Assembly: GCA_029289265.1 (NCBI GenBank)
Contig: JARFTX010000003.1
Span: 1-64,000 of the forward strand
Direction of reading: 5' to 3'
DNA length: 64,000 nucleotides
Source of the DNA: Gammaproteobacteria bacterium
Lineage (GTDB): Bacteria; Pseudomonadota; Gammaproteobacteria; Burkholderiales; Rhodocyclaceae
Position 1 is the first letter of the stretch, and each line of letters begins with the position of its first letter. The notes beneath the pieces were generated by a model. That model was not told the DNA's origin. It did not search any database and worked only from the letters and a program-made list of their open reading frames with translations. The position numbers were made by a program, and so were the translations under genes. Shown here piece after piece: positions 1 to 64,000 of the stretch.

Positions 1-61
1 CCAGCCCGGCCGGGCCGCCGCCGACGATCAGGACGTCGAACTCCATGGATTCGCGTTCCAT
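1..61 (-). CDS. Electron transfer flavoprotein-ubiquinone oxidoreductase, N-terminal fragment
   Basis: Only the first 20 codons lie in the window; the rest runs off the left edge. They read MERESMEFDVLIVGGGPAGL, an N-terminus typical of ETF-quinone oxidoreductase, with the FAD-binding GGGPAG turn at residues 14-19. The family is a membrane-associated flavo/iron-sulfur protein that passes electrons from acyl-CoA dehydrogenases, via ETF, to ubiquinone. A GAGGAG ribosome-binding site lies just upstream of the ATG. The gene diverges from the thioesterase gene and shares with it a palindromic operator. Another FAD-dependent oxidoreductase is possible because so little is visible. Confidence 0.7.
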   Translation of the reverse strand, partial: MERESMEFDVLIVGGGPAGL

Positions 62-140
62 CAGATTCTCCTCGTTATTTTCGCTGCCCGCCCGTGCGTG
101 AAGTGTAGTCGGTCTGCCGCACGAAACCGGGGTGGTTATA

Positions 141-160
141 AACATACGGTGCCGTATGTT
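141..160. promoter_or_regulatory. 20-bp palindrome, candidate TetR-type operator
   Basis: The sequence AACATACGG-TG-CCGTATGTT is a perfect inverted repeat (9-bp arms, 2-bp centre) between the divergent ETF-quinone oxidoreductase and thioesterase genes. On the minus strand a good -10 box (TATAAC, 135-140) abuts it, so a bound protein would cover the -10/-35 spacer of the ETF-QO promoter. On the plus strand it overlaps a possible -10 (TACAGT, 160-165). Size and symmetry suit a TetR-family repressor. Given the acyl-CoA genes on both sides, a fatty-acid or branched-chain acid regulator is inferred. No regulator gene is in the window. Confidence 0.6.
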
Positions 161-200
161 ACAGTAGCTCCCCCGACGAGAGCAAAGGGAGAAATTGCCG

Positions 201-605
201 ATGCACCACGAGAGAAAGCTGATGCTCACCACGACGATGCCGGTGCGCTGGGGCGACATGGATGCCTACGGGCACGTGAACAACACGCTGTACTTTCGCT
301 ATTTCGAACAGGCGCGCGTAGAGTGGATGCAATCGATGGGCTTCCCGGTGTCGGCCGAGCAGGAGAGCGGGCCGGTCATCATCAATGCCGATTGCACCTT
401 CCTGATCCCGGTAAACTATCCAGCTATCGTCGAGGTCAGGCTCTACGCCGGGAACCCGGGCCGTAGCAGCGTGATGACCTGGTACGAATTGCGCGTGGCG
501 GGCGACGACCGCGTCTATGCCGAAGGATCCGCGAAGGTCGTCTGGATGCACATGCAGACCGGAAAATCGGTGCCGCTGCCGGACACCGTTCGCGGCCTGC
601 TCTGA
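201..605 (+). CDS. Acyl-CoA thioesterase, 4-hydroxybenzoyl-CoA thioesterase (hot-dog) family
   Basis: A 134-residue single hot-dog domain, the usual size for YbgC/4HBT-type cytoplasmic thioesterases that hydrolyse acyl-CoA to free acid and CoA. The signature WGDMDAYGHVNN (residues 17-28) carries the conserved Asp and the Gly-His-x-Asn-Asn turn of the active-site helix. The ATG at 201 is preferred because AAAGGGAG sits about 9 nt upstream; an in-frame TTG at 195 has no such support. It precedes the acetoacetyl-CoA synthetase by 70 nt, with a GC-rich hairpin between, and lies behind the palindrome at 141-160. A role in acyl-CoA turnover is inferred; the substrate cannot be told from sequence. 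Confidence 0.85.
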   Translation: MHHERKLMLTTTMPVRWGDMDAYGHVNNTLYFRYFEQARVEWMQSMGFPVSAEQESGPVIINADCTFLIPVNYPAIVEVRLYAGNPGRSSVMTWYELRVAGDDRVYAEGSAKVVWMHMQTGKSVPLPDTVRGLL

Positions 606-609
606 AGCT

Positions 610-630
610 CCGGAGCCGGGCCGGCTCCGG
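610..630. other. GC-rich hairpin between thioesterase and acetoacetyl-CoA synthetase genes
   Basis: CCGGAGCCGG and CCGGCTCCGG are perfect 10-bp complements separated by one G, starting 5 nt after the thioesterase stop codon. There is no T-tract, so this is not a classical intrinsic terminator. It may protect the 3' end of the upstream message or lower read-through. Confidence 0.4.
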
Positions 631-675
631 AAGACCGCAGCACGACAATAATTCGAGCAAGAGAGGAGACCATTC

Positions 676-2655
<1,980 letters not shown>

Positions 2656-2669
2656 GGGAGGGTCTGCAG

Positions 2670-3212
2670 ATGTTGATGAATCGTGAAACTTCGGTCCTGC
2701 TGGTGGTCGATGTGCAGCAGCGTCTCGCCCCAGCCATCCACGACGGCCAGCGCGTCGCCGCCAACTGTGCGTGGCTCGCACGCGTGGCGGCGCGCGTCGG
2801 CGTGCCGGTGGTGGTCACCGAGCAGATTCCGGAGAAGCTCGGTGGCACGGTCGAGGAAGTCCGCGCCGCGACCGAGGGCGCGGAGTGGGTGTCCAAGCAC
2901 TGCTTTTCGGCGCAGAGCGACGGCTGCCTCGCGTCGACCGCGGTCGACAAGCGTCGCCAGGTGATCGTGTGCGGCACCGAGGCGCATGTGTGCGTGCAGC
3001 AGACGGCGCTCGACCTGCGCTGGTCGGGCAAGGAAGTGTTCGTCGTGGCCGACGCGTCCGGGTCGCGCGATCCGGCCAATCGCGATCTCGCCTTCGAGCG
3101 CATGCGCATGCACGGCATCGAGATCGTGTCGCGCGAGATGGTCGCCTTCGAGTGGCTGCAGCGCGCCGGCACCGACGTGTTCCGGGAGGTCAACCGGGAC
3201 TTCATCCGCTGA
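2670..3212 (+). CDS. Isochorismatase-family cysteine hydrolase
   Basis: A 180-residue cytoplasmic protein with the isochorismatase-like fold. The Asp-Lys-Cys catalytic triad is visible as D14 (LVVDVQ), K76 (VSKHCF) and C108 (GTEAHVCV). Such enzymes hydrolyse amides or vinyl ethers (nicotinamidase, isochorismatase, YcaC relatives); the substrate here is unknown. The ATG at 2670 has GGGAGGGT about 9 nt upstream. It sits directly after acetoacetyl-CoA synthetase, so co-transcription is likely, although no pathway link is evident. It most resembles the small YcaC/hydrolase group without extra domains. Confidence 0.85.
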   Translation: MLMNRETSVLLVVDVQQRLAPAIHDGQRVAANCAWLARVAARVGVPVVVTEQIPEKLGGTVEEVRAATEGAEWVSKHCFSAQSDGCLASTAVDKRRQVIVCGTEAHVCVQQTALDLRWSGKEVFVVADASGSRDPANRDLAFERMRMHGIEIVSREMVAFEWLQRAGTDVFREVNRDFIR

Positions 3213-3374
3213 GGCGCGCGCGTCGGGCGCTTGCCGGGCGGGGTCGGCGCAGTCGCCGCGACGGCGGATGCGGTGGCCGGTTCCTGCGGCCGTGAAGCCG
3301 TACCGAAGCGCGCGCTCACTGCGGCGCTCGGGCGGTCGGCCCGGCGCGACAAGGCGGTAACTGGAGGGCAGTGG

Positions 3375-4418
3375 ATGCGGTACTTGTGGGCGATCGTCGC
3401 GGCGCTGGCCATGGCCGGATGCGGTGAAGGCTCCGGCGGCGTGCCAGCCGACGCGCAGGCGCCCCGTCCCCACCTCGTCGAGCTCGCGACCGCTGCCCTG
3501 GGCAAGCTCGACTACGTCGCCGATCGTGGCGGCAGTCTGCGTGCGCTGCGCGAGGTGCGCGTCCTCAATCAGGAAGACGGCGAGGTCGTCGAAGTGACGG
3601 CGCGCGAGGGTGACGCCGTCGTGGCCGGCGACCTGTTGATCCGCTACGACGACCGCATCCTGCGCGCCGAGCTCGACAAGACCGCCGCCGCGATGCGCGA
3701 GGCCGAGCTCGATTACCAGCGCAACCGCCGCCTGCAGGAGCGTGGCTTCGTCGGCGAGGAGGCGCTGTCGCGCGCGGCGACCGCGCTCGAGATTGCCCGC
3801 GCCGAGCTGCGCCTGCTGCGCGAGCGCCTGCGCCACATGACGATCCATGCGCCGTTTGGCGGCGTGATTTCGCAACGGCTGGTCGAGCCGGGCGCCGTCA
3901 CGGCGCGCCACACTCACTTGCTGACGCTCCTCGATCCGTCGACGCTGGTGACCGACGTCGCGGTCTCCGAGCTGGTGATGCCCCAGATCGCGGTCGGCGA
4001 TCCGGCCTTGGTGCGCATCGACGCGCTCGGGGGCACGCCCTATCCCGGCCGCATTCTCCGCATCCATCCGGCGATCGATCCGGTCACCCGCACCGGTCGC
4101 GTCGAGGTGGCCCTCGAGTCCGTGCCGGCCGGCGCGCGGCCCGGCCAGTTCTGCCGCGTCGAGCTGCCGACCGGCGGGCGCGAGCAGATCCTGGTGCCGC
4201 TCGCGGCGCTGCGGCGCGATGCGACTGGCGAGTTTGTGTTCGTCTACGAGGACGACGGGACGGTGCGCCGTGCCAGCGTGACGAGCGGCCTGCGGCTTGC
4301 CGATCGGGTCGAGATCCGCGACGGCATCGAGGCCGGCGCGCGCGTCGTCACGCGCGGCTTCATCGGACTCGAGCCGGGCCGGCGCGTCGAGCCGGTCGAG
4401 GCGCGGGAGCAACTCTGA
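3375..4418 (+). CDS. RND efflux periplasmic adaptor subunit (lipoprotein)
   Basis: A 347-residue membrane-fusion protein. Residues 1-16 form a lipoprotein signal ending in the lipobox AMAGC (Cys16). After that come a biotinyl-lipoyl-like half (about 60-95), a short alpha-hairpin (about 100-155), the second lipoyl half (MTIHAPFGGVISQRL, about 155) and beta-barrel/membrane-proximal domains. It would bridge the inner-membrane pump to an outer-membrane channel. The ATG at 3375 has GGAGG 8 nt upstream and gives a proper signal peptide; a longer reading would bury it. Its stop overlaps the permease start by one base (TGATG), so translation is coupled. No TolC-type gene follows. Confidence 0.9.
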   Translation: MRYLWAIVAALAMAGCGEGSGGVPADAQAPRPHLVELATAALGKLDYVADRGGSLRALREVRVLNQEDGEVVEVTAREGDAVVAGDLLIRYDDRILRAELDKTAAAMREAELDYQRNRRLQERGFVGEEALSRAATALEIARAELRLLRERLRHMTIHAPFGGVISQRLVEPGAVTARHTHLLTLLDPSTLVTDVAVSELVMPQIAVGDPALVRIDALGGTPYPGRILRIHPAIDPVTRTGRVEVALESVPAGARPGQFCRVELPTGGREQILVPLAALRRDATGEFVFVYEDDGTVRRASVTSGLRLADRVEIRDGIEAGARVVTRGFIGLEPGRRVEPVEAREQL

Positions 4419-7400
4419 TGCAACGCCGGGGCATCGCCGTCTGGTGCATCCACCATCCGGTGGGCACCGTGATGCTGACGCTGACGGCGATCGTGCTGGG
4501 TTTCTTCGCCCTCAACCGGCTTGCTGTCGACTTGCTGCCGCACCTGATCTACCCCGAGATCGGCGTACGCATCCTCGACCGCGCAGTGCCGGCAAACATC
4601 ATGGAGGATCGCGTCACCCGCCAGGTCGAGGAGCAGCTCGCGATAACCGAGGATGCGGTCGGCATCGAATCGACGACCTTCGAGGGCACCGCCGAGATCG
4701 AGCTCTACTTCGACTACGGCAAGGACATCGACATTGCGCTGCGCGATGCCTCGACGCGTCTCGACCGGGCGCGGCGGGTGCTGCCTACAACCGTCGACGC
4801 GCCGATCATCTTCAAGCGCGATCCCTCCCAGATTCCGGTGCTCGAATTCATCGCCAGCTCGCCGCTGCGCGATCTGGTCGATCTGCGCAGCTGGGCCGAC
4901 GACGACTTCGCCAAGCACTTCCTGAACCTGCCGGGCGTGGCGGCGGTCGAGGTCGGCGGCGGTGTGGTGCGGGAGATTCACATCCTGCCCGACCAGAAGC
5001 GGCTGGCCGGTCGAGGGCTGTCGATCGACGATGTGATCACGGCACTCGGGCGCGGCAACATCGACGAGCCGGCCGGGCGCATCCGGGCCGGCACGCAGGA
5101 GTATGCCAGCCGCACGGCCGGGCGGCTCGAGAGCGTGGTCGCGATCGGGGCGCTGCCGATCCGCACCCAGGGCGGCGACACGATCCGGTTGGGCGAACTC
5201 GCGCAGGTCGTCGACGCCCACGAGGACGAGCGCGTGCGGGTGCGCTACAACGGCACACCGGGCGTGCGCGTGTCGATCCAGAAACAGCCGACGGCGAACA
5301 CGGTCGAGGTGGCCGACGCGGTGAGCGCCCGCCTGGCAGAGCTCCAAACCGCGCGTGCGGTGCCGCCCGACGTGCAGGTCGACACCGTCTCGGACCAGTC
5401 GCTGTACGTCCGTCAGGCACTCCGGAACGCGTCCGGCGCAGCCTTCGCCGGCGCTTCGTTCGCGATGCTGGTCGTCTATCTCTTTCTCGGCAACTTTCGC
5501 GGCACGCTGGTGATCGGCAGCGCGATCCCGATCTCCATCCTCGTCACGTTCGTCCTCATGGCGCTGGGGGGGCTGTCGCTCAACCTGATGACGCTTGGGG
5601 GGCTCGCGCTCGGCATCGGCATGCTGGTCGACAACACCATCGTGATGCTCGAGAACATCGAGCGCCATCAGCGCGAGGGGGAGCAGGGGATGCAGGCGGC
5701 CGCCCACGCCGCCTCCGAGGTAACCAGCCCGATCATCGCCGCCACCAGCACCAACCTCGCCGCGGTGGTGCCCTTTCTGTTCATCAGTGGCCTGATCGGG
5801 CTGCTCTTCCGTGAGCTGATCTTCACGATCTCGGCGGCGATCGTCGCCTCGCTGGTCGTCGCGGTGACGCTGGTGCCGGCGCTCGCCGCACGCAGCCGAC
5901 CGGGCGAGCCGATGCGCGCCACGCGCTTCGTGCAGCACGCGGTCGCGGCGGCGCAACGCCGCTACGCACCGCTGCTCGGGGGATGCCTGCGCCGGCCATG
6001 GATCGTGGCAGGAATCGCCGTACTGCTGCTCGGCGCCGCCGCAGCACTGTTCGACACGCTTGCAGGGCGTCAGACCTTTCTGCCGACGATGGACGACGGT
6101 CGCGTCTTCGCCCGCGTGCTGACCGACTCGGGCACCTCGCTCGAGGAGATGGACCGGGTGGTCGATCGCATCGAGCGGATCGCCCGCGCCCAGGGCGACG
6201 TCGAAGGCATCTCGGTGGTCGCCGGAGGCTTCATTTTCGGCCGTTCGCAGCGCGAGCAGGCCAACCGCAGCACCTTCAGCATCCAGCTCGTTCCGGTGAG
6301 CGCGCGCGAGCGCGGCATCGAGGAGTGGGTGAGCGGCTTCACGCGCGCCATCGCCGAGGCCCAGCTCGCCGGGGTGCGCGTCGTTGCGCGCCCGGCCGGC
6401 ATCCGCGGCGTGCGCATCGCGCGCTCGGACGAGGACGTGAGCGTGCGCGTGCGCGGCCCCAACCTCGACGTCCTCGCCGCGATCGGCGACCGTCTCGTCG
6501 ACCGGATCGAGACCGTGCCCGGGGTGCGCAACGTCGAGCACTCGGCCGAGGAGCGGCGCCAGGAGTTCGCCGTGAGACTCGACCGAACGCGCGCTGCCGA
6601 ACTCGGCGTCGAGGTCGCCCAGCTCGGCCGGGCGCTGCAGATCGCGCTCGACGGGCTGGTGGTGAGCGAGTTCTTCGAGGGCGATCGCGCCTACGACATC
6701 CGGGTGCGCTTGCCGCAGGGCACGGTCGACGGTCCGCACGCGCTCGCCTCGGTGCTGCTCTTCGGCGCTGACGGGTTGCGCCCGGCGGTGTACCTGGGCG
6801 ACGCGGCACAGGTCGATTTCGTGTCGGCTCAGACCGAGATCCGGCGCGAGGCGCAGAGCCGCATCGTCGAGGTCAAGGCGGCGCTCACCGGCGCGCGCGC
6901 ACTCGGCGAAGTGATGGGCGACGTCCAGCGCACGCTGCGCGACGTCGACCTGCCGCCCGGCTACACGCTCTACTACGGCGGCGCGTTCGAGGCCCTGCAG
7001 CGCGGCCAGCTCCAAGTCATGACGCTGGCAGGGCTGGCGATGTTCCTGGTCTTCGTGGTGATGGCGGTGCAATACGAGTCGCTGCGCAATCCGGCGATCA
7101 TCATGACGGGCGTGCCCTTCGCGCTGATCGGCGTCGTGATCGGGCTGCTCGCGACCGGGCTGCCGCTATCGATGCCGGTGTGGCTGGGCATCATCATGCT
7201 GATCGGCGTGGTGGTGAACAACTCGATCGTGCTGGTGCAGTTCATCGGGCTCGAGCGCGCACGCGGCCTCGCCGTCGTCGAGGCGACGATCGAGGCGGCG
7301 CGGCTGCGGCTGCGGCCGATCCTGATGACGACGCTGACCACTGTCGCGGGCATGTCGCCGCTCGCCTTCGGGCTGGGCGAGGGCGCCGAGATGCTGCGGC

Positions 7401-7504
7401 CACTCGCGGTGTGCATGGTGTTCGGCCTGCTGTTCTCGGTGTTCGTGACGCTGCTGCTGATCCCGTCGCTGTACGTGATCGCCCACCGCCCGGCTTCGGG
7501 ATGA
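4418..7504 (+). CDS. RND-family efflux transporter permease
   Basis: A 1028-residue inner-membrane proton-driven pump of the AcrB/MdtB type: TM1 at about 13-33, a large periplasmic loop, TM2-6 at about 340-500, a second periplasmic loop (about 560-860), and TM8-12 at the C-terminus. The TM4 segment GLALGIGMLVDNTIVMLENI contains the Asp of the proton relay. Pumps of this kind export hydrophobic compounds or drugs; the substrate is not predictable. It is translationally coupled to the adaptor gene, and its TGA overlaps the likely ATG of the following hydrolase (ATGA), so three genes probably form an operon. The outer-membrane partner must be encoded elsewhere. Confidence 0.92.
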   Translation: MQRRGIAVWCIHHPVGTVMLTLTAIVLGFFALNRLAVDLLPHLIYPEIGVRILDRAVPANIMEDRVTRQVEEQLAITEDAVGIESTTFEGTAEIELYFDYGKDIDIALRDASTRLDRARRVLPTTVDAPIIFKRDPSQIPVLEFIASSPLRDLVDLRSWADDDFAKHFLNLPGVAAVEVGGGVVREIHILPDQKRLAGRGLSIDDVITALGRGNIDEPAGRIRAGTQEYASRTAGRLESVVAIGALPIRTQGGDTIRLGELAQVVDAHEDERVRVRYNGTPGVRVSIQKQPTANTVEVADAVSARLAELQTARAVPPDVQVDTVSDQSLYVRQALRNASGAAFAGASFAMLVVYLFLGNFRGTLVIGSAIPISILVTFVLMALGGLSLNLMTLGGLALGIGMLVDNTIVMLENIERHQREGEQGMQAAAHAASEVTSPIIAATSTNLAAVVPFLFISGLIGLLFRELIFTISAAIVASLVVAVTLVPALAARSRPGEPMRATRFVQHAVAAAQRRYAPLLGGCLRRPWIVAGIAVLLLGAAAALFDTLAGRQTFLPTMDDGRVFARVLTDSGTSLEEMDRVVDRIERIARAQGDVEGISVVAGGFIFGRSQREQANRSTFSIQLVPVSARERGIEEWVSGFTRAIAEAQLAGVRVVARPAGIRGVRIARSDEDVSVRVRGPNLDVLAAIGDRLVDRIETVPGVRNVEHSAEERRQEFAVRLDRTRAAELGVEVAQLGRALQIALDGLVVSEFFEGDRAYDIRVRLPQGTVDGPHALASVLLFGADGLRPAVYLGDAAQVDFVSAQTEIRREAQSRIVEVKAALTGARALGEVMGDVQRTLRDVDLPPGYTLYYGGAFEALQRGQLQVMTLAGLAMFLVFVVMAVQYESLRNPAIIMTGVPFALIGVVIGLLATGLPLSMPVWLGIIMLIGVVVNNSIVLVQFIGLERARGLAVVEATIEAARLRLRPILMTTLTTVAGMSPLAFGLGEGAEMLRPLAVCMVFGLLFSVFVTLLLIPSLYVIAHRPASG

Positions 7505-8339
7505 TGGTGCCGGGGCGGCGGTCCGCAATGTCGGGCTCTATCCTGTTTACGGTGGTGGCGGCGATGGCGATCTACGCCGCCTTCGCCGGGCTGATGTACG
7601 TCACCCAGTCGCGCCAGGTCTACTTCCCGACCCGCGCCCACGTCACCACGCCGGCCCTGCACGGCATGGCCTACGAGGACGTCGAGTTCGTCACCGAGGA
7701 CGGAATGCGCCTGCACGGCTGGTTCGTCCCGGCCCCGACCGCGCGCGGCGTGCTGCTGTTTTTTCACGGCAACGCCGGCAACGTCTCTCACCGAATCGAC
7801 TCGATCCGCATCTTCCGCGAGCTCGGCCTGTCGGTCTTCATCATCGACTATCGGGGCTACGGCCGCAGCGAGGGCAGTCCCGACGAGGCAGGTACCTATC
7901 GCGATGCGGCGGCGGCCTGGCGCTGGCTGCGCCAGGAGCGCGGCGTGCCGGCCGAGGATATCGTCGTCTTCGGTCGGTCGCTCGGCGCGGCCGTCGCCGC
8001 CTGGCTCGCCGCGCGCGAGCGGCCGAGGGCGGTGATCCTCGAGTCGCCTTTCACCAGCGCCCCGGATCTCGGCGCAGAGTTGATGCCCTGGCTGCCGGTT
8101 CGACAACTGATCCGCTTTGAATATGACACGCGCAGCGCGGTCCGTTCGTTCGACGCGCCGCTCCTGGTCATCCATAGTCGCAGGGACGAGATCGTGCCGT
8201 TTCACCACGGACGCGCCGTGTTCGATGCGGCGCGGGAGCCCAAGTCGTTCCTGGAGATCCGCGGCGGGCACAATGACGGCTTCCTGATCAGCCGGCCGCA
8301 ATACGAGCGCGGCCTGGCCGAGTTTCTGGATGCCTGGTT

Positions 8340-8358
<19 letters not shown>
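7504..8358 (+). CDS. Membrane-anchored alpha/beta hydrolase (YfhR/Bem46-like)
   Basis: A 284-residue protein with one N-terminal membrane segment (about 14-32) and an alpha/beta-hydrolase domain. The nucleophile elbow is GRSLGA; the acid is in the SRRDEIVP strand and the histidine in GGHNDGF. FFHGNAGN forms the oxyanion strand. The family includes poorly characterised peptidases and esterases. The start at 7504 overlaps the permease stop; in-frame ATGs at 7501 and 7528 are alternatives. The last 19 bases overlap, tail to tail, the membrane hydrolase gene on the other strand. Coupling to the RND pump suggests co-expression, but no functional link is proved. Confidence 0.85.
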
Positions 8359-13133
<4,775 letters not shown>

Positions 13134-13173
13134 GACGCTGCCTGCCATGCGCCCCGCGGTGTGCCGACCCGCA

Positions 13174-13191
13174 GCCCGCCGCAAGGCGGGC
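13174..13191. other. Intergenic hairpin between eno and ftsB
   Basis: GCCCGCC-GCAA-GGCGGGC forms a perfect 7-bp stem with a GCAA tetraloop, 40 nt after the enolase stop and 52 nt before ftsB. There is no T-tract, so strong termination is unlikely. A stabiliser of the abundant eno message or a partial attenuator before ftsB is plausible. Confidence 0.4.
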
Positions 13192-13242
13192 GACGCATCG
13201 CCGGCGCTGTCCACGCGGGCCGCGCACTGACCCGGCTCGACC

Positions 13243-13518
13243 ATGCGCTGGCCCGTCATCATCCTCGCCTTGCTCGCGATCGCGCTGCAGTATCCGCTCT
13301 GGCTCGGCAAGGGCGGCTGGCTTCGGGCTTGGGAAGTCGACCAGCAACTCCAGGCCCAACGCATCGTCAATAAGCAGCTCGAGCAACGCAATGCGGGTCT
13401 CGACGCCGAGGTGCGCGATCTCAAGTCCGGCGACGAGGCGATCGAGGAGCGCGCCCGCTTCGAGCTCGGCCTGACGCGGCCCGGCGAGATCTTCGTTCAT
13501 ACTCCGAAGGCGCCGTGA
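13243..13518 (+). CDS. ftsB: Cell division protein FtsB
   Basis: A 91-residue bitopic protein: one membrane helix at about 3-20, then a coiled coil (about 28-65) rich in Gln, Glu and Leu, and a short periplasmic tail containing [12 protein letters not shown], the conserved FtsB C-terminal signature. It forms the FtsQLB divisome subcomplex that links septal ring assembly to peptidoglycan synthesis. Location directly after eno is the usual site for ftsB. It ends the plus-strand run and converges on the NlpC/P60 gene. Confidence 0.93.
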
Positions 13519-13586
13519 CCCAGTCGCGCGGGTGGGGTTTCGGCCTTGCCGCCCGGATACTGCCCGGGTAAGCGGCGCGGACCCGA

Positions 13587-14144
13587 TCAGCCGGTCTCGA
13601 CCAGCGTGCGCGCACCGTCGATACGGGGCCGGAAGTAAGGATTGTCGAGTCGCTCGATCCGCACTCGTCCGCGGGTCGACGGAGCATGGATGAAGCGTCC
13701 GTCGCCCATGTAGATGCCCATGTGCGAGTGCCGGCGATTGAGGGTGTTGAAGAAGACGAGATCGCCGGGACGCAGTTGCGACACCGCGATCGGCCGGGTC
13801 ATCCCGGCGATCTGCGCCGCATTGTGCGGCAGGCTGCGCCCGCTGACCTGCTCGACGATGTACGAGACCATGCCGCTGCAATCGAGACCGGCTTCCGGGT
13901 TGCGTCCGCCGAAGGCGTAACCCGTGCCGAGCAGGCCGAGAGCATAGAGCACCAGTTCCTGGGCGTGGGCCGGGTCTTCGAGGCTGAAATAGGTACCCGA
14001 AGCGGGCCGGGCGACGCCCGCAGGCGCATCGGGGGGCGTTGCGATCGCGCGGGCCGGAGGTGGGCGGGTGCTGCCGCATCCGCTCGCGACCAGAACGACC
14101 AACAGCGCGGCGATGACGGATATGTGGGGGGACCGGCCCATCAT
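13587..14144 (-). CDS. NlpC/P60 (C40) family cell-wall peptidase, lipoprotein
   Basis: A 185-residue lipoprotein with a signal segment ending in the lipobox VASGC and a C-terminal NlpC/P60 domain. The catalytic Cys is in GLDCSGMV, the His in HSHMGIYMGDGRFIHAPS. The family cleaves gamma-D-glutamyl-diaminopimelate bonds in peptidoglycan peptides, here probably from the periplasmic face of an envelope membrane. The start is uncertain: ATGs at 14144 and 14141 give a normal signal peptide, while 14165 adds seven residues, and none has a clear ribosome-binding site. It is the most downstream of a run of minus-strand envelope genes. Confidence 0.88.
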   Translation of the reverse strand: MMGRSPHISVIAALLVVLVASGCGSTRPPPARAIATPPDAPAGVARPASGTYFSLEDPAHAQELVLYALGLLGTGYAFGGRNPEAGLDCSGMVSYIVEQVSGRSLPHNAAQIAGMTRPIAVSQLRPGDLVFFNTLNRRHSHMGIYMGDGRFIHAPSTRGRVRIERLDNPYFRPRIDGARTLVETG

Positions 14145-14265
14145 GCTCGGGGTTGCGCAGTGCATTGGCCGAAACGATACCGAACGGGGCGTTCGGCGTC
14201 CACCTTCGGGCGGTGCAGCCAGTTACGCCCGCACCGGCGGGCGGGGATCGTGGCGGTGCAGCCGC

Positions 14266-14601
14266 TCAGGCGCTCTTGTCGAGTTGGCAGTCGCGCGGTT
14301 CGGCAAACCCGGTGTGGTCCAGCGTCGCGCGGTCGCCGTCCATCCAGAGGGTGGTCCTGCCGTCGGAGAAGCGCTTGCCAGGCTCGCTCGAAGCCTCTCG
14401 GGCGAGCGCGAAGATGCCGGTGCCGTTGCGCAGGCGCACATGGCCCTGCTGGAACTCGACGGTGAAACGGTCGCCGCCGTCGCAGGCGAAGCTCGCGCTG
14501 CGGGGGGTGTCGCGGGTATAGGCGGTGGTCGCGATCAGGCCGGCGGCGCCGATCAGTGCGAGAAAGAGTGCAAGTTTTCGATACATGCGAGGGAGTTTCA
14601 T
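14266..14601 (-). CDS. MliC/PliC-like lysozyme-inhibitor domain protein
   Basis: A 111-residue secreted protein: an N-terminal hydrophobic segment (about 8-26) and a small domain with two cysteines (FACDGG and RDCQ) that could form the family disulfide. The pattern FACDGGDRFTVEF ... RFSDGRTTLWMDGDRATLDH matches the C-type lysozyme inhibitor (MliC) domain, which blocks host lysozyme in the periplasm. No lipobox is visible, unlike classical MliC. The start at 14601 is a compromise; 14586 and 14616 are also in frame. It lies between the NlpC/P60 and SIMPL genes on the same strand. Confidence 0.75.
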   Translation of the reverse strand: MKLPRMYRKLALFLALIGAAGLIATTAYTRDTPRSASFACDGGDRFTVEFQQGHVRLRNGTGIFALAREASSEPGKRFSDGRTTLWMDGDRATLDHTGFAEPRDCQLDKSA

Positions 14602-14628
14602 TTGCAGCGGGATCATTCCAGGGGGAAG

Positions 14629-15327
14629 TCAGTCGAGCAGCTCGATCGTGCCTCCGACACTCACCACGACTTCGCTGTCGCCGCCTTCGAGCGGCGGCGC
14701 CATCGCTTCGGCGGCGAGCGCTGCAGAGCGCATGACGGGAAAGACGGGCCGCTGAACGCCGCCGAAGTTCACCGACAGGTGGCGAATGCGATACTGCTTG
14801 CCGAGCGCCGCAGAGATCATTGCGGCACGCGCCTCGAAAGCGCGCAGCGCGTCGGTGGCGGCGAGGTCCGCGGCGCGTTCGCGGGTTTCCGGCGCCGGCT
14901 GCATGATCAGCGCCGTGACGGCCAGGCTGCCCTGCAGCTTGCCGAGCAACTCGGATAACGCCGGAAGGTCACGGCTTTCCAGCGTGAGGTCGGAGCGCAT
15001 CCGCCAGGACTCGATGCTCTGACCACTGCGCGAATAGACGGGATAGGTGCTGATCCCCGAGGTCCGCACCTTGACCGTGGGATAGGCCTTGGCAACCTCG
15101 AGGGCGGCCGCGATCTGCTCGTTTACCTTGCGCGACAGCGCCGCCGCATCGATGCCGCTCGACTCGACATAGGCCGTAGCCTGGGCGAGGTCGTTGGCGG
15201 CGCGTTGGCTCGCCTCGGCAGACAACTCAACGGTCGGGGCTTGCCTCGCCTCTTGACCGAAGGCGGAGGGCAACGCGGCCAGCGCGAGCGTGAATGCAAG
15301 GGCCAGCCTCAGGAGCGACAGGGGCAT
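14629..15327 (-). CDS. SIMPL (DUF541) domain secreted protein
   Basis: A 232-residue protein with a Sec signal peptide (cleavage about at AFG-QE, residue 22) followed by a SIMPL/DUF541 domain, visible in VELSAEASQRAANDLAQATAYVE and in the central TYPVYS and repeated Arg/Ala-rich helices. The family (BP26/OMP28, YggE) is periplasmic, makes oligomeric channel-like assemblies in some species and has been linked to oxidative stress; its molecular role is unsettled. The ATG at 15327 starts the signal peptide; no strong ribosome-binding site is seen. The gene begins 44 nt past a GC hairpin (15371-15395) downstream of the carbonic-anhydrase-like gene. Confidence 0.88.
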   Translation of the reverse strand: MPLSLLRLALAFTLALAALPSAFGQEARQAPTVELSAEASQRAANDLAQATAYVESSGIDAAALSRKVNEQIAAALEVAKAYPTVKVRTSGISTYPVYSRSGQSIESWRMRSDLTLESRDLPALSELLGKLQGSLAVTALIMQPAPETRERAADLAATDALRAFEARAAMISAALGKQYRIRHLSVNFGGVQRPVFPVMRSAALAAEAMAPPLEGGDSEVVVSVGGTIELLD

Positions 15328-15370
15328 CTTGAAAGGGCTGCGAGAGTCATGACAGCACGAGAGTATACAA

Positions 15371-15395
15371 GGCGCGCCGGCGAGCATGGCGCGCC
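15371..15395. terminator. Hairpin after the gamma-carbonic-anhydrase gene
   Basis: Two copies of GGCGCGCC, each self-complementary, flank a 9-nt loop and can form an 8-bp stem 48 nt past the stop of the minus-strand carbonic-anhydrase-like gene. On that strand a short TTGTATACT follows, which lacks a T-run but contains a possible -10 (TATACT) for the SIMPL gene. A weak terminator followed by a new promoter is the most likely reading. Confidence 0.4.
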
Positions 15396-15442
15396 GGTCC
15401 TGTAAAGCGATGTAAATTTTCTTGCGCCTGTTGCGGCGCGCG

Positions 15443-15985
15443 TCATTTTTCGCGCCGTGGCGGGGCGATGTGGCGGGCCTGGGTCGCGTAGAGCCGGGCA
15501 TTCTCGACGTAGTGCTCGGCGTTGATGCGAAGGGCGGCAATATCCTCGTCGGACAGGGTTCGAATGATGCGCCCGGGCGAACCCACGACCAGCGACCGGT
15601 CGGGAATCACCTTGCCCTCGGGGATCAGCGCGTTCGCTCCGATGATGCACTCTTTGCCGATCACCGCGTGGTTGAGGACGACGGCGTTGATGCCGATCAG
15701 TGTGCCGTCGCCCACCGTGCATCCGTGCAACATCGCCATGTGGCCGACCGTGACATGGGCGCCGATGGTGAGCGGCACGCCGTCGTCGTTGTGCAGGATC
15801 GAACCGTCCTGGATGTTGGTGCCGTCACCGATCACGATCGGGTCGTTGTCGCCGCGGATCACTACGTTGTACCAGATGTTGACGTCGCGTCCCGCCTGCA
15901 CCAGGCCGATCACCGTGGCGTTGTCGGCAATCCAGCATCCCTCGCCGAACTGCGGAGTGCGGTCGCCAAGCGCGTATATCGCCAT
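15443..15985 (-). CDS. Gamma-class carbonic anhydrase family protein (YrdA-like)
   Basis: A 180-residue left-handed beta-helix protein of hexapeptide repeats (about residues 15-130), as in YrdA and PaaY. The three zinc-ligand histidines appear as the His of ILHNDDG and the two of VGHMAMLHGC. The family is related to gamma carbonic anhydrases, though many bacterial members show little or no such activity. The ATG at 15985 is preceded by AGAGAGAG. It diverges from rlmJ across 108 bp. The cellular role is not clear. Confidence 0.9.
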   Translation of the reverse strand: MAIYALGDRTPQFGEGCWIADNATVIGLVQAGRDVNIWYNVVIRGDNDPIVIGDGTNIQDGSILHNDDGVPLTIGAHVTVGHMAMLHGCTVGDGTLIGINAVVLNHAVIGKECIIGANALIPEGKVIPDRSLVVGSPGRIIRTLSDEDIAALRINAEHYVENARLYATQARHIAPPRREK

Positions 15986-16093
15986 TATTCTGAGCTCTCT
16001 CTTTCGTAGGTCTGCGTTGGGGCGCCAATGATAGCAAGCGCGCGGCAGCCGCGGTGGTAGCATGCGGGCTCGACCCGTTCATCCCGCGCCTTC

Positions 16094-16939
16094 ATGCTGA
16101 GCTACCGCCACGCGTTTCACGCCGGCAATCACGCCGACGTGCTCAAGCACTTTGTCCTGATCGAGATCCTGCGCTACTACAGCCGCAAGGATAAGCCCTG
16201 GTGGTACATCGAGACCCACGCCGGGGCGGGGTGTTATGCGCTGGAGGCGGACAGGGCGGAGAAGACCAGCGAGCACGTCGATGGAATCGGGCGACTGTGG
16301 CGTCACGATGCGCGCCCGCCGCTCATGGCGCCCTATATCGACGCGGTCGCACAATTCAATCCCCACGGCCGCCTGACGTTCTATCCCGGATCGCCTGCGC
16401 TGGCCATGACGCAGCTGCGCCCTCAGGACCGCATGCGCCTGTTCGAACTTCATCCGGCCGATGCAGCGTTGCTCGAGCGCACCTTCGAGCGCGATGTCGA
16501 TCGTGTCGCGGTGCAGCGGACCGACGGATTCGCCGGAATGCGGGCATTGTTGCCGCCACCCACGCGTCGGGCGGTGGTGTTGATCGACCCGTCCTACGAG
16601 GTCAAGGACGACTATCGCAAGGTGGTGGACGCGCTCGGCGACGCTCTGAGGCGCTTTCCGGGCGGGACCTACGTCGTCTGGTATCCGATGCTCACCCGGC
16701 CCGAGGCGCGCCAATTGCCCGGAAGGCTTGCGCGCCTCGGAGCGGTCGATTGGCTCGACGTGCGGCTCGCGGTCGGCCGGCCCGCGGCCGACGGGTTCGG
16801 CATGTTCGGCAGCGGCCTCTTCATCGTCAATCCGCCCTATGTGTTGCCGGAGGTGCTCGAGCAGGCGCTGCCATGGCTGGTGTCGGTGCTCGGCGTTGAC
16901 GACAGTGCGGGCTTCGACCTGGAGTTCCACATCGAATGA
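16094..16939 (+). CDS. rlmJ: 23S rRNA (adenine(2030)-N6)-methyltransferase RlmJ
   Basis: A 281-residue Rossmann-fold methyltransferase that modifies A2030 of 23S rRNA. The N-terminal LSYRHAFHAGNHADVLKH is the family hallmark. THAGAGCY is part of the S-adenosylmethionine site, and LIDPSYEVKDDY carries the catalytic DPxY motif, with Ser in place of the second Pro of the E. coli DPPY. Length is standard. Its stop overlaps the MazG-like gene by four bases (ATGA), implying coupled translation. Confidence 0.95.
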   Translation: MLSYRHAFHAGNHADVLKHFVLIEILRYYSRKDKPWWYIETHAGAGCYALEADRAEKTSEHVDGIGRLWRHDARPPLMAPYIDAVAQFNPHGRLTFYPGSPALAMTQLRPQDRMRLFELHPADAALLERTFERDVDRVAVQRTDGFAGMRALLPPPTRRAVVLIDPSYEVKDDYRKVVDALGDALRRFPGGTYVVWYPMLTRPEARQLPGRLARLGAVDWLDVRLAVGRPAADGFGMFGSGLFIVNPPYVLPEVLEQALPWLVSVLGVDDSAGFDLEFHIE

Positions 16940-17292
16940 ACGACGCCGACACGCTGTTGACACTCCGGGCGCGGTTGCGCGAGTTCGCCGCCGAGCGGCA
17001 GTGGGAACGCTTTCACACGCCGAAAAATCTGGCGATGGCGCTCGCCGGGGAGGCAGGCGAGGTGCTCGAGCACTTCCAGTGGCTCACCGCCGACGAATCG
17101 GTCGCGCTCGCGCCCGAGATGCGCGATGAGGTCGCGCTCGAACTGGCCGATGTGCTGTGCTACCTGGTGCGACTCGCCGACGTGCTGGAGATCAACCTGG
17201 CCGACGCGTCCGAGCGCAAGCTCGCGATCAATGCGCTGCGCTACCCGGTGGACAAGGCGCGCGGCCGTTCCGACAAGTACGACAGACTGTGA
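16936..17292 (+). CDS. MazG-like nucleotide pyrophosphohydrolase
   Basis: A 118-residue all-helical protein of the MazG/dCTP pyrophosphatase superfamily, expected to hydrolyse non-canonical or excess nucleoside triphosphates to the monophosphate and pyrophosphate. The metal-binding pattern E-x2-E ... E-x2-D is seen in LAGEAGEVLEHFQW and EVALELADVLCYL. The tail LRYPVDKARGRSDKY is typical of the short MazG-like hydrolases. It is coupled to rlmJ by a four-base overlap, a pairing that hints at shared expression rather than a shared pathway. Confidence 0.9.
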   Translation: MNDADTLLTLRARLREFAAERQWERFHTPKNLAMALAGEAGEVLEHFQWLTADESVALAPEMRDEVALELADVLCYLVRLADVLEINLADASERKLAINALRYPVDKARGRSDKYDRL

Positions 17293-17372
17293 AATTTCAC
17301 CCCGCACGGCGCCACGTTACGTTTGGGTTGCCGCAGCATTTCTGAAACAATATCGGCCTTTCGTAACCGGGA

Positions 17373-18962
17373 TTGTCGAGCGTGGAACTCTCACACGTCA
17401 GCGAGTTGGAGAAAGCGACGCAGAAGGGCCGGTCGGAGCTGTTCCGCTTCGGCATGGGGCTGCTGTTCATCATCGGGGTGATGCTGTTCACGATTGCCCG
17501 CGGTGGCGACCAGGTGAGCCTCTACATCGTCATCGCGGCGATGATCGGCGGTTACATGGCGATGAACATCGGCGCCAACGACGTCGCCAACAACGTCGGG
17601 CCGGCGGTCGGCTCGAAGGCGCTCACCCTCGCCGGGGCGCTGGTGATTGCCGCCGTATTCGAGGCCGCCGGTGCAATCATCGCGGGCGGCGAGGTGGTCG
17701 GCACGATCCGCAGCGGCATTATCGACCCGTCGATGATTCCCGACGGACGGACTTTCATCTGGGTGATGATGTCCGCGCTGCTGGCGGCGGCCTTGTGGCT
17801 CAACATCGCCACCGCGATCGGCGCCCCGGTATCGACCACCCACTCCATCGTCGGCGCCGTGCTGGGGGCCGGGGTCGCGGCGAGCGGCTTCGCCATCGTG
17901 AACTGGCCCACCATGGGGCGGATCGCCGCGAGCTGGGTGATCTCGCCGGTGATGGGCGGACTGATCGCGGCAGGCTTCCTCTATCTCATCAAGCGCACGA
18001 TCACCTATCGCCCTGACATGGTTGCCGCTGCCCGCGTCATGGTGCCGTACCTGGTCGGCTGCATGGCGCTCGCGTTCGGCACCTACCTGATGACCAAGGG
18101 CCTCGATCGGATCTGGAAGGTTACGACTTCACAAGCTTTCATGGTCGGGGCAGTGGTGGCGATCACTGTGTTCTTCGTGGTGCGCCCGCTCGTCTTGCGT
18201 CGCGCCAAGACAATGGCGAACTCCAAGCAGGCCGTGAATCAGCTGTTTACCGCGCCGCTGATCTTCGCCGCGGCGCTCCTGAGTTTCGCCCACGGCTCGA
18301 ACGATGTCGCCAATGCCGTCGGACCGCTTGCCGCGATCGTCGAAGTGGTGAACTCGGGCGGCGGCGAGATCTCCCGCACCGCCCCGATCCCGCTGTGGGT
18401 GATGGTGGTCGGTGGAATCGGCATTGCAATCGGCCTGGCCCTGTTCGGGCCCAAGGTGATCCGGACGGTCGGAACCGAGATCACCGAGCTCGACCAGATG
18501 CGCGCCTTCTGCATCGCGATGGCAGCCACCATCACGGTGATTCTGGCCAGTCACTTCGGCATCCCGGTGAGTTCGACCCACATCGCAGTGGGTGGCGTCT
18601 TCGGTGTCGGTTTCCTGCGCGAGTACTTGAAGAGCAACTACGCCCGCATCGTCGAGGATATCAAGGCCCATCACCCCGAAGGCGATCAGGCTGCGATCGA
18701 TGCCTTCATGGCCCGATTCGCCACGGCGTCGATCGAGGAAAAAGGCGCGATGCTGCAGGAGCTCAAGCGCCAATCCAAGCAACGTCTCGACCCGGCGCAT
18801 TTTTCGAAGACCGAGCGCAAGGACCTGCGCAAGGTCTATCGCCAGGAACTCGTCAAGCGTTCGCAACTGCTGCGCATCGTGGCCGCCTGGGTCGTGACGG
18901 TGCCGGCCTCGGCGCTGATGGCGGGGTTCCTGTTCTTCACGATCAAGGGCATGATGAGCTGA
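17373..18962 (+). CDS. Inorganic phosphate transporter, PiT family
   Basis: A polytopic inner-membrane protein of about 529 residues with two inverted repeats marked by GANDVANNVGPAVGS (N-half) and GSNDVANAVGPLA (C-half), the PiT phosphate-binding signatures. It should take up phosphate with protons or as a metal-phosphate complex. After the core a roughly 100-residue hydrophilic segment (about 430-505) precedes a last membrane helix. No ATG starts the frame: a TTG at 17373 or a GTG at 17382 is used, neither with a strong ribosome-binding site. No PhoU or DUF47 partner lies next to it. Confidence 0.93.
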   Translation: MSSVELSHVSELEKATQKGRSELFRFGMGLLFIIGVMLFTIARGGDQVSLYIVIAAMIGGYMAMNIGANDVANNVGPAVGSKALTLAGALVIAAVFEAAGAIIAGGEVVGTIRSGIIDPSMIPDGRTFIWVMMSALLAAALWLNIATAIGAPVSTTHSIVGAVLGAGVAASGFAIVNWPTMGRIAASWVISPVMGGLIAAGFLYLIKRTITYRPDMVAAARVMVPYLVGCMALAFGTYLMTKGLDRIWKVTTSQAFMVGAVVAITVFFVVRPLVLRRAKTMANSKQAVNQLFTAPLIFAAALLSFAHGSNDVANAVGPLAAIVEVVNSGGGEISRTAPIPLWVMVVGGIGIAIGLALFGPKVIRTVGTEITELDQMRAFCIAMAATITVILASHFGIPVSSTHIAVGGVFGVGFLREYLKSNYARIVEDIKAHHPEGDQAAIDAFMARFATASIEEKGAMLQELKRQSKQRLDPAHFSKTERKDLRKVYRQELVKRSQLLRIVAAWVVTVPASALMAGFLFFTIKGMMS

Positions 18963-19000
18963 GTCTCTCGGAAGCCGATCGACAGGAGCCTGGTCGCATC

Positions 19001-19327
19001 ATGTCGTGGTTCGAAATCAGCACATTGGGCGTGTTCGCCGCGCTCGTGTGGTTCTGGCTCGACAGCATCCGCGTGCGCGAATTCGGCGTGCGTGCCGCGC
19101 GAGAAAGTTGCCAGCGTGAAGGCGTCCAATTGCTCGACGAGACAGTCGCCTGCCGGAGGCTGCGCCCGGCACGCAACGACAACGGCCATCTGGCGCTGAT
19201 GCGACTCTACGAGTTCGAGTATTCGGGCAGCGGACACGACCGCTACCGCGGTTGGGTGATGCTCCTCGGCACCGAGGTCGTGATGCTCGATCTCAGTGCC
19301 CATCGGGCCCAGCACCCGTCGGGCTGA
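19001..19327 (+). CDS. DUF3301 domain protein
   Basis: A 108-residue protein with one N-terminal membrane helix (about 5-21) followed by a soluble domain carrying CQREGVQLLDETVACRRLRPARN, which matches the DUF3301 family of beta- and gammaproteobacteria. Function is unknown. The start at 19001 has CAGGAG 12 nt upstream, 38 nt after the phosphate transporter stop, so the two may share a transcript. Confidence 0.85.
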   Translation: MSWFEISTLGVFAALVWFWLDSIRVREFGVRAARESCQREGVQLLDETVACRRLRPARNDNGHLALMRLYEFEYSGSGHDRYRGWVMLLGTEVVMLDLSAHRAQHPSG

Positions 19328-19369
19328 GCAGGGCGTGCGGACGGACGGAAGAGTGTGCAGCCGGGAGGA

Positions 19370-19996
19370 TCACCCGATCGCGCGCAGGAACTCCTGACGC
19401 AGAGGGATCGACGTCTCGAACTCGCCGCTGTAGGCCTGGGTGACGACGCGTTCGTCACCGCGCCGGTCTTCGCCCAGCAACAGGCAGAGCTGTTCGGCTT
19501 CGATCACGCAGGCAGCGCCGCGCGCCTGACCGTGGCGCAGCAGCGCGTCGGCGATGTCGCGGGTCATCCACTCCTGGTAGGTGAATCGGTGGCCGATCGC
19601 ATCCACCATGCGTGCGATGCGGCCAAAGCCGTGGAGCCGGCCGCCGGGCAGGTAGGCGACATGCGCCACCCCGCGAAACGGCACCAGATGATGCGGGCAG
19701 ACGCCATGCACGGCGATGCCGCGGATCACCACCATGTCGCCGCGGATGTCCTCGAAGCCCTCGCCGAGCGCTTCGGCCGGGTCGAGCTCGTAGCCGCCGA
19801 GCAGCCGCCGTTGCCACAGCTCGCGCACGCGTCGAGCCGTGCGCCCCGTGTGTGCGCCTTCGGGCGAGATGCCGCAGGCGCGCAGCAAGTCGGCGACTGC
19901 CGCCTCGAAGGCGACCGGGTCGAACTGCGCCTGACGAGGGATGCCGATTGCCCCGGCAGTTGGGTGCGGGGCGGCATGTGCTGAATCGTCGTGCAT
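19370..19996 (-). CDS. folE: GTP cyclohydrolase I
   Basis: A 208-residue enzyme converting GTP to 7,8-dihydroneopterin triphosphate, the first step of tetrahydrofolate synthesis. The zinc-ligand motif GVCPHHLVPF and the second cysteine in EAEQLCLLLG are intact, as are GFGRIARMVD and FTYQEWMTRDIADAL. The first 35 residues are variable. Upstream on the same strand lie the kinase-like orphan (118 nt away) and fabI, so a shared transcript is possible though not certain. Confidence 0.95.
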   Translation of the reverse strand: MHDDSAHAAPHPTAGAIGIPRQAQFDPVAFEAAVADLLRACGISPEGAHTGRTARRVRELWQRRLLGGYELDPAEALGEGFEDIRGDMVVIRGIAVHGVCPHHLVPFRGVAHVAYLPGGRLHGFGRIARMVDAIGHRFTYQEWMTRDIADALLRHGQARGAACVIEAEQLCLLLGEDRRGDERVVTQAYSGEFETSIPLRQEFLRAIG

Positions 19997-20114
19997 CGCT
20001 GGGCCTCTGACGGTTGCTTCGTCCCATCATACGCGCCCGATACCGCCTGCGGCGACCGCATAGTCGGATCTCGAGCCGGTCGCAGTCTCGCGGCTGCGCC
20101 GCCTCTTCCGACGT

Positions 20115-20711
20115 TCAGGCGATGAACACGGGGTCCGACAACACCAGCGTGCCGTCCTTGCGCATCATCAGGTTGTCGGCATTGAGGAGGTCCGGGAGCA
20201 CCTGGTATTCCTCGATGAAGTCCGACAAGGCCCGCAGCGATTCGCGCATGCCCTCGTTGATGTCGAGCGGATGAGTCACCATGTGGTGAAGCGCGATGCG
20301 CCCCATATCCATGCCGAGCCGGCTCCACTGCTGGCAGGCGCTCCAGTACATCTCGAGCAGCTTCGCCGCGAGCAACGCCGCATCGGAGCCGACCGGAAGT
20401 GGATAGAGCTTCTCCATCTCCAGCAGATGGAAGGGGTAGCCCGAACAGGCCCGCCCGACGATGCCGTGGTCGGCATGCACGATCGGGAAATGCGGGCCCC
20501 GCGGCCGGTCCTCGGCGGTGTACAGGAAATAATCGGCCGGCGAACTGATCACCTTGTAGACCCGCTCGCCATCGCCCTTGTCGAAGACGATGCTGTACTC
20601 GCCTCGCCCGATCTCGCGCTTGCCCTGAAGCAGGGGATGCTCGGGAGCGGGGTCGGGCAGAACGATGGCCTGTCTTCCGAGTTTGGCGCGAGCCTCGTCA
20701 AGATCGATCAT
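20115..20711 (-). CDS. Orphan protein with protein-kinase-like fold features
   Basis: A 198-residue cytoplasmic protein I cannot assign to a named family. The N-half has REIGRGEYSIVFD, like a kinase glycine-rich loop, then VYKVI, a candidate ATP-binding lysine, and LLEMEKLYPL, hinge-like. The C-half has LPDLLNADNLMMR ... TLVLSDP, which resembles the catalytic loop (D-x4/5-N) and metal-binding DxG/DP segment of APH- or phage-type kinases, but spacing differs by one residue and HRD is absent. It starts 17 nt after the fabI stop on the same strand and precedes folE. A degenerate kinase is inferred; activity is unproven. Confidence 0.55.
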   Translation of the reverse strand: MIDLDEARAKLGRQAIVLPDPAPEHPLLQGKREIGRGEYSIVFDKGDGERVYKVISSPADYFLYTAEDRPRGPHFPIVHADHGIVGRACSGYPFHLLEMEKLYPLPVGSDAALLAAKLLEMYWSACQQWSRLGMDMGRIALHHMVTHPLDINEGMRESLRALSDFIEEYQVLPDLLNADNLMMRKDGTLVLSDPVFIA

Positions 20712-20728
20712 CGGGACGCATCCTGGCC

Positions 20729-21508
20729 TCAGGCCATGATGTTGTAGCCTGCATCGACGAAGTGCACCCCGCCGCTGACGAGACGTCCCGCATCCGACAC
20801 CAGAAAGGCGGTGAGGGCGCCGATGTCCTCGGGCGTGACCAGCCTGTGCATGGGAGAGCGTTCGACCGCTGCGGCCATCAGGGCATCGAAGCCGGCAATG
20901 CCCGAGGCAGCGCGGGTCATAAGCGGGCCGGGGGAGACCGCGTTGACGCGAATGTTCTTGACGCCCAGCTCGGCTGCCATGTAGCGCGTCGCCGCCTCGA
21001 GCGCCGCCTTGCACAGGCCCATCACGCCGTAGTTGGGGATGACCTTCTCGCTGCCGAGATAGGTCATGGTCACGAGCGACCCGCCGCCGGCCTTCTCCAT
21101 CAGGGGTTCGGCCAGGCGCGCGAGTCGCACGAAGGAGTGCGTGGACACATCCATCGCCATCGCGAAGCCGTCCGGGGAGGTGTCGACCACGCGTCCGTGC
21201 AGGTCGTCGCGCTTGGCGAAGGCCATGCTATGGACGGCGAAATCGAGTTTGCCGTGGGTCGCGCAGATCTGGTCGAACACTTGCGAGAGCGTCTCGGGGC
21301 GTGTCACATCCATCAGGTAGACGTCTTTCACGCCGAGGCGGTGGATCACCGGTTCGATGAAGGCGCGGGTCTTCTCGTTCTGGTAGGTGACGACGAGCGT
21401 CGCGCCGGCTTGAGCGCAGGCCTCGGCAACTCCGGTCGAGATCGACTTTTCGTTGGCGATCCCGGTAATCAGGCCGACCTTGCCGGTGAGATCGATGATC
21501 GGGGGCAT
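20729..21508 (-). CDS. fabI: Enoyl-[acyl-carrier-protein] reductase (NADH)
   Basis: A 259-residue short-chain dehydrogenase that reduces the trans-2-enoyl-ACP double bond in the last step of each fatty acid elongation cycle; FabI is the triclosan target. The nucleotide-binding GIANEKSIS replaces the usual GxxxGxG as in all FabI, and the Y-x6-K pair is Tyr160/Lys167 in NYGVMGLCKA. GGTHFVDAGYN-like C-terminus (GGVHFVDAGYN) is present. The ATG at 21508 has AGGAGAATCC upstream. A possible -10 (TATACT) lies about 110 nt upstream near 21625. Confidence 0.97.
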   Translation of the reverse strand: MPPIIDLTGKVGLITGIANEKSISTGVAEACAQAGATLVVTYQNEKTRAFIEPVIHRLGVKDVYLMDVTRPETLSQVFDQICATHGKLDFAVHSMAFAKRDDLHGRVVDTSPDGFAMAMDVSTHSFVRLARLAEPLMEKAGGGSLVTMTYLGSEKVIPNYGVMGLCKAALEAATRYMAAELGVKNIRVNAVSPGPLMTRAASGIAGFDALMAAAVERSPMHRLVTPEDIGALTAFLVSDAGRLVSGGVHFVDAGYNIMA

Positions 21509-21529
21509 GAAGGATTCTCCTTGGTTTTG

Positions 21530-21548
21530 CTGCGTTGCAGCAACGCAG
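21530..21548. promoter_or_regulatory. Palindrome in the fabI leader
   Basis: CTGCGTTG-CAG-CAACGCAG is a perfect 8-bp inverted repeat with a 3-nt centre, 22 nt upstream of the fabI ATG, followed on the plus strand by TGTTGCGTTTTT. About 80 nt further upstream TGCAG-N6-CTGCA surrounds TATATT. The first could be an operator or a leader hairpin, the second overlaps a candidate fabI promoter. Confidence 0.35.
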
Positions 21549-21685
21549 TGTTGCGTTTTTCCACCATCGAAAGGTGGAGGAATGAGGGATTCGTGAAATG
21601 CTTCCGCATCAGTGCTTGCAGTATATTCTGCAATGCAGCATTCTAGAACCACCGGAGCGCGACGCGTTCCATTGCGAACACGGCA

Positions 21686-22186
21686 ATGACACAAAAGACG
21701 TACATCTTCATGGACTTCGACGGCGTCACCCATCCTTGGGGCGAAGTCGAGGACTTTCGCAGCCTGCCGCTGATCGAAGCGGTAGTGCGCGACTTCGAAG
21801 AAGCGAGAATCGTCATCGCCTCGGACTGGCGAATGCTGTTTTCGCTGTCGAAGCTGGTGAGCCGCTTTGCCGCGGACATCCAACCGCGGGTTGCCGGCGC
21901 AACGCCCCATCTGATCCCGAAGCGCGGAGCCGAGTTGCATGGACTGCGCGAGCGCGAGGCGATGCTGTGGCTTGGTCAGCACGAGCCCGAGGTGTCGCGC
22001 ACTGCCTGGTGTGCGATCGACGATGCGCCGGGCAACTGGTTGACGCGCTCGCGCCTCGTGCTCACCGATTTCAAACGCGGCTTCACCGACGAGGATGCCC
22101 AGGCTCTACGGCGCATGCTCGAGACGTTGCGGGGCAACGCGTACCTCGAGCCTCCTGCGCGGCCGTCTCTGCTGTACTCCGCCTGA
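21686..22186 (+). CDS. HAD-like phosphatase domain protein
   Basis: A 166-residue protein with an N-terminal haloacid-dehalogenase motif MDFDGV (nucleophile Asp10, acid Asp12). Motif II is in VIASDWR, the later Lys-type region around IPKRGAE, and an acidic pair in AIDDAPGNW. This arrangement matches the HAD domain family found in RNA-repair proteins and in stand-alone hydrolases. The substrate is unknown. The start at 21686 is 177 nt from fabI, which diverges from it; the next gene follows after 23 nt. Confidence 0.8.
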   Translation: MTQKTYIFMDFDGVTHPWGEVEDFRSLPLIEAVVRDFEEARIVIASDWRMLFSLSKLVSRFAADIQPRVAGATPHLIPKRGAELHGLREREAMLWLGQHEPEVSRTAWCAIDDAPGNWLTRSRLVLTDFKRGFTDEDAQALRRMLETLRGNAYLEPPARPSLLYSA

Positions 22187-22209
22187 GCCGGCGGGTAGCG
22201 GCTTCGAGC

Positions 22210-22995
22210 ATGAATCCTTCCTCGACGAGCCCGGCCGCGCCGATCCCTGTGGACGCGCTGGCCACGGTCGCTTCACCTCAGACACAGAAGCTCGCCGCCC
22301 GGCTTGCGCAGGACGCGTTCTCCCAGATCTTTCGTGCGACAGTGGGCGAGGACGACGCCGGACGGGGTCGCGCAGTGGCGGCGCTGCAATCGCAGTTGCT
22401 CGAATGGGCCGATGCAGCCGATCACGACGATGCGCGCAGCCTGCGGTTGGCGCTCCTGATGACGGGTCTCGACCAATGGGGCGTCGCCTACAGCAAGGCC
22501 TTCGCGCTGCAGGCGATTCCCGGGCTGACGGAGCTGCTCGGCGGATTGCGTACCAGCCTGGAGGCCCGCGACGACGCGCGGCTTCAGCGCCAATATGCAG
22601 CGATCGAGGCGGCGGAGGCCAATGCGATCGACTTCAAGATCGATCTGCGACGCAGCATCCATCTGGCATTGTGGTACGCGATGATCTCGGGTGACGACCG
22701 CGACCAGGCGACTGCCGTTCTCGTTCAGCTCGGCGGGATGCTTTTCGCACTGGTCAGGCAGATGCCCGAGTTGGGCTGGCGGCTCGTCGCCGACACCCTG
22801 GCTCACATCCAGATCAGGTGCCTTGCCGAGGGGCTCGCAGCCGAGGGCCTCGCGCGGGAGACGACGGAGAGCCTGTTCGGCGCGCTGTCGCAGGAATTGC
22901 CTTCAGACCGTCGCGATCTGATCATGGCCCACGCGGCCCAGACCGTGATCGCCTGGCAACAGGCGAACCGATCCGGTTCCGGGCAGGTGCATTGA
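22210..22995 (+). CDS. Hypothetical alpha-helical protein
   Basis: A 261-residue protein rich in Ala, Leu, Asp and Gln, with no signal peptide and one moderately hydrophobic segment (QATAVLVQLGGMLFALVRQM). Predicted to be almost all helical. I do not recognise a family or catalytic motif. It follows the HAD gene by 23 nt and probably shares its transcript. The ATG at 22210 has no strong ribosome-binding site; the frame stays open well upstream, so the start could lie further 5'. Confidence 0.6.
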   Translation: MNPSSTSPAAPIPVDALATVASPQTQKLAARLAQDAFSQIFRATVGEDDAGRGRAVAALQSQLLEWADAADHDDARSLRLALLMTGLDQWGVAYSKAFALQAIPGLTELLGGLRTSLEARDDARLQRQYAAIEAAEANAIDFKIDLRRSIHLALWYAMISGDDRDQATAVLVQLGGMLFALVRQMPELGWRLVADTLAHIQIRCLAEGLAAEGLARETTESLFGALSQELPSDRRDLIMAHAAQTVIAWQQANRSGSGQVH

Positions 22996-23050
22996 CGCGG
23001 CCTGCGGCCGCGCAGCACGAAGCGCCGAGTGTCCCGCACTCGGGCAGGAA

Positions 23051-23350
23051 TCAGGCCTCGTCGCCGCTTTCCGGGGCCTGCTCGCGCTGGTACTGGTAGA
23101 GCATCCGGTTACAGTCGGCACAGGACACGATGCGGCGCACGTCGTTGGCGTCGTGCAGACCCATCTCCTTCAGATTCGCCGAGCCGCAGCGATTGCAGGC
23201 GGGCGCCTGCTGGTTGTGCGTGGCGAGATAGTCGGCCAGCTCGGGCAGCGCGCGCTGCGCGTCCTGATGGCGGCGGTGCATGTGCAGGACGAACAGGCAG
23301 CCGAACAGGAAGGTGAACGCGATCAGGATGGGGAAGGGAATGTCGGTCAT
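23051..23350 (-). CDS. Small membrane protein with C-terminal zinc ribbon
   Basis: A 99-residue protein: one membrane helix near the N-terminus (about 6-24), a short helical linker, then a four-cysteine zinc-ribbon-like element (CNRCG and CADC) and an acidic tail. The arrangement suggests a membrane-tethered metal-binding domain; function is unknown. It is the last of three minus-strand genes after DUF1415 and the methyltransferase, but a 248-bp gap separates it from the latter. Confidence 0.7.
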   Translation of the reverse strand: MTDIPFPILIAFTFLFGCLFVLHMHRRHQDAQRALPELADYLATHNQQAPACNRCGSANLKEMGLHDANDVRRIVSCADCNRMLYQYQREQAPESGDEA

Positions 23351-23598
23351 GGCATCGGGGGTCGGCGCTGCGCCGCCCTGAACTGTGGGCCAGACCCGAG
23401 CTTACGCGGGTTCGACGCCTGAAGACTTCGCCGAGATCAAGTTTCGGAGGGGCCGTCGATGGTACCCCGGATCTCGCCGACTCAGGACGACGCAGCTCGC
23501 TTCGCCATCGCTGCGGGGCAGCAAGTACTGCGAGATTCCGATCCGGACCGAGTGAAAAAATCCATTCACGTCCTTGTGGGGACGTTCCGTCGCCGCCA
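23351..23598 (-). other. 248-bp interval with a doubtful 65-codon reading frame
   Basis: On the minus strand an ATG at 23599 overlaps the methyltransferase stop (TGATG) and opens a 65-codon frame ending at 23402 (MAATERPHKDV...). Third-position G+C is visibly lower than in neighbours and I see no family resemblance, so it may be chance. No tRNA, terminator with T-run or repeat was seen here. Confidence 0.3.
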
Positions 23599-24489
23599 TC
23601 AATAGACGAAACGCTCGTGCAGACTTTCAAGGCCCAGTTCGGCCAGGATCGCCTCGCTGCGGGCTTGCGCGTTGCCGCGCGCTTCGCCTGTTGCGCGCGC
23701 GACGATGAGCTCGTTCTTCATAGAGTGCTCCCAACCCACCAGCTCGGTCACCGTGAGCCGGTAGCCGTGCGCTTCCAGCAACAGGCAGCGCAGCACGTTG
23801 GTGAGCTGACTGCCGAACTCCCGGGTGTGGATGGGATGGCGCCAGATCTCGGCGAGCGGCGTGCGCGAAAGCGACTCGGCCTTGTGCAGCCGCAGCGCGG
23901 TTGCGAGCTCGGCCTGGCAACAGGGCACCAGCACGATGAATCGCGCCCGTTTGGCGAGGGCAAAGCGGATGGCGTCGTCGGTCGCCGTGTCGCAGGCGTG
24001 CAGCGCGGTCACGACGTCGATGGTCGGCGGCAGCAGGGGAGATTCGATCGACGCCTGGACGCTGAGATCGAGAAACTCCATTCGCTCGAAACCCAGGCTC
24101 GCCGAGAGCTCGCGGGATTTTCGGACCAGCTCCGCGCGCGTCTCGATCCCGTAGACACGGCCTGCCGAGCGGGACTTGAGGAACAGGTCGTAGAGGATGA
24201 AGCCGAGGTAGGACTTGCCGGCGCCGTGATCGGCGAGCGTCAGGTCGCCTCGTTGCTCGAATACCTCGGCAAGCAGTGGCTCGATGAACTGGTAGAGGTG
24301 ATAGACCTGCTTGAGCTTGCGGCGGCTGTCCTGGTTGAGGCGGCCGTCGCGGGTCAGGATATGCAAGGCCTTCAGCAGCTCGATCGACTGGCCTGGCCGG
24401 ATCTCGGGGATCTCCACTCTCGCTCCGGGAGCCTTGTCGGCGGCGGTCGTTGCAGGGGGGCGGGCAGGTTTCTTGTGCGGTCGGTTCAT
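23599..24489 (-). CDS. Class I SAM-dependent methyltransferase (Methyltransferase_32-like)
   Basis: A 296-residue cytoplasmic protein. LADHGAGKSYLGFILYD (about 85-102) is a motif I variant, GIETR the acidic loop, and TALHACDTATDDAI with VLVPCCQ match the METTL25/GSTCD-type methyltransferase group. The first 30 residues are basic and low-complexity. The substrate is unknown, perhaps RNA or protein. It lies between the DUF1415 gene upstream (94-nt gap) and the zinc-ribbon gene downstream on the same strand. Confidence 0.8.
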   Translation of the reverse strand: MNRPHKKPARPPATTAADKAPGARVEIPEIRPGQSIELLKALHILTRDGRLNQDSRRKLKQVYHLYQFIEPLLAEVFEQRGDLTLADHGAGKSYLGFILYDLFLKSRSAGRVYGIETRAELVRKSRELSASLGFERMEFLDLSVQASIESPLLPPTIDVVTALHACDTATDDAIRFALAKRARFIVLVPCCQAELATALRLHKAESLSRTPLAEIWRHPIHTREFGSQLTNVLRCLLLEAHGYRLTVTELVGWEHSMKNELIVARATGEARGNAQARSEAILAELGLESLHERFVY

Positions 24490-24583
24490 GGCGTTTGTGC
24501 TCGGGGCATGGCGTCGTTCATGCAGGGGCGGGGCTCGCGCTGCACCCGGCAGCCGGCGCCGACGGCCTGCTGCACGTCAGAGC

Positions 24584-25180
24584 CTATCCGCTCGCCTTGG
24601 GCTCGCCCCTCGTGTCGGACTCGGCGGCTTCGATGCCCAGGGCGTCCCAGCCGGCCTGACCCAGCCGCCGCAGCGTCTCGATGTTGCGCTCGTAGATCGC
24701 GTCGGGATTGGGGAAGCCGGACAAGACCCGGGCGATGCTGTCCTCGCGCAGCAGGTGCAAGGTCGGGTAGGGCGCGCGGTTGGTGTAGTTGGTGATCTCG
24801 TCCGGCTCGGTGCCGTCGAACCGGAAATGCGGATGGAAGAACGCCACCTGGATGATGCCTTCCAGGTCGTGTTCGGCGACGGCCTCCTCGGCGATCGCGC
24901 ACAGCTCGTTGAAGACTTCGAAATCCGGCAGCAGCGTCGGGTGGATCAGCAGCGTCGTGTCGATCTCCTTCGGGTCGGCTTCGGCCAGCAGATCCAGTTC
25001 GTCGTCGAGTTGTTCCAGGAAGGCATCGAGATGACGCGCATCGCTGACGACGAAACGGACCTGATTGCCCACGTACACCGACCGGGCGAACGGGCAGAGC
25101 TCGAGGCCGATCACGGCCTTTTCCAGCCACCTCCGCATCGCGGCAAGCACTTGGTCATGGTCCGGTGCTGGTCGAGTCAT
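24584..25180 (-). CDS. DUF1415 family protein
   Basis: A 198-residue soluble protein with the DUF1415 signature: WLEKAVIGLELCPFA near the N-terminus, LLIHPTLLPDFEVFNE, and FHPHFRF ... NRAPYPTLHLLRE in the middle. The conserved Cys, His and Glu residues suggest an enzyme, but no activity is known to me. The ATG at 25180 gives the family N-terminus; GGGAGATTGCG lies just upstream. It diverges from the YlqF GTPase gene across 88 bp. Confidence 0.85.
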   Translation of the reverse strand: MTRPAPDHDQVLAAMRRWLEKAVIGLELCPFARSVYVGNQVRFVVSDARHLDAFLEQLDDELDLLAEADPKEIDTTLLIHPTLLPDFEVFNELCAIAEEAVAEHDLEGIIQVAFFHPHFRFDGTEPDEITNYTNRAPYPTLHLLREDSIARVLSGFPNPDAIYERNIETLRRLGQAGWDALGIEAAESDTRGEPKASG

Positions 25181-25268
25181 CGCAATCTCCCGAAAACCGG
25201 CATTTTGCCCCAGCGGAGGCACGATCGAGGGGATAATGCGCCGTTTAGGCAGCTTCGGTTCTTCCCAG

Positions 25269-26162
25269 ATGGCGATTCAGTGGTTCCCTGGTCACATGAC
25301 CTCGGCGCGCAAGAAAGCGGCCGAGACGATGGCGCGCACCGATCTGGTGATCGAGGTGCTCGACGCGCGGATCCCCGAGGCGAGCAGCAACCCGATGATC
25401 GGCGAGTTGCGGGCGTACCGCCAGCGCCCGTGCCTCAAGCTGCTCAACAAGGCCGATCTCGCCGATCCCGCAGCCACGCGGGCATGGCTCGAATTCTACG
25501 AGCGGCAGCCGGACGTGCGGGCGATCGCGGTCTCGTGCAAGGCCCCGACCGACGTCGCCCGACTGCCGGGACTCTTCCAGTCGCTCGCCCCGCATCGCAA
25601 CGACGGCACGAAGCTGCTGCGCATCATGATCATGGGCATTCCCAACGTCGGCAAGTCGACGCTGATGAACGCGCTGCTGCGTCGCCGCGTGGCCAAGGTC
25701 GGCGACGAGCCCGCGGTCACCAAGGCGCAGCAGACCTTCGATCTGGGCGAGCACATGACCGTGACCGACACGCCCGGCATGATGTGGCCCAAGATCGCGC
25801 ATGACTCCGACGGCTTCATGCTCGCGGCCTGCCACGCGATCGGGCGCAATGCCGTGATCGACGAAGAGGTTGCGGCCTTTCTCGGCGGGTGCCTGCTCGA
25901 GCGCTACCCGCAGCGGCTCGCCGAACGCTATCGGCTCGAGGTCGCGGGCCTGGACGGCATCGGGCTGGTGGAGGCGGTCGGGCGGCGACGCGGCTGCCTG
26001 GTGAAAGGCGGCGGGCTGGACCTGGAGAAAGCGGCGCAGATCCTGCTGAACGACTTCCGCAGCGGCGCCCTCGGGCGCATCACGCTCGAGACCCCCGAGA
26101 GCCGTCGGGCAATGCTCGCCGCCGCCACGATCGAGCCCGGCATCGACGCCCTGCCAGGCTGA
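25269..26162 (+). CDS. YlqF/RbgA-type ribosome-assembly GTPase
   Basis: A 297-residue circularly permuted GTPase. G4 (NKAD in LLNKADLAD) comes before G1 (GIPNVGKST) and G3 (DTPGMMW), the order typical of YlqF/RbgA. The N-terminal MAIQWFPGHMTSARKKA is diagnostic. In Bacillus the family acts in late 50S maturation; a similar role is inferred. The ATG at 25269 gives the family N-terminus. It is separated from the convergent dodecin gene by 18 bp. Confidence 0.92.
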   Translation: MAIQWFPGHMTSARKKAAETMARTDLVIEVLDARIPEASSNPMIGELRAYRQRPCLKLLNKADLADPAATRAWLEFYERQPDVRAIAVSCKAPTDVARLPGLFQSLAPHRNDGTKLLRIMIMGIPNVGKSTLMNALLRRRVAKVGDEPAVTKAQQTFDLGEHMTVTDTPGMMWPKIAHDSDGFMLAACHAIGRNAVIDEEVAAFLGGCLLERYPQRLAERYRLEVAGLDGIGLVEAVGRRRGCLVKGGGLDLEKAAQILLNDFRSGALGRITLETPESRRAMLAAATIEPGIDALPG

Positions 26163-26180
26163 CGCAACACCCGGACGGAC

Positions 26181-26390
26181 TCAGCCCTCGAGTCGGAATC
26201 CGACCTTGAGCTTGACTTGGTAGTGGGCGACCTTGCCATCGGCGATATGACCGCGAATCTCGCTCGTCTCGAACCAATCCATGTGCCGGATCGTCTGGCC
26301 GGCCGTTTCGATGGCATTGCGAATGGCATCATCGACCCCGATGGTCGAGGAGCCGACGATTTCGACGAGCTTGTAGACGTGGGCTGACAT
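26181..26390 (-). CDS. Dodecin (flavin-binding protein)
   Basis: A 69-residue single-layer beta-sheet protein that assembles as a hollow dodecamer binding flavins. Family features are VYKLVEIVGSS, DAIRNAIETA, and Trp39 in MDWFE, which stacks on the isoalloxazine ring, then HYQVKLKVGFRLE. It buffers or stores flavin. The start at 26390 is the only reasonable one. It is divergent from slyX across 125 bp. Confidence 0.95.
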   Translation of the reverse strand: MSAHVYKLVEIVGSSTIGVDDAIRNAIETAGQTIRHMDWFETSEIRGHIADGKVAHYQVKLKVGFRLEG

Positions 26391-26515
26391 GGCGCGACTC
26401 CCGGCTGGATCGACGATTCCAGTATAGAGGGCCCGGCAATGAACTTGTGGCGGCAGGACTTGCCTCAGCAGGACCGCAGACCGAAGATACGCCCCGGCAA
26501 TGAGGAGACGGGAAG

Positions 26516-26716
26516 ATGGATGAGCGCTTGACGCGTATCGAGACGAAGATCGGCTTTTCCGAGGACTTGCTCGAGGAGCTGAACCAGACGGTTTTCCGGC
26601 AGCAGCAGCGCATAGAGCGGCTCGAACAGGCGCTCTTGCAATTGCACCGACAGGTCACCGACCTGCGCCCGGCCGGTGCCCGCGACCCGGTGGACGAGAT
26701 CCCGCCGCATTACTGA
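26516..26716 (+). CDS. slyX: SlyX family protein
   Basis: A 66-residue protein that is almost entirely a coiled coil (about 1-50): RLTRIETKIGFSEDLLEELN followed by RQQQRIERLEQ. The C-terminal PHY is typical of SlyX. Biological role is unknown. The ATG at 26516 has GAGGAGACGGGA upstream. The rhodanese gene starts 22 nt later, so they may be co-transcribed. Confidence 0.9.
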   Translation: MDERLTRIETKIGFSEDLLEELNQTVFRQQQRIERLEQALLQLHRQVTDLRPAGARDPVDEIPPHY

Positions 26717-26738
26717 ACCGCAACGAAGTGGAGTTTTC

Positions 26739-27203
26739 ATGACGCAGTCCCAACCATTTGCCTTCGCGCGCGCCCAAATCTTCGCGCTCGCCGCGCTGTT
26801 GGCCGGGGGCATGCTCGCGCTGCCGGCCAAGGCGGCGCACGATCTCAGCGCGCCCGAGGCGGCGCAACTGGCCGCAGACGGCAAAGTCACCATCATCGAC
26901 ATCCGCACGCCGCAGGAATGGCGTCAGACCGGCGTCGCGCCCGGGGTCAAGCGCATCAACATGCTGCACCCGGAAGGCCCGCGTGGATTTGCCCAGGCCG
27001 TGCTGAACGAGGTCGGAGGCGATCCGGCTGCGCCCATCGCCTTGATCTGCCGCACCGGCAACCGCACCTCGCAGATGCAGAAGGCGCTGATGGAGATGGG
27101 CTTCACCAACGTCCATAACATCGCCGAGGGCATGGCAGGCAGCCGCCACGGCCCCGGCTGGATGCGGCGCGGCTTGCCGGTCGAGGCCTGCGCGAGTTGC
27201 TGA
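26739..27203 (+). CDS. Secreted rhodanese-like domain protein
   Basis: A 154-residue periplasmic protein with a signal peptide (about 1-32, ending AKA-AH) and one rhodanese domain. The active-site loop is ICRTGNRTS with the persulfide-accepting Cys. DIRTPQEW is the CDC25-like N-terminal motif. Single-domain periplasmic rhodaneses may carry sulfane sulfur or detoxify cyanide; the target is unknown. GAAGTGGAG lies upstream of the ATG. It follows slyX closely. Confidence 0.9.
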   Translation: MTQSQPFAFARAQIFALAALLAGGMLALPAKAAHDLSAPEAAQLAADGKVTIIDIRTPQEWRQTGVAPGVKRINMLHPEGPRGFAQAVLNEVGGDPAAPIALICRTGNRTSQMQKALMEMGFTNVHNIAEGMAGSRHGPGWMRRGLPVEACASC

Positions 27204-27296
27204 CAGCTGAAGCCTGCCGGGACGCTGCCCCGGTCGCCGACGGGTGCGCGCTGACCGCTTTCCCGATGGGGAGCGCCGTCCGGCGCCCCCGCATGT

Positions 27297-28424
27297 TCAG
27301 CGACTCGTCAGCTTGAGTTCGATGCGCCGATTGCGTGCATAGGCAGCCGGCGTGTCGCGCGCGTCGATCGGATGGTATTCGCCGTAGCCGGTCGCGGCCA
27401 GGCGCTGTGCCGGCACGCCCTGATCGCGCAGGAACTTGACGATCGCGAGCGCCCGGGCGGTGCTCAGCTCCCAGTTCGACGGGAAGCGCGCTGTGGCGAT
27501 GGGGCGGCGGTCGGTGTGCCCGTCGACCTGCAGCACCCAGGGTAGATCCTCGGGCATCCGTCCGGCGACGGTCTTGAGCGTCTCGGCCAGGTGCAGCAAC
27601 TGCTTCAGGCCGTCCTCGCTGACCTCGTCCGAGGCGGTCGGAAACAATACCTCGCTCGAGAAGACGAAGCGGTCGCCGACGATCTGCACGTCGTCGCGCT
27701 CGCCCAGCACCTCGCGCAGGCGACCGAAGAACTCCGAGCGATAGCGGTTGAGCTCCTGGACGCGGGCGGCCAGCGCGAGATTGAGCTGGCGACCCAGATC
27801 CTCGATCTGGATGTCCTTCTCTCGGGCGGCGGCTTCGGCCACCGCGAGGGCGCGATTGAGCTCCTCGAGCTGGGTTCGCACCGCGGCGAGTTGCCGATTG
27901 AGCAGTTCGATCTGCGCGAGCGCCCGCTCCGAAACCTCGCTCTGCTCGCGCAGCGCGCGCTCCGAGGTGTCGAGCGAACTGGCGAGTCGCGCCACATCGC
28001 TCTCGAGTTCTGCCTTGAGGCGTTGCAACGCCTCGATGTCCGCCGCAAGCCGCAACGCGTCGTCCAGTTGCTCCTGAAGCGCCGCCTGCGTGGCGCTCAG
28101 CGCGGTCTCGGCCTGCGACAGTCGGGCGGCGGCCATTTCGCGCTGGCGCTTCTCCTCGGCGAGCGTGGCCGAGAGCTCTCCCACGCGCGCCTGCGCCCGT
28201 TCGCGCTCGGCGCTCTCGAGGCTCAGCGTCTGGGCGAGCGCGGCAAGCTCGGCATTGAGTCGCTCGAGCGCCCGGTCGCGGCCGCTCACCGCGTCGGAGA
28301 GCACGAACTGCCCGATCACGAAGACCAGCAGCACGAACACCATCACCATCAGGAGTGCGGCCAGCGCATCGACGAAGCCCGGCCAGAAATCCAGCGCCCT
28401 GCGGCGCCGCGACAGCACCGCCAT
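27297..28424 (-). CDS. OmpA/MotB-type peptidoglycan-binding stator-like protein
   Basis: A 375-residue protein: one membrane helix (about 18-42) whose start WPGFVDALAALL carries an Asp where MotB-type stators bind the proton; a long coiled coil (about 50-235) rich in Ala, Glu, Leu and Gln; and a C-terminal OmpA-like domain with VDGHTDRRPI, NWELSTARA and NRRIELKL, which binds peptidoglycan. With the upstream MotA-like gene (3-nt gap) it should form a proton-driven 5:2-type motor unit. The long coiled coil is unusual for flagellar MotB. The role is unknown; Zorya ZorB and gliding or envelope motors are comparisons, not assignments. Confidence 0.85.
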   Translation of the reverse strand: MAVLSRRRRALDFWPGFVDALAALLMVMVFVLLVFVIGQFVLSDAVSGRDRALERLNAELAALAQTLSLESAERERAQARVGELSATLAEEKRQREMAAARLSQAETALSATQAALQEQLDDALRLAADIEALQRLKAELESDVARLASSLDTSERALREQSEVSERALAQIELLNRQLAAVRTQLEELNRALAVAEAAAREKDIQIEDLGRQLNLALAARVQELNRYRSEFFGRLREVLGERDDVQIVGDRFVFSSEVLFPTASDEVSEDGLKQLLHLAETLKTVAGRMPEDLPWVLQVDGHTDRRPIATARFPSNWELSTARALAIVKFLRDQGVPAQRLAATGYGEYHPIDARDTPAAYARNRRIELKLTSR

Positions 28425-28427
28425 GGC

Positions 28428-29498
28428 TCAGTCCGCCTTGTGGCCGCTCAGGGCGGCAGCGATGGTACGCGACATCAGGCGCAGTTCCGAGCGCAGGTCT
28501 TCTGAGAACTGCTGCTGGTCGTTGGGCCGTTGCACGAGCTGGCGAATCAGGCCGCGCAGGTCGTCCTGTGTCTCGGTGACCGAGGACAGGCCCCGAGACT
28601 CCCGGCTGATCAGCTCGGACAGGCGGTTCAACTGGTGTCCCAGTTCGCTCAACTGGTCGATGGTCGCCCGGCGCTCGCGCTCGGATTCGGTGATCGAACG
28701 CTGCATGCGATCGAGGCTCTCCGCGGTCTGCTCGAGCAGGGCCTGCACGTAGGCCGGCACGCCCGGTTCGCCCTCGATGGCGAGGCCTGCCGCCGGGATG
28801 CGGGTGATGTTGGAGAGCCAGTCTTCCAACTCGTTGTAGAAGCGGTTCTGGGCATGGCCCGATTGCAGGTCGAGCAGGCCCACCACCAGCGAGCCGGCCA
28901 GACCGAACAACGAGGTCGAGAAGGCCGTGGACATCCCGCCCAGCGGCTCGTCGAGCTTGACCTTGAGCGCCTCGAACATCGCCACCGGGTCGGTGCCCAC
29001 GCTCATTCCGCCGATGATCTCGCCGACCGAGCGGATCGTCACCAGCAGGCCCCAGAAGGTGCCGAGCAGGCCGAGGAAGATCAAGAGCCCGATCAGGTAG
29101 CGGCTGAGGTCGCGCTGTTCGTCAAGCCGGATCTGGACGCTGTCGAGGATCGAGCGCATCGACGCCGGCGACAGGTTGAGCTTGCCCCGGTCGCGGCTCG
29201 ACAGCATCTGCGCCATCGGGGCGAGCAGCACGGGCCGGATCGAGAGCGGATGGCCCGCCTCGATGCGATGGAAGCCTTCGATCCACAGCACCTCGCGCTG
29301 CAGCCGCCAGACCTGGCGGAGATTCACCGCGATGCCGATGGCGAGCACGAACAGGATGACGCTGTTGAAGGCGACGTTCGCGACAAACGCGTGCTTGAGC
29401 TGCGGCACCAGCAGCGCGGCGAGCGCGGCCACCAGCGCCAGGGAGATCCCCATCCAGGTCGTGACGTGGATGGGTTTGGTGAACTCCTTGCGTTCCAT
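28428..29498 (-). CDS. MotA/TolQ/ExbB-type membrane motor protein
   Basis: A 356-residue inner-membrane protein. Hydrophobic segments at about 13-33, 36-58, 137-160 and 190-212 flank the conserved FLGLLGTFWGLL (MotA/ExbB core) and PLGGMSTAFSTSLFGLAGSLVVG (TM4). The C-terminal third (about 255-345) is a soluble helical coiled coil. It is the ion-channel partner of the downstream OmpA-type protein and starts the two-gene operon (MERKEF). Flagellar MotA lacks this long C-terminal extension, and no flagellar genes are nearby. Confidence 0.87.
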   Translation of the reverse strand: MERKEFTKPIHVTTWMGISLALVAALAALLVPQLKHAFVANVAFNSVILFVLAIGIAVNLRQVWRLQREVLWIEGFHRIEAGHPLSIRPVLLAPMAQMLSSRDRGKLNLSPASMRSILDSVQIRLDEQRDLSRYLIGLLIFLGLLGTFWGLLVTIRSVGEIIGGMSVGTDPVAMFEALKVKLDEPLGGMSTAFSTSLFGLAGSLVVGLLDLQSGHAQNRFYNELEDWLSNITRIPAAGLAIEGEPGVPAYVQALLEQTAESLDRMQRSITESERERRATIDQLSELGHQLNRLSELISRESRGLSSVTETQDDLRGLIRQLVQRPNDQQQFSEDLRSELRLMSRTIAAALSGHKAD

Positions 29499-29849
29499 CG
29501 AGTCGGGTCCTCGTTCGTCGACCGGTCAGCGCATCCGGCTTGCGGCGGCCCGAGGTGGCGGGCCGCGATCACTGTGGTCGGAGCTCTGCGCAGCGGCGGG
29601 AGATCCGAGGTCATGCCGCAGGTTCGACCATCGTTCGGAAGTCTAACGCGAAACGCTTGCCGCTCAAGCCTGCATGAGCGTCGAATAGGTGATCTGGGAC
29701 AACCATGAAGGGCCTTGGATTCGCTGACGCCGAAAAGGGATGAACTGCCGGCCGCGTAACGTTGTCCGCTTCACGTGCCCAAGGCGCGGCGGCCGGTGGC
29801 GCCGTGACGCTGGCCGGCCGCAGCCACACTTCTCCCGGAGGACCGAACA
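29499..29849. other. 351-bp divergent intergenic region
   Basis: This lies between the motor pair (minus) and the sugar dehydrogenase (plus). It contains one strong hairpin at 29545-29566 (GCGGCCCG-AGGTGG-CGGGCCGC). Beyond the GGAGGA ribosome-binding site of the dehydrogenase gene I see no clear -10/-35 pair, RNA gene or coding frame. Confidence 0.5.
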
Positions 29850-30998
29850 ATGAACAAGCAATGCCTCGGGTTGGCCCTGTCCGCCCTGTTGCTGGCGGCG
29901 GCCCCCGCCGGCGGTGTCGCCGCCCAACCGATCACCGCGCAGTCGGAAGCTGGTCCGTTCCGCGTGATCGAGGTGACGAGCGGCTTGCAGGTGCCGTGGG
30001 GGCTCGCGTTGCTGCCCGACGGGCGCATGCTGGTGACCGAACGCGCCGGGCGCATGCGCCTCGTGGGTGTGGGCGGCGAGCTCTCGGCTCCGATCGAGGG
30101 CGTGCCGACGGTCTACGCGCAGGGGCAGGGCGGATTGCTCGACGTGGTGGCGGGCCCCGGCTTCGAACAGGACAGGATGATCTATTTTTCCTATTCGCAA
30201 CCGACGGGCCGCGGCGTCCGGACAGCAGTCGCGCGAGCGCAGCTCGATGTCGAGCGACTCAGGCTCGACGGCGTCGAGGTCATCTTCGTGCAGAACGAGG
30301 ACCCGCCCGGCCGCCACCATTTCGGCTCGCGCCTGGTGTTCGCCCGAGACGGTACGCTCTTCGTCACGCTCGGTGATCGGGCATCGTTCCGGGACCGGGC
30401 GCAGGACCTCGACAGCCATCTTGGCAAGATCGTGCGCATCGACCCCGACGGCGGCGTGCCGTCGGACAATCCCTTTACGGGTCGAGAAGGGGTGCTGCCC
30501 GAGATCTGGTCGTATGGCCACCGAAACGTCCAGGGTGCGGCACTGCACCCCGAAACCGGCGTGTTGTGGTCCCACGAGCACGGCCCGCAGGGCGGCGACG
30601 AGGTCAACGTCGGCCGGCCCGGGGCCAATTACGGCTGGCCGGTCGTCACCTACGGCCGCGAATACGGCACCGGAGCGAAGATTGGTGAGAGTACCGACCG
30701 CCCGGACATGGCGTCACCCGTCCACCATTGGGTGCCGCAGTCGATCGCCCCGGCAGGCATGGCCTTTTATACCGGTGAAGCCTTTCCGCAATGGCGCGGG
30801 AGCCTTTTCCTCGGGGCCCTGCGAGGGGCGATGCTCGTGCGTCTCGAACTCGACGGCGAGCGCGTCGTAAGGGAGGAACGATTGCTTTCCGAGCTCGGCA
30901 GCCGTATCCGCGACGTTCGGCAAGGGCCCGACGGACTGCTGTACCTGCTCGACGAGAGCAAGGGTCGGATTCTCCGGCTCGAGCCGCAACCGCGCTGA
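29850..30998 (+). CDS. PQQ-dependent aldose sugar dehydrogenase (YliI/soluble GDH-like)
   Basis: A 382-residue secreted six-bladed beta-propeller. A Sec signal peptide ends at about AAQ (residue 25). VPWGLALLPDGRMLVTERAGR and the later RHHFGSRLVFARDGTLFVTLGDR, GHRNVQG and HEHGPQGGDEVN are the conserved propeller and PQQ-site motifs. It should oxidise aldoses in the periplasm, feeding electrons to the respiratory chain; PQQ synthesis genes are not in this window. CGGAGGA is upstream of the ATG. Confidence 0.9.
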   Translation: MNKQCLGLALSALLLAAAPAGGVAAQPITAQSEAGPFRVIEVTSGLQVPWGLALLPDGRMLVTERAGRMRLVGVGGELSAPIEGVPTVYAQGQGGLLDVVAGPGFEQDRMIYFSYSQPTGRGVRTAVARAQLDVERLRLDGVEVIFVQNEDPPGRHHFGSRLVFARDGTLFVTLGDRASFRDRAQDLDSHLGKIVRIDPDGGVPSDNPFTGREGVLPEIWSYGHRNVQGAALHPETGVLWSHEHGPQGGDEVNVGRPGANYGWPVVTYGREYGTGAKIGESTDRPDMASPVHHWVPQSIAPAGMAFYTGEAFPQWRGSLFLGALRGAMLVRLELDGERVVREERLLSELGSRIRDVRQGPDGLLYLLDESKGRILRLEPQPR

Positions 30999-31010
30999 GG
31001 CGCGGGCTGC

Positions 31011-31442
31011 TCACGCGTGGGCGGAGACCCGTTCCCTGAACGCGGCCGGCACCGGCACGACCTTGCGCAAGGCATAGTCGAAGAACACGATGCCGGTCTT
31101 GCCGCGGGCCACGTCGCGGGCACTCGTCTTCTCGCGCATGCGCCAGACGAGATCGCAGCCGTACTTGTTGAATTCGTGCGCGCCCACCTCGATGACCACT
31201 GTCTCGCCGTGAAAAGCCTCGGACAGGTATTGGAGCGCGGCATCCGTGATGACGGTACCGACGCCCTCGATCCGCGTCTGCGTGTAACCGAGCGAGCCGA
31301 AGAAGCGCTGCCGGGCCTCGGAGACGAGTGTCAGGAGTTGGGCGTTGTCGAGATGTCCGGCCTCGTTGATGTGGCTCTGGTAGATCTGCAACTCGGTCGA
31401 GAATCGGAAAACATCGGGAAGGTCGATCGAGATCCTGGGCAT
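31011..31442 (-). CDS. Acyl-CoA thioesterase-like hot-dog protein
   Basis: A 143-residue single hot-dog domain related to 4-hydroxybenzoyl-CoA thioesterases: INEAGHLDNAQLLTLVSEARQRF is the active-site helix, with His-Leu-Asp-Asn where many relatives have His-x-Asn-Asn. The later segment is VIEVGAHEFNKYGCDLVWRM. The substrate is not predictable. The ATG at 31442 begins the family N-terminus; no strong ribosome-binding site is seen. The gene converges on the sugar dehydrogenase gene (12-nt gap). Confidence 0.8.
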   Translation of the reverse strand: MPRISIDLPDVFRFSTELQIYQSHINEAGHLDNAQLLTLVSEARQRFFGSLGYTQTRIEGVGTVITDAALQYLSEAFHGETVVIEVGAHEFNKYGCDLVWRMREKTSARDVARGKTGIVFFDYALRKVVPVPAAFRERVSAHA

Positions 31443-31551
31443 GAGGCGGTTGCGGCGATTGGTAGTAGGGTTGGGCACATGATACCTGCGCGTCCGGCCG
31501 ATCGCCGAGGCGGGACGATGCCCTGTCGCCCCGCCCGGCCACGTCCATGTC

Positions 31552-32754
31552 CTACCAGGACGTCTCCCGCTCCGGCGTCGCCGAGACCTTGTGAATGGCC
31601 AGGTCGGCGCCCTTGAACTCGTCTTCGGGCGAGAGCCGCAGTCCGGTCATCACCTTGATCACCCCATAGACGAGGAAGCCGCCTGCAAGGGCGATGGCGA
31701 TGCCTGCGAGCGTGCCGACGAGTTGCGATGCAATGCCGACTCCGCCCATTCCGCCCAACGCCTGGGCACCGAAAATTCCGGCCGCGATACCACCCCATGC
31801 TCCGCACAGTCCGTGCAGCGGCCACACGCCCAGCACGTCGTCGATCTTCCAGCGATTCTGGGCGAGCGTGAAGAGATACACGAAGAGCAGGCCGGCGATG
31901 ACGCCCACCACCAAGGCACCAATCGGGTGCATCAGGTCGGAGCCTGCACACACCGCGACCAGGCCCGCGAGCGGGCCGTTATGGACGAAACCCGGGTCAT
32001 TGCGGCCGGCGACGAGCGCCGCCAGCGTGCCGCCTACCATCGCCATCACCGAGTTCAGTGCAACCAATCCGCTGATCGCCTCGATGCGTTGGGCGCTCAT
32101 CATGTTGAAGCCGAACCAGCCGACGGCGAGGATCCAGGCGCCCAGGGCGAGGAAAGGAATACTCGACGGAGGGTGTGCCGACATGGCGCCGTCCTTGTGA
32201 TAGCGGCCCCGGCGCGCGCCGAGCAGCAGCACGGCGGGCAGCGCGAGCCAGCCTCCCATCGCATGGACGACGACACTGCCGGCGAAGTCGTGAAACTCGT
32301 AGCCGAAACTCGCTTCGAGCCAGCTCTGGAAGCCGAAATTTCCGTTCCAGACCATGCCCTCGAAGAACGGATAGACGAAACCGACCACCAGAAAAGTCGC
32401 CGCGAGTTGCGGGTAGAAGCGCGCCCGCTCGGCGATCCCGCCGGAGATGATGGCGGGAATCGCTGCGGCGAAGGTCAGAAGGAAGAAAAATTTCACCAAC
32501 TCGTAGCCGGAGCCGGCGGCAAGTTGCTCGGCGCTGACGAAGAATCCCGTGCCATAGGCGACGAGATACCCGATGAAGAAATACGCGATGGCGGACATGC
32601 CGAAGTCGGCGATGATTTTCACCAGGGCGTTCACCTGGTTTTTCTTGCGCACGGTGCCGACTTCCAGAAAGGCGAACCCGGCATGCATGGCCAGCACCAT
32701 GATGGCGCCCAGAAGGACGAACAGCACGTCGCTCGAAGTTTGAAGCTGCTCCAT
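31552..32754 (-). CDS. amt: Ammonium transporter (Amt family)
   Basis: A 400-residue inner-membrane channel with 11 predicted helices and no cleaved signal. Family features include AFLEVGTVRKKNQVN, the amino-acid-rich DFAGSVVVHAMGG (pore His), and HPIGALVVG with GVWPLHGLCGAWG (second pore His). The C-terminal tail EDEFKGADLAIHK is the GlnK-interacting segment. It imports ammonium. GGAG lies 8 nt upstream of the ATG at 32754. A sigma-54-type promoter and an upstream dyad lie in the 254-bp leader. No glnK gene is linked. Confidence 0.95.
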   Translation of the reverse strand: MEQLQTSSDVLFVLLGAIMVLAMHAGFAFLEVGTVRKKNQVNALVKIIADFGMSAIAYFFIGYLVAYGTGFFVSAEQLAAGSGYELVKFFFLLTFAAAIPAIISGGIAERARFYPQLAATFLVVGFVYPFFEGMVWNGNFGFQSWLEASFGYEFHDFAGSVVVHAMGGWLALPAVLLLGARRGRYHKDGAMSAHPPSSIPFLALGAWILAVGWFGFNMMSAQRIEAISGLVALNSVMAMVGGTLAALVAGRNDPGFVHNGPLAGLVAVCAGSDLMHPIGALVVGVIAGLLFVYLFTLAQNRWKIDDVLGVWPLHGLCGAWGGIAAGIFGAQALGGMGGVGIASQLVGTLAGIAIALAGGFLVYGVIKVMTGLRLSPEDEFKGADLAIHKVSATPERETSW

Positions 32755-32789
32755 TTGATCGCTCCATAGACGGGATGGAGCGCGCCGCA

Positions 32790-32805
32790 AGCAACGAGCA
32801 TGCCG
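32790..32805 (-). promoter_or_regulatory. Candidate sigma-54 promoter for amt
   Basis: The minus strand reads CGGCATGCTCGTTGCT, with GG-N10-GC spacing and the TTGC of the -12 element, close to the sigma-54 consensus TGGCAC-N5-TTGCA. It would start RNA about 26 nt before the amt ATG. The last C of TGGCAC and its first T are not conserved. Amt genes are commonly under NtrC/sigma-54, which supports the call. Confidence 0.6.
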
Positions 32806-32890
32806 ATTGCGCATTCTTCATGAAATCAACGCATTGGCAATCCTCCAGCGGAACGCGGGACTCGTGCATGCACCAAATCCGGGCGACCGT

Positions 32891-32925
32891 TGCAGTCTGT
32901 GCTGCACAAGCGTGCATAGACTGCA
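32891..32925. promoter_or_regulatory. Long inverted repeat upstream of amt, candidate activator site
   Basis: TGCAGTCTGTGC and GCATAGACTGCA match in 11 of 12 positions around an 11-nt centre, 111-145 nt upstream of the expected amt start, where NtrC enhancers usually lie. A TGCACCAAA half-site, identical to half of the classical NtrC box, lies at 32869-32877. The arrangement is suggestive; the dyad itself is not a textbook NtrC site. Confidence 0.4.
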
Positions 32926-33008
32926 GCGGTCACCTCATCAAATGCCGCGAAATGGTGCGAAAGGCGACTTCGGTGCCTTGGCTTGGGTTGTTTGCGGCGG
33001 CCGATGCC

Positions 33009-33593
33009 TCATCGCGGTCCGGGAGGCCCCGGCACGCGCACCGATTCGACGCCCGTGACGGAGAACCACGCTCCGTTTGCGTTGGTGACGAACACGATCG
33101 GTGCGAAGCAGGGATGCGGCAGGTCTACCGTCGCCCGGATTCGGGCATCGCCCGCCGTCGAGGCCGGAAACTGGTCGGTGATGCGGTTGACGGTCTGGGG
33201 TACCAGCGTGACCCCGCCCAGTTCGTCTACAAGCGCCTCGATCGTCAGGCAGCTTACGATCGCTCGGAACGTCGCCGCCGGATTGGTGCCCTGGCGATCC
33301 AGCGGAACGGGATCCCTGCGGGCGAGCACGAGGCCGCGCACATCGATGTCGAGGTCACCGTTCGCCCGAAGGACGCCGCGAGCACGGTCGAGTTCCCACG
33401 GAAGGCCGCCACCGTTGACGCCGCGGATCGGGTTCGCCGCCCCTGTGAAGGGCGCAGTGACCCCGGCCATCGTGTCGAAGTCGAGCACCTTGGCCTGGGG
33501 AATCACGTTCGCCTGAGCGCCGGCCGTCGTCGATACGGCGAGCGTGACGAGAAAAGCCGCTGTACGCAGCGGGGAAGATCGGGGGGTGCGCAT
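33009..33593 (-). CDS. Hypothetical secreted protein
   Basis: A 194-residue protein with a Sec signal peptide (about 1-26, cleavage after AGA-QA) and a soluble part with few distinct motifs: VLDFDTMAGVTAPFTG, GGLPWELDRARG, and two cysteines (VSCLTI and HPCFAP) that may form a disulfide. I do not recognise a family. A good AGGAGAG ribosome-binding site precedes the ATG. Upstream lies a predicted promoter with an adjoining dyad (33688-33722). The next gene downstream is amt, on the same strand but behind its own promoter. Confidence 0.6.
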   Translation of the reverse strand: MRTPRSSPLRTAAFLVTLAVSTTAGAQANVIPQAKVLDFDTMAGVTAPFTGAANPIRGVNGGGLPWELDRARGVLRANGDLDIDVRGLVLARRDPVPLDRQGTNPAATFRAIVSCLTIEALVDELGGVTLVPQTVNRITDQFPASTAGDARIRATVDLPHPCFAPIVFVTNANGAWFSVTGVESVRVPGPPGPR

Positions 33594-33687
33594 GTCTACT
33601 CTCCTGGGGTGTTCGCACTTGCGCCGCCCGGCGGTCCTTAGGCCGCAACTCGGGTCGATCCGTCGCCGGAGCCCGGTGTCGGGTGGC

Positions 33688-33722
33688 GGGACTGCCCCGT
33701 ATGACGGGGTAGTCTCACTATA
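33688..33722 (-). promoter_or_regulatory. Candidate promoter plus dyad for the secreted protein gene
   Basis: On the minus strand a good -10 (TATAGT, 33722-33717) is immediately followed by an inverted repeat with arms GACTACCCCGT and ACGGGGCAGTC (33714-33690; 10 of 11 pairs, 3-nt loop). No matching -35 is seen, which suggests activator dependence. The dyad could be an operator at the start site or a 5' RNA hairpin. The arms loosely resemble NarL-type TACCCC half-sites. Confidence 0.4.
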
Positions 33723-33890
33723 GATCGCCAGCGCAAAAGCGATACCTCGGCTGCATGCAGCGCCGCCCGAAGCGGGGAGACCGTCCCGGGAGGTTCTCCG
33801 GTCACTTGGCACGGTCCTTGAAATGCCGACTGGAGGGCAAGTCCCGGCCTCGCCGCCCGTACAACGCGTCTCCGCAAGGTGCGCCAGCAC

Positions 33891-34400
33891 TCAGGCAATG
33901 CGATAGCGGCACAGCGCAGTGCGGCGCGACCCGCTCCAGCGTCGGCGATGATCGTCGAACACGCGCACGATCTCGAAACCGGCCTTGCGCATCATGCCTG
34001 CCGAGCCGGGGTTTTCCTCGTGGCGCTCGATGAAGACCTCGCGCGCGCCGATCACCGTGGCGAGCTTTACCGCCTCACGCAGAAGCTGGGTGCCGATGCC
34101 GCGGCCGGCCAGCGCCTGATCGGTGACGACGTTGCCGATGTAGGCGATCTCCTCGGGCTGCGTGCCGGGCGTGGCGTTCTCGGCGAATCGGCTGCTCTCG
34201 GGATTCAGCACGGCGAAGCCGACGATGCGCCCGTCGGCTTCGGCCACGATCGCGTGGGCGTGACCTGCCGCCAGATCGTCGAACTCGCGTGCCACCGACT
34301 CCTCGGTGAGGTAATTCCAGTCGTTCGGCCCGTGGGTGAGCAGGAGTTCGCGCATGGATGCGAAGTCTTCGGGACCGGCGATGCGGCATTTCGTGTTCAT
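33891..34400 (-). CDS. GNAT family N-acetyltransferase
   Basis: A 169-residue protein of the Gcn5-related acetyltransferase fold. The acetyl-CoA-binding motif A is in YIGNVVTDQALAGRGIGTQLL (the Q/RxxGxG/A pattern as RGIGTQ) and is followed by the FIERHEENPGSAGMMRKAGF strand-helix. The substrate is unknown. The C-terminus is unusually basic. It diverges from the antiporter gene across 124 bp containing a short ATCATA/TATGAT dyad. Confidence 0.85.
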   Translation of the reverse strand: MNTKCRIAGPEDFASMRELLLTHGPNDWNYLTEESVAREFDDLAAGHAHAIVAEADGRIVGFAVLNPESSRFAENATPGTQPEEIAYIGNVVTDQALAGRGIGTQLLREAVKLATVIGAREVFIERHEENPGSAGMMRKAGFEIVRVFDDHRRRWSGSRRTALCRYRIA

Positions 34401-34471
34401 GGTCTATTCCCGATGGCAGCTGTCCGCGGTGCGCGCCCGCTCAATGGCAGTAAGACGATCGCACCCTACGT

Positions 34472-34487
34472 ATCATATTAGTATGAT
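34472..34487. promoter_or_regulatory. Dyad in the GNAT/antiporter divergent region
   Basis: ATCATA-TTAG-TATGAT is a perfect 6-bp inverted repeat. Its right arm is also a good -10 (TATGAT) for the antiporter gene about 40 nt downstream. No convincing -35 was found. It could be an operator overlapping the promoter. Confidence 0.35.
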
Positions 34488-34524
34488 GGTTTTCATCGCT
34501 TGACCGAGGGAGAGCCGGGCTTCC

Positions 34525-36603
34525 ATGCATGAACTGCTGCCGGTTCAGAACCCGGTGCTGGTATTCGCGATCGTGGCGCTGCTGATCCTTCTCGCGCCGA
34601 TGGTCATGGCGCGCTGGCGGCTGCCCGGGGCGATGGGCTTGCTGCTGGCTGGAGCCGTGCTCGGGCCGAATGCCCTTGGCGTGCTCGCGCGCGACCAGTC
34701 GTTCGTCCTTTTTGGCACCGTCGGGCTGCTCTACATCATGTTCATCGCCGCGCTCGAGATCGACAGGGCGGTGCTGAAGCGTTATCGCTCGCACAGCATC
34801 GCCTTCGGTCTGCTGACCTTCGCCATCCCACAGGGTCTCGGCACGCTGGTCGCCCATTACCTGCTCGGTTTCGGCTGGCCTGCGGCGATCCTGCTCGCGA
34901 GCATGTTCGCCTCGCACACGCTCCTCGCCTATCCGATCGCGAGCCGGCTCGGCATCGCCCGCAACGAGGCCGTGACGACGGCGGTGGGCGGCACGATCGT
35001 GACGGACACGCTCGCGCTGCTGGTTCTCGCGGTGATCGCCGGGAGCACCCGGGGAACCGTCGACGAGGCCTTCTGGTACCGGCTGGGGTTGAGCCTGACG
35101 GCCTTCGTGACGGTCGTAATGATCGGATTGCCGTGGCTTGCGCGCCGGTTCTTTCGGCATGTGGGGCGCGACGGCGTGGCCGAGTTCGTCTTCGTGCTGG
35201 CGGCCGTCTTCGGCTGTGCGAGCCTGGCGCAGGTGGCGGGCTCGGAGCCGATCGTCGGCGCGTTTCTCGCAGGCCTCGCGCTCAACCGACTGATTCCCCA
35301 CAACAGCACCCTGATGAACCGCCTCCAGTTCACCGGTGAGGCGATCTTCATTCCATTCTTTCTGCTCTCGGTCGGGATGCTGCTCGACGTTCACGTGTTC
35401 TTCGCCGGCCCGCGGGCGTGGACCATCGCGATCGGGATGGTCGTCGCCGTCCTGGTCACGAAATGGCTGGCGGCCGAGGCGACGCGCCTGGTGCTCGGCT
35501 ACGACCGCGATCAGGCTCGCGTCATCTTCGGGCTGAGCGTTGCGCAGGCCGCGGCCACGCTTGCCGCGACCATCGTCGGCTACGAGATCGGCCTCTTCGA
35601 CGATGCCGTCGTCAATGGCGCCATCCTCATGATTCTCGTCACCTGCCTCGTTGCACCGTGGATGGTGGACCGGCACGGGCGCAGGCTTGCGCTCGCGAGC
35701 GACCGGGAAGGCGATGAAGAGACCCGCGCACAACAGCGCGTGATCGTCGCCCTGTCGGACCGGACTCCCGGGGAGCCTTTGCTCGAGCTGGCGCAGCTGG
35801 TCCGCGATCCGCAGCAGGCACAGCCGATTTTCCCGCTTGCGGTGATCGAGGATGGCGTGGGGGCGGCCGAGCAGGTGAGCGCTGCCGAAAGGCGACTGGC
35901 CAGGGCCGTTGCGCACCTGTCGGCGGCCGACGTGCCCGCCCAGCCGCTCACCCGGATCGATCTGAACCTCTCGGCGGGCATATTGCGGGCGAGACGGGAG
36001 CTGCGCGCCACCGAGGTGATCCTGGGCTGGAGCGAGCGGACCACGACGCATGAGTTCCTGTTCGGCTCGGTCGTCGACAACATGCTGGCGGACGCGGGCT
36101 ATACCCTCATCGTCAGTCGCAACAGGAAGCCACTGCAGACCTGCAGCCGCGTGCTGTTCGCCATACCGCCCAATGCCGACCACGAGCCCGGCTTCCCGAT
36201 CGGGGTGGCCATCGTCACGCGGCTTGCCCGGCAACTTGCGGCGCCGATGCTTATCTTGACGGAGCGGGAGGACGAGGCGCGCATTCGCAAGTGCATGGCC
36301 GCGTTCAAACCGCAAGCCGACGTCCGTGCGGTATCTTTGCAGCGATGGTCGGGGCTGATTCGCGCGATCGGCGAGAACGGCCGGGAGGACGACATGCTGG
36401 TTCTCTACGGGACCCGTCCCGGAGGACTTGCATGGCGACCTGCAATGAAGCGCTTGCCGGCGCGGCTGGCCACCTATTTCACGGCGAGCAACATGTTGCT
36501 GATTTATCCGGCGGAGCCTCGCGCGCTGCAGGCGAGCGGTGTCGCAATCGGTGTCCGACCTTCGCCGCTCGCACCCGACTTCCTCTCCGGCCGGGCGGGT
36601 TGA
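34525..36603 (+). CDS. Cation:proton antiporter (CPA2/KefB-type)
   Basis: A 692-residue protein: about 12 membrane helices in the first 385 residues (Na+/H+ exchanger domain, with ASHTLLAYPIASRLGI and GSEPIVGAFLAGLALNRLIP) and a cytoplasmic C-terminal half without an obvious TrkA-N domain. The region from about 400 on, with VIVALSDRTPGEPLLELAQ and LFAIPPNADHEPGF, resembles two universal-stress-protein-like units. It should exchange K+ or Na+ for protons. GAGGGAGAG precedes the ATG. Confidence 0.88.
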   Translation: MHELLPVQNPVLVFAIVALLILLAPMVMARWRLPGAMGLLLAGAVLGPNALGVLARDQSFVLFGTVGLLYIMFIAALEIDRAVLKRYRSHSIAFGLLTFAIPQGLGTLVAHYLLGFGWPAAILLASMFASHTLLAYPIASRLGIARNEAVTTAVGGTIVTDTLALLVLAVIAGSTRGTVDEAFWYRLGLSLTAFVTVVMIGLPWLARRFFRHVGRDGVAEFVFVLAAVFGCASLAQVAGSEPIVGAFLAGLALNRLIPHNSTLMNRLQFTGEAIFIPFFLLSVGMLLDVHVFFAGPRAWTIAIGMVVAVLVTKWLAAEATRLVLGYDRDQARVIFGLSVAQAAATLAATIVGYEIGLFDDAVVNGAILMILVTCLVAPWMVDRHGRRLALASDREGDEETRAQQRVIVALSDRTPGEPLLELAQLVRDPQQAQPIFPLAVIEDGVGAAEQVSAAERRLARAVAHLSAADVPAQPLTRIDLNLSAGILRARRELRATEVILGWSERTTTHEFLFGSVVDNMLADAGYTLIVSRNRKPLQTCSRVLFAIPPNADHEPGFPIGVAIVTRLARQLAAPMLILTEREDEARIRKCMAAFKPQADVRAVSLQRWSGLIRAIGENGREDDMLVLYGTRPGGLAWRPAMKRLPARLATYFTASNMLLIYPAEPRALQASGVAIGVRPSPLAPDFLSGRAG

Positions 36604-36623
36604 CGGCGCGGCCACCGTGGGAC

Positions 36624-36890
36624 TCAGCGAAAGCCCAACCAAGTCCTGACGAAGCGCAGCCAAGCGCTCGGACGACCGTCGCGATCGGCGGCGGCGGCCT
36701 CGACTGCCGAAGCCTGCCGGGCGTCGATCGCACCGCGGTCGGGATGGAATTCACCGCGCATGTAAGCGTCAAACTCTGCACGACTCATGTAGTCGGCATC
36801 CCAATGCGGCGTATGGCGAAGCTTGACCTCCTCCTGAAAGATCTTGAAGCGGCGCCTGCCAGGCGCGGGCTTGGGTGTGCGTGTATCCAT
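36624..36890 (-). CDS. Small hypothetical protein
   Basis: An 88-residue basic cytoplasmic protein, RRFKIFQEEVKLRHTPHWDADYMSRAEFDAYMRGEFHPDR in outline, with aromatic and charged clusters and a Trp-rich tail. No family recognised. AAGGGGTCGGAC upstream of the ATG supports translation. It sits between the antiporter and PBP-like genes, on the opposite strand, and diverges from the latter. It could be a small conserved regulator or a chance frame. Confidence 0.5.
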   Translation of the reverse strand: MDTRTPKPAPGRRRFKIFQEEVKLRHTPHWDADYMSRAEFDAYMRGEFHPDRGAIDARQASAVEAAAADRDGRPSAWLRFVRTWLGFR

Positions 36891-37035
36891 GTCCGACCCC
36901 TTGCTGGGGACACGAAGGTTGACCGGCTGGATCGGCTGGGTGTTCCGTACCGGCCGAGTCGACCGGGCGGGCGAGTCGGCTGCCGGCGGGTAGGCAAGAC
37001 GATCGAAACGGCACGGTGATCCGGGGCGGTGTGGT

Positions 37036-40000
37036 ATGTCGGACAGGGCGGTGAAGCAGGAAGGGGCGAACGGAGCGCGGCGCGCGCGGGGGTGGCTGCT
37101 TGCAGGCTTGGCGTTCGCGCTGCTGGCCGCCGTCGCCAGCGCGTTCGTGCACGAGGCACGCCATTCGTGGCTGCAGGCGCGCGAGCTGGCACGCCACGCG
37201 CAAGGCCTCGATTTCGCTCTCGCCGCAGGGCCGAGCGATGCGATCCGCTTCCCGCCGCACGGGCCGTTCGACCAGCGCCTCGGGTACGCGCATCTCGAGC
37301 GCTTCGCCGAGCGCCTCGCCGCCCGAGGCTACGTCGTCGAGCGTCAGGTGCGCTTCTCTCCGGCGTTGATGGCGCACGTCGAGCGTGGACTGTTTCCGCC
37401 GTACAGGGAGAAGACGCGGGCCGGATTGCAGATCGCCGATCGCCGCGGCGCTCCAATGTTCGGATTCGCCTATCCGCACCACGCCTATGCCGGCTTTGTC
37501 GACATCCCGCCGGTCGTGGTCGAGAGCCTGCTCTTCATCGAGAATCGCGGCCTGCTCGATCCTCGCCGCCCGCACCTGAATCCGGCCATCGACTGGCCGC
37601 GCTTCGTCCGCGCAGCGATCGGGCAGGTCGTGCGCAGCTTCGACGACGGCGCGGACGCTCCCGGCGCGAGCACGCTGGCGACGCAGATCGAGAAGTATCG
37701 CCATTCGCCCGACGGCCTCACGCCCGGCCCGGCCGAGAAGCTGCGGCAGATGGCCTCTGCGAGCATCCGGGGCTATGCCGGCGGTCCGGATACGCTGGCC
37801 GCCCGCGAGCGGCTGGTACTCGACTACCTGAACACCGTGCCGCTCTCGGCTGCACCGCGTTTCGGCGCGGTACACGGCCTTGGGGACGGCTTGTGGGTCT
37901 GGTTCGGAACCGACTTCGACCGCGTCAATGCGCTGCTTGGCGCACAGCCTGGAGACGGTGTCACCGTCGCGGAGCAGGGGCGCGCACTGCGCGAGGTGAT
38001 GTCGCTGCTGATCGCCCATCGGCGGCCTTCGTACTACCTGGGACGTGGGCGCGAGGAGCTCGCGGCGCTCGTCGACAGCTACCTTCGCCTGCTTGCGGCG
38101 GCGGGGATCGTCGAGCCGGCGCTGCGCGACGCGGCCCACGCCGCCGAGCTGGAGTTCCGCAATCCTTGGGCTGTGCCGGCGCACGTGACGGTGGATGCGG
38201 ACAAGGGCGCGACCATGGTGCGCACGCGCCTCGCAACCCTGCTCGGTGTCTCCCTGTACGAGCTTGACCGCCTCGATCTGGACGTGTCGGCGAGCCTGGA
38301 CCGCAAGCTGCAGCACGCCGTCAGCGCTTGGCTGGAGCGCCTCGTCGACGCCGACTTCGCGCGCAGCGCCGGCCTGGTCGGCCACCGCCTGCTCGCACCG
38401 GCGACGCTCGCGGACGTGCGCTACAGCTTCACCCTGTTCGAGTCGACGCCCGAGGGCAACCGCGTGCGAGTGCAGACGGACACCACCGACCAGCCCCTCG
38501 ACATCAACGAAGGGAGCAAGCTCGAGCTGGGCTCGACGGCCAAGCTGCGCGTGCTCGCCACCTATCTCGAGATCATCGCCGAGCTGCATGCGCGCTACGC
38601 CGACGATCCGGCCGAGGAGCTGCGATCGACGCCGGTCGATCGCGAGGACGTGCTGACGCGCTGGGCGCTCGATTACCTGATTCGCGCCGACGATCGCGGC
38701 CTGCCGGCAATGCTCGAGGCGGCGCTCGAGCGCCGCTATCCGGCCAGCACCGCCGAGTCCTTCTTCACCGGCGGCGGCGTGCACCGCTTCAGCAACTTCC
38801 GGCGCGAGGACGACGGGCGCCACCCGACGGTGCGCGAGGCGCTGCAGGCTTCGATCAACCTGCCCTACGTGCGTCTGCAGCGCGACATCGTGCGCCACGC
38901 CATGTACCAGGTGCCCGGCAGCACCGCGCGGCTCCTGCAGGACGAAAGCGACGAGCGGCGCCACGACTACCTCGCCCGCTTTGCCGACCGCGAGGGACGG
39001 GTCTTCCTCGGCCGTTTCTGGCGCAAATATCGGGACCTCGAGCCCGAGGCGATGCGCGCGCTGCTGCTCGACGGCTTGCGGCCGACGCCGGACCGCCTGG
39101 CCGCGGTGTTCCGCTATCTCGAGCCTGAGGCCGATCAGGTCGCGTTCGAGGCCTTCCTGCGCGAGCACCTGGCCGACGCGCGCCCGGGACCGGCACGCAC
39201 CGCTGCGCTGTACGACCGTTACGCCCCGGGCCGCTTCGATCTGCCCGACCAGGGCTACGTCGCCCGCGTCCATCCGCTCGAACTGTGGCTTGTCGGCCAT
39301 CTCTCCTTGCACCCCGGGGCGAACTTCGCCGACATCGTCGCGGCGAGCAGGGACGAGCGCCAGGCCGTCTACCGCTGGCTGTTCCGCACCCGCGCCAAGG
39401 GCGCCCAGGATCAGCGGATCTACACCATTCTCGAGGTCGAGGCATTCCTCGACATCCACCGGCGCTGGGCGCGCCTGGGTTTTCCGTTCGACAGCCTGGT
39501 CCCGTCGCTCGCGACCGCGCTCGGCAGCTCCGGCGACCGGCCCGCGGCCCTCGCCGAGCTGATGGGCATCATCGTCAATGACGGCATGCTCCGGCCCAGC
39601 CGCCGCATCGAGCGGCTCGAGTTCGCGGTCGGCACGCCCTATGAAACGGCCTTCGTCCGCGCCGACGAGGCGGGCGTCCGCGTCATGGCGCCCGAGGTGG
39701 CGGCGGCGCTGCGCTCGGCGCTGTCGGATGTGGTCGAGGGCGGCACCGCACGGCGGCTCGCCGGCGCGTTCCGGACCGAGGATGGCCGCGTCGTCGAGGT
39801 GGGTGGAAAGACCGGCACGGGCGACAACCGCATCGTGATCGGCGGCGCGCGCAGCCAGGGCAGGGGGGTCGCCCTCAACCGTACGGCGACCTTCGTGTTC
39901 CATCTCGGCCCGAGCCATTTCGGCACGATCACGGCCTACGTCACGGGCCCCGAGGCGGCTCGCCACCGCTTCACCTCGGCGCTCCCGGTGCAGATCCTGA

Positions 40001-40128
40001 AGGCGATGGGACCGATACTCGTGCCCGCGATCGAGGCGACTCAGGACCCGGCAATTCGCGAACATCCGCATGCGGCGGGGCAGGGCGGCCGCGAGCCAGA
40101 GGCGGCGCCGGACGGCTCGGCCGTGTGA
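37036..40128 (+). CDS. Large bifunctional class A penicillin-binding protein-like (transglycosylase/transpeptidase)
   Basis: A 1030-residue protein with an N-terminal membrane anchor (about 19-40), a GT51 domain with catalytic Glu169 in FIENRGL and GASTLATQ at about 211, and a transpeptidase domain with SxxK in GSTAK (about 498), SxN in QASIN (about 604) and KTGTG (about 924). Motifs fit peptidoglycan synthesis, with large insertions: SxN to KTG is about 320 residues, far more than usual. The ED of the GT51 signature is EN here. The exact role is unknown; an atypical or special-purpose PBP is inferred. It lies beside the FecR/DUF6600 gene. Confidence 0.85.
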   Translation: MSDRAVKQEGANGARRARGWLLAGLAFALLAAVASAFVHEARHSWLQARELARHAQGLDFALAAGPSDAIRFPPHGPFDQRLGYAHLERFAERLAARGYVVERQVRFSPALMAHVERGLFPPYREKTRAGLQIADRRGAPMFGFAYPHHAYAGFVDIPPVVVESLLFIENRGLLDPRRPHLNPAIDWPRFVRAAIGQVVRSFDDGADAPGASTLATQIEKYRHSPDGLTPGPAEKLRQMASASIRGYAGGPDTLAARERLVLDYLNTVPLSAAPRFGAVHGLGDGLWVWFGTDFDRVNALLGAQPGDGVTVAEQGRALREVMSLLIAHRRPSYYLGRGREELAALVDSYLRLLAAAGIVEPALRDAAHAAELEFRNPWAVPAHVTVDADKGATMVRTRLATLLGVSLYELDRLDLDVSASLDRKLQHAVSAWLERLVDADFARSAGLVGHRLLAPATLADVRYSFTLFESTPEGNRVRVQTDTTDQPLDINEGSKLELGSTAKLRVLATYLEIIAELHARYADDPAEELRSTPVDREDVLTRWALDYLIRADDRGLPAMLEAALERRYPASTAESFFTGGGVHRFSNFRREDDGRHPTVREALQASINLPYVRLQRDIVRHAMYQVPGSTARLLQDESDERRHDYLARFADREGRVFLGRFWRKYRDLEPEAMRALLLDGLRPTPDRLAAVFRYLEPEADQVAFEAFLREHLADARPGPARTAALYDRYAPGRFDLPDQGYVARVHPLELWLVGHLSLHPGANFADIVAASRDERQAVYRWLFRTRAKGAQDQRIYTILEVEAFLDIHRRWARLGFPFDSLVPSLATALGSSGDRPAALAELMGIIVNDGMLRPSRRIERLEFAVGTPYETAFVRADEAGVRVMAPEVAAALRSALSDVVEGGTARRLAGAFRTEDGRVVEVGGKTGTGDNRIVIGGARSQGRGVALNRTATFVFHLGPSHFGTITAYVTGPEAARHRFTSALPVQILKAMGPILVPAIEATQDPAIREHPHAAGQGGREPEAAPDGSAV

Positions 40129-40318
40129 TAACGAGCGCACGTGAAATCCTGCGGCGCCCGCCTGGTCCAATTGAAAACAAATGTGAGCGTGGTCATCGCC
40201 TGTGAGGCCGGGTCGTTGATCGAGAAAGGGAGCCCCTTTTTCCTGCCCGCGCCACGCTCGCGGGCAAAGCCGGTGCCTGACATGTGCCGCACGTCGGCAT
40301 CGGAAGGAGCAACACGAC

Positions 40319-42700
40319 ATGGCCCGCACCCTCAATCGACTCCTGCTCGCCGCGTTCGGCCTGATGCTTGCGCTTGCCGCGGGCGCGCAGTCCGACCCCC
40401 CCGATCGTGTCGGCCGGATCGCACTGATCGGCGGCGAGGTCGCGCTGAGTTCCGCCGACCTGCCGGAGTGGCAGGACGCACGCGTGAATTGGCCGATCAC
40501 CACGCAGGACATGCTGCACACCGGGCCGGCCAGCCATGCCGAGATCCGGATCGGCTCGACGACGCTGCGCCTGGGCGGTTCGACCGAGATCCACGTGCTG
40601 CAGCTCGACGACGAACGCATCTGGGTGTGGCTCGAGTACGGCAATTTGGCCGTGCGCGTTAGAAGCCCCGACCCGGCCGCTGCCGTACTGGTCGAGACAC
40701 GCGACGGGCGCGTCGCCACGGGCGAACCGGGCCGATATCGCATCGACTACGCCCACGCCGCGACCACGCTGACCGCCGAGAGCGGGCGCCTCGAGTTCGA
40801 GTCGGCCGACAGCCGAACGACCGTGCCCGCGGGCCGGCGCGCCGAGATCTGGATCGCTGGCGACACCCAATACCGGTGGGGCTATCCGCTCGAGGACGAG
40901 TTCTCGCGCTGGGTGCTGGCGCGCGACCGGGCCGACGACGATCTCGGGCAACCGCGCTACGTCTCGCCCGAGATGACGGGCGCCGAGGAACTCGCCGCGC
41001 ACGGCAACTGGCGGCACTACCCCGACTATGGGCCCGTCTGGTATCCGCACCACGTGCCGGTGGGCTGGGCGCCGTACCGTTCCGGCAGTTGGGCGTGGGT
41101 GAGCCCCTGGGGCTGGACCTGGATCGACGACGCGCCGTGGGGCTTCGCGCCGTTCCACTACGGCCGCTGGACCCACATCCACGGCCGGTGGGCCTGGGTG
41201 CCCGGCGCCTATGTGGCGAGGCCGGTCTACGCCCCGGCGCTGGTCGCGTGGATCGGCTCGCCGGGCTGGAGCGTGAGCTTCGCCTTCGGCCACCAGCCGG
41301 CAGTCGGGTGGTTCCCGCTTGCACCGGGCGAGGTCTTCATCCCGGCCTTCCATGCGAGTCCGGTGTTTGTGCGCAAGGTGAATATCACCCACGTCACGAC
41401 CGTGACCCACATCACTCACGTCGTCAGGGAGCCGCACCGCGTACGCCATCGCTTCCGCGATCATCGCGACGCCGTGACCATCGTGCCGCAAGATGCATTC
41501 AGACAGGGGCGCCCGGCGAGCCGTCATGCCGTGCGAGATCCACAGCGCTGGCTGCGCGATGCGACCATTGCGACCGCGGCGCCGGTCGAGGAAGGTCGGC
41601 GCTTCCGCGATGAGGCCGCGCGCCAGCGCTGGCAGCAGCTGGATGAGACGCGCCAGCGCCGTTTCGGTGACGATCAGGCGCGACGCAGCACGCGCGTGCG
41701 CACGCAAGCGGCGGCAACGGAGTCGGCTGCATCCGACGCTGCCGTCGCAGTCGGGGCCGACCCGCGCCGCGTTCGCTCCGCACCATCGTCCGCTCCCAAC
41801 CCAGCCACAGGGTCACGCAGCGAGCGATTCGCCGACGGGCGCTTCCGGGGCGACCGTGAGACCGAGGGGCGCTCGGCAAGGCCCGGCGGGGACCAGGCGG
41901 GTCTTGTCGACGGTGCCCGCCTGCAGGCCGAGGCGCAGCGTCGCGCAGAGCGTCAGCGGGCCGCAGAGCAGCCCCAGCAACCCGGGGAAGTGTTAATTGC
42001 TCCGACACGCGAACTCGACCGGCGGCAGCGCGCGGACGCGCTGCGCCGAGACCTTCAGCGCCTCGAGAACGAGCGGGAACAAGGGAGGGGCGCGGACCGC
42101 CGGGCGCTGGACGAGGAAGAATCGCGCAGGCGCGAGGCCAATGAACGGCGCCAGCGCATGGAGAGCCTTCGTCAGGACTTGCACCGCGCGCCGGAACGCG
42201 ACCGGCCTGCGGAGCGGCGCGCCGTGCCCGACCGGAGCACGGGCTCCGACCCCCGCGTGGGCGCCGCGCTGGTGCGACGCCCGGCGGAGACGACCGAGCG
42301 CCTTCGCAGCGGGGCGACAGTCCGCGCTGAAGCACAACGCCAAGAGGCCGAGCGGAGCCGACTCGTGGAACGTCAACGACAGCAGGCCGCAGCCGATACG
42401 CGCCGTGCGCAGGAGGCCGCACAGCGCGGCTTGCGCACCGCAGTCCCGCGGACCGAAGTGCAGCAGCGCCGCGACCCGGGACGTGAACGGCTGCAGGAAC
42501 AGCGACGCCCGTCGGCGGGCACTTTCGACCGGGCGGCGACCCGATCAGCTTCGGGGCAGGACGGCGACTCGCGACGCGGGGGGCGGATGCGCTCGGCTCC
42601 GGTCGTCGGTGACGACGGCTCGGACAGTGGGGCGAGCACGGGCGGACGCGCGCGCCAGTTCCGGGAAGGCGAACGACGCTCGGGGCGAGGCGGCTCCTGA
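40319..42700 (+). CDS. FecR-like / DUF6600 envelope protein with Arg/Gln-rich tail
   Basis: A 793-residue secreted protein. A signal peptide (about 1-23) precedes a FecR-like beta domain (about 30-190), then an aromatic DUF6600-type segment at about 229-305 full of Trp, Tyr, Pro and Gly. The C-terminal half (about 400-793) is very rich in Arg, Glu, Gln and Ala, with a long charged coiled-coil-like region. The function of DUF6600 proteins is unknown; the tail might bind nucleic acid or acidic polymers. The gene follows the PBP-like gene by 190 nt and may depend on its own promoter. Confidence 0.8.
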   Translation: MARTLNRLLLAAFGLMLALAAGAQSDPPDRVGRIALIGGEVALSSADLPEWQDARVNWPITTQDMLHTGPASHAEIRIGSTTLRLGGSTEIHVLQLDDERIWVWLEYGNLAVRVRSPDPAAAVLVETRDGRVATGEPGRYRIDYAHAATTLTAESGRLEFESADSRTTVPAGRRAEIWIAGDTQYRWGYPLEDEFSRWVLARDRADDDLGQPRYVSPEMTGAEELAAHGNWRHYPDYGPVWYPHHVPVGWAPYRSGSWAWVSPWGWTWIDDAPWGFAPFHYGRWTHIHGRWAWVPGAYVARPVYAPALVAWIGSPGWSVSFAFGHQPAVGWFPLAPGEVFIPAFHASPVFVRKVNITHVTTVTHITHVVREPHRVRHRFRDHRDAVTIVPQDAFRQGRPASRHAVRDPQRWLRDATIATAAPVEEGRRFRDEAARQRWQQLDETRQRRFGDDQARRSTRVRTQAAATESAASDAAVAVGADPRRVRSAPSSAPNPATGSRSERFADGRFRGDRETEGRSARPGGDQAGLVDGARLQAEAQRRAERQRAAEQPQQPGEVLIAPTRELDRRQRADALRRDLQRLENEREQGRGADRRALDEEESRRREANERRQRMESLRQDLHRAPERDRPAERRAVPDRSTGSDPRVGAALVRRPAETTERLRSGATVRAEAQRQEAERSRLVERQRQQAAADTRRAQEAAQRGLRTAVPRTEVQQRRDPGRERLQEQRRPSAGTFDRAATRSASGQDGDSRRGGRMRSAPVVGDDGSDSGASTGGRARQFREGERRSGRGGS

Positions 42701-42953
42701 AGCGGCTTCGCTGAACTGCTGGTAGAGCCTGCCACCGACGTCGCCATAACTGCGACTAAAGTGTTATTGCGCGCCATTTTATTGGCATTGATTCGTGCTT
42801 GAGTGCTACCATTGGCAACAATACGCGCAATGAATGCACGCTGCGGAGCTAACCCTTAGGTAAAGCGACCAGTCAGCTCATTCAGAGGCGCCCTGCGCAA
42901 GTCGCAGCCAGCCCGCGGCGCACGATTCTACCCCGATTCAGCCAGGTGTCATC
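42701..42953. other. 253-bp AT-richer interval before the chemoreceptor gene
   Basis: This stretch is visibly lower in G+C than its neighbours. It has ATTGGCA twice and an ATTGCGCG/CGCGCAAT inverted pair 50 nt apart (42766-42773 and 42824-42831). No clear -10/-35 or sigma-28 promoter was found. It probably carries the chemoreceptor promoter. Confidence 0.35.
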
Positions 42954-44627
42954 ATGGTACGCATGTCAGTCAAGGCAAGGATGTTCCTGCTCGTCGCGGT
43001 CGCGCTCGCCGTGAGCGTGGTCATCGCGATCAACTCCAGCATCGGCATGGCGCGCATGAGCGCGCTTCAGCACGAAGGCCACCAGCGCACCGAGGACGCG
43101 ATCCTCGCGCAGAAGGGCGCCGGCATGGCCACCAAGCTCTATCAGATCGTGGCCGATACCGTCATCAATCGAAACATGGACGATGCGGCGGCCGAGTGGG
43201 ACGATGCCAAACGTGCCCTCGCCGAGGTGCTGCACGGGCTCGATGCCGTGGCAGACACCGACGACGAGCGCAGATGGCTTGCCCAGGCACGTGGGGACAG
43301 CCGCGAGCTGATCGAATTGTACGAACAGCAGGTGGTCCCGGCGGTCCGTCAGATGCTGCGGGTCGGCGACGACGAGGGCGCGGAAGCGCGCGGGATGGCG
43401 CGAATCAGAGGGCTGGACGGCGAGATCGATCGGCTGGTTGCGGCACTTGAGGCCGATCTGATCAAGGTCTCGGAGGCGATGATCAAGGAAGCGCTCGAGG
43501 CCGACGAGGAGTTCGACGCCGCCAGTGCCGCGACCCTGTACCGCAACGTCGCGCTGAGTCTTGCGGGGCTCGGGATGCTCGTGGTGGTCGCCACCTGGAT
43601 CACGCGCGACCTGCTGCGCGAATTGGGCGGCGAGCCTGCCTACGCCGCGGAGATCGCCGAGCGCATCGCCGATGGCGATCTCAGCTTCACCGTGAAGGCC
43701 CGAGCGGGTGATGCGCACAGCCTGCTCGCCAGCATCGGACGCATGCAGCGTGCGCTCGTCGCGCTGATCGGCGGCATCCAGGACAGCGCCGCCAAGGTGT
43801 CGAGTGCCGCCGTGCAGCTCAGTGCCGCGGCGCGCCAGGTGATGGAGGCCTCGCAGCAGCAGAGCGACTCGGCCTCGTCGATGGCGGCGGCGGTCGAGCA
43901 GATGACGGTGAGCATCGGCCAGGTCGCGGACGGCGCTGCCGAGGCCGATCGCACCGCTGCCGAGTCGGGCGGGTTAGCGGTGCAGGGCGCCCAGGTCGTG
44001 CAATCGGCGGCGTCGGAAATCCACGTGATCGCCGATTCGGTCGGACGCACAGGCGAACTGATGGAGACGCTGGGCAAGCAGACGGCGCAGATCACCATGG
44101 TCGTCAACGTGATCCGCGAGATCGCCGATCAGACCAACCTGCTCGCGCTCAACGCCGCCATCGAGGCGGCACGGGCGGGCGAGCAGGGACGAGGCTTCGC
44201 CGTAGTGGCGGACGAGGTGCGCAAGCTCGCCGAGCGCACGGCGACGTCCACCAAGGAGATCGGGGCAATGGTCGACTCCATCCAGCGCAGCACCGAGGAG
44301 GCCCTGGAGAGCATGGTCGCCGGTCGCGTGCGGGTCGAAACGGGCGTCGCCCTGGCGAGCGATGCGGGCGCGGCAATCACAAAGGTGCAGTCGAGCGCCG
44401 ACAAGGTGGTCGGCGCCGTGGCCGACATCGCCAACGCGCTGCAGGAGCAGCGCATCGCAAGCACCCAGATCGCCCAGAGCGTGGAGCGCATCGCCCTGAT
44501 GACCGAGGAGAGCAATGCCGCGACCGGGCAGATCGCCGACGCGACAGCTCACCTCGACGAACTGGCCCAATCCCTCGAGGAAATGACCCAGCGCTTCCGC
44601 CTGCGACAGGCCGCGCAAGGCGCCTGA
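42954..44627 (+). CDS. Methyl-accepting chemotaxis protein
   Basis: A 557-residue chemoreceptor: N-terminal TM (about 11-31), a periplasmic four-helix-bundle-like sensor domain (about 32-190), TM2 (about 193-213), a HAMP domain, and a long cytoplasmic signalling coiled coil. The tip [45 protein letters not shown] (split here) is the MCP signature. It couples external stimuli to CheA. No che or flagellar genes are nearby, and the ligand is unknown. Its stop faces that of the YbaK gene. Confidence 0.95.
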
Positions 44628-44665
44628 GGAAGCGCGGCACGGGCCACCCGCGCCGCGCACACAAG

Positions 44666-45145
44666 TCAGTGGTGACGCCAGTGCGTGTCGCCGAAGCGCG
44701 TACGGTCGGCGTCGGCCATCATCGCGAAGAAGTCGTCGCGGCTCATCTGGATGAGCTTTTCGTGGTCGCCCGACTCGAAGTAGATCTCCTGCTCGTCGGC
44801 GAGGCTGTCATCGACCACCGTGCGCATGCCGTAGGCCGAGCCGATGGGCGGAATGGCCCCGAGCTCGCAGTCTCTGAACAGGCCGGCGAGTTCGTCCTCG
44901 GTGGCGAGGCGAAGCTTGCGACGCAGCATCCGGCTCAACTTGCCGAGCTGAACGTGGTGGGTCGAAGGCAGCACGGCCATCACGAATCCGGCATCATCTT
45001 CGAGCACGACCGACTTGGCCAGGCAGCGCCCTGGAACGTGCGCAAGTTCGGCCGTCTCCATGCTGTTGTGTGAGTGAGGGTGGCTCAGCACGTCATAGCG
45101 CAGATCGTGCTGATCCATGTACTCCCTGAGTCTTGCGGCAATCAT
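44666..45145 (-). CDS. YbaK/ProX-type aminoacyl-tRNA deacylase
   Basis: A 159-residue cytoplasmic protein of the YbaK/EbsC family, which hydrolyses mischarged aminoacyl-tRNA (Cys-tRNAPro, or related, in trans). CLAKSVVLEDD carries the conserved Lys, and LGAIPPIGSAYG the substrate-loop motif. The specific tRNA cannot be told from sequence. It converges on the chemoreceptor gene. Confidence 0.85.
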   Translation of the reverse strand: MIAARLREYMDQHDLRYDVLSHPHSHNSMETAELAHVPGRCLAKSVVLEDDAGFVMAVLPSTHHVQLGKLSRMLRRKLRLATEDELAGLFRDCELGAIPPIGSAYGMRTVVDDSLADEQEIYFESGDHEKLIQMSRDDFFAMMADADRTRFGDTHWRHH

Positions 45146-45324
45146 GCTGGGCTCCAGCGCCCGACGCTCGGCCGTTGTTGTTATGGAGCCGCGCGTCGCA
45201 GAATGCTCCCCGATCGATCAGGCTTCCATTCTAGACGGCGTTTCGGCTCATTGCCGGGCTCATGGGGCTGCGCAGCGGCTCGGAGCGAACGCCCATCCCG
45301 GGCGCACACCGCTCCCGCCCGCGC

Positions 45325-45558
45325 TCAGGCGCGCAGACTGGCGTCGAGCTGATCGACGATCTCCGCCCAGTCCGCGTCCTCGAGAATTTCCTCGCGCAGG
45401 AAGGCGGCCTGGGCCGGCGTCCAGAACGGCGCGTCGGCAAGCCGCACATCCTCGCGTAGCGGCGAATGCGTTGCGATGAAGCCCTCGATGGATGCCTTGT
45501 CCGAGGGCAGACCGAGTTGGGCGAAGAGGCTGCTCATCGGGTGGACGGGGGGTTCCAT
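45325..45558 (-). CDS. DUF2789 family protein
   Basis: A 77-residue soluble protein with the DUF2789 motif SSLFAQLGLPSDKASIEGFI ... LREDVRLADAPFWTPAQAAFLREEI. Function is unknown. The ATG at 45558 has GGAGGA about 7 nt upstream. It is divergent from the diguanylate cyclase gene across 361 bp. Confidence 0.8.
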   Translation of the reverse strand: MEPPVHPMSSLFAQLGLPSDKASIEGFIATHSPLREDVRLADAPFWTPAQAAFLREEILEDADWAEIVDQLDASLRA

Positions 45559-45919
45559 GGCGGTCCTCCGGTTCGATCGGGATGGGGAGCGGGCGCTGAA
45601 GCGCATCCTGGCGCCGTCGAGGCACTCATTCAATATATACGATGGAGCCGGGGCCGGCTCGCACACTGGAGCCCCGCGCAAGGAAATCCGACGCCACAAA
45701 TACATGCCATCGGATTTAAACTCTGCTATGCTTCGCCGCTTAATCCACACCGTTGGTAGGGTTGAGTGGGCGGTCCATGACCCGCCGCATGCCCGCACCG
45801 ACCGGCTCGGGGGAGGATGCGAGCGTGGCTGCACAAGAAAAAAAAGACAAATGGACTGAGTCCCTGGCTTGCCCGCACAGGCGTGCGAGCATCCGCCTTG
45901 CTGCGTGGCCAGGACCACG
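45559..45919. other. 361-bp divergent region between DUF2789 and diguanylate cyclase genes
   Basis: It contains a GAGCCGG-GG-CCGGCTC dyad at 45645-45660, a possible minus-strand -10 (TATATT near 45633) for DUF2789, and an A8 stretch near 45838. A long open frame crosses part of it, but codon use and homology do not support a gene. No riboswitch or RNA gene recognised. Confidence 0.4.
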
Positions 45920-47212
45920 ATGAGAACACAGCGCTGGTCCCGGCGTATGCGCCTGCGTTTGCGGGCGGGCGGGCGTGCGGTCGCCGAATTGAGAAACGTC
46001 GTGCTGCTCGCGCTCACGATCATACTCGCCCTGGGCGCGCACTTCTATCTGTACACTTATCCGAGTCTCGTGGATGTGCTGATCGAGGAGTCGGAGCAGG
46101 ACGCCATTCGAGCCGCCAGAGTGCTGAAAATGGTGGCGCTCGAGGACGACTTCGCCCATGTCCGGCCCAGCAAGGAGACGGCGATCAAGGTCGAAGCGGT
46201 GCGGCAGGCCCTGGGCGTGCTCAAGATCAAGACCTTCGACGCCGGCGGGCAAGTGACGTACTCGACCGACGCGCAAGAACTCGGGCAGGTGAACCGTGCC
46301 CCGCACTTCCGCGAGATCGTCGCGCGCGGGCACACCCACAAGCATCTGGTCGGCAGCGAGGCGCCCAGCCTGGACGGCGAGCGTTACGACCGCCATCTCG
46401 TCGAGGTCTATGTCCCGATCATGGGCGTGCGCGGGTTCGAGGGGGCGTTCGAGATCTACTACGACATCACCGACAGGCGTGCCGATCTCGATCTGCGCCT
46501 GCGACGCATGAACCTCAATCTCGGATTGATGCTTGCCGTGCTGCTGGCGATTTTCGCGGTGAGCGTCGCGTACTCGTACACATCGGCCTTGCGGCGCGAG
46601 CGTGCCCACTCACGCAGGCTCTATCAGGAGATCGAGTACCGGCTCGGCATCGAAGAGGAATTGCGCGAGAGTCACGGACATTTCCGCCATCTGGCGCATC
46701 ACGATCCGCTGACCGGCCTGCCGAACCGCACGCTGTTCTTCGATCGCTTCGAGCATGCGCTCGCCAATGCCGCCCGTTACAGGACGGGTCTGGCGCTGCT
46801 GTTCATCGACCTCGACCACTTCAAACCGATCAACGACACGCACGGCCACGAGGCCGGCGACCGCATCCTCACCACCGCCGCAACCATTCTCCAGAGCATC
46901 ACACGCGAGAGCGATACCGCGGCGCGGATTGCCGGCGACGAGTTCGCGGTGCTGGTCGAGCACGCCGAAGAGAGCGCCATTGCGGTGCTTGCGAACCGGC
47001 TCGCCGAGGAGTTCGCGGCAAGCCGCGATCTCGGTTTCGGAGAGGTCAGCATCTCCGCGAGTATCGGTATCAGTCTCTATCCGCGCGACGGTGCGGACAT
47101 GGCGACGCTGATGCATCGCGCCGATCTTGCGATGTATCGCGCGAAGGCGTCACGGCGCGGCAGCTGGCAGTACTACGAGGACGATCTCGCCGGGGACGCC
47201 GCCGCCGGTTGA
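45920..47212 (+). CDS. Membrane-bound diguanylate cyclase (GGDEF)
   Basis: A 430-residue protein: basic N-terminus, TM1 (about 22-41), a periplasmic sensor region (about 45-190), TM2 (about 196-216), then a GGDEF domain. The active-site signature is AGDEF at 338-342 rather than GGDEF, a variant found in some active enzymes. No clear RxxD inhibitory site five residues upstream was seen. It should make c-di-GMP from GTP. AGGACCACG precedes the ATG at 45920; the frame is open further upstream. Confidence 0.88.
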   Translation: MRTQRWSRRMRLRLRAGGRAVAELRNVVLLALTIILALGAHFYLYTYPSLVDVLIEESEQDAIRAARVLKMVALEDDFAHVRPSKETAIKVEAVRQALGVLKIKTFDAGGQVTYSTDAQELGQVNRAPHFREIVARGHTHKHLVGSEAPSLDGERYDRHLVEVYVPIMGVRGFEGAFEIYYDITDRRADLDLRLRRMNLNLGLMLAVLLAIFAVSVAYSYTSALRRERAHSRRLYQEIEYRLGIEEELRESHGHFRHLAHHDPLTGLPNRTLFFDRFEHALANAARYRTGLALLFIDLDHFKPINDTHGHEAGDRILTTAATILQSITRESDTAARIAGDEFAVLVEHAEESAIAVLANRLAEEFAASRDLGFGEVSISASIGISLYPRDGADMATLMHRADLAMYRAKASRRGSWQYYEDDLAGDAAAG

Positions 47213-47230
47213 TCGATTGCGACGGGCGGC

Positions 47231-47247
47231 CGGCGGAGTTCCCGCCG
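47231..47247. terminator. Hairpin between convergent diguanylate cyclase and typA genes
   Basis: CGGCGG-AGTTC-CCGCCG forms a 6-bp stem 19 nt after the diguanylate cyclase stop and 47 nt past the typA stop on the other strand. No T-run follows on either strand, so it would be a weak bidirectional terminator at best. Confidence 0.35.
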
Positions 47248-47293
47248 ACCTGGACGGATTGGCTCCGCCGCGTTCTTCCCCGACGAACCTGCG

Positions 47294-49108
<1,815 letters not shown>

Positions 49109-49140
49109 GGCGGGCCGGAAGCGCAGGGAAAAAGTTTTTT

Positions 49141-49149
49141 AGTATAGCA
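49141..49149 (-). promoter_or_regulatory. Extended -10 promoter of typA
   Basis: The minus strand reads TGCTATACT, an extended -10 element (TGn plus 5 of 6 of TATAAT), 33 nt before the typA ATG. No good -35 was found, which extended -10 promoters can do without. The divergent gene has its own candidate -10 (TAAAAT at 49191-49196). Confidence 0.5.
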
Positions 49150-49226
49150 TTGCGATGCCGCACTGCAGCAGCGAGGTGCCGCCCGCGTGGTAAAATCCTG
49201 GCCTTTTCTACCCGGAGTAGGCCACC

Positions 49227-49964
49227 ATGCTCGCGATCATTGGCGGTAGCGGACTCACGAGTCTCTCGTCGCTGGAAATCGAACGCCGCGAGGTCGCGCG
49301 CACGCCCTATGGCGAACCATCGGGCGCGCTCACCTTCGGAACCCTGTGCGGCCGCCAGGTCGTGTTCCTGGCGCGGCACGGCTACGGCCACACCATCCCG
49401 CCGCACCGCGTGAACTACCGTGCCAACATCTACGCGCTGAAACACGCCAACGCCAAGGCGGTCGTGTCGGTTGCGTCGGTGGGCGGCATCCGCGCCGAGT
49501 TCGGCCCGGGCGCGCTGGTCGTGCCCCACCAGATCATCGACTACACGTGGGGGCGCACCAGCACCTTCTATGACGGCGTCGAAGAGCCGGTGCATCACAT
49601 CGACTTCACCGCGCCGTACGACCCGGCGCTGCGCCAGCGCATCCTGGCGGCTGCCGCGGAGGCGGGCGAGCACGCCTTCGACTTCGGCATCTACGCCGCG
49701 ACACAGGGGCCGCGGCTCGAGACGGCGGCCGAGATCGACCGGCTCGAGCGCGACGGCGCCGACGTCGTCGGCATGACCGGCATGCCCGAGGCGGCGCTCG
49801 CACGCGAGATCGGCCTGCCGTACGCGGCCATCAACGTCGTCGCCAACCATGCCGCTGGCCGCGCCGCCAGTGCGGAAGGCATCGAGTTCGCGAGCATCGA
49901 GCAGGTGCTGCACGAGGCGATGGCGCGCGTGCGCCACATCCTCGAGTGCATGTGCGAGGACTGA
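49227..49964 (+). CDS. S-methyl-5'-thioinosine phosphorylase (MTIP)
   Basis: A 245-residue purine nucleoside phosphorylase of the MTAP/PNP family: LAIIGGSGL near the N-terminus, GHTIPPHRVNYRAN, GPRLETAAEI, and GMTGMPEAALARE (base pocket). VANHAAGRA, in place of the Asp-rich adenosine-specific loop, is like the methylthioinosine phosphorylase of Pseudomonas. The family cleaves MTI to hypoxanthine and methylthioribose-1-phosphate in a polyamine-linked salvage path. MTA phosphorylase is the alternative. CGGAGTAGG precedes the ATG. Confidence 0.87.
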   Translation: MLAIIGGSGLTSLSSLEIERREVARTPYGEPSGALTFGTLCGRQVVFLARHGYGHTIPPHRVNYRANIYALKHANAKAVVSVASVGGIRAEFGPGALVVPHQIIDYTWGRTSTFYDGVEEPVHHIDFTAPYDPALRQRILAAAAEAGEHAFDFGIYAATQGPRLETAAEIDRLERDGADVVGMTGMPEAALAREIGLPYAAINVVANHAAGRAASAEGIEFASIEQVLHEAMARVRHILECMCED

Positions 49965-49980
49965 GCGGCGCACCCGTTCC

Positions 49981-50934
49981 TTAGAGAGAATCGACCAGCG
50001 CCGCCATGCGCCGGCGCATCGCCGCATCCGGCAATGCACCGCGCCCCGCGCCCATGTTGTCGACGAGGTGCGCGGGGTTGCTCGTCGCCGGAATCGCGCA
50101 GGTCACCGCCGGATGCGCGACGAGGTACTTGAGGAAAAACTGCGCCCAGCTTGCGCAATCGAACTCGGCGCACCACTCGGGTACCTCGCGCCCGCGCACG
50201 CGTCGGAAGAGATTGGCCTGCGCGAACGGTCGGTTCACGAGCACGGCAACGCCCCGGTCGAGCGCGAGCGGCAGTAGCCGCGCCTCGGCCTCGCGCTCCG
50301 CGATCGAGTAATTGAGCTGCACGAAGTCGAAATCACCGCTTCGGACCAATCCTTCCAACTCGTCGTAGGCGCCGGCGTGGTAGTGGGTGATGCCGAGGTG
50401 GCGCACGCGCCCGTCGGCCTTCCAGTCCCTGAGCGTGGCGTGGTGGGTGCGCAGATCCACCAGGTTGTGGATCTGCATCAGATCCATGCGGGCGACGCGC
50501 AGGCGCTCGAAGGACTCCTGCATCTGCCGGACGCCCGACTCGCGCCCGCGCGTCCACACCTTGGTGGCGTAGAAGAGCCGGTCGGCGACGCCCGTGTCCG
50601 CCGCGAGATCGCCGACCACGCGCTCGGCCCGGCCGTACATCGGCGAACTGTCGATCACGGTGCCGCCCATCTCGACGAAACGGCGCAGAACCTCGCGCAG
50701 CGGCGCGCGTGCGGCCTCGTCTTCGCCGACGTCGAAGGTCCTGTAGGTGCCCAGCCCGATCACCGGCAGTGCTTCGTCGCTGCGCGGGATGGGCCGCCGA
50801 ATCGCCGCGCCGGGCGCCGTCGACGTGATCGGCGCGGGCTGGCCGAGCACCAGCGTCGAGCCTGCTGCGACGGTGCCGCAGGCGATCAGGCTGAGCGCAC
50901 GACGGCGCGCGGACGAGAAGGATTGCCTTTGCAT
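49981..50934 (-). CDS. Secreted aldo/keto reductase
   Basis: A 317-residue aldo/keto reductase with an N-terminal Arg-rich leader (ARRRALSL) and hydrophobic segment resembling a twin-arginine or lipoprotein export signal (cleavage about residue 32). The catalytic tetrad shows as Asp and Tyr in DSSPMYG, Lys in ATKVW and His in MQIHNL. It probably reduces carbonyl compounds with NADPH; the substrate is unknown. GGGAGGT precedes the ATG. It is coupled to the upstream transporter gene, whose stop codon ends 2 nt before. Confidence 0.85.
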   Translation of the reverse strand: MQRQSFSSARRRALSLIACGTVAAGSTLVLGQPAPITSTAPGAAIRRPIPRSDEALPVIGLGTYRTFDVGEDEAARAPLREVLRRFVEMGGTVIDSSPMYGRAERVVGDLAADTGVADRLFYATKVWTRGRESGVRQMQESFERLRVARMDLMQIHNLVDLRTHHATLRDWKADGRVRHLGITHYHAGAYDELEGLVRSGDFDFVQLNYSIAEREAEARLLPLALDRGVAVLVNRPFAQANLFRRVRGREVPEWCAEFDCASWAQFFLKYLVAHPAVTCAIPATSNPAHLVDNMGAGRGALPDAAMRRRMAALVDSL

Positions 50935-50935
50935 C

Positions 50936-52273
50936 TCACGACCTCCCGGTAGGTTCGTCCGTGGCGGCAGCCGCATCGGGCTTCGCGCTCGCCCGCGCGC
51001 CGTCGAGCATTTCGTGGCGCGCACCCAATCGCAGTCCGACCGCCATCCACACGGCGGCAAGCGGCAGGGCGACCAGCGCGATGCCGCTCGCGCCGAGCCC
51101 CACCGCCCTCAGCCCGGCGTAGAGCCAGCCGCTCACCGCGTCACCGCCACGGTAGACCACGGTGTCGATGAAATTTTTCGCCTTGTACTTCTCCTCGGGC
51201 CGGACCACGGTATAGAGCGCTTCGCGCGCCGGGCGGGCAAGAAAGAAATTGCTCGTGCGCCGCAGCACCTGGAAGGCGACGATCACTGCAAGCACCGGAA
51301 AGGCGGCGAGCACGGCAAACCCCACGAGCGAAACGAGCGGCAGCAGCGCGAGCGCCTTGCCGAGGCCGAAATGCGTCATGACGCGGCCGGCGAGGAAGAT
51401 CTGGCCAAGCAGGGTGAGGGTGTTCACCGTGAGGTCCATGCCGGCAAAAAGTCGGGTGCGCTCGCCGGCGGTCGCGAAGGCGTCGCGCACTATGTGCGCC
51501 TGCTCGAAGTAGAGAAAGGTGGATAGCGTCGTAAACAGCACGATGTAGAGGCCGATGCCGAGCAGATAGGGCGAGGTTGCGGCGAGGCGGACGCCGGCGA
51601 AGACGCCACCGCCGATCGGCTGATCGTGGCGCCGGCCCGCTGCGCCAGCCGAGCGGCTTTCGGCGAAGCGGAGCAGGGCGGCGAGCGCCGCGAGCGCACC
51701 GGCCAGAAAGGCGGCCGACACCAGCAGCAGCGGCTCGGGGCCCAGGCGCGTCGCCAGCGTCACCGTGATGAGCGGCCCGGACACGGCACCGAGGCTGCCG
51801 CCCGCGGCGATCAGGCCGAACAGGCGCTTCGCCTGCGCGCTGTCCCAGAGGTCGGCCATGAAACTCCAGAACACCGACACGACGAACAGGTTGAAGACGC
51901 TCACCCAGACGAAGAAGGCCTGCGCCACCCAGCGCCGCTCCGCGCCGCTTTCCATCAGGGCGTAGAAGGCGACGAGCTGCGCGGCAAAGACCAGGTAGAC
52001 CCCGGGCAGCAGCCCCCGCAGCGGGAAACGCCGCACCGCCCAGCCGAAGACGGGCACTACCGCGAGCATCGCGACGAAGGTCGCGGTGAAGGTCCACTGC
52101 AGGTGCTCGACGCCGGCCTGGATGCCCATCTCGTCGCGCACCGGCCGCAGCACGTAGTAGCTGCACAGCAGGCAGAAGAAGTAGAGCGCCGAGAGCGCGA
52201 CCGGTACGAACTCGTCTCGTCGGACTCCGGTCAGGAAGCGGACGGATCTGGTCGCTTCGGTACGGAAGTTCAT
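50936..52273 (-). CDS. MFS-fold membrane transporter (NTP/NDP exchange-like)
   Basis: A 445-residue polytopic inner-membrane protein with about 12 helices. It begins with the helix ALSALYFFCLLCSYYVLRPVRDEMGI, a feature of the ATP/ADP translocase-like branch, and has NFFLARPAREALYTVV in the second half. The substrate is unknown; relatives are annotated as NTP/NDP exchangers but this is weak. The ATG at 52273 starts the first helix. The aldo/keto reductase follows without a gap, so an operon is likely. Confidence 0.75.
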   Translation of the reverse strand: MNFRTEATRSVRFLTGVRRDEFVPVALSALYFFCLLCSYYVLRPVRDEMGIQAGVEHLQWTFTATFVAMLAVVPVFGWAVRRFPLRGLLPGVYLVFAAQLVAFYALMESGAERRWVAQAFFVWVSVFNLFVVSVFWSFMADLWDSAQAKRLFGLIAAGGSLGAVSGPLITVTLATRLGPEPLLLVSAAFLAGALAALAALLRFAESRSAGAAGRRHDQPIGGGVFAGVRLAATSPYLLGIGLYIVLFTTLSTFLYFEQAHIVRDAFATAGERTRLFAGMDLTVNTLTLLGQIFLAGRVMTHFGLGKALALLPLVSLVGFAVLAAFPVLAVIVAFQVLRRTSNFFLARPAREALYTVVRPEEKYKAKNFIDTVVYRGGDAVSGWLYAGLRAVGLGASGIALVALPLAAVWMAVGLRLGARHEMLDGARASAKPDAAAATDEPTGRS

Positions 52274-52430
52274 GGGCAATCTCCTGCTTGTACTTATAGA
52301 CCAAAGCAGTCCCTGCGAATCCGGTCGTGGCGCGCACCCCCGATTCGTCCGCAATGGCCGGACCCGTGGCGTGTACGGACATTTTGGGCGCCGAGGACAT
52401 ACGGATAGGGTACAGACGTCACGGAACAAA

Positions 52431-52451
52431 ATGGTACTGGTTCAGTCCCAT
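52431..52451. promoter_or_regulatory. Candidate Rrf2/IscR-type operator upstream of the SUF operon
   Basis: ATGGTACT-GGTTC-AGTCCCAT is an inverted repeat (7 of 8 pairs, 5-nt centre), ending 22 nt before the regulator's ATG. The ACT-N5-AGT core and the AGTC-N3-TAT right half match the type 1 IscR consensus. It should be the site of autoregulation. Further upstream ATACGGATAGGGTACAG may hold a second site or promoter element. Confidence 0.6.
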
Positions 52452-52472
52452 ATGAAAACGGGAGCGACCACG

Positions 52473-52930
52473 ATGCTGCGACTGAGCAAACTTTCCGATT
52501 ACGGCACGGTGATCATGGCGCACATGGCCCGCGACCCGGCCCGCCTCTACAGCGCCTCCGAAATCGCCGCGGCGCTTGGAGTGGGGCTGGCCACGGTGAC
52601 CAAGCTCCTCAAGATGTTTTTGCGCGAGGGCCTCCTCGTGTCGCAGCGCGGCGTGCACGGCGGCTATGCACTGGCCCGCGCGCCGACGTCGATCTCGCTC
52701 GCCCAGATCATCGACGCCGTCGAGGGGCCGCTCGGCATGACCGAGTGCTGCGTGACGGCGGGGCTGTGCGGGCAGGAGCCGGGCTGCGCGGTGCGCGGCA
52801 ACTGGCAGCGCATCAACCGCGTGATCCGCGACGCGCTCGAAGGCGTGAGCCTGGCCGAGTTCGCCCAACCCGAATTCGTACCGATCGACGTCGCGGCGAT
52901 CCGCAGCCGCCACCCGATGGAGACGCTCAC

Positions 52931-52949
<19 letters not shown>
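52473..52949 (+). CDS. SUF system Fe-S cluster assembly regulator (Rrf2 family)
   Basis: A 158-residue winged-helix regulator. The N-terminal [16 protein letters not shown] and the recognition helix segment VTKLLKMFL are typical. Cys93-x5-Cys99-x5-Cys105 matches the [2Fe-2S] ligands of IscR. It should sense Fe-S status and control the SUF operon. The ATG at 52473 has GGGAG about 9 nt upstream; ATG at 52452 is the alternative. The gene ends 19 nt inside sufB. Confidence 0.92.
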
Positions 52950-54379
<1,430 letters not shown>

Positions 54380-54405
54380 TGGGCGAAGCAAGAGGAGGGC
54401 AACGC

Positions 54406-55200
54406 ATGCTCGAGATCAGGAATCTTCACGTCAGCGTCGAGGGCAAGCCGATCCTGCGCGGCATCGACCTCGACCTGCGGGCGGGCGAGGTGCACGCCAT
54501 CATGGGTCCGAACGGCTCGGGCAAGAGCACGCTCGCGCACGTGCTCGCCGGGCGCGACGGCTACGTCGTGACCGATGGCGAAGTGCGCTACCGCGGACAG
54601 GATCTGCTCGCGCTCGCGCCCGAGGAGCGCGCGCACGAGGGCGTCTTCCTCGCCTTCCAGTACCCGGTGGAGATTCCCGGCGTCGCCAACGTCTATCTGC
54701 TCAAGGCGGCGCTCAATGCGCTGCGCAAGCACCGCGGCGAGGCCGAGCTCGACGCGATGGACTTTCTCGCGCTGGTGCGCGACAAGCTGGGCCTGATGGA
54801 GATGGACGAGGCGCTGCTCTACCGCGCGGTGAACCAGGGCTTCTCGGGTGGCGAGAAGAAGCGCAATGAGATCCTGCAGATGGCGGTGCTCGAGCCGCGG
54901 CTCGCGATCCTCGACGAGACCGATTCGGGCCTCGACATCGACGCGCTGAAGGTGGTCGCCAACGGCGTCAACGCCTTGCGCAATCCGGAGCGTGCGATCG
55001 TGCTGGTGACCCATTACCAGCGGCTGCTCGACCACATCGTGCCCGACCGCGTGCACGTGCTCGCGCAGGGACGCATCGCGCGCTCGGGCGGACCCGAGCT
55101 CGCCCGCGAGCTCGAGGCGCGCGGCTACGGCTGGATCGAGGCCCAGGCCGGCGAGGGCGGGCGCGAGGCGGCGCCCGAGGCCGGGGAGGCCGGACGATGA
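54406..55200 (+). CDS. sufC: Fe-S cluster assembly ATPase SufC
   Basis: A 264-residue ABC ATPase. Walker A GPNGSGKST at 34-42, the signature FSGGEKKRNE and Walker B LAILDETDSGLDID are all present. It drives SufB-SufD conformational change. AGAGGAGGG upstream favours the ATG at 54406 over the in-frame ATG at 54379, which overlaps the sufB stop. The last four bases overlap sufD. Confidence 0.97.
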   Translation: MLEIRNLHVSVEGKPILRGIDLDLRAGEVHAIMGPNGSGKSTLAHVLAGRDGYVVTDGEVRYRGQDLLALAPEERAHEGVFLAFQYPVEIPGVANVYLLKAALNALRKHRGEAELDAMDFLALVRDKLGLMEMDEALLYRAVNQGFSGGEKKRNEILQMAVLEPRLAILDETDSGLDIDALKVVANGVNALRNPERAIVLVTHYQRLLDHIVPDRVHVLAQGRIARSGGPELARELEARGYGWIEAQAGEGGREAAPEAGEAGR

Positions 55201-56537
55201 GTGCCGCCCGCGAGCACTATCGCGCCCAGTTCGCGCAGCGCGAGGCCGAACTGCCCGGCGCGACGCTGCCATGGCTGCGGCGCCAGCGCGCGGAGGCGCT
55301 CGAACGCTTTGCCGAGCGCGGCTTGCCGACGCTGCGCGACGAGGACTGGAAGTACACGAACGTGGCTGCAATCGAGAAGCGCCCGTTCGAGACTCGCCCG
55401 GCCGCCGCCAATGGCCTCGCCGCGCGGGAGGTCGCCCGCTTCGCGCTCGACCGCTGTCAGCGCGTCGTCTTCGTCAATGGCCGCTTCGTGCCGGAGCTGT
55501 CGCGGCTCGACGCCCTGGCCGGTGCGACGATCGGAAGCCTCGCCGCGGCGCTCGCCCGCGAACCGGGGCGTGTCGAGGCGGTGCTCGCCGCCGAGCCCGC
55601 AGCGGCGCACGGTTTCGCCGCGCTCAATGCGGCGTTCTGGAGCGACGGCTTGTGGATCGATCTCGCGCCGGGAACCGTGGTCGAAGCCCCCTTGCACGCC
55701 CTGTACCTGACCCTGCCCGACGGCGGCGCGAGCCCGGCGACCTTTCCGCTCAACGTGGTGAGCGCGGCCGGCGGCGCCGGCGTGACGCTGCTCGAACATT
55801 ACGTAGGCCCCGACGACGCCATCTACCTGACCGACGCGGTCACGCGCATCGTCGCCGGAGAAGGTGCGACGGTGCGCCACATGCGGCTGCAGCAGGAAGG
55901 CCGGCGGGCCTTCCACATCGCCGAGGTCGGCGCCGCGCAGGCGACCGGTAGCCGCTTCGATTCGCTCGCCCTCGCCTTCGGCGCGATGCTCTCGCGCGCC
56001 GGCATCGCGACGCGTTTCGACGGGGAAGGGTGCTCGACCGAGCTGCTCGGCCTCTACGTCGGCGACGGGCGCCGCCATTTCGACCACCACACCCTGATCG
56101 ACCATGCCCATCCACGCGGCGTGAGCCGCGAGTTCTACAAGGGCGTGCTCGACGGCGCGGCGCGCGCCGTGTTCAACGGCCGCGTCGTCGTGCGCCCGGA
56201 CGCGCAGCGCACCGACGCGCTGCAGGCGAACCACAACCTGCTGCTGTCGGATGAGGCCGAGGTCGACACCAAGCCGCAGCTCGAGATCTACGCCGACGAC
56301 GTCAAGTGCAGCCACGGCGCGACGGTGGGCCAGATCGACCCCGTGCAGCGCTTCTACCTGCGCGCGCGCGGCATCGACGACGCGCAGGCACAGGCGCTGC
56401 TGGTGCGCGCGTTCGCCGCCGAGATCGTCGAGCGTGTGCGCTTCGCCCCGCTGCGCGCGCGACTGCAAGGGCTGCTGCCGGGGCAGATTGCCGACGAGAT
56501 GGGAGTGTCGCCATGCGCAGAGCCGGTAACGAACTGA
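55197..56537 (+). CDS. sufD: Fe-S cluster assembly protein SufD
   Basis: A 446-residue beta-helix partner of SufB. The N-terminal region includes LPTLRDEDWKYTNVAAI; the C-terminal core has LYVGDGRRHFDHHTLIDHAHP and SHGATVGQIDP, the conserved SufD signature. It starts inside the sufC stop (ATGA) and ends 25 nt inside sufS. Length is standard. Confidence 0.95.
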   Translation: MSAAREHYRAQFAQREAELPGATLPWLRRQRAEALERFAERGLPTLRDEDWKYTNVAAIEKRPFETRPAAANGLAAREVARFALDRCQRVVFVNGRFVPELSRLDALAGATIGSLAAALAREPGRVEAVLAAEPAAAHGFAALNAAFWSDGLWIDLAPGTVVEAPLHALYLTLPDGGASPATFPLNVVSAAGGAGVTLLEHYVGPDDAIYLTDAVTRIVAGEGATVRHMRLQQEGRRAFHIAEVGAAQATGSRFDSLALAFGAMLSRAGIATRFDGEGCSTELLGLYVGDGRRHFDHHTLIDHAHPRGVSREFYKGVLDGAARAVFNGRVVVRPDAQRTDALQANHNLLLSDEAEVDTKPQLEIYADDVKCSHGATVGQIDPVQRFYLRARGIDDAQAQALLVRAFAAEIVERVRFAPLRARLQGLLPGQIADEMGVSPCAEPVTN

Positions 56538-57775
56538 ATCCCGAAGCGTCGCCTGCCCTCGACGTCGCCCGGGTGCGCGCCGAGTTTCCGATCCTGGCGC
56601 GGGAAGTGCACGGCCGGCCGCTGGTCTATCTCGACAACGCCGCGACCAGCCAGAAGCCGCAGTGCGTGATCGATTGCGAGGCACGCTACTACGCCGAGAT
56701 CAACGCCAACGTGCACCGCGGCGTGCACCGCCTGAGCCAGGAGGCGACCGACGCCTACGAGGGCGCGCGCGACACCGTGCAGCGCTTTGTCAACGCCGCC
56801 CACCGCGAGGAGATCGTGTTCGTGCGCGGCACGACCGAGGCCATCAACCTGGTCGCGCAATCGTGGGGCGCGGCGCTGCATCCCGGCGACGAGATCCTCG
56901 TCACGACCATGGAGCACCATTCCAACATCGTGCCGTGGCAGCTCGCCTGCGAGCGCGCGGGGGCGGTGTTGCGCGTCGCGCCCGTGAGCGAGGAGGGCGA
57001 ACTGGTGCTCGACGAGTTCCAGCACCTGCTCTCGCCGCAGACGCGCCTGGTCGCGCTGGCCCACGTCTCCAACGCGCTCGGCACGATCAACCCAGTGCGC
57101 CGCGTGATCGAGCTCGCGCACGCCCGCGGTGTTCCGGTGCTGCTCGACGGCGCCCAGGCTGTGCCGCATCTCGCCGTCGACGTGCAGTCCCTCGACTGCG
57201 ACTTCTACGCCTTCTCGGGCCACAAGCTCTACGGGCCGACCGGCATCGGCGTGCTCTACGGCAAGAAGGCGCGGCTCGACGCGATGCCGCCGTGGCAGGG
57301 CGGCGGCGACATGATCCGCCGCGTGAGTTTTGCCGGCACGACCTACAACGACCTGCCGTACAAGTTCGAGGCCGGCACCCCCAACATCGCCGGCGCGATC
57401 GCGCTGGGCGAGGCGATGCGCTTCGTCTCGCGTCTCGGGCTCGACGCGATCGCCGCCCACGAGCACGCCCTGCTCGAGCACGCGACGCGCCGCGCGCGCG
57501 AGACGCCGGGCCTGCGCCAGGTCGGCACGGCGCGCGACAAGGCCGCGATCCTGTCGTTCGTGATCGACGGCGTCCATCCGCACGACGTCGGCACCGTGCT
57601 CGACCTCGAGGGGGTGGCGGTGCGCACCGGCCACCACTGCACGATGCCTCTGATGGAGCGTTTCAAGCTACCGGCGACGGTGCGCGCGTCGTTCGCGCTG
57701 TACAACACGCAGGCCGAGGTCGACGCGCTGTACGCGGCGCTCGGCAAGCTTCGGGAGGTCTTCGGCGATGCCTGA
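56513..57775 (+). CDS. sufS: Cysteine desulfurase SufS
   Basis: A 420-residue PLP enzyme that takes sulfur from cysteine. PLP Lys238 lies in FSGHKLYGPTG and the catalytic Cys376 in RTGHHCTMPLM. NAATSQKP and TMEHHSNIVPW are family hallmarks. The ATG at 56513 has GGGAG upstream and overlaps sufD by 25 nt; the stop overlaps sufU by 8 nt. It should hand sulfur to SufU. Confidence 0.96.
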   Translation: MRRAGNELNPEASPALDVARVRAEFPILAREVHGRPLVYLDNAATSQKPQCVIDCEARYYAEINANVHRGVHRLSQEATDAYEGARDTVQRFVNAAHREEIVFVRGTTEAINLVAQSWGAALHPGDEILVTTMEHHSNIVPWQLACERAGAVLRVAPVSEEGELVLDEFQHLLSPQTRLVALAHVSNALGTINPVRRVIELAHARGVPVLLDGAQAVPHLAVDVQSLDCDFYAFSGHKLYGPTGIGVLYGKKARLDAMPPWQGGGDMIRRVSFAGTTYNDLPYKFEAGTPNIAGAIALGEAMRFVSRLGLDAIAAHEHALLEHATRRARETPGLRQVGTARDKAAILSFVIDGVHPHDVGTVLDLEGVAVRTGHHCTMPLMERFKLPATVRASFALYNTQAEVDALYAALGKLREVFGDA

Positions 57776-58226
57776 TCTGCGCGAGCTCTACCAGGAGATG
57801 ATCGTCGACCACGGCCGCCACCCGCGCAACTTCGGGCCGCTGCCCGAGGCAAACCGGCACGCCGAGGGGTTCAACCCGCTGTGCGGCGATCAGCTCGCGC
57901 TGCACCTGAAGCTGCGCGACGACGGCCTGATCGAGGACGCCCGCTTCGAGGGCTCGGGCTGTGCGATTTCGACCGCATCCGCCTCGCTGATGACCGAAGC
58001 CTTGAAGGGGCGCAGCAGGGAGGAGGCCGAGGCGCTGTTCGCGGCGTTTCACGCCCTCGTCACGGGTGAATCCGTCGGGCCGGGCAGCGCCGTCCCGCTC
58101 GGCAAGCTCGCCGTGCTGGGCGGCGTCACCCAGTTCCCGACCCGCGTGAAATGCGCGACGCTCGCCTGGCATACCTTGCAGGCCGCACTGCACGGCGAGA
58201 CCCGGCCGGTGTCTACGGAGGATTGA
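57768..58226 (+). CDS. sufU: Zinc-dependent sulfurtransferase SufU
   Basis: A 152-residue IscU-like protein. The Zn ligands Cys39-x-Asp41, Cys65 and Cys129 (KCATLAW) match the SufU type, which accepts sulfur from SufS by ligand exchange rather than acting as a scaffold. SufU is typical of Gram-positives and less common in proteobacteria. Separate sufE and sufA genes are absent from this operon. The start overlaps sufS by 8 nt. Confidence 0.93.
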   Translation: MPDLRELYQEMIVDHGRHPRNFGPLPEANRHAEGFNPLCGDQLALHLKLRDDGLIEDARFEGSGCAISTASASLMTEALKGRSREEAEALFAAFHALVTGESVGPGSAVPLGKLAVLGGVTQFPTRVKCATLAWHTLQAALHGETRPVSTED

Positions 58227-58227
58227 G

Positions 58228-58602
58228 ATGAGCATCATGGATTGGCTGAATCGGGCCGAAGCGCAGCGCGACGCCGAGGCCGCCGCCGAGCGCGACGACA
58301 GTCTGCGGGCGGCTGTGATCGACGCGCTGCGCACCGTCTACGACCCGGAAATTCCGGTGAACATTTACGATCTGGGACTCATCTATGAGCTCGCCGTGGA
58401 CGAGGGCGACGGCCGTGTCGCGATCCGCATGACCCTCACCGCACCGGGCTGCCCGGTCGCGCAGACCTTTCCGGCGGTGGTTGCCGAAGCCGTTCGTCGC
58501 GTCGGCGGTGTGAGCGACGTCGATGTGGAACTGGTCTGGGACCCGCCCTGGTCCAAGGAGAGGATGAGCGAGGCGGCACGACTCGAACTGGGGATGATCT
58601 GA
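58228..58602 (+). CDS. sufT: Fe-S cluster assembly protein SufT (MIP18/DUF59)
   Basis: A 124-residue protein with a DUF59 domain: DPEIPVNIYDLGLIYELA and LTAPGCPVAQTFP, which contains the conserved Cys. SufT aids Fe-S maturation under heavy demand. It begins 1 nt after the sufU stop and ends 3 nt before the Rieske gene. Confidence 0.93.
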   Translation: MSIMDWLNRAEAQRDAEAAAERDDSLRAAVIDALRTVYDPEIPVNIYDLGLIYELAVDEGDGRVAIRMTLTAPGCPVAQTFPAVVAEAVRRVGGVSDVDVELVWDPPWSKERMSEAARLELGMI

Positions 58603-58605
58603 GAC

Positions 58606-58929
58606 ATGGACGACTGGCTCGACGTGGCGAAGGTCTCCGAGTTTCCCCCCGAGGAGGTCCGTGTCGTGACGCTGGACGACGGGCGTGAGATTGCCGTCTT
58701 CAATGTTCGGGGGCGCTTCTTCGCGATCGAGGACCTATGCAGCCACGAGGCGGAGAATCTGTCGTGGGGCGTCGTCGAGGGCGAAGAGGTGGTGTGCCCG
58801 CGCCACGGCGCACGGTTCTCCCTCGCCACGGGGAAAGCCCTGTCGGCGCCGGCCTATGAACCCGTCGCCTGTTTTCCGGTGAGGATCGAGGGCGATATGG
58901 TGCAGGTCGGGGTGGCTCGCGACGAGTGA
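58606..58929 (+). CDS. Rieske-type ferredoxin (non-heme iron oxygenase ferredoxin subunit-like)
   Basis: A 107-residue soluble Rieske [2Fe-2S] protein. Ligands are Cys and His in LCSHEAENLSWG and in VCPRHGARF. Rieske ferredoxins pass electrons to oxygenases; as the last SUF gene it may instead work with SUF proteins, since its cluster needs the operon it sits in. It starts 3 nt after sufT. Confidence 0.92.
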   Translation: MDDWLDVAKVSEFPPEEVRVVTLDDGREIAVFNVRGRFFAIEDLCSHEAENLSWGVVEGEEVVCPRHGARFSLATGKALSAPAYEPVACFPVRIEGDMVQVGVARDE

Positions 58930-58981
58930 GTGCGCGCCGCCGGCACGGTGGCCGGGCTGCGCAGCGTGGAGGTTTGACCCG

Positions 58982-59665
58982 ATGGAAGATCGCGACTTTT
59001 CGACGATGCGCGACGACATGATGGTCGAAATCGCGATGGAGGCCGCATTGCTGGGCGAACATCTCGGCAAACCGGCGTTCGATCCCCGTGTGATGGATGT
59101 GATCGGGCGCGTGCCGCGGCACGAATTCGTGCCGCTCGAGCTGCAACCCTACGCGTACCTGAACCGGCCGCTGCCGATCGGTTTCGAGAAGACCATCTCG
59201 CAGCCTTTCATCGTCGCGCTGATGACCGACCTGCTCGAACTCACGGACCAGGACACCGTCCTCGAGATCGGCACAGGCCTGGGCTATCAGAGCGCCATCC
59301 TGTCGCAGCTCGCGAAGCGCGTCTACAGCATCGAGATCATCGGGGAGCTCGCCAAGCAGGCGCGGCAGCGCCTTGCGCGCCTGGGCTGCCCCAATGTCGA
59401 GCTGCGCACCGGCAACGGCTACCACGGCTGGCCCGAGCAGGCGCCGTTCGACAAGATCATGGTAACGGCCGCGCCCGACCTCGTGCCGCCCTCCCTGATC
59501 GTGCAGCTCAAGCCGGGCGGGCGTATGGCGATTCCGGCGGGGCTTGCCGACAGCCAGCAGCTGATCCTCGTCACCAAGGATGCCAACGGCAGGCTGCACA
59601 CCCGGGAGGTGCTGCCGGTACGCTTTTCGCAGCTCGAGGAAGACGAGCCGCCAACCTTCGCTTGA
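58982..59665 (+). CDS. pcm: Protein-L-isoaspartate O-methyltransferase
   Basis: A 227-residue Rossmann-fold methyltransferase that repairs isoaspartyl residues. VLEIGTGLGYQSAILSQLA is motif I, and FDKIMVTAAPDLVP and LKPGGRMAIPAG are the following motifs. GGAGG lies 10 nt upstream of the ATG. It follows the SUF operon by 52 nt and may be co-transcribed, or stand alone. Confidence 0.94.
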   Translation: MEDRDFSTMRDDMMVEIAMEAALLGEHLGKPAFDPRVMDVIGRVPRHEFVPLELQPYAYLNRPLPIGFEKTISQPFIVALMTDLLELTDQDTVLEIGTGLGYQSAILSQLAKRVYSIEIIGELAKQARQRLARLGCPNVELRTGNGYHGWPEQAPFDKIMVTAAPDLVPPSLIVQLKPGGRMAIPAGLADSQQLILVTKDANGRLHTREVLPVRFSQLEEDEPPTFA

Positions 59666-59726
59666 GCCGCAGGTTGGCGCCCTCGCGACGGCGACAATCC
59701 ACGCGGGCGTGCCGAGCGGCGCCCTT

Positions 59727-59757
59727 GCGCGGCCGGTCACACGGATCACGGCCGCGC
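59727..59757. terminator. Hairpin between pcm and the glycine-zipper gene
   Basis: GCGCGGCCG and CGGCCGCGC form a perfect 9-bp stem around a 13-nt loop between two converging genes. No T-run follows, but its place and strength suit a bidirectional transcription end. Confidence 0.45.
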
Positions 59758-59782
59758 CACGCCATCCGTGCGACCGATCGCG

Positions 59783-60277
59783 TCAGCGTCGGTATCCGGG
59801 TGGCGGAGGCGGGTAATGGCGGTAGGCGCCCGGCGCCGCGCTCGCGTACCGGCCATAGACTGGTACGCGGTGACCGCTCGCGTACATGCACTGCTGGTAG
59901 GCGACGTCGTAGCGCTGCTGCAGCGAATGGGACGAGGCCTGGGCGGCACTCGCCCCGGCAGCCGACCCGACCAGCAGCCCCGCCCCGGCCCCGACGGCCG
60001 CACCTCGACTGCCATCGAACGCCGCCCCGGCGAGCGCTCCGACCGCCGTGCCAACCACGGCGCTGCGAACACCGCTGTCCGCGGCCGCCTGATCGGGCGT
60101 CCTCGCTCCCGCGTGCGCGTACGCGTAATTGCGACATGCCAGGTCGTCGGCACGAAACTGCTCGAAGTTCTTTCCCGTCCCGGGGAGCACCAGCATGCTC
60201 GGTCCGCTCGGCACCGATACGCAGCCGCCTAGCGCCAGCGCAGCTGCTGCGGCGTAACCCGCTAGTGCGCGTGCCAT
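59783..60277 (-). CDS. Glycine-zipper lipoprotein
   Basis: A 164-residue lipoprotein: the lipobox ALGGC ends the signal segment at residue 19, and a glycine-zipper region (about 72-112) has many Gly/Ala at four-residue spacing (VGTAVGALAGAAF, VGAGAGLLVGSAAG). Such segments insert in the outer membrane. The C-terminus is Pro/Tyr-rich. Function is unknown. It starts 4 nt after the stop of the tandem-repeat gene, and the two are probably one transcript. Confidence 0.8.
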   Translation of the reverse strand: MARALAGYAAAAALALGGCVSVPSGPSMLVLPGTGKNFEQFRADDLACRNYAYAHAGARTPDQAAADSGVRSAVVGTAVGALAGAAFDGSRGAAVGAGAGLLVGSAAGASAAQASSHSLQQRYDVAYQQCMYASGHRVPVYGRYASAAPGAYRHYPPPPPGYRR

Positions 60278-60281
60278 GGGC

Positions 60282-60905
60282 TTACTCCTGCAGATCCGGC
60301 GGAGTGGGCATGACGCGCTGCCAGCCGCCCGGGCAGCTGTTCACGTACGGATAGTATCCGGCCGGATCCTGGCAGTAGTACCAATAGCGCGGGTCACCCG
60401 GTTCGCCGTAGTCGGTACCCCGTTCGACATAGGTCGGCGGCGGCGCATAAGCCGGCACTGCCACGACCGGCGCGTACGCCGGATAAGCGTAGTGGGGCGG
60501 CGGCCAGTGCCAGAACAGCGGTGCCCCGATAAAGACGCCAATCCGCGCGCTGCGGTGGTGCACACGATGCTTCGCAACGAAATGCGGCTTGTGCACCGGG
60601 ACAGCGTGCTTATTGACGATGACCTGCCGGTGCGACTTGAAATGCGAGGGCGCGACCTGTCGATGGGACCTGAACTGAGACGATCCGACCTGCTGCCGAG
60701 ACCTGAACTGTGACGAGCCGACCCGCTGCTGGGACCTGAACTGGGACGGTCTGACCTGCTGCTGGGACCTGAACTGCACGGGCTGAAAGGTGTCGTGGCG
60801 TGGCGCGAAGCTCTGACCACCACGACCGCGGTCGCCCCACGCCGCCTCGCTGACTCCCAAACCCGTCAGAACGGCCAGCGCAAGCGCGCATGGAGCCCAT
60901 TTCAT
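60282..60905 (-). CDS. Secreted tandem-repeat protein
   Basis: A 207-residue secreted protein. A signal peptide (about 1-22) precedes five 11-residue repeats (42-96) of the form x-S-Q-F-R-S-x-x-x-V-x. Next is a His-rich stretch (VNKHAVPVHKPHFVAKHRVHH), a hydrophobic GVFIGAPLFW, and a Pro/Tyr-rich C-terminus with YWYYCQDPAGYYPYVNSCPGGW, typical of small outer-membrane-associated proteins of unknown role. It probably shares a transcript with the glycine-zipper lipoprotein. Confidence 0.75.
   Translation of the reverse strand: MKWAPCALALAVLTGLGVSEAAWGDRGRGGQSFAPRHDTFQPVQFRSQQQVRPSQFRSQQRVGSSQFRSRQQVGSSQFRSHRQVAPSHFKSHRQVIVNKHAVPVHKPHFVAKHRVHHRSARIGVFIGAPLFWHWPPPHYAYPAYAPVVAVPAYAPPPTYVERGTDYGEPGDPRYWYYCQDPAGYYPYVNSCPGGWQRVMPTPPDLQE
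60618..60782 (-). repeat. Five tandem 33-bp repeats inside the secreted protein gene
   Basis: Five in-frame copies of a 33-bp unit (165 bp) encode the 11-residue repeats. The three central copies are the best conserved, sharing GGGACCTGAACTG on the plus strand. The DNA similarity suggests recent expansion by slippage or unequal recombination, so copy number may vary between strains. Confidence 0.85.
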
Positions 60906-61225
60906 GGCTTCCTCCTTGCCGCTCGGCGGTGGGAGCGCCCCGTTGCCGCGAGTGCGGCAGTGACTGCGTCGATAATTTCAAATGACCGTCCGGCGGCCGA
61001 ATAATTCCACCTTTCTTGCCTGCGCCTTCGGTGCCGCGTTGGACAGCCGCGGGCGGACTCACTATGCTCAAACAAGGCATTCATCGGCTGCTCCTGGTCC
61101 GAGATTCGGGGAACACGTCGGGCAGGAGGAGCAGAAAGCAGCCGCCGCGGGCGCTGGGCATGGAGACGGGTCGGGTGGCCGCGGCGACCGGATCGACGGG
61201 AACCGAATTCGCAGGAGGCCCCGCA
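60906..61225. other. 320-bp divergent region between repeat protein and pirin genes
   Basis: This holds the pirin promoter (61040-61068) and a roughly 150-nt leader. A short AT-rich patch (ATAATTTCAAATG, near 60972) may carry the repeat gene's promoter. The plus frame stays open through the leader, but the pirin family start is at 61226. No RNA gene recognised. Confidence 0.5.
61040..61068 (+). promoter_or_regulatory. Sigma-70-type promoter of the pirin gene
   Basis: TGGACA (61040-61045; 5 of 6 of TTGACA), a 17-nt spacer, and TATGCT (61063-61068; 4 of 6 of TATAAT) give a reasonable vegetative promoter. It implies a leader of about 150 nt before the ATG at 61226. Confidence 0.5.
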
Positions 61226-62176
61226 ATGAGTGATCTCGACCAGGCCTGCCGGCCTTCCGGCTCGCGCGACTGTCCGCCGTCCCCGGGGCAGCCCGTGGCC
61301 GAAGCGATTCCCACGCGCGACGCGGTGCTGGGGGAGGGCATGACGATCAGGCGGGCGCTGCCGAGCCGGCAGCGGCGGATGATCGGGGCATGGTGCTTTC
61401 TGGATCATTTCGGGCCGGTGGACGCCCGCCGCGGAGACGGTCTGCGCGTCGGTCCGCACCCGCACACCTGCCTGCAGACCTTCACCTGGCCTTTGTCCGG
61501 CGAGATCCTGCATCGGGACAGCCTGGGCTACGAGCAGCTGATTCGACCCGGGCAGGTGAACCTGATGACGGCCGGACGCGGCATCTCCCATTCCGAGGAA
61601 TCGCCTGCCCAGCGCTCGCCAGAGTTGCACGGCGCGCAGCTTTGGATCGCGCTTCCGGAAGTCGAGCGGCACCGCGATCCCGCGTTCGAACACTATCCCG
61701 AACTCCCGGTGGTCGAGCGCGACGGCTGCCGCATCACCGTGCTGGTGGGCGAAACAGTCGGCGAGCGGTCGCCCGTGCGCGTCCATTCGCCGCTCGCCGC
61801 GCTCGACTTGACTTTTTCCGCCGCCGGCAGCACCCACATTCCGCTGCGACCCGACTTCGAGTATGGCGCGCTTGTGTTGGACGGTGAGATGGTCGTCGAT
61901 GGCGCCGCCCTGCGCAGCGGCACTTTGCTGTATCTCGGACGCGGACGTGAACGAGCCGCCGTGCATTGCGGCGCCGAAGGGCGGCTGCTCCTGATCGGCG
62001 GAACGCCGTTCGACGAGGAGATCCTGATGTGGTGGAACTTCGTCGGCCGCGACCGCGATGAGATCACGCGCGCCTGCACCGACTGGAACGCGGGCGACGC
62101 ACGCTTCGGCGAAGTGCATGGGTATCCCGGGCAACGCCTGACGGCGCCGATGCCGCCGTGGAGCAACCCCGGCTAG
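61226..62176 (+). CDS. Pirin family protein
   Basis: A 316-residue bicupin. Metal-binding His/Glu residues are seen in GPHPHTCLQTFTWPLSGEILHRDS and GRGISHSEES, the pirin hallmark. Pirins include quercetin dioxygenases and redox-sensing regulators; the role here is unknown. AGGAGG precedes the ATG at 61226. It ends 74 nt before a strong hairpin. Confidence 0.9.
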   Translation: MSDLDQACRPSGSRDCPPSPGQPVAEAIPTRDAVLGEGMTIRRALPSRQRRMIGAWCFLDHFGPVDARRGDGLRVGPHPHTCLQTFTWPLSGEILHRDSLGYEQLIRPGQVNLMTAGRGISHSEESPAQRSPELHGAQLWIALPEVERHRDPAFEHYPELPVVERDGCRITVLVGETVGERSPVRVHSPLAALDLTFSAAGSTHIPLRPDFEYGALVLDGEMVVDGAALRSGTLLYLGRGRERAAVHCGAEGRLLLIGGTPFDEEILMWWNFVGRDRDEITRACTDWNAGDARFGEVHGYPGQRLTAPMPPWSNPG

Positions 62177-62249
62177 AAAGGCGGCGGGGTGCAGGCGCCA
62201 TGTGGCTGCTCACGGCAGGTGAATGGCCACTGAAAGGCTGCCACCACCG

Positions 62250-62288
62250 CAGGGCGTTGCGGCTGGCCGGATTCACCTCAACGCCCTG
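62250..62288. terminator. Hairpin downstream of the pirin gene
   Basis: CAGGGCGTTG and CAACGCCCTG form a perfect 10-bp stem around a 19-nt loop, 73 nt after the pirin stop. There is no T-run. It separates the pirin gene from the ExeA-type gene and may act as a terminator or protect the message. Confidence 0.4.
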
Positions 62289-62417
62289 ATGATTGCGTCA
62301 CCGTAAGTGCGATAATCGGCATTATGTAAACTGCAGAACGCGTTCCGTTCGTCAGGTAACGCACAACCACAGTATCATGCACCGGCGTAATATGCGCACT
62401 GGCAAGCTGACGCAGGC

Positions 62418-64000
62418 ATGTACAACGAGTACTTCGGCTTCTCCGAGTCCCCCTTCTCGATCGCACCCGATCCGCGCTATCTCTTCATGAGCGAGCGCCA
62501 CCGCGAGGCGCTGGCGCATCTGCTCTACGGGCTCAAGGTGGACGGTGGCTTTGTGCTGCTGACCGGCGAGGTCGGCACCGGCAAGACGACGATCTGTCGC
62601 TGCCTGCTCGAGCAGGTGCCGGAAAATTGCGATATCGCCTTCATCATCAATCCCAAGCTCACTGCGACCGAGTTGCTGCGCACGCTGTGCGAGGAGCTGC
62701 ACATCGAGGTGCCGGCCGGGATTCGCGGGTTGAAGGCGCTGGTCGACCTGATCAATATTCGACTGCTCGAGAGCAATGCACACGGGCGAAAGACAGTGCT
62801 GATCGTCGACGAGGCGCAGAACCTGTCGAACGACGTGCTCGAACAACTGCGACTGCTCACCAACCTCGAAACCAACCAACGCAAGCTGCTGCAAATCATT
62901 CTTCTGGGACAGCCGGAGTTGCGCGAACGACTGGCCGAGCCCTCCATGCTCCAGCTTGCCCAGCGCATCGTCGCCCGCTACCACCTCGAGCCCTTGTCGC
63001 GGCCCGAGCTCGCAACCTACGTACAGCATCGGCTCGCCGTAGCGGGAGGACGGCACACGCTGTTCCCCGGGCCGGTACTCGATCGACTCTATCGACTGAG
63101 CGGCGGCACGCCGAGGCTTATCAATGTGATCTGCGACCGCAGCCTGCTCGGGACCTGGGCCGAAGGCCGGTCGACGGTGAGCCCTGCGATTCTGGACAAG
63201 GCTGCACGCGAAGTGCTCGGCCCAGCTGCGGTAGCGCGAAGCGGTCCGGCGCAAGTGCGGCGCGTCCTTGTGCCCACACTTGCAGTGGCCCTGCTGGTGG
63301 GCCTTGCCGGATGGGCGATCGGAGTTCAGCGCCTTTTGCCGGCCGAGATCCTGCACCACCTGGCCCCGAACGCACACGAGGCGCTTGCAAGCGCAGAGTC
63401 GGCGGCGGCTCCCATGCAGCCTCCCCCCGCCGATGCCGACCACGGGTTGGAGTCCGCGCCGATTGCGCTCGATGAGCTGCCCGTGGTCGAACCATCCACG
63501 GCCTCGGAGGCCGTCGGAGCGCTGCAGTGGTCGGCGGACACCGACCACTGGCTGCATGAGGCGCTTGCCGTGCGCGCGCTGTTCCAGCTCTGGCGGATCG
63601 AGATCGAGCCCGTCGGTGTCGAGACCGCCTGCCAGATGGCCGAGCAACGGACCTTGCGATGCCTGCGCGGCAACGATGGGCTCGATTCCGTTCGCGCACT
63701 CAATTCCCCGGCGATCATCGAGTTGCGTCAATCGGATGGACCGAATTTTCTCGCCACATTGGTCTCGATCGACGGTGAGATGGCACGCATTGCCATCGGC
63801 GGCGAGTCTACGGAATTTCCAGTCGATCGGTTGGGTGCGCAGTGGACGGGCGAATACACGCTGCTCTGGCGCACTCCGCCAGGGCGGCTGCGCGTGATCG
63901 GACCGGGCGCCCAAGGCGCCGACGTCGCCTGGGTCGACCGTTTGCTGGCCCGCTGGGAAGGCGCCGATCCGGATGCCCGTCGCAGTGATGTTTTCACGGC
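62418..64000 (+). CDS. ExeA/GspA-type AAA ATPase (general secretion pathway protein A), truncated by window end
   Basis: At least 527 residues, open to the end of the window. The N-terminal AAA domain has YFGFSESPFSIAPDPRYLF, Walker A GEVGTGKTT at 50-58 and Walker B with Asp131-Glu132 in VDEAQN. One membrane helix lies at about 284-304. After it comes a Pro/Ala-rich linker and a periplasmic region of about 200 residues. ExeA helps assemble the type II secretion secretin through the cell wall; MSHA or other pilus relatives are alternatives. The ATG at 62418 has no strong ribosome-binding site. Confidence 0.85.
   Translation, partial: MYNEYFGFSESPFSIAPDPRYLFMSERHREALAHLLYGLKVDGGFVLLTGEVGTGKTTICRCLLEQVPENCDIAFIINPKLTATELLRTLCEELHIEVPAGIRGLKALVDLINIRLLESNAHGRKTVLIVDEAQNLSNDVLEQLRLLTNLETNQRKLLQIILLGQPELRERLAEPSMLQLAQRIVARYHLEPLSRPELATYVQHRLAVAGGRHTLFPGPVLDRLYRLSGGTPRLINVICDRSLLGTWAEGRSTVSPAILDKAAREVLGPAAVARSGPAQVRRVLVPTLAVALLVGLAGWAIGVQRLLPAEILHHLAPNAHEALASAESAAAPMQPPPADADHGLESAPIALDELPVVEPSTASEAVGALQWSADTDHWLHEALAVRALFQLWRIEIEPVGVETACQMAEQRTLRCLRGNDGLDSVRALNSPAIIELRQSDGPNFLATLVSIDGEMARIAIGGESTEFPVDRLGAQWTGEYTLLWRTPPGRLRVIGPGAQGADVAWVDRLLARWEGADPDARRSDVFT

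Follow-up and report, generated by a model that had tools for sequence, protein, structure and literature searches.

The two adjoining genes at positions 27297–29498 of the window (the whole 64,000-nucleotide stretch of Rhodocyclaceae DNA analysed here) look like the two subunits of an ion-driven membrane motor, and the question they raise is what such a motor would do away from any evident flagellar locus. The superfamily has been divided into flagellar and generic ion transporters, and no OmpA homology is discernible in generic B subunits, according to the available part of PMC12505986. The B protein encoded here carries an OmpA domain, in which the pair differs from the generic transporters as that source describes them, so that the B family, if generic, would be an exception. 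A sequence-only reading of this DNA had proposed an uncharacterised, non-flagellar and proton-driven device. This interpretation is partly supported by the analysis described here, and it appears to be broadly right.

Architecture and conserved residues of the pair

The gene pair is confirmed as real. Both genes lie on the minus strand, and the reading frames leave 3 bases between the stop codon of A and the ATG of B. A (28428..29498; 356 aa) is a MotA/ExbB/TolQ/ZorA-like ring protein, as judged from its reading frame, Pfam, profile searches, an AF2 model and a tree. It scores 19.7 bits against Pfam MotA_ExbB (PF01618), slightly below the gathering cut-off of 22.9, and the earlier statement that it keeps the MotA core is loosely worded, as a profile of the A family hardly sees MotA. 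B (27297..28424; 375 aa) is MotB-like according to its reading frame, Pfam, NCBIfam and AF2. OmpA (54.3 bits, E 1.8e-14) is its sole Pfam match at E 0.001, at which no ExbD/TolR domain was found, and residues 4–375 match the NCBIfam model NF006543 (PRK09039.1-2) with 435.2 bits against a cut-off of 305 (E 2.9e-130). This model, entitled 'peptidoglycan-binding protein', gives no function; it covers B in full length, but not the A partner, the kinship to ZorA or the heptad rule described below.

In the single-chain AF2 model of A (mean pLDDT 79, pTM 0.60), membrane-type helices are followed by a C-terminal helix at residues 249–351 (28446..28754), which, together with the comparison of homologue lengths, bears out the cytoplasmic extension noted earlier. 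The model of B (mean pLDDT 80, pTM 0.42) consists of a helix at residues 17–193, a low-confidence gap at 194–200 that is a possible hinge site, a helix at 201–240 and the wall domain. The periplasmic coiled coil of B, residues 40–228 (27741..28307), was delimited by family-wide length and period analysis. Counted from Q39 up to R229, it is 190 residues long, in agreement with the roughly 185 residues first estimated, and is followed by a wall-binding OmpA/MotB-type domain, residues 229–375 (27300..27740), recognised by Pfam, a PDB match and alignment.

Conservation was assessed in 81 A/B pairs, namely those of the first 80 loci and the window. Asp19 of B, the MotB-like membrane Asp of the sequence-only reading (codon 28368..28370, in the motif WPGFVD of the membrane helix), is conserved in 100% of them, as are G302, D305, N317, W318, S321 and R324 of the wall domain. 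This domain is 146–148 aa long in 80 of the 81 homologues and truncated at a contig end in the remaining one, and the conservation of its motifs suggests that B binds the wall. In A, T147 (codon 29058..29060, in a GLLGTF motif) and S196 (codon 28911..28913) are also 100% conserved in the 81 pairs, and they align with the first and second channel threonines of TolQ and ExbB, which we take to have a role in the ion channel. The conserved residues suggest an ion drive, and it is from them that the term 'proton-driven' is drawn. In ZorAB, the same Asp lies opposite a Ser/Thr ring and is crucial to defence, according to the available part of PMC11890865.

Heptad steps in the coil of B and the tail of A

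Coil lengths in B follow a simple rule. In the first 81 proteins they range from 141 to 421 residues and equal 7n+1 in 73 cases (21 of the 26 distinct lengths); re-measured by motif, the same set gives 70 of 78. Another 84 proteins, measured by motif, yield 57 lengths of 7n+1 and a maximum of 857 residues, with 19 of the 35 distinct lengths following the rule where 5 are expected; one of these proteins is identical to an earlier one, and others may be close kin of earlier ones. The protein of L051, truncated at a contig end, was retained in the count of the first 81, in the measurement by motif and in the spanning tree described next, where it counts against the rule, and five proteins on which the motif rule failed (L083, L171, L172, L175, L188) are outside all length counts. 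To limit the effect of relatedness, a minimum spanning tree was built on the parts outside the coil of 162 proteins, leaving out the coils of L028 and L029, measured by alignment only, and those of L151, L155, L156 and L168, measured separately and all 7n+1. Coil length differs over 75 of the 161 links of this tree, and 42 of the 75 changes are multiples of 7, against 10.7 expected (binomial p 5e-17, for links that are not strictly independent). When periods from 2 to 15 are compared, 7 and 14 are the only ones to show a clear excess. Heptad multiples make up 30 of 49 changes in coils of up to 360 residues, and the excess is weaker in longer coils (12 of 26). The remaining 33 changes depart from the heptad: 23 of them differ by 3 or 4 mod 7, which is what steps of 11 residues would yield, and 10 otherwise.

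The coils are almost free of proline (4 in 37,223 residues), and their hydrophobic period peaks at 3.50. Length differences in heptad steps are a known sign of a continuous coiled coil, described for phytochrome cyclases in the available part of PMC9587094, and the length rule is not new in itself. Since the lengths change mainly by whole heptads, the coil appears to be a single uninterrupted rod of parallel helices with no flexible joint in it, and most of the membrane-to-wall stretch of B would keep one seam. A symmetric hairpin was considered and rejected, because steps of 14 would then dominate; multiples of 14 account for 19 of the 42 heptad steps, about half, as would be the case without preference, which argues for the parallel rod. 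At the rise of a coiled coil, 0.15 nm per residue, the coil would span about 28 nm in the window and 21–127 nm across the family. The membrane-to-wall distance is roughly 10 nm and the periplasm is about 20–25 nm wide. Most coils are longer than the former, so that the rod cannot simply stand upright beneath the wall. In the f249 loci (L169–L192 except L175), which are likely from Rhodobacteraceae, the coils of B reach as much as 857 residues (L182) and far exceed the width of the periplasm.

The C-terminal tail of A has at least 83 residues in the 138 proteins measured out of 173, and in 95% of those it reaches up to 170; the longest, in L043, is attributed to a frame error. Its hydrophobic period, 3.5, is the same as that of the B coil. 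In a control, however, 13 distinct tail lengths (52 of the 173 proteins being measurable) were spread over six of the seven classes mod 7, and with a second yardstick 11 lengths from 42 proteins were found in all seven. The length of the tail is not heptad-locked, unlike that of the coil. L151, L155 and L156, which belong to one gamma-class genus (code g321), have almost no tail: A, of about 246–268 aa, ends there 15–42 residues past its core, yet the coil of B has 169 residues. The strut is more constant than the tail, in a comparison that is biased because the family is defined by B.

Kinship, distribution and genomic setting

A profile built from the 81 A proteins gave 42–53 bits to six proteins of the ZorA3 model (type III ZorA), or 32–52 on whole open frames. 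Two ZorA1-model proteins received 9.8 and 4.7 bits, eight MotA, TolQ and ExbB proteins at most 8.6, and E. coli MotA and the two MotA-like proteins of the host at most 6.8. A likeness of A to all ZorA proteins was therefore rejected, since the two ZorA1 proteins do not stand apart in the profile search, and the kinship of A appears to be with type III ZorA and not with ZorA in general. In PADLOC, A matches ZorA3 (2e-13) and the ZorA1 model PDLC00597 (3.8e-13, 47 bits), and B matches ZorB3 (3.7e-22). The curated ZorA models NF041792 (11.2 bits, 700 needed), NF033916 (9.5, 250), NF033917 (9.5, 500) and NF033915 (8.7, 100) are not reached by A. The ZorA2 model had no match in 299 genomes or in the controls, and a type II reference is thus lacking. 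A tree of 42 rows separates the A family and all eight ZorA proteins (100/97) from MotA, TolQ and ExbB; its branches are long, and ZorA1 falls inside the A family, perhaps by long-branch attraction. A second tree, made without MotA and ZorA1, left the branching order open. With A as query, Foldseek found no match at E 0.001 or better (the best being ExbB at 1.8e-3), and VIA-align gave Z scores of 9–11 to ExbB, TolQ, ZorA and MotA (10–11 for ExbB and TolQ), which helical bundles can reach by chance, so neither program separates these four.

Among known systems, ZorAB, type III above all, shares with the pair the profile of the A core, the Asp of B, the OmpA/MotB-type wall domain and a helical A tail; the pair differs in its shorter tail, its long periplasmic coil and its housekeeping setting. 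Grouping with ZorAB and its partner genes had been named beforehand as what would speak against a new device. One tree does put A on the ZorA side, and the A profile finds type III ZorA, whereas the pair has no partner genes in the window and stays below every Zorya cut-off. MotAB, PomAB and MotCD have in common with it the gene order, the membrane Asp and the GHTD/SNWELS-type wall domain, but A is hardly like MotA at profile level and the pair is not tied to flagella. MotB has a flexible plug and linker where B has a stiff coil. TolQR, ExbBD and the generic ion transporters probably share the ring fold with A (by VIA-align to ExbB and TolQ), and the channel Thr positions correspond. GldLM and SiiAB are non-flagellar motors of the 5:2 type with large periplasmic parts, and they are likened to the pair by description alone, not by sequence. 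ZorAB, SiiAB and AglRQS are listed in the available part of PMC12204202, where the discovery of further 5:2 motors is expected.

The family is widespread. Of the 398 Pseudomonadota genomes in the sample, 86, about a fifth, have a match to NF006543 above its cut-off (91 at E 1e-60), and so do 10 of 150 relatives, which include 9 of 91 genomes of the window's own family. A contig search with A gave 188 relatives, and the best 80 of them are headed by Rhodocyclales, followed mostly by Alphaproteobacteria and a few Gammaproteobacteria. In 172 of 173 loci, A and B are neighbours and read from one strand (80 of 80 in the first set, 92 of 93 in the further one); the sole exception, L162, is truncated at a contig end. 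An apparent A–B fusion in L043, a single frame of 718 aa, was rejected as a frame error in a draft genome, the end of A running into out-of-frame-looking sequence before B; in L021 and L081 the B frame is merely open upstream and overlaps A in another frame. One locus from an Anaerolineae MAG (L077) holds an alphaproteobacterial-type copy next to inositol monophosphatase and is perhaps a binning error.

The pair is no peculiarity of this genome, and its family has a name, PRK09039. A search that excluded preprints and most subscription papers found no paper on the function of the A/B pair among the matches listed. A protein combining BLUF with the PRK09039 superfamily appears in a table of PMC8508746, which, in its available part, gives no function for the motor of the pair, and a search for PRK09039 also points to a phage genome paper (PMC5735904). 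A link to the Rgs/Tol growth factors of S. meliloti was dropped, as the main text of PMC7327166, in its available part, names no proton, MotA, OmpA or ExbB. As regards essentiality by Tn-seq, none of the names looked for occurs in the main text of either PMC5513736 or PMC10746277.

In the window, the pair lies between a rhodanese gene and a glucose/sorbosone-dehydrogenase gene, as named by Pfam. Ten neighbouring frames were selected between 23.6 and 36.6 kb. No flagellar, Ton or Tol genes, TolA and TonB included, were found among the eight scanned with Pfam, one of which had no match at all. PADLOC, run on all ten, detected no Zorya partner (zorC/zorD or zorE) at this locus; its few hits, a GTPase and a methyltransferase resembling LeoBC/LeoA and mad2, are weak, with E values of 2.6e-4 or worse. 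The earlier remark that flagellar, TonB, Tol and defence genes are missing beside the pair is borne out by these scans, the defence matches being weak. Elsewhere in the window, a protein of 1030 aa (37036–40128, plus strand) has weak transglycosylase (44.5 bits) and transpeptidase (24.8 bits) matches and is perhaps a divergent penicillin-binding protein, and two minus-strand frames, 33009–33890 (293 aa) and 51141–52400 (419 aa), have no Pfam match at E 0.001 and may or may not be genes.

Across 139 loci, some of them incomplete, the recurrent neighbours are inositol monophosphatase (55), EF-P (41), ThiE (18) and L31 (15), one representative of each named gene having been checked with Pfam; ABC transporters, a lumped cluster named from sequences, adjoin the pair in 53. 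In many Alphaproteobacteria the pair keeps to a fixed position in the chromosome, which does not resemble a defence island. In 21 of the 139 loci, the gene just upstream of A encodes a protein that has a proline-rich stretch and ends in an OmpA domain. Nine of these 21 were checked with Pfam and all nine match, as does one outside the cluster in L068, and a similar-looking protein in L033 does not. The upstream genes (L034:6788-7960 and 20 other loci of cluster 4; L068:6800-7942) lie in Rhodospirillales-type loci. Their N-termini suggest export, and the product is a possible third component. The Rhodocyclales, to which the window's relatives belong, have neither this protein nor the alphaproteobacterial gene order, and the neighbours in the f249 loci also differ from the alphaproteobacterial set.

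Possible function of the motor

The pair is not a flagellar stator, a TolQR/ExbBD complex or a Zorya system. The best explanation, with a probability of about 0.55, is an ion-driven A5B2 motor of the inner membrane, whose A ring would work against a wall-held, stiff B strut in the service of the cell envelope. In this view, five A subunits would surround two B subunits in the inner membrane, and the flow of ions past Asp19 would make the A ring rotate against the B dimer, as is the case for MotAB and ZorAB; the stoichiometry, the ion and the rotation are all carried over from such relatives. B would be held by its wall domain, and the coil would form a hinge-free strut that resists twisting. 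In many members the coil exceeds the gap between membrane and wall; it would therefore lie obliquely or reach sideways, and the motor may act remotely on the wall or the outer envelope. Its role would be housekeeping of the envelope, neither motility nor phage defence.

The same motor could instead have a cytoplasmic output, B being a fixed anchor, the coil only a tether and the five A tails a rotating stalk acting on a cytoplasmic partner. The tail, present with its heptad period in all 138 measured proteins of 173, does argue for some cytoplasmic role; the wall-binding B subunits of known motors serve as anchors, and the ZorAB tail is important for function, according to the available part of PMC11890865. 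Tail lengths, however, vary by single residues, the tail is nearly gone in L151, L155 and L156, and a mere tether needs no single seam over hundreds of residues, though coiled coils tend to keep their register. This arrangement is considered unlikely, and the near tail-less genus, together with the upstream OmpA-domain protein in 21 of 139 loci, tips the balance slightly towards an output in the periplasm. It could also be argued that the A tail signals envelope disturbance to a DNA-acting effector encoded elsewhere, as a Zorya-like anti-phage motor would. The type III profile scores, the PADLOC matches and the one tree that joins A with ZorA fit this proposal, and so does the helical cytoplasmic tail, a feature of ZorA in the available part of PMC11890865. 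Against it, no curated Zorya model is passed (11.2 of 700 bits and lower), the two ZorA1 proteins score no better than TolQ or MotA, none of the ten window neighbours is a Zorya partner, the alphaproteobacterial loci have recurrent housekeeping neighbours and the tail can be nearly absent. The family also occurs in 86 of 398 genomes, compared with 6 of 185 for ZorA3 and 3 of 299 for ZorA1 at 1e-30, in samples and at thresholds that differ. An anti-phage role is thus quite improbable.

A role as an auxiliary flagellar stator, or another device linked to the flagellum, would be suggested by the MotB-type wall domain of B, which scores 105.6 bits against the MotD model (cut-off 283) and has MotS as its best PDB match. 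The host genome encodes one FliG and five other MotA_ExbB proteins, of which, judged by sequence, two resemble MotA and three resemble TolQ/ExbB. FliG_C is found in 80 of the 91 family-positive genomes, but it is frequent in the whole sample as well (326 of 398), and 11 of the 91 have no match to it (G339, G388, G460, G464, G478, G527, G533, G547, G565, G632 and G711; the lists of family-positive genomes at E 1e-60 and of FliG_C matches were compared by eye). These genomes agree with the non-flagellar character first proposed for the pair. With A at no more than 6.8 bits to MotA, MotA across the branch in the 42-row tree and no flagellar gene among the scanned neighbours, a link to flagella is highly improbable.

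The envelope motor may be part of something broader: a widespread, undescribed class of housekeeping rotary motors of Pseudomonadota with a hinge-free, register-locked drive strut of 21 to 127 nm, through which torque or force would be exerted on the distant wall or outer envelope. In that case, the motor of type III Zorya would count as a recruited relative of this class and not of the flagellar stator. This extension is tentative and somewhat unlikely as a whole, and confidence in it was slightly lowered because the ZorA kinship is limited to type III. What is new here is that the coil of B extends from 141 to 857 residues and yet changes mainly in heptad steps, a rule that the tail of A does not follow. 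Known 5:2 motors drive flagella, the Ton and Tol systems, gliding and Zorya, and the pair would represent another large group of them, in which the likeness of A to type III ZorA bears on the origin of Zorya.
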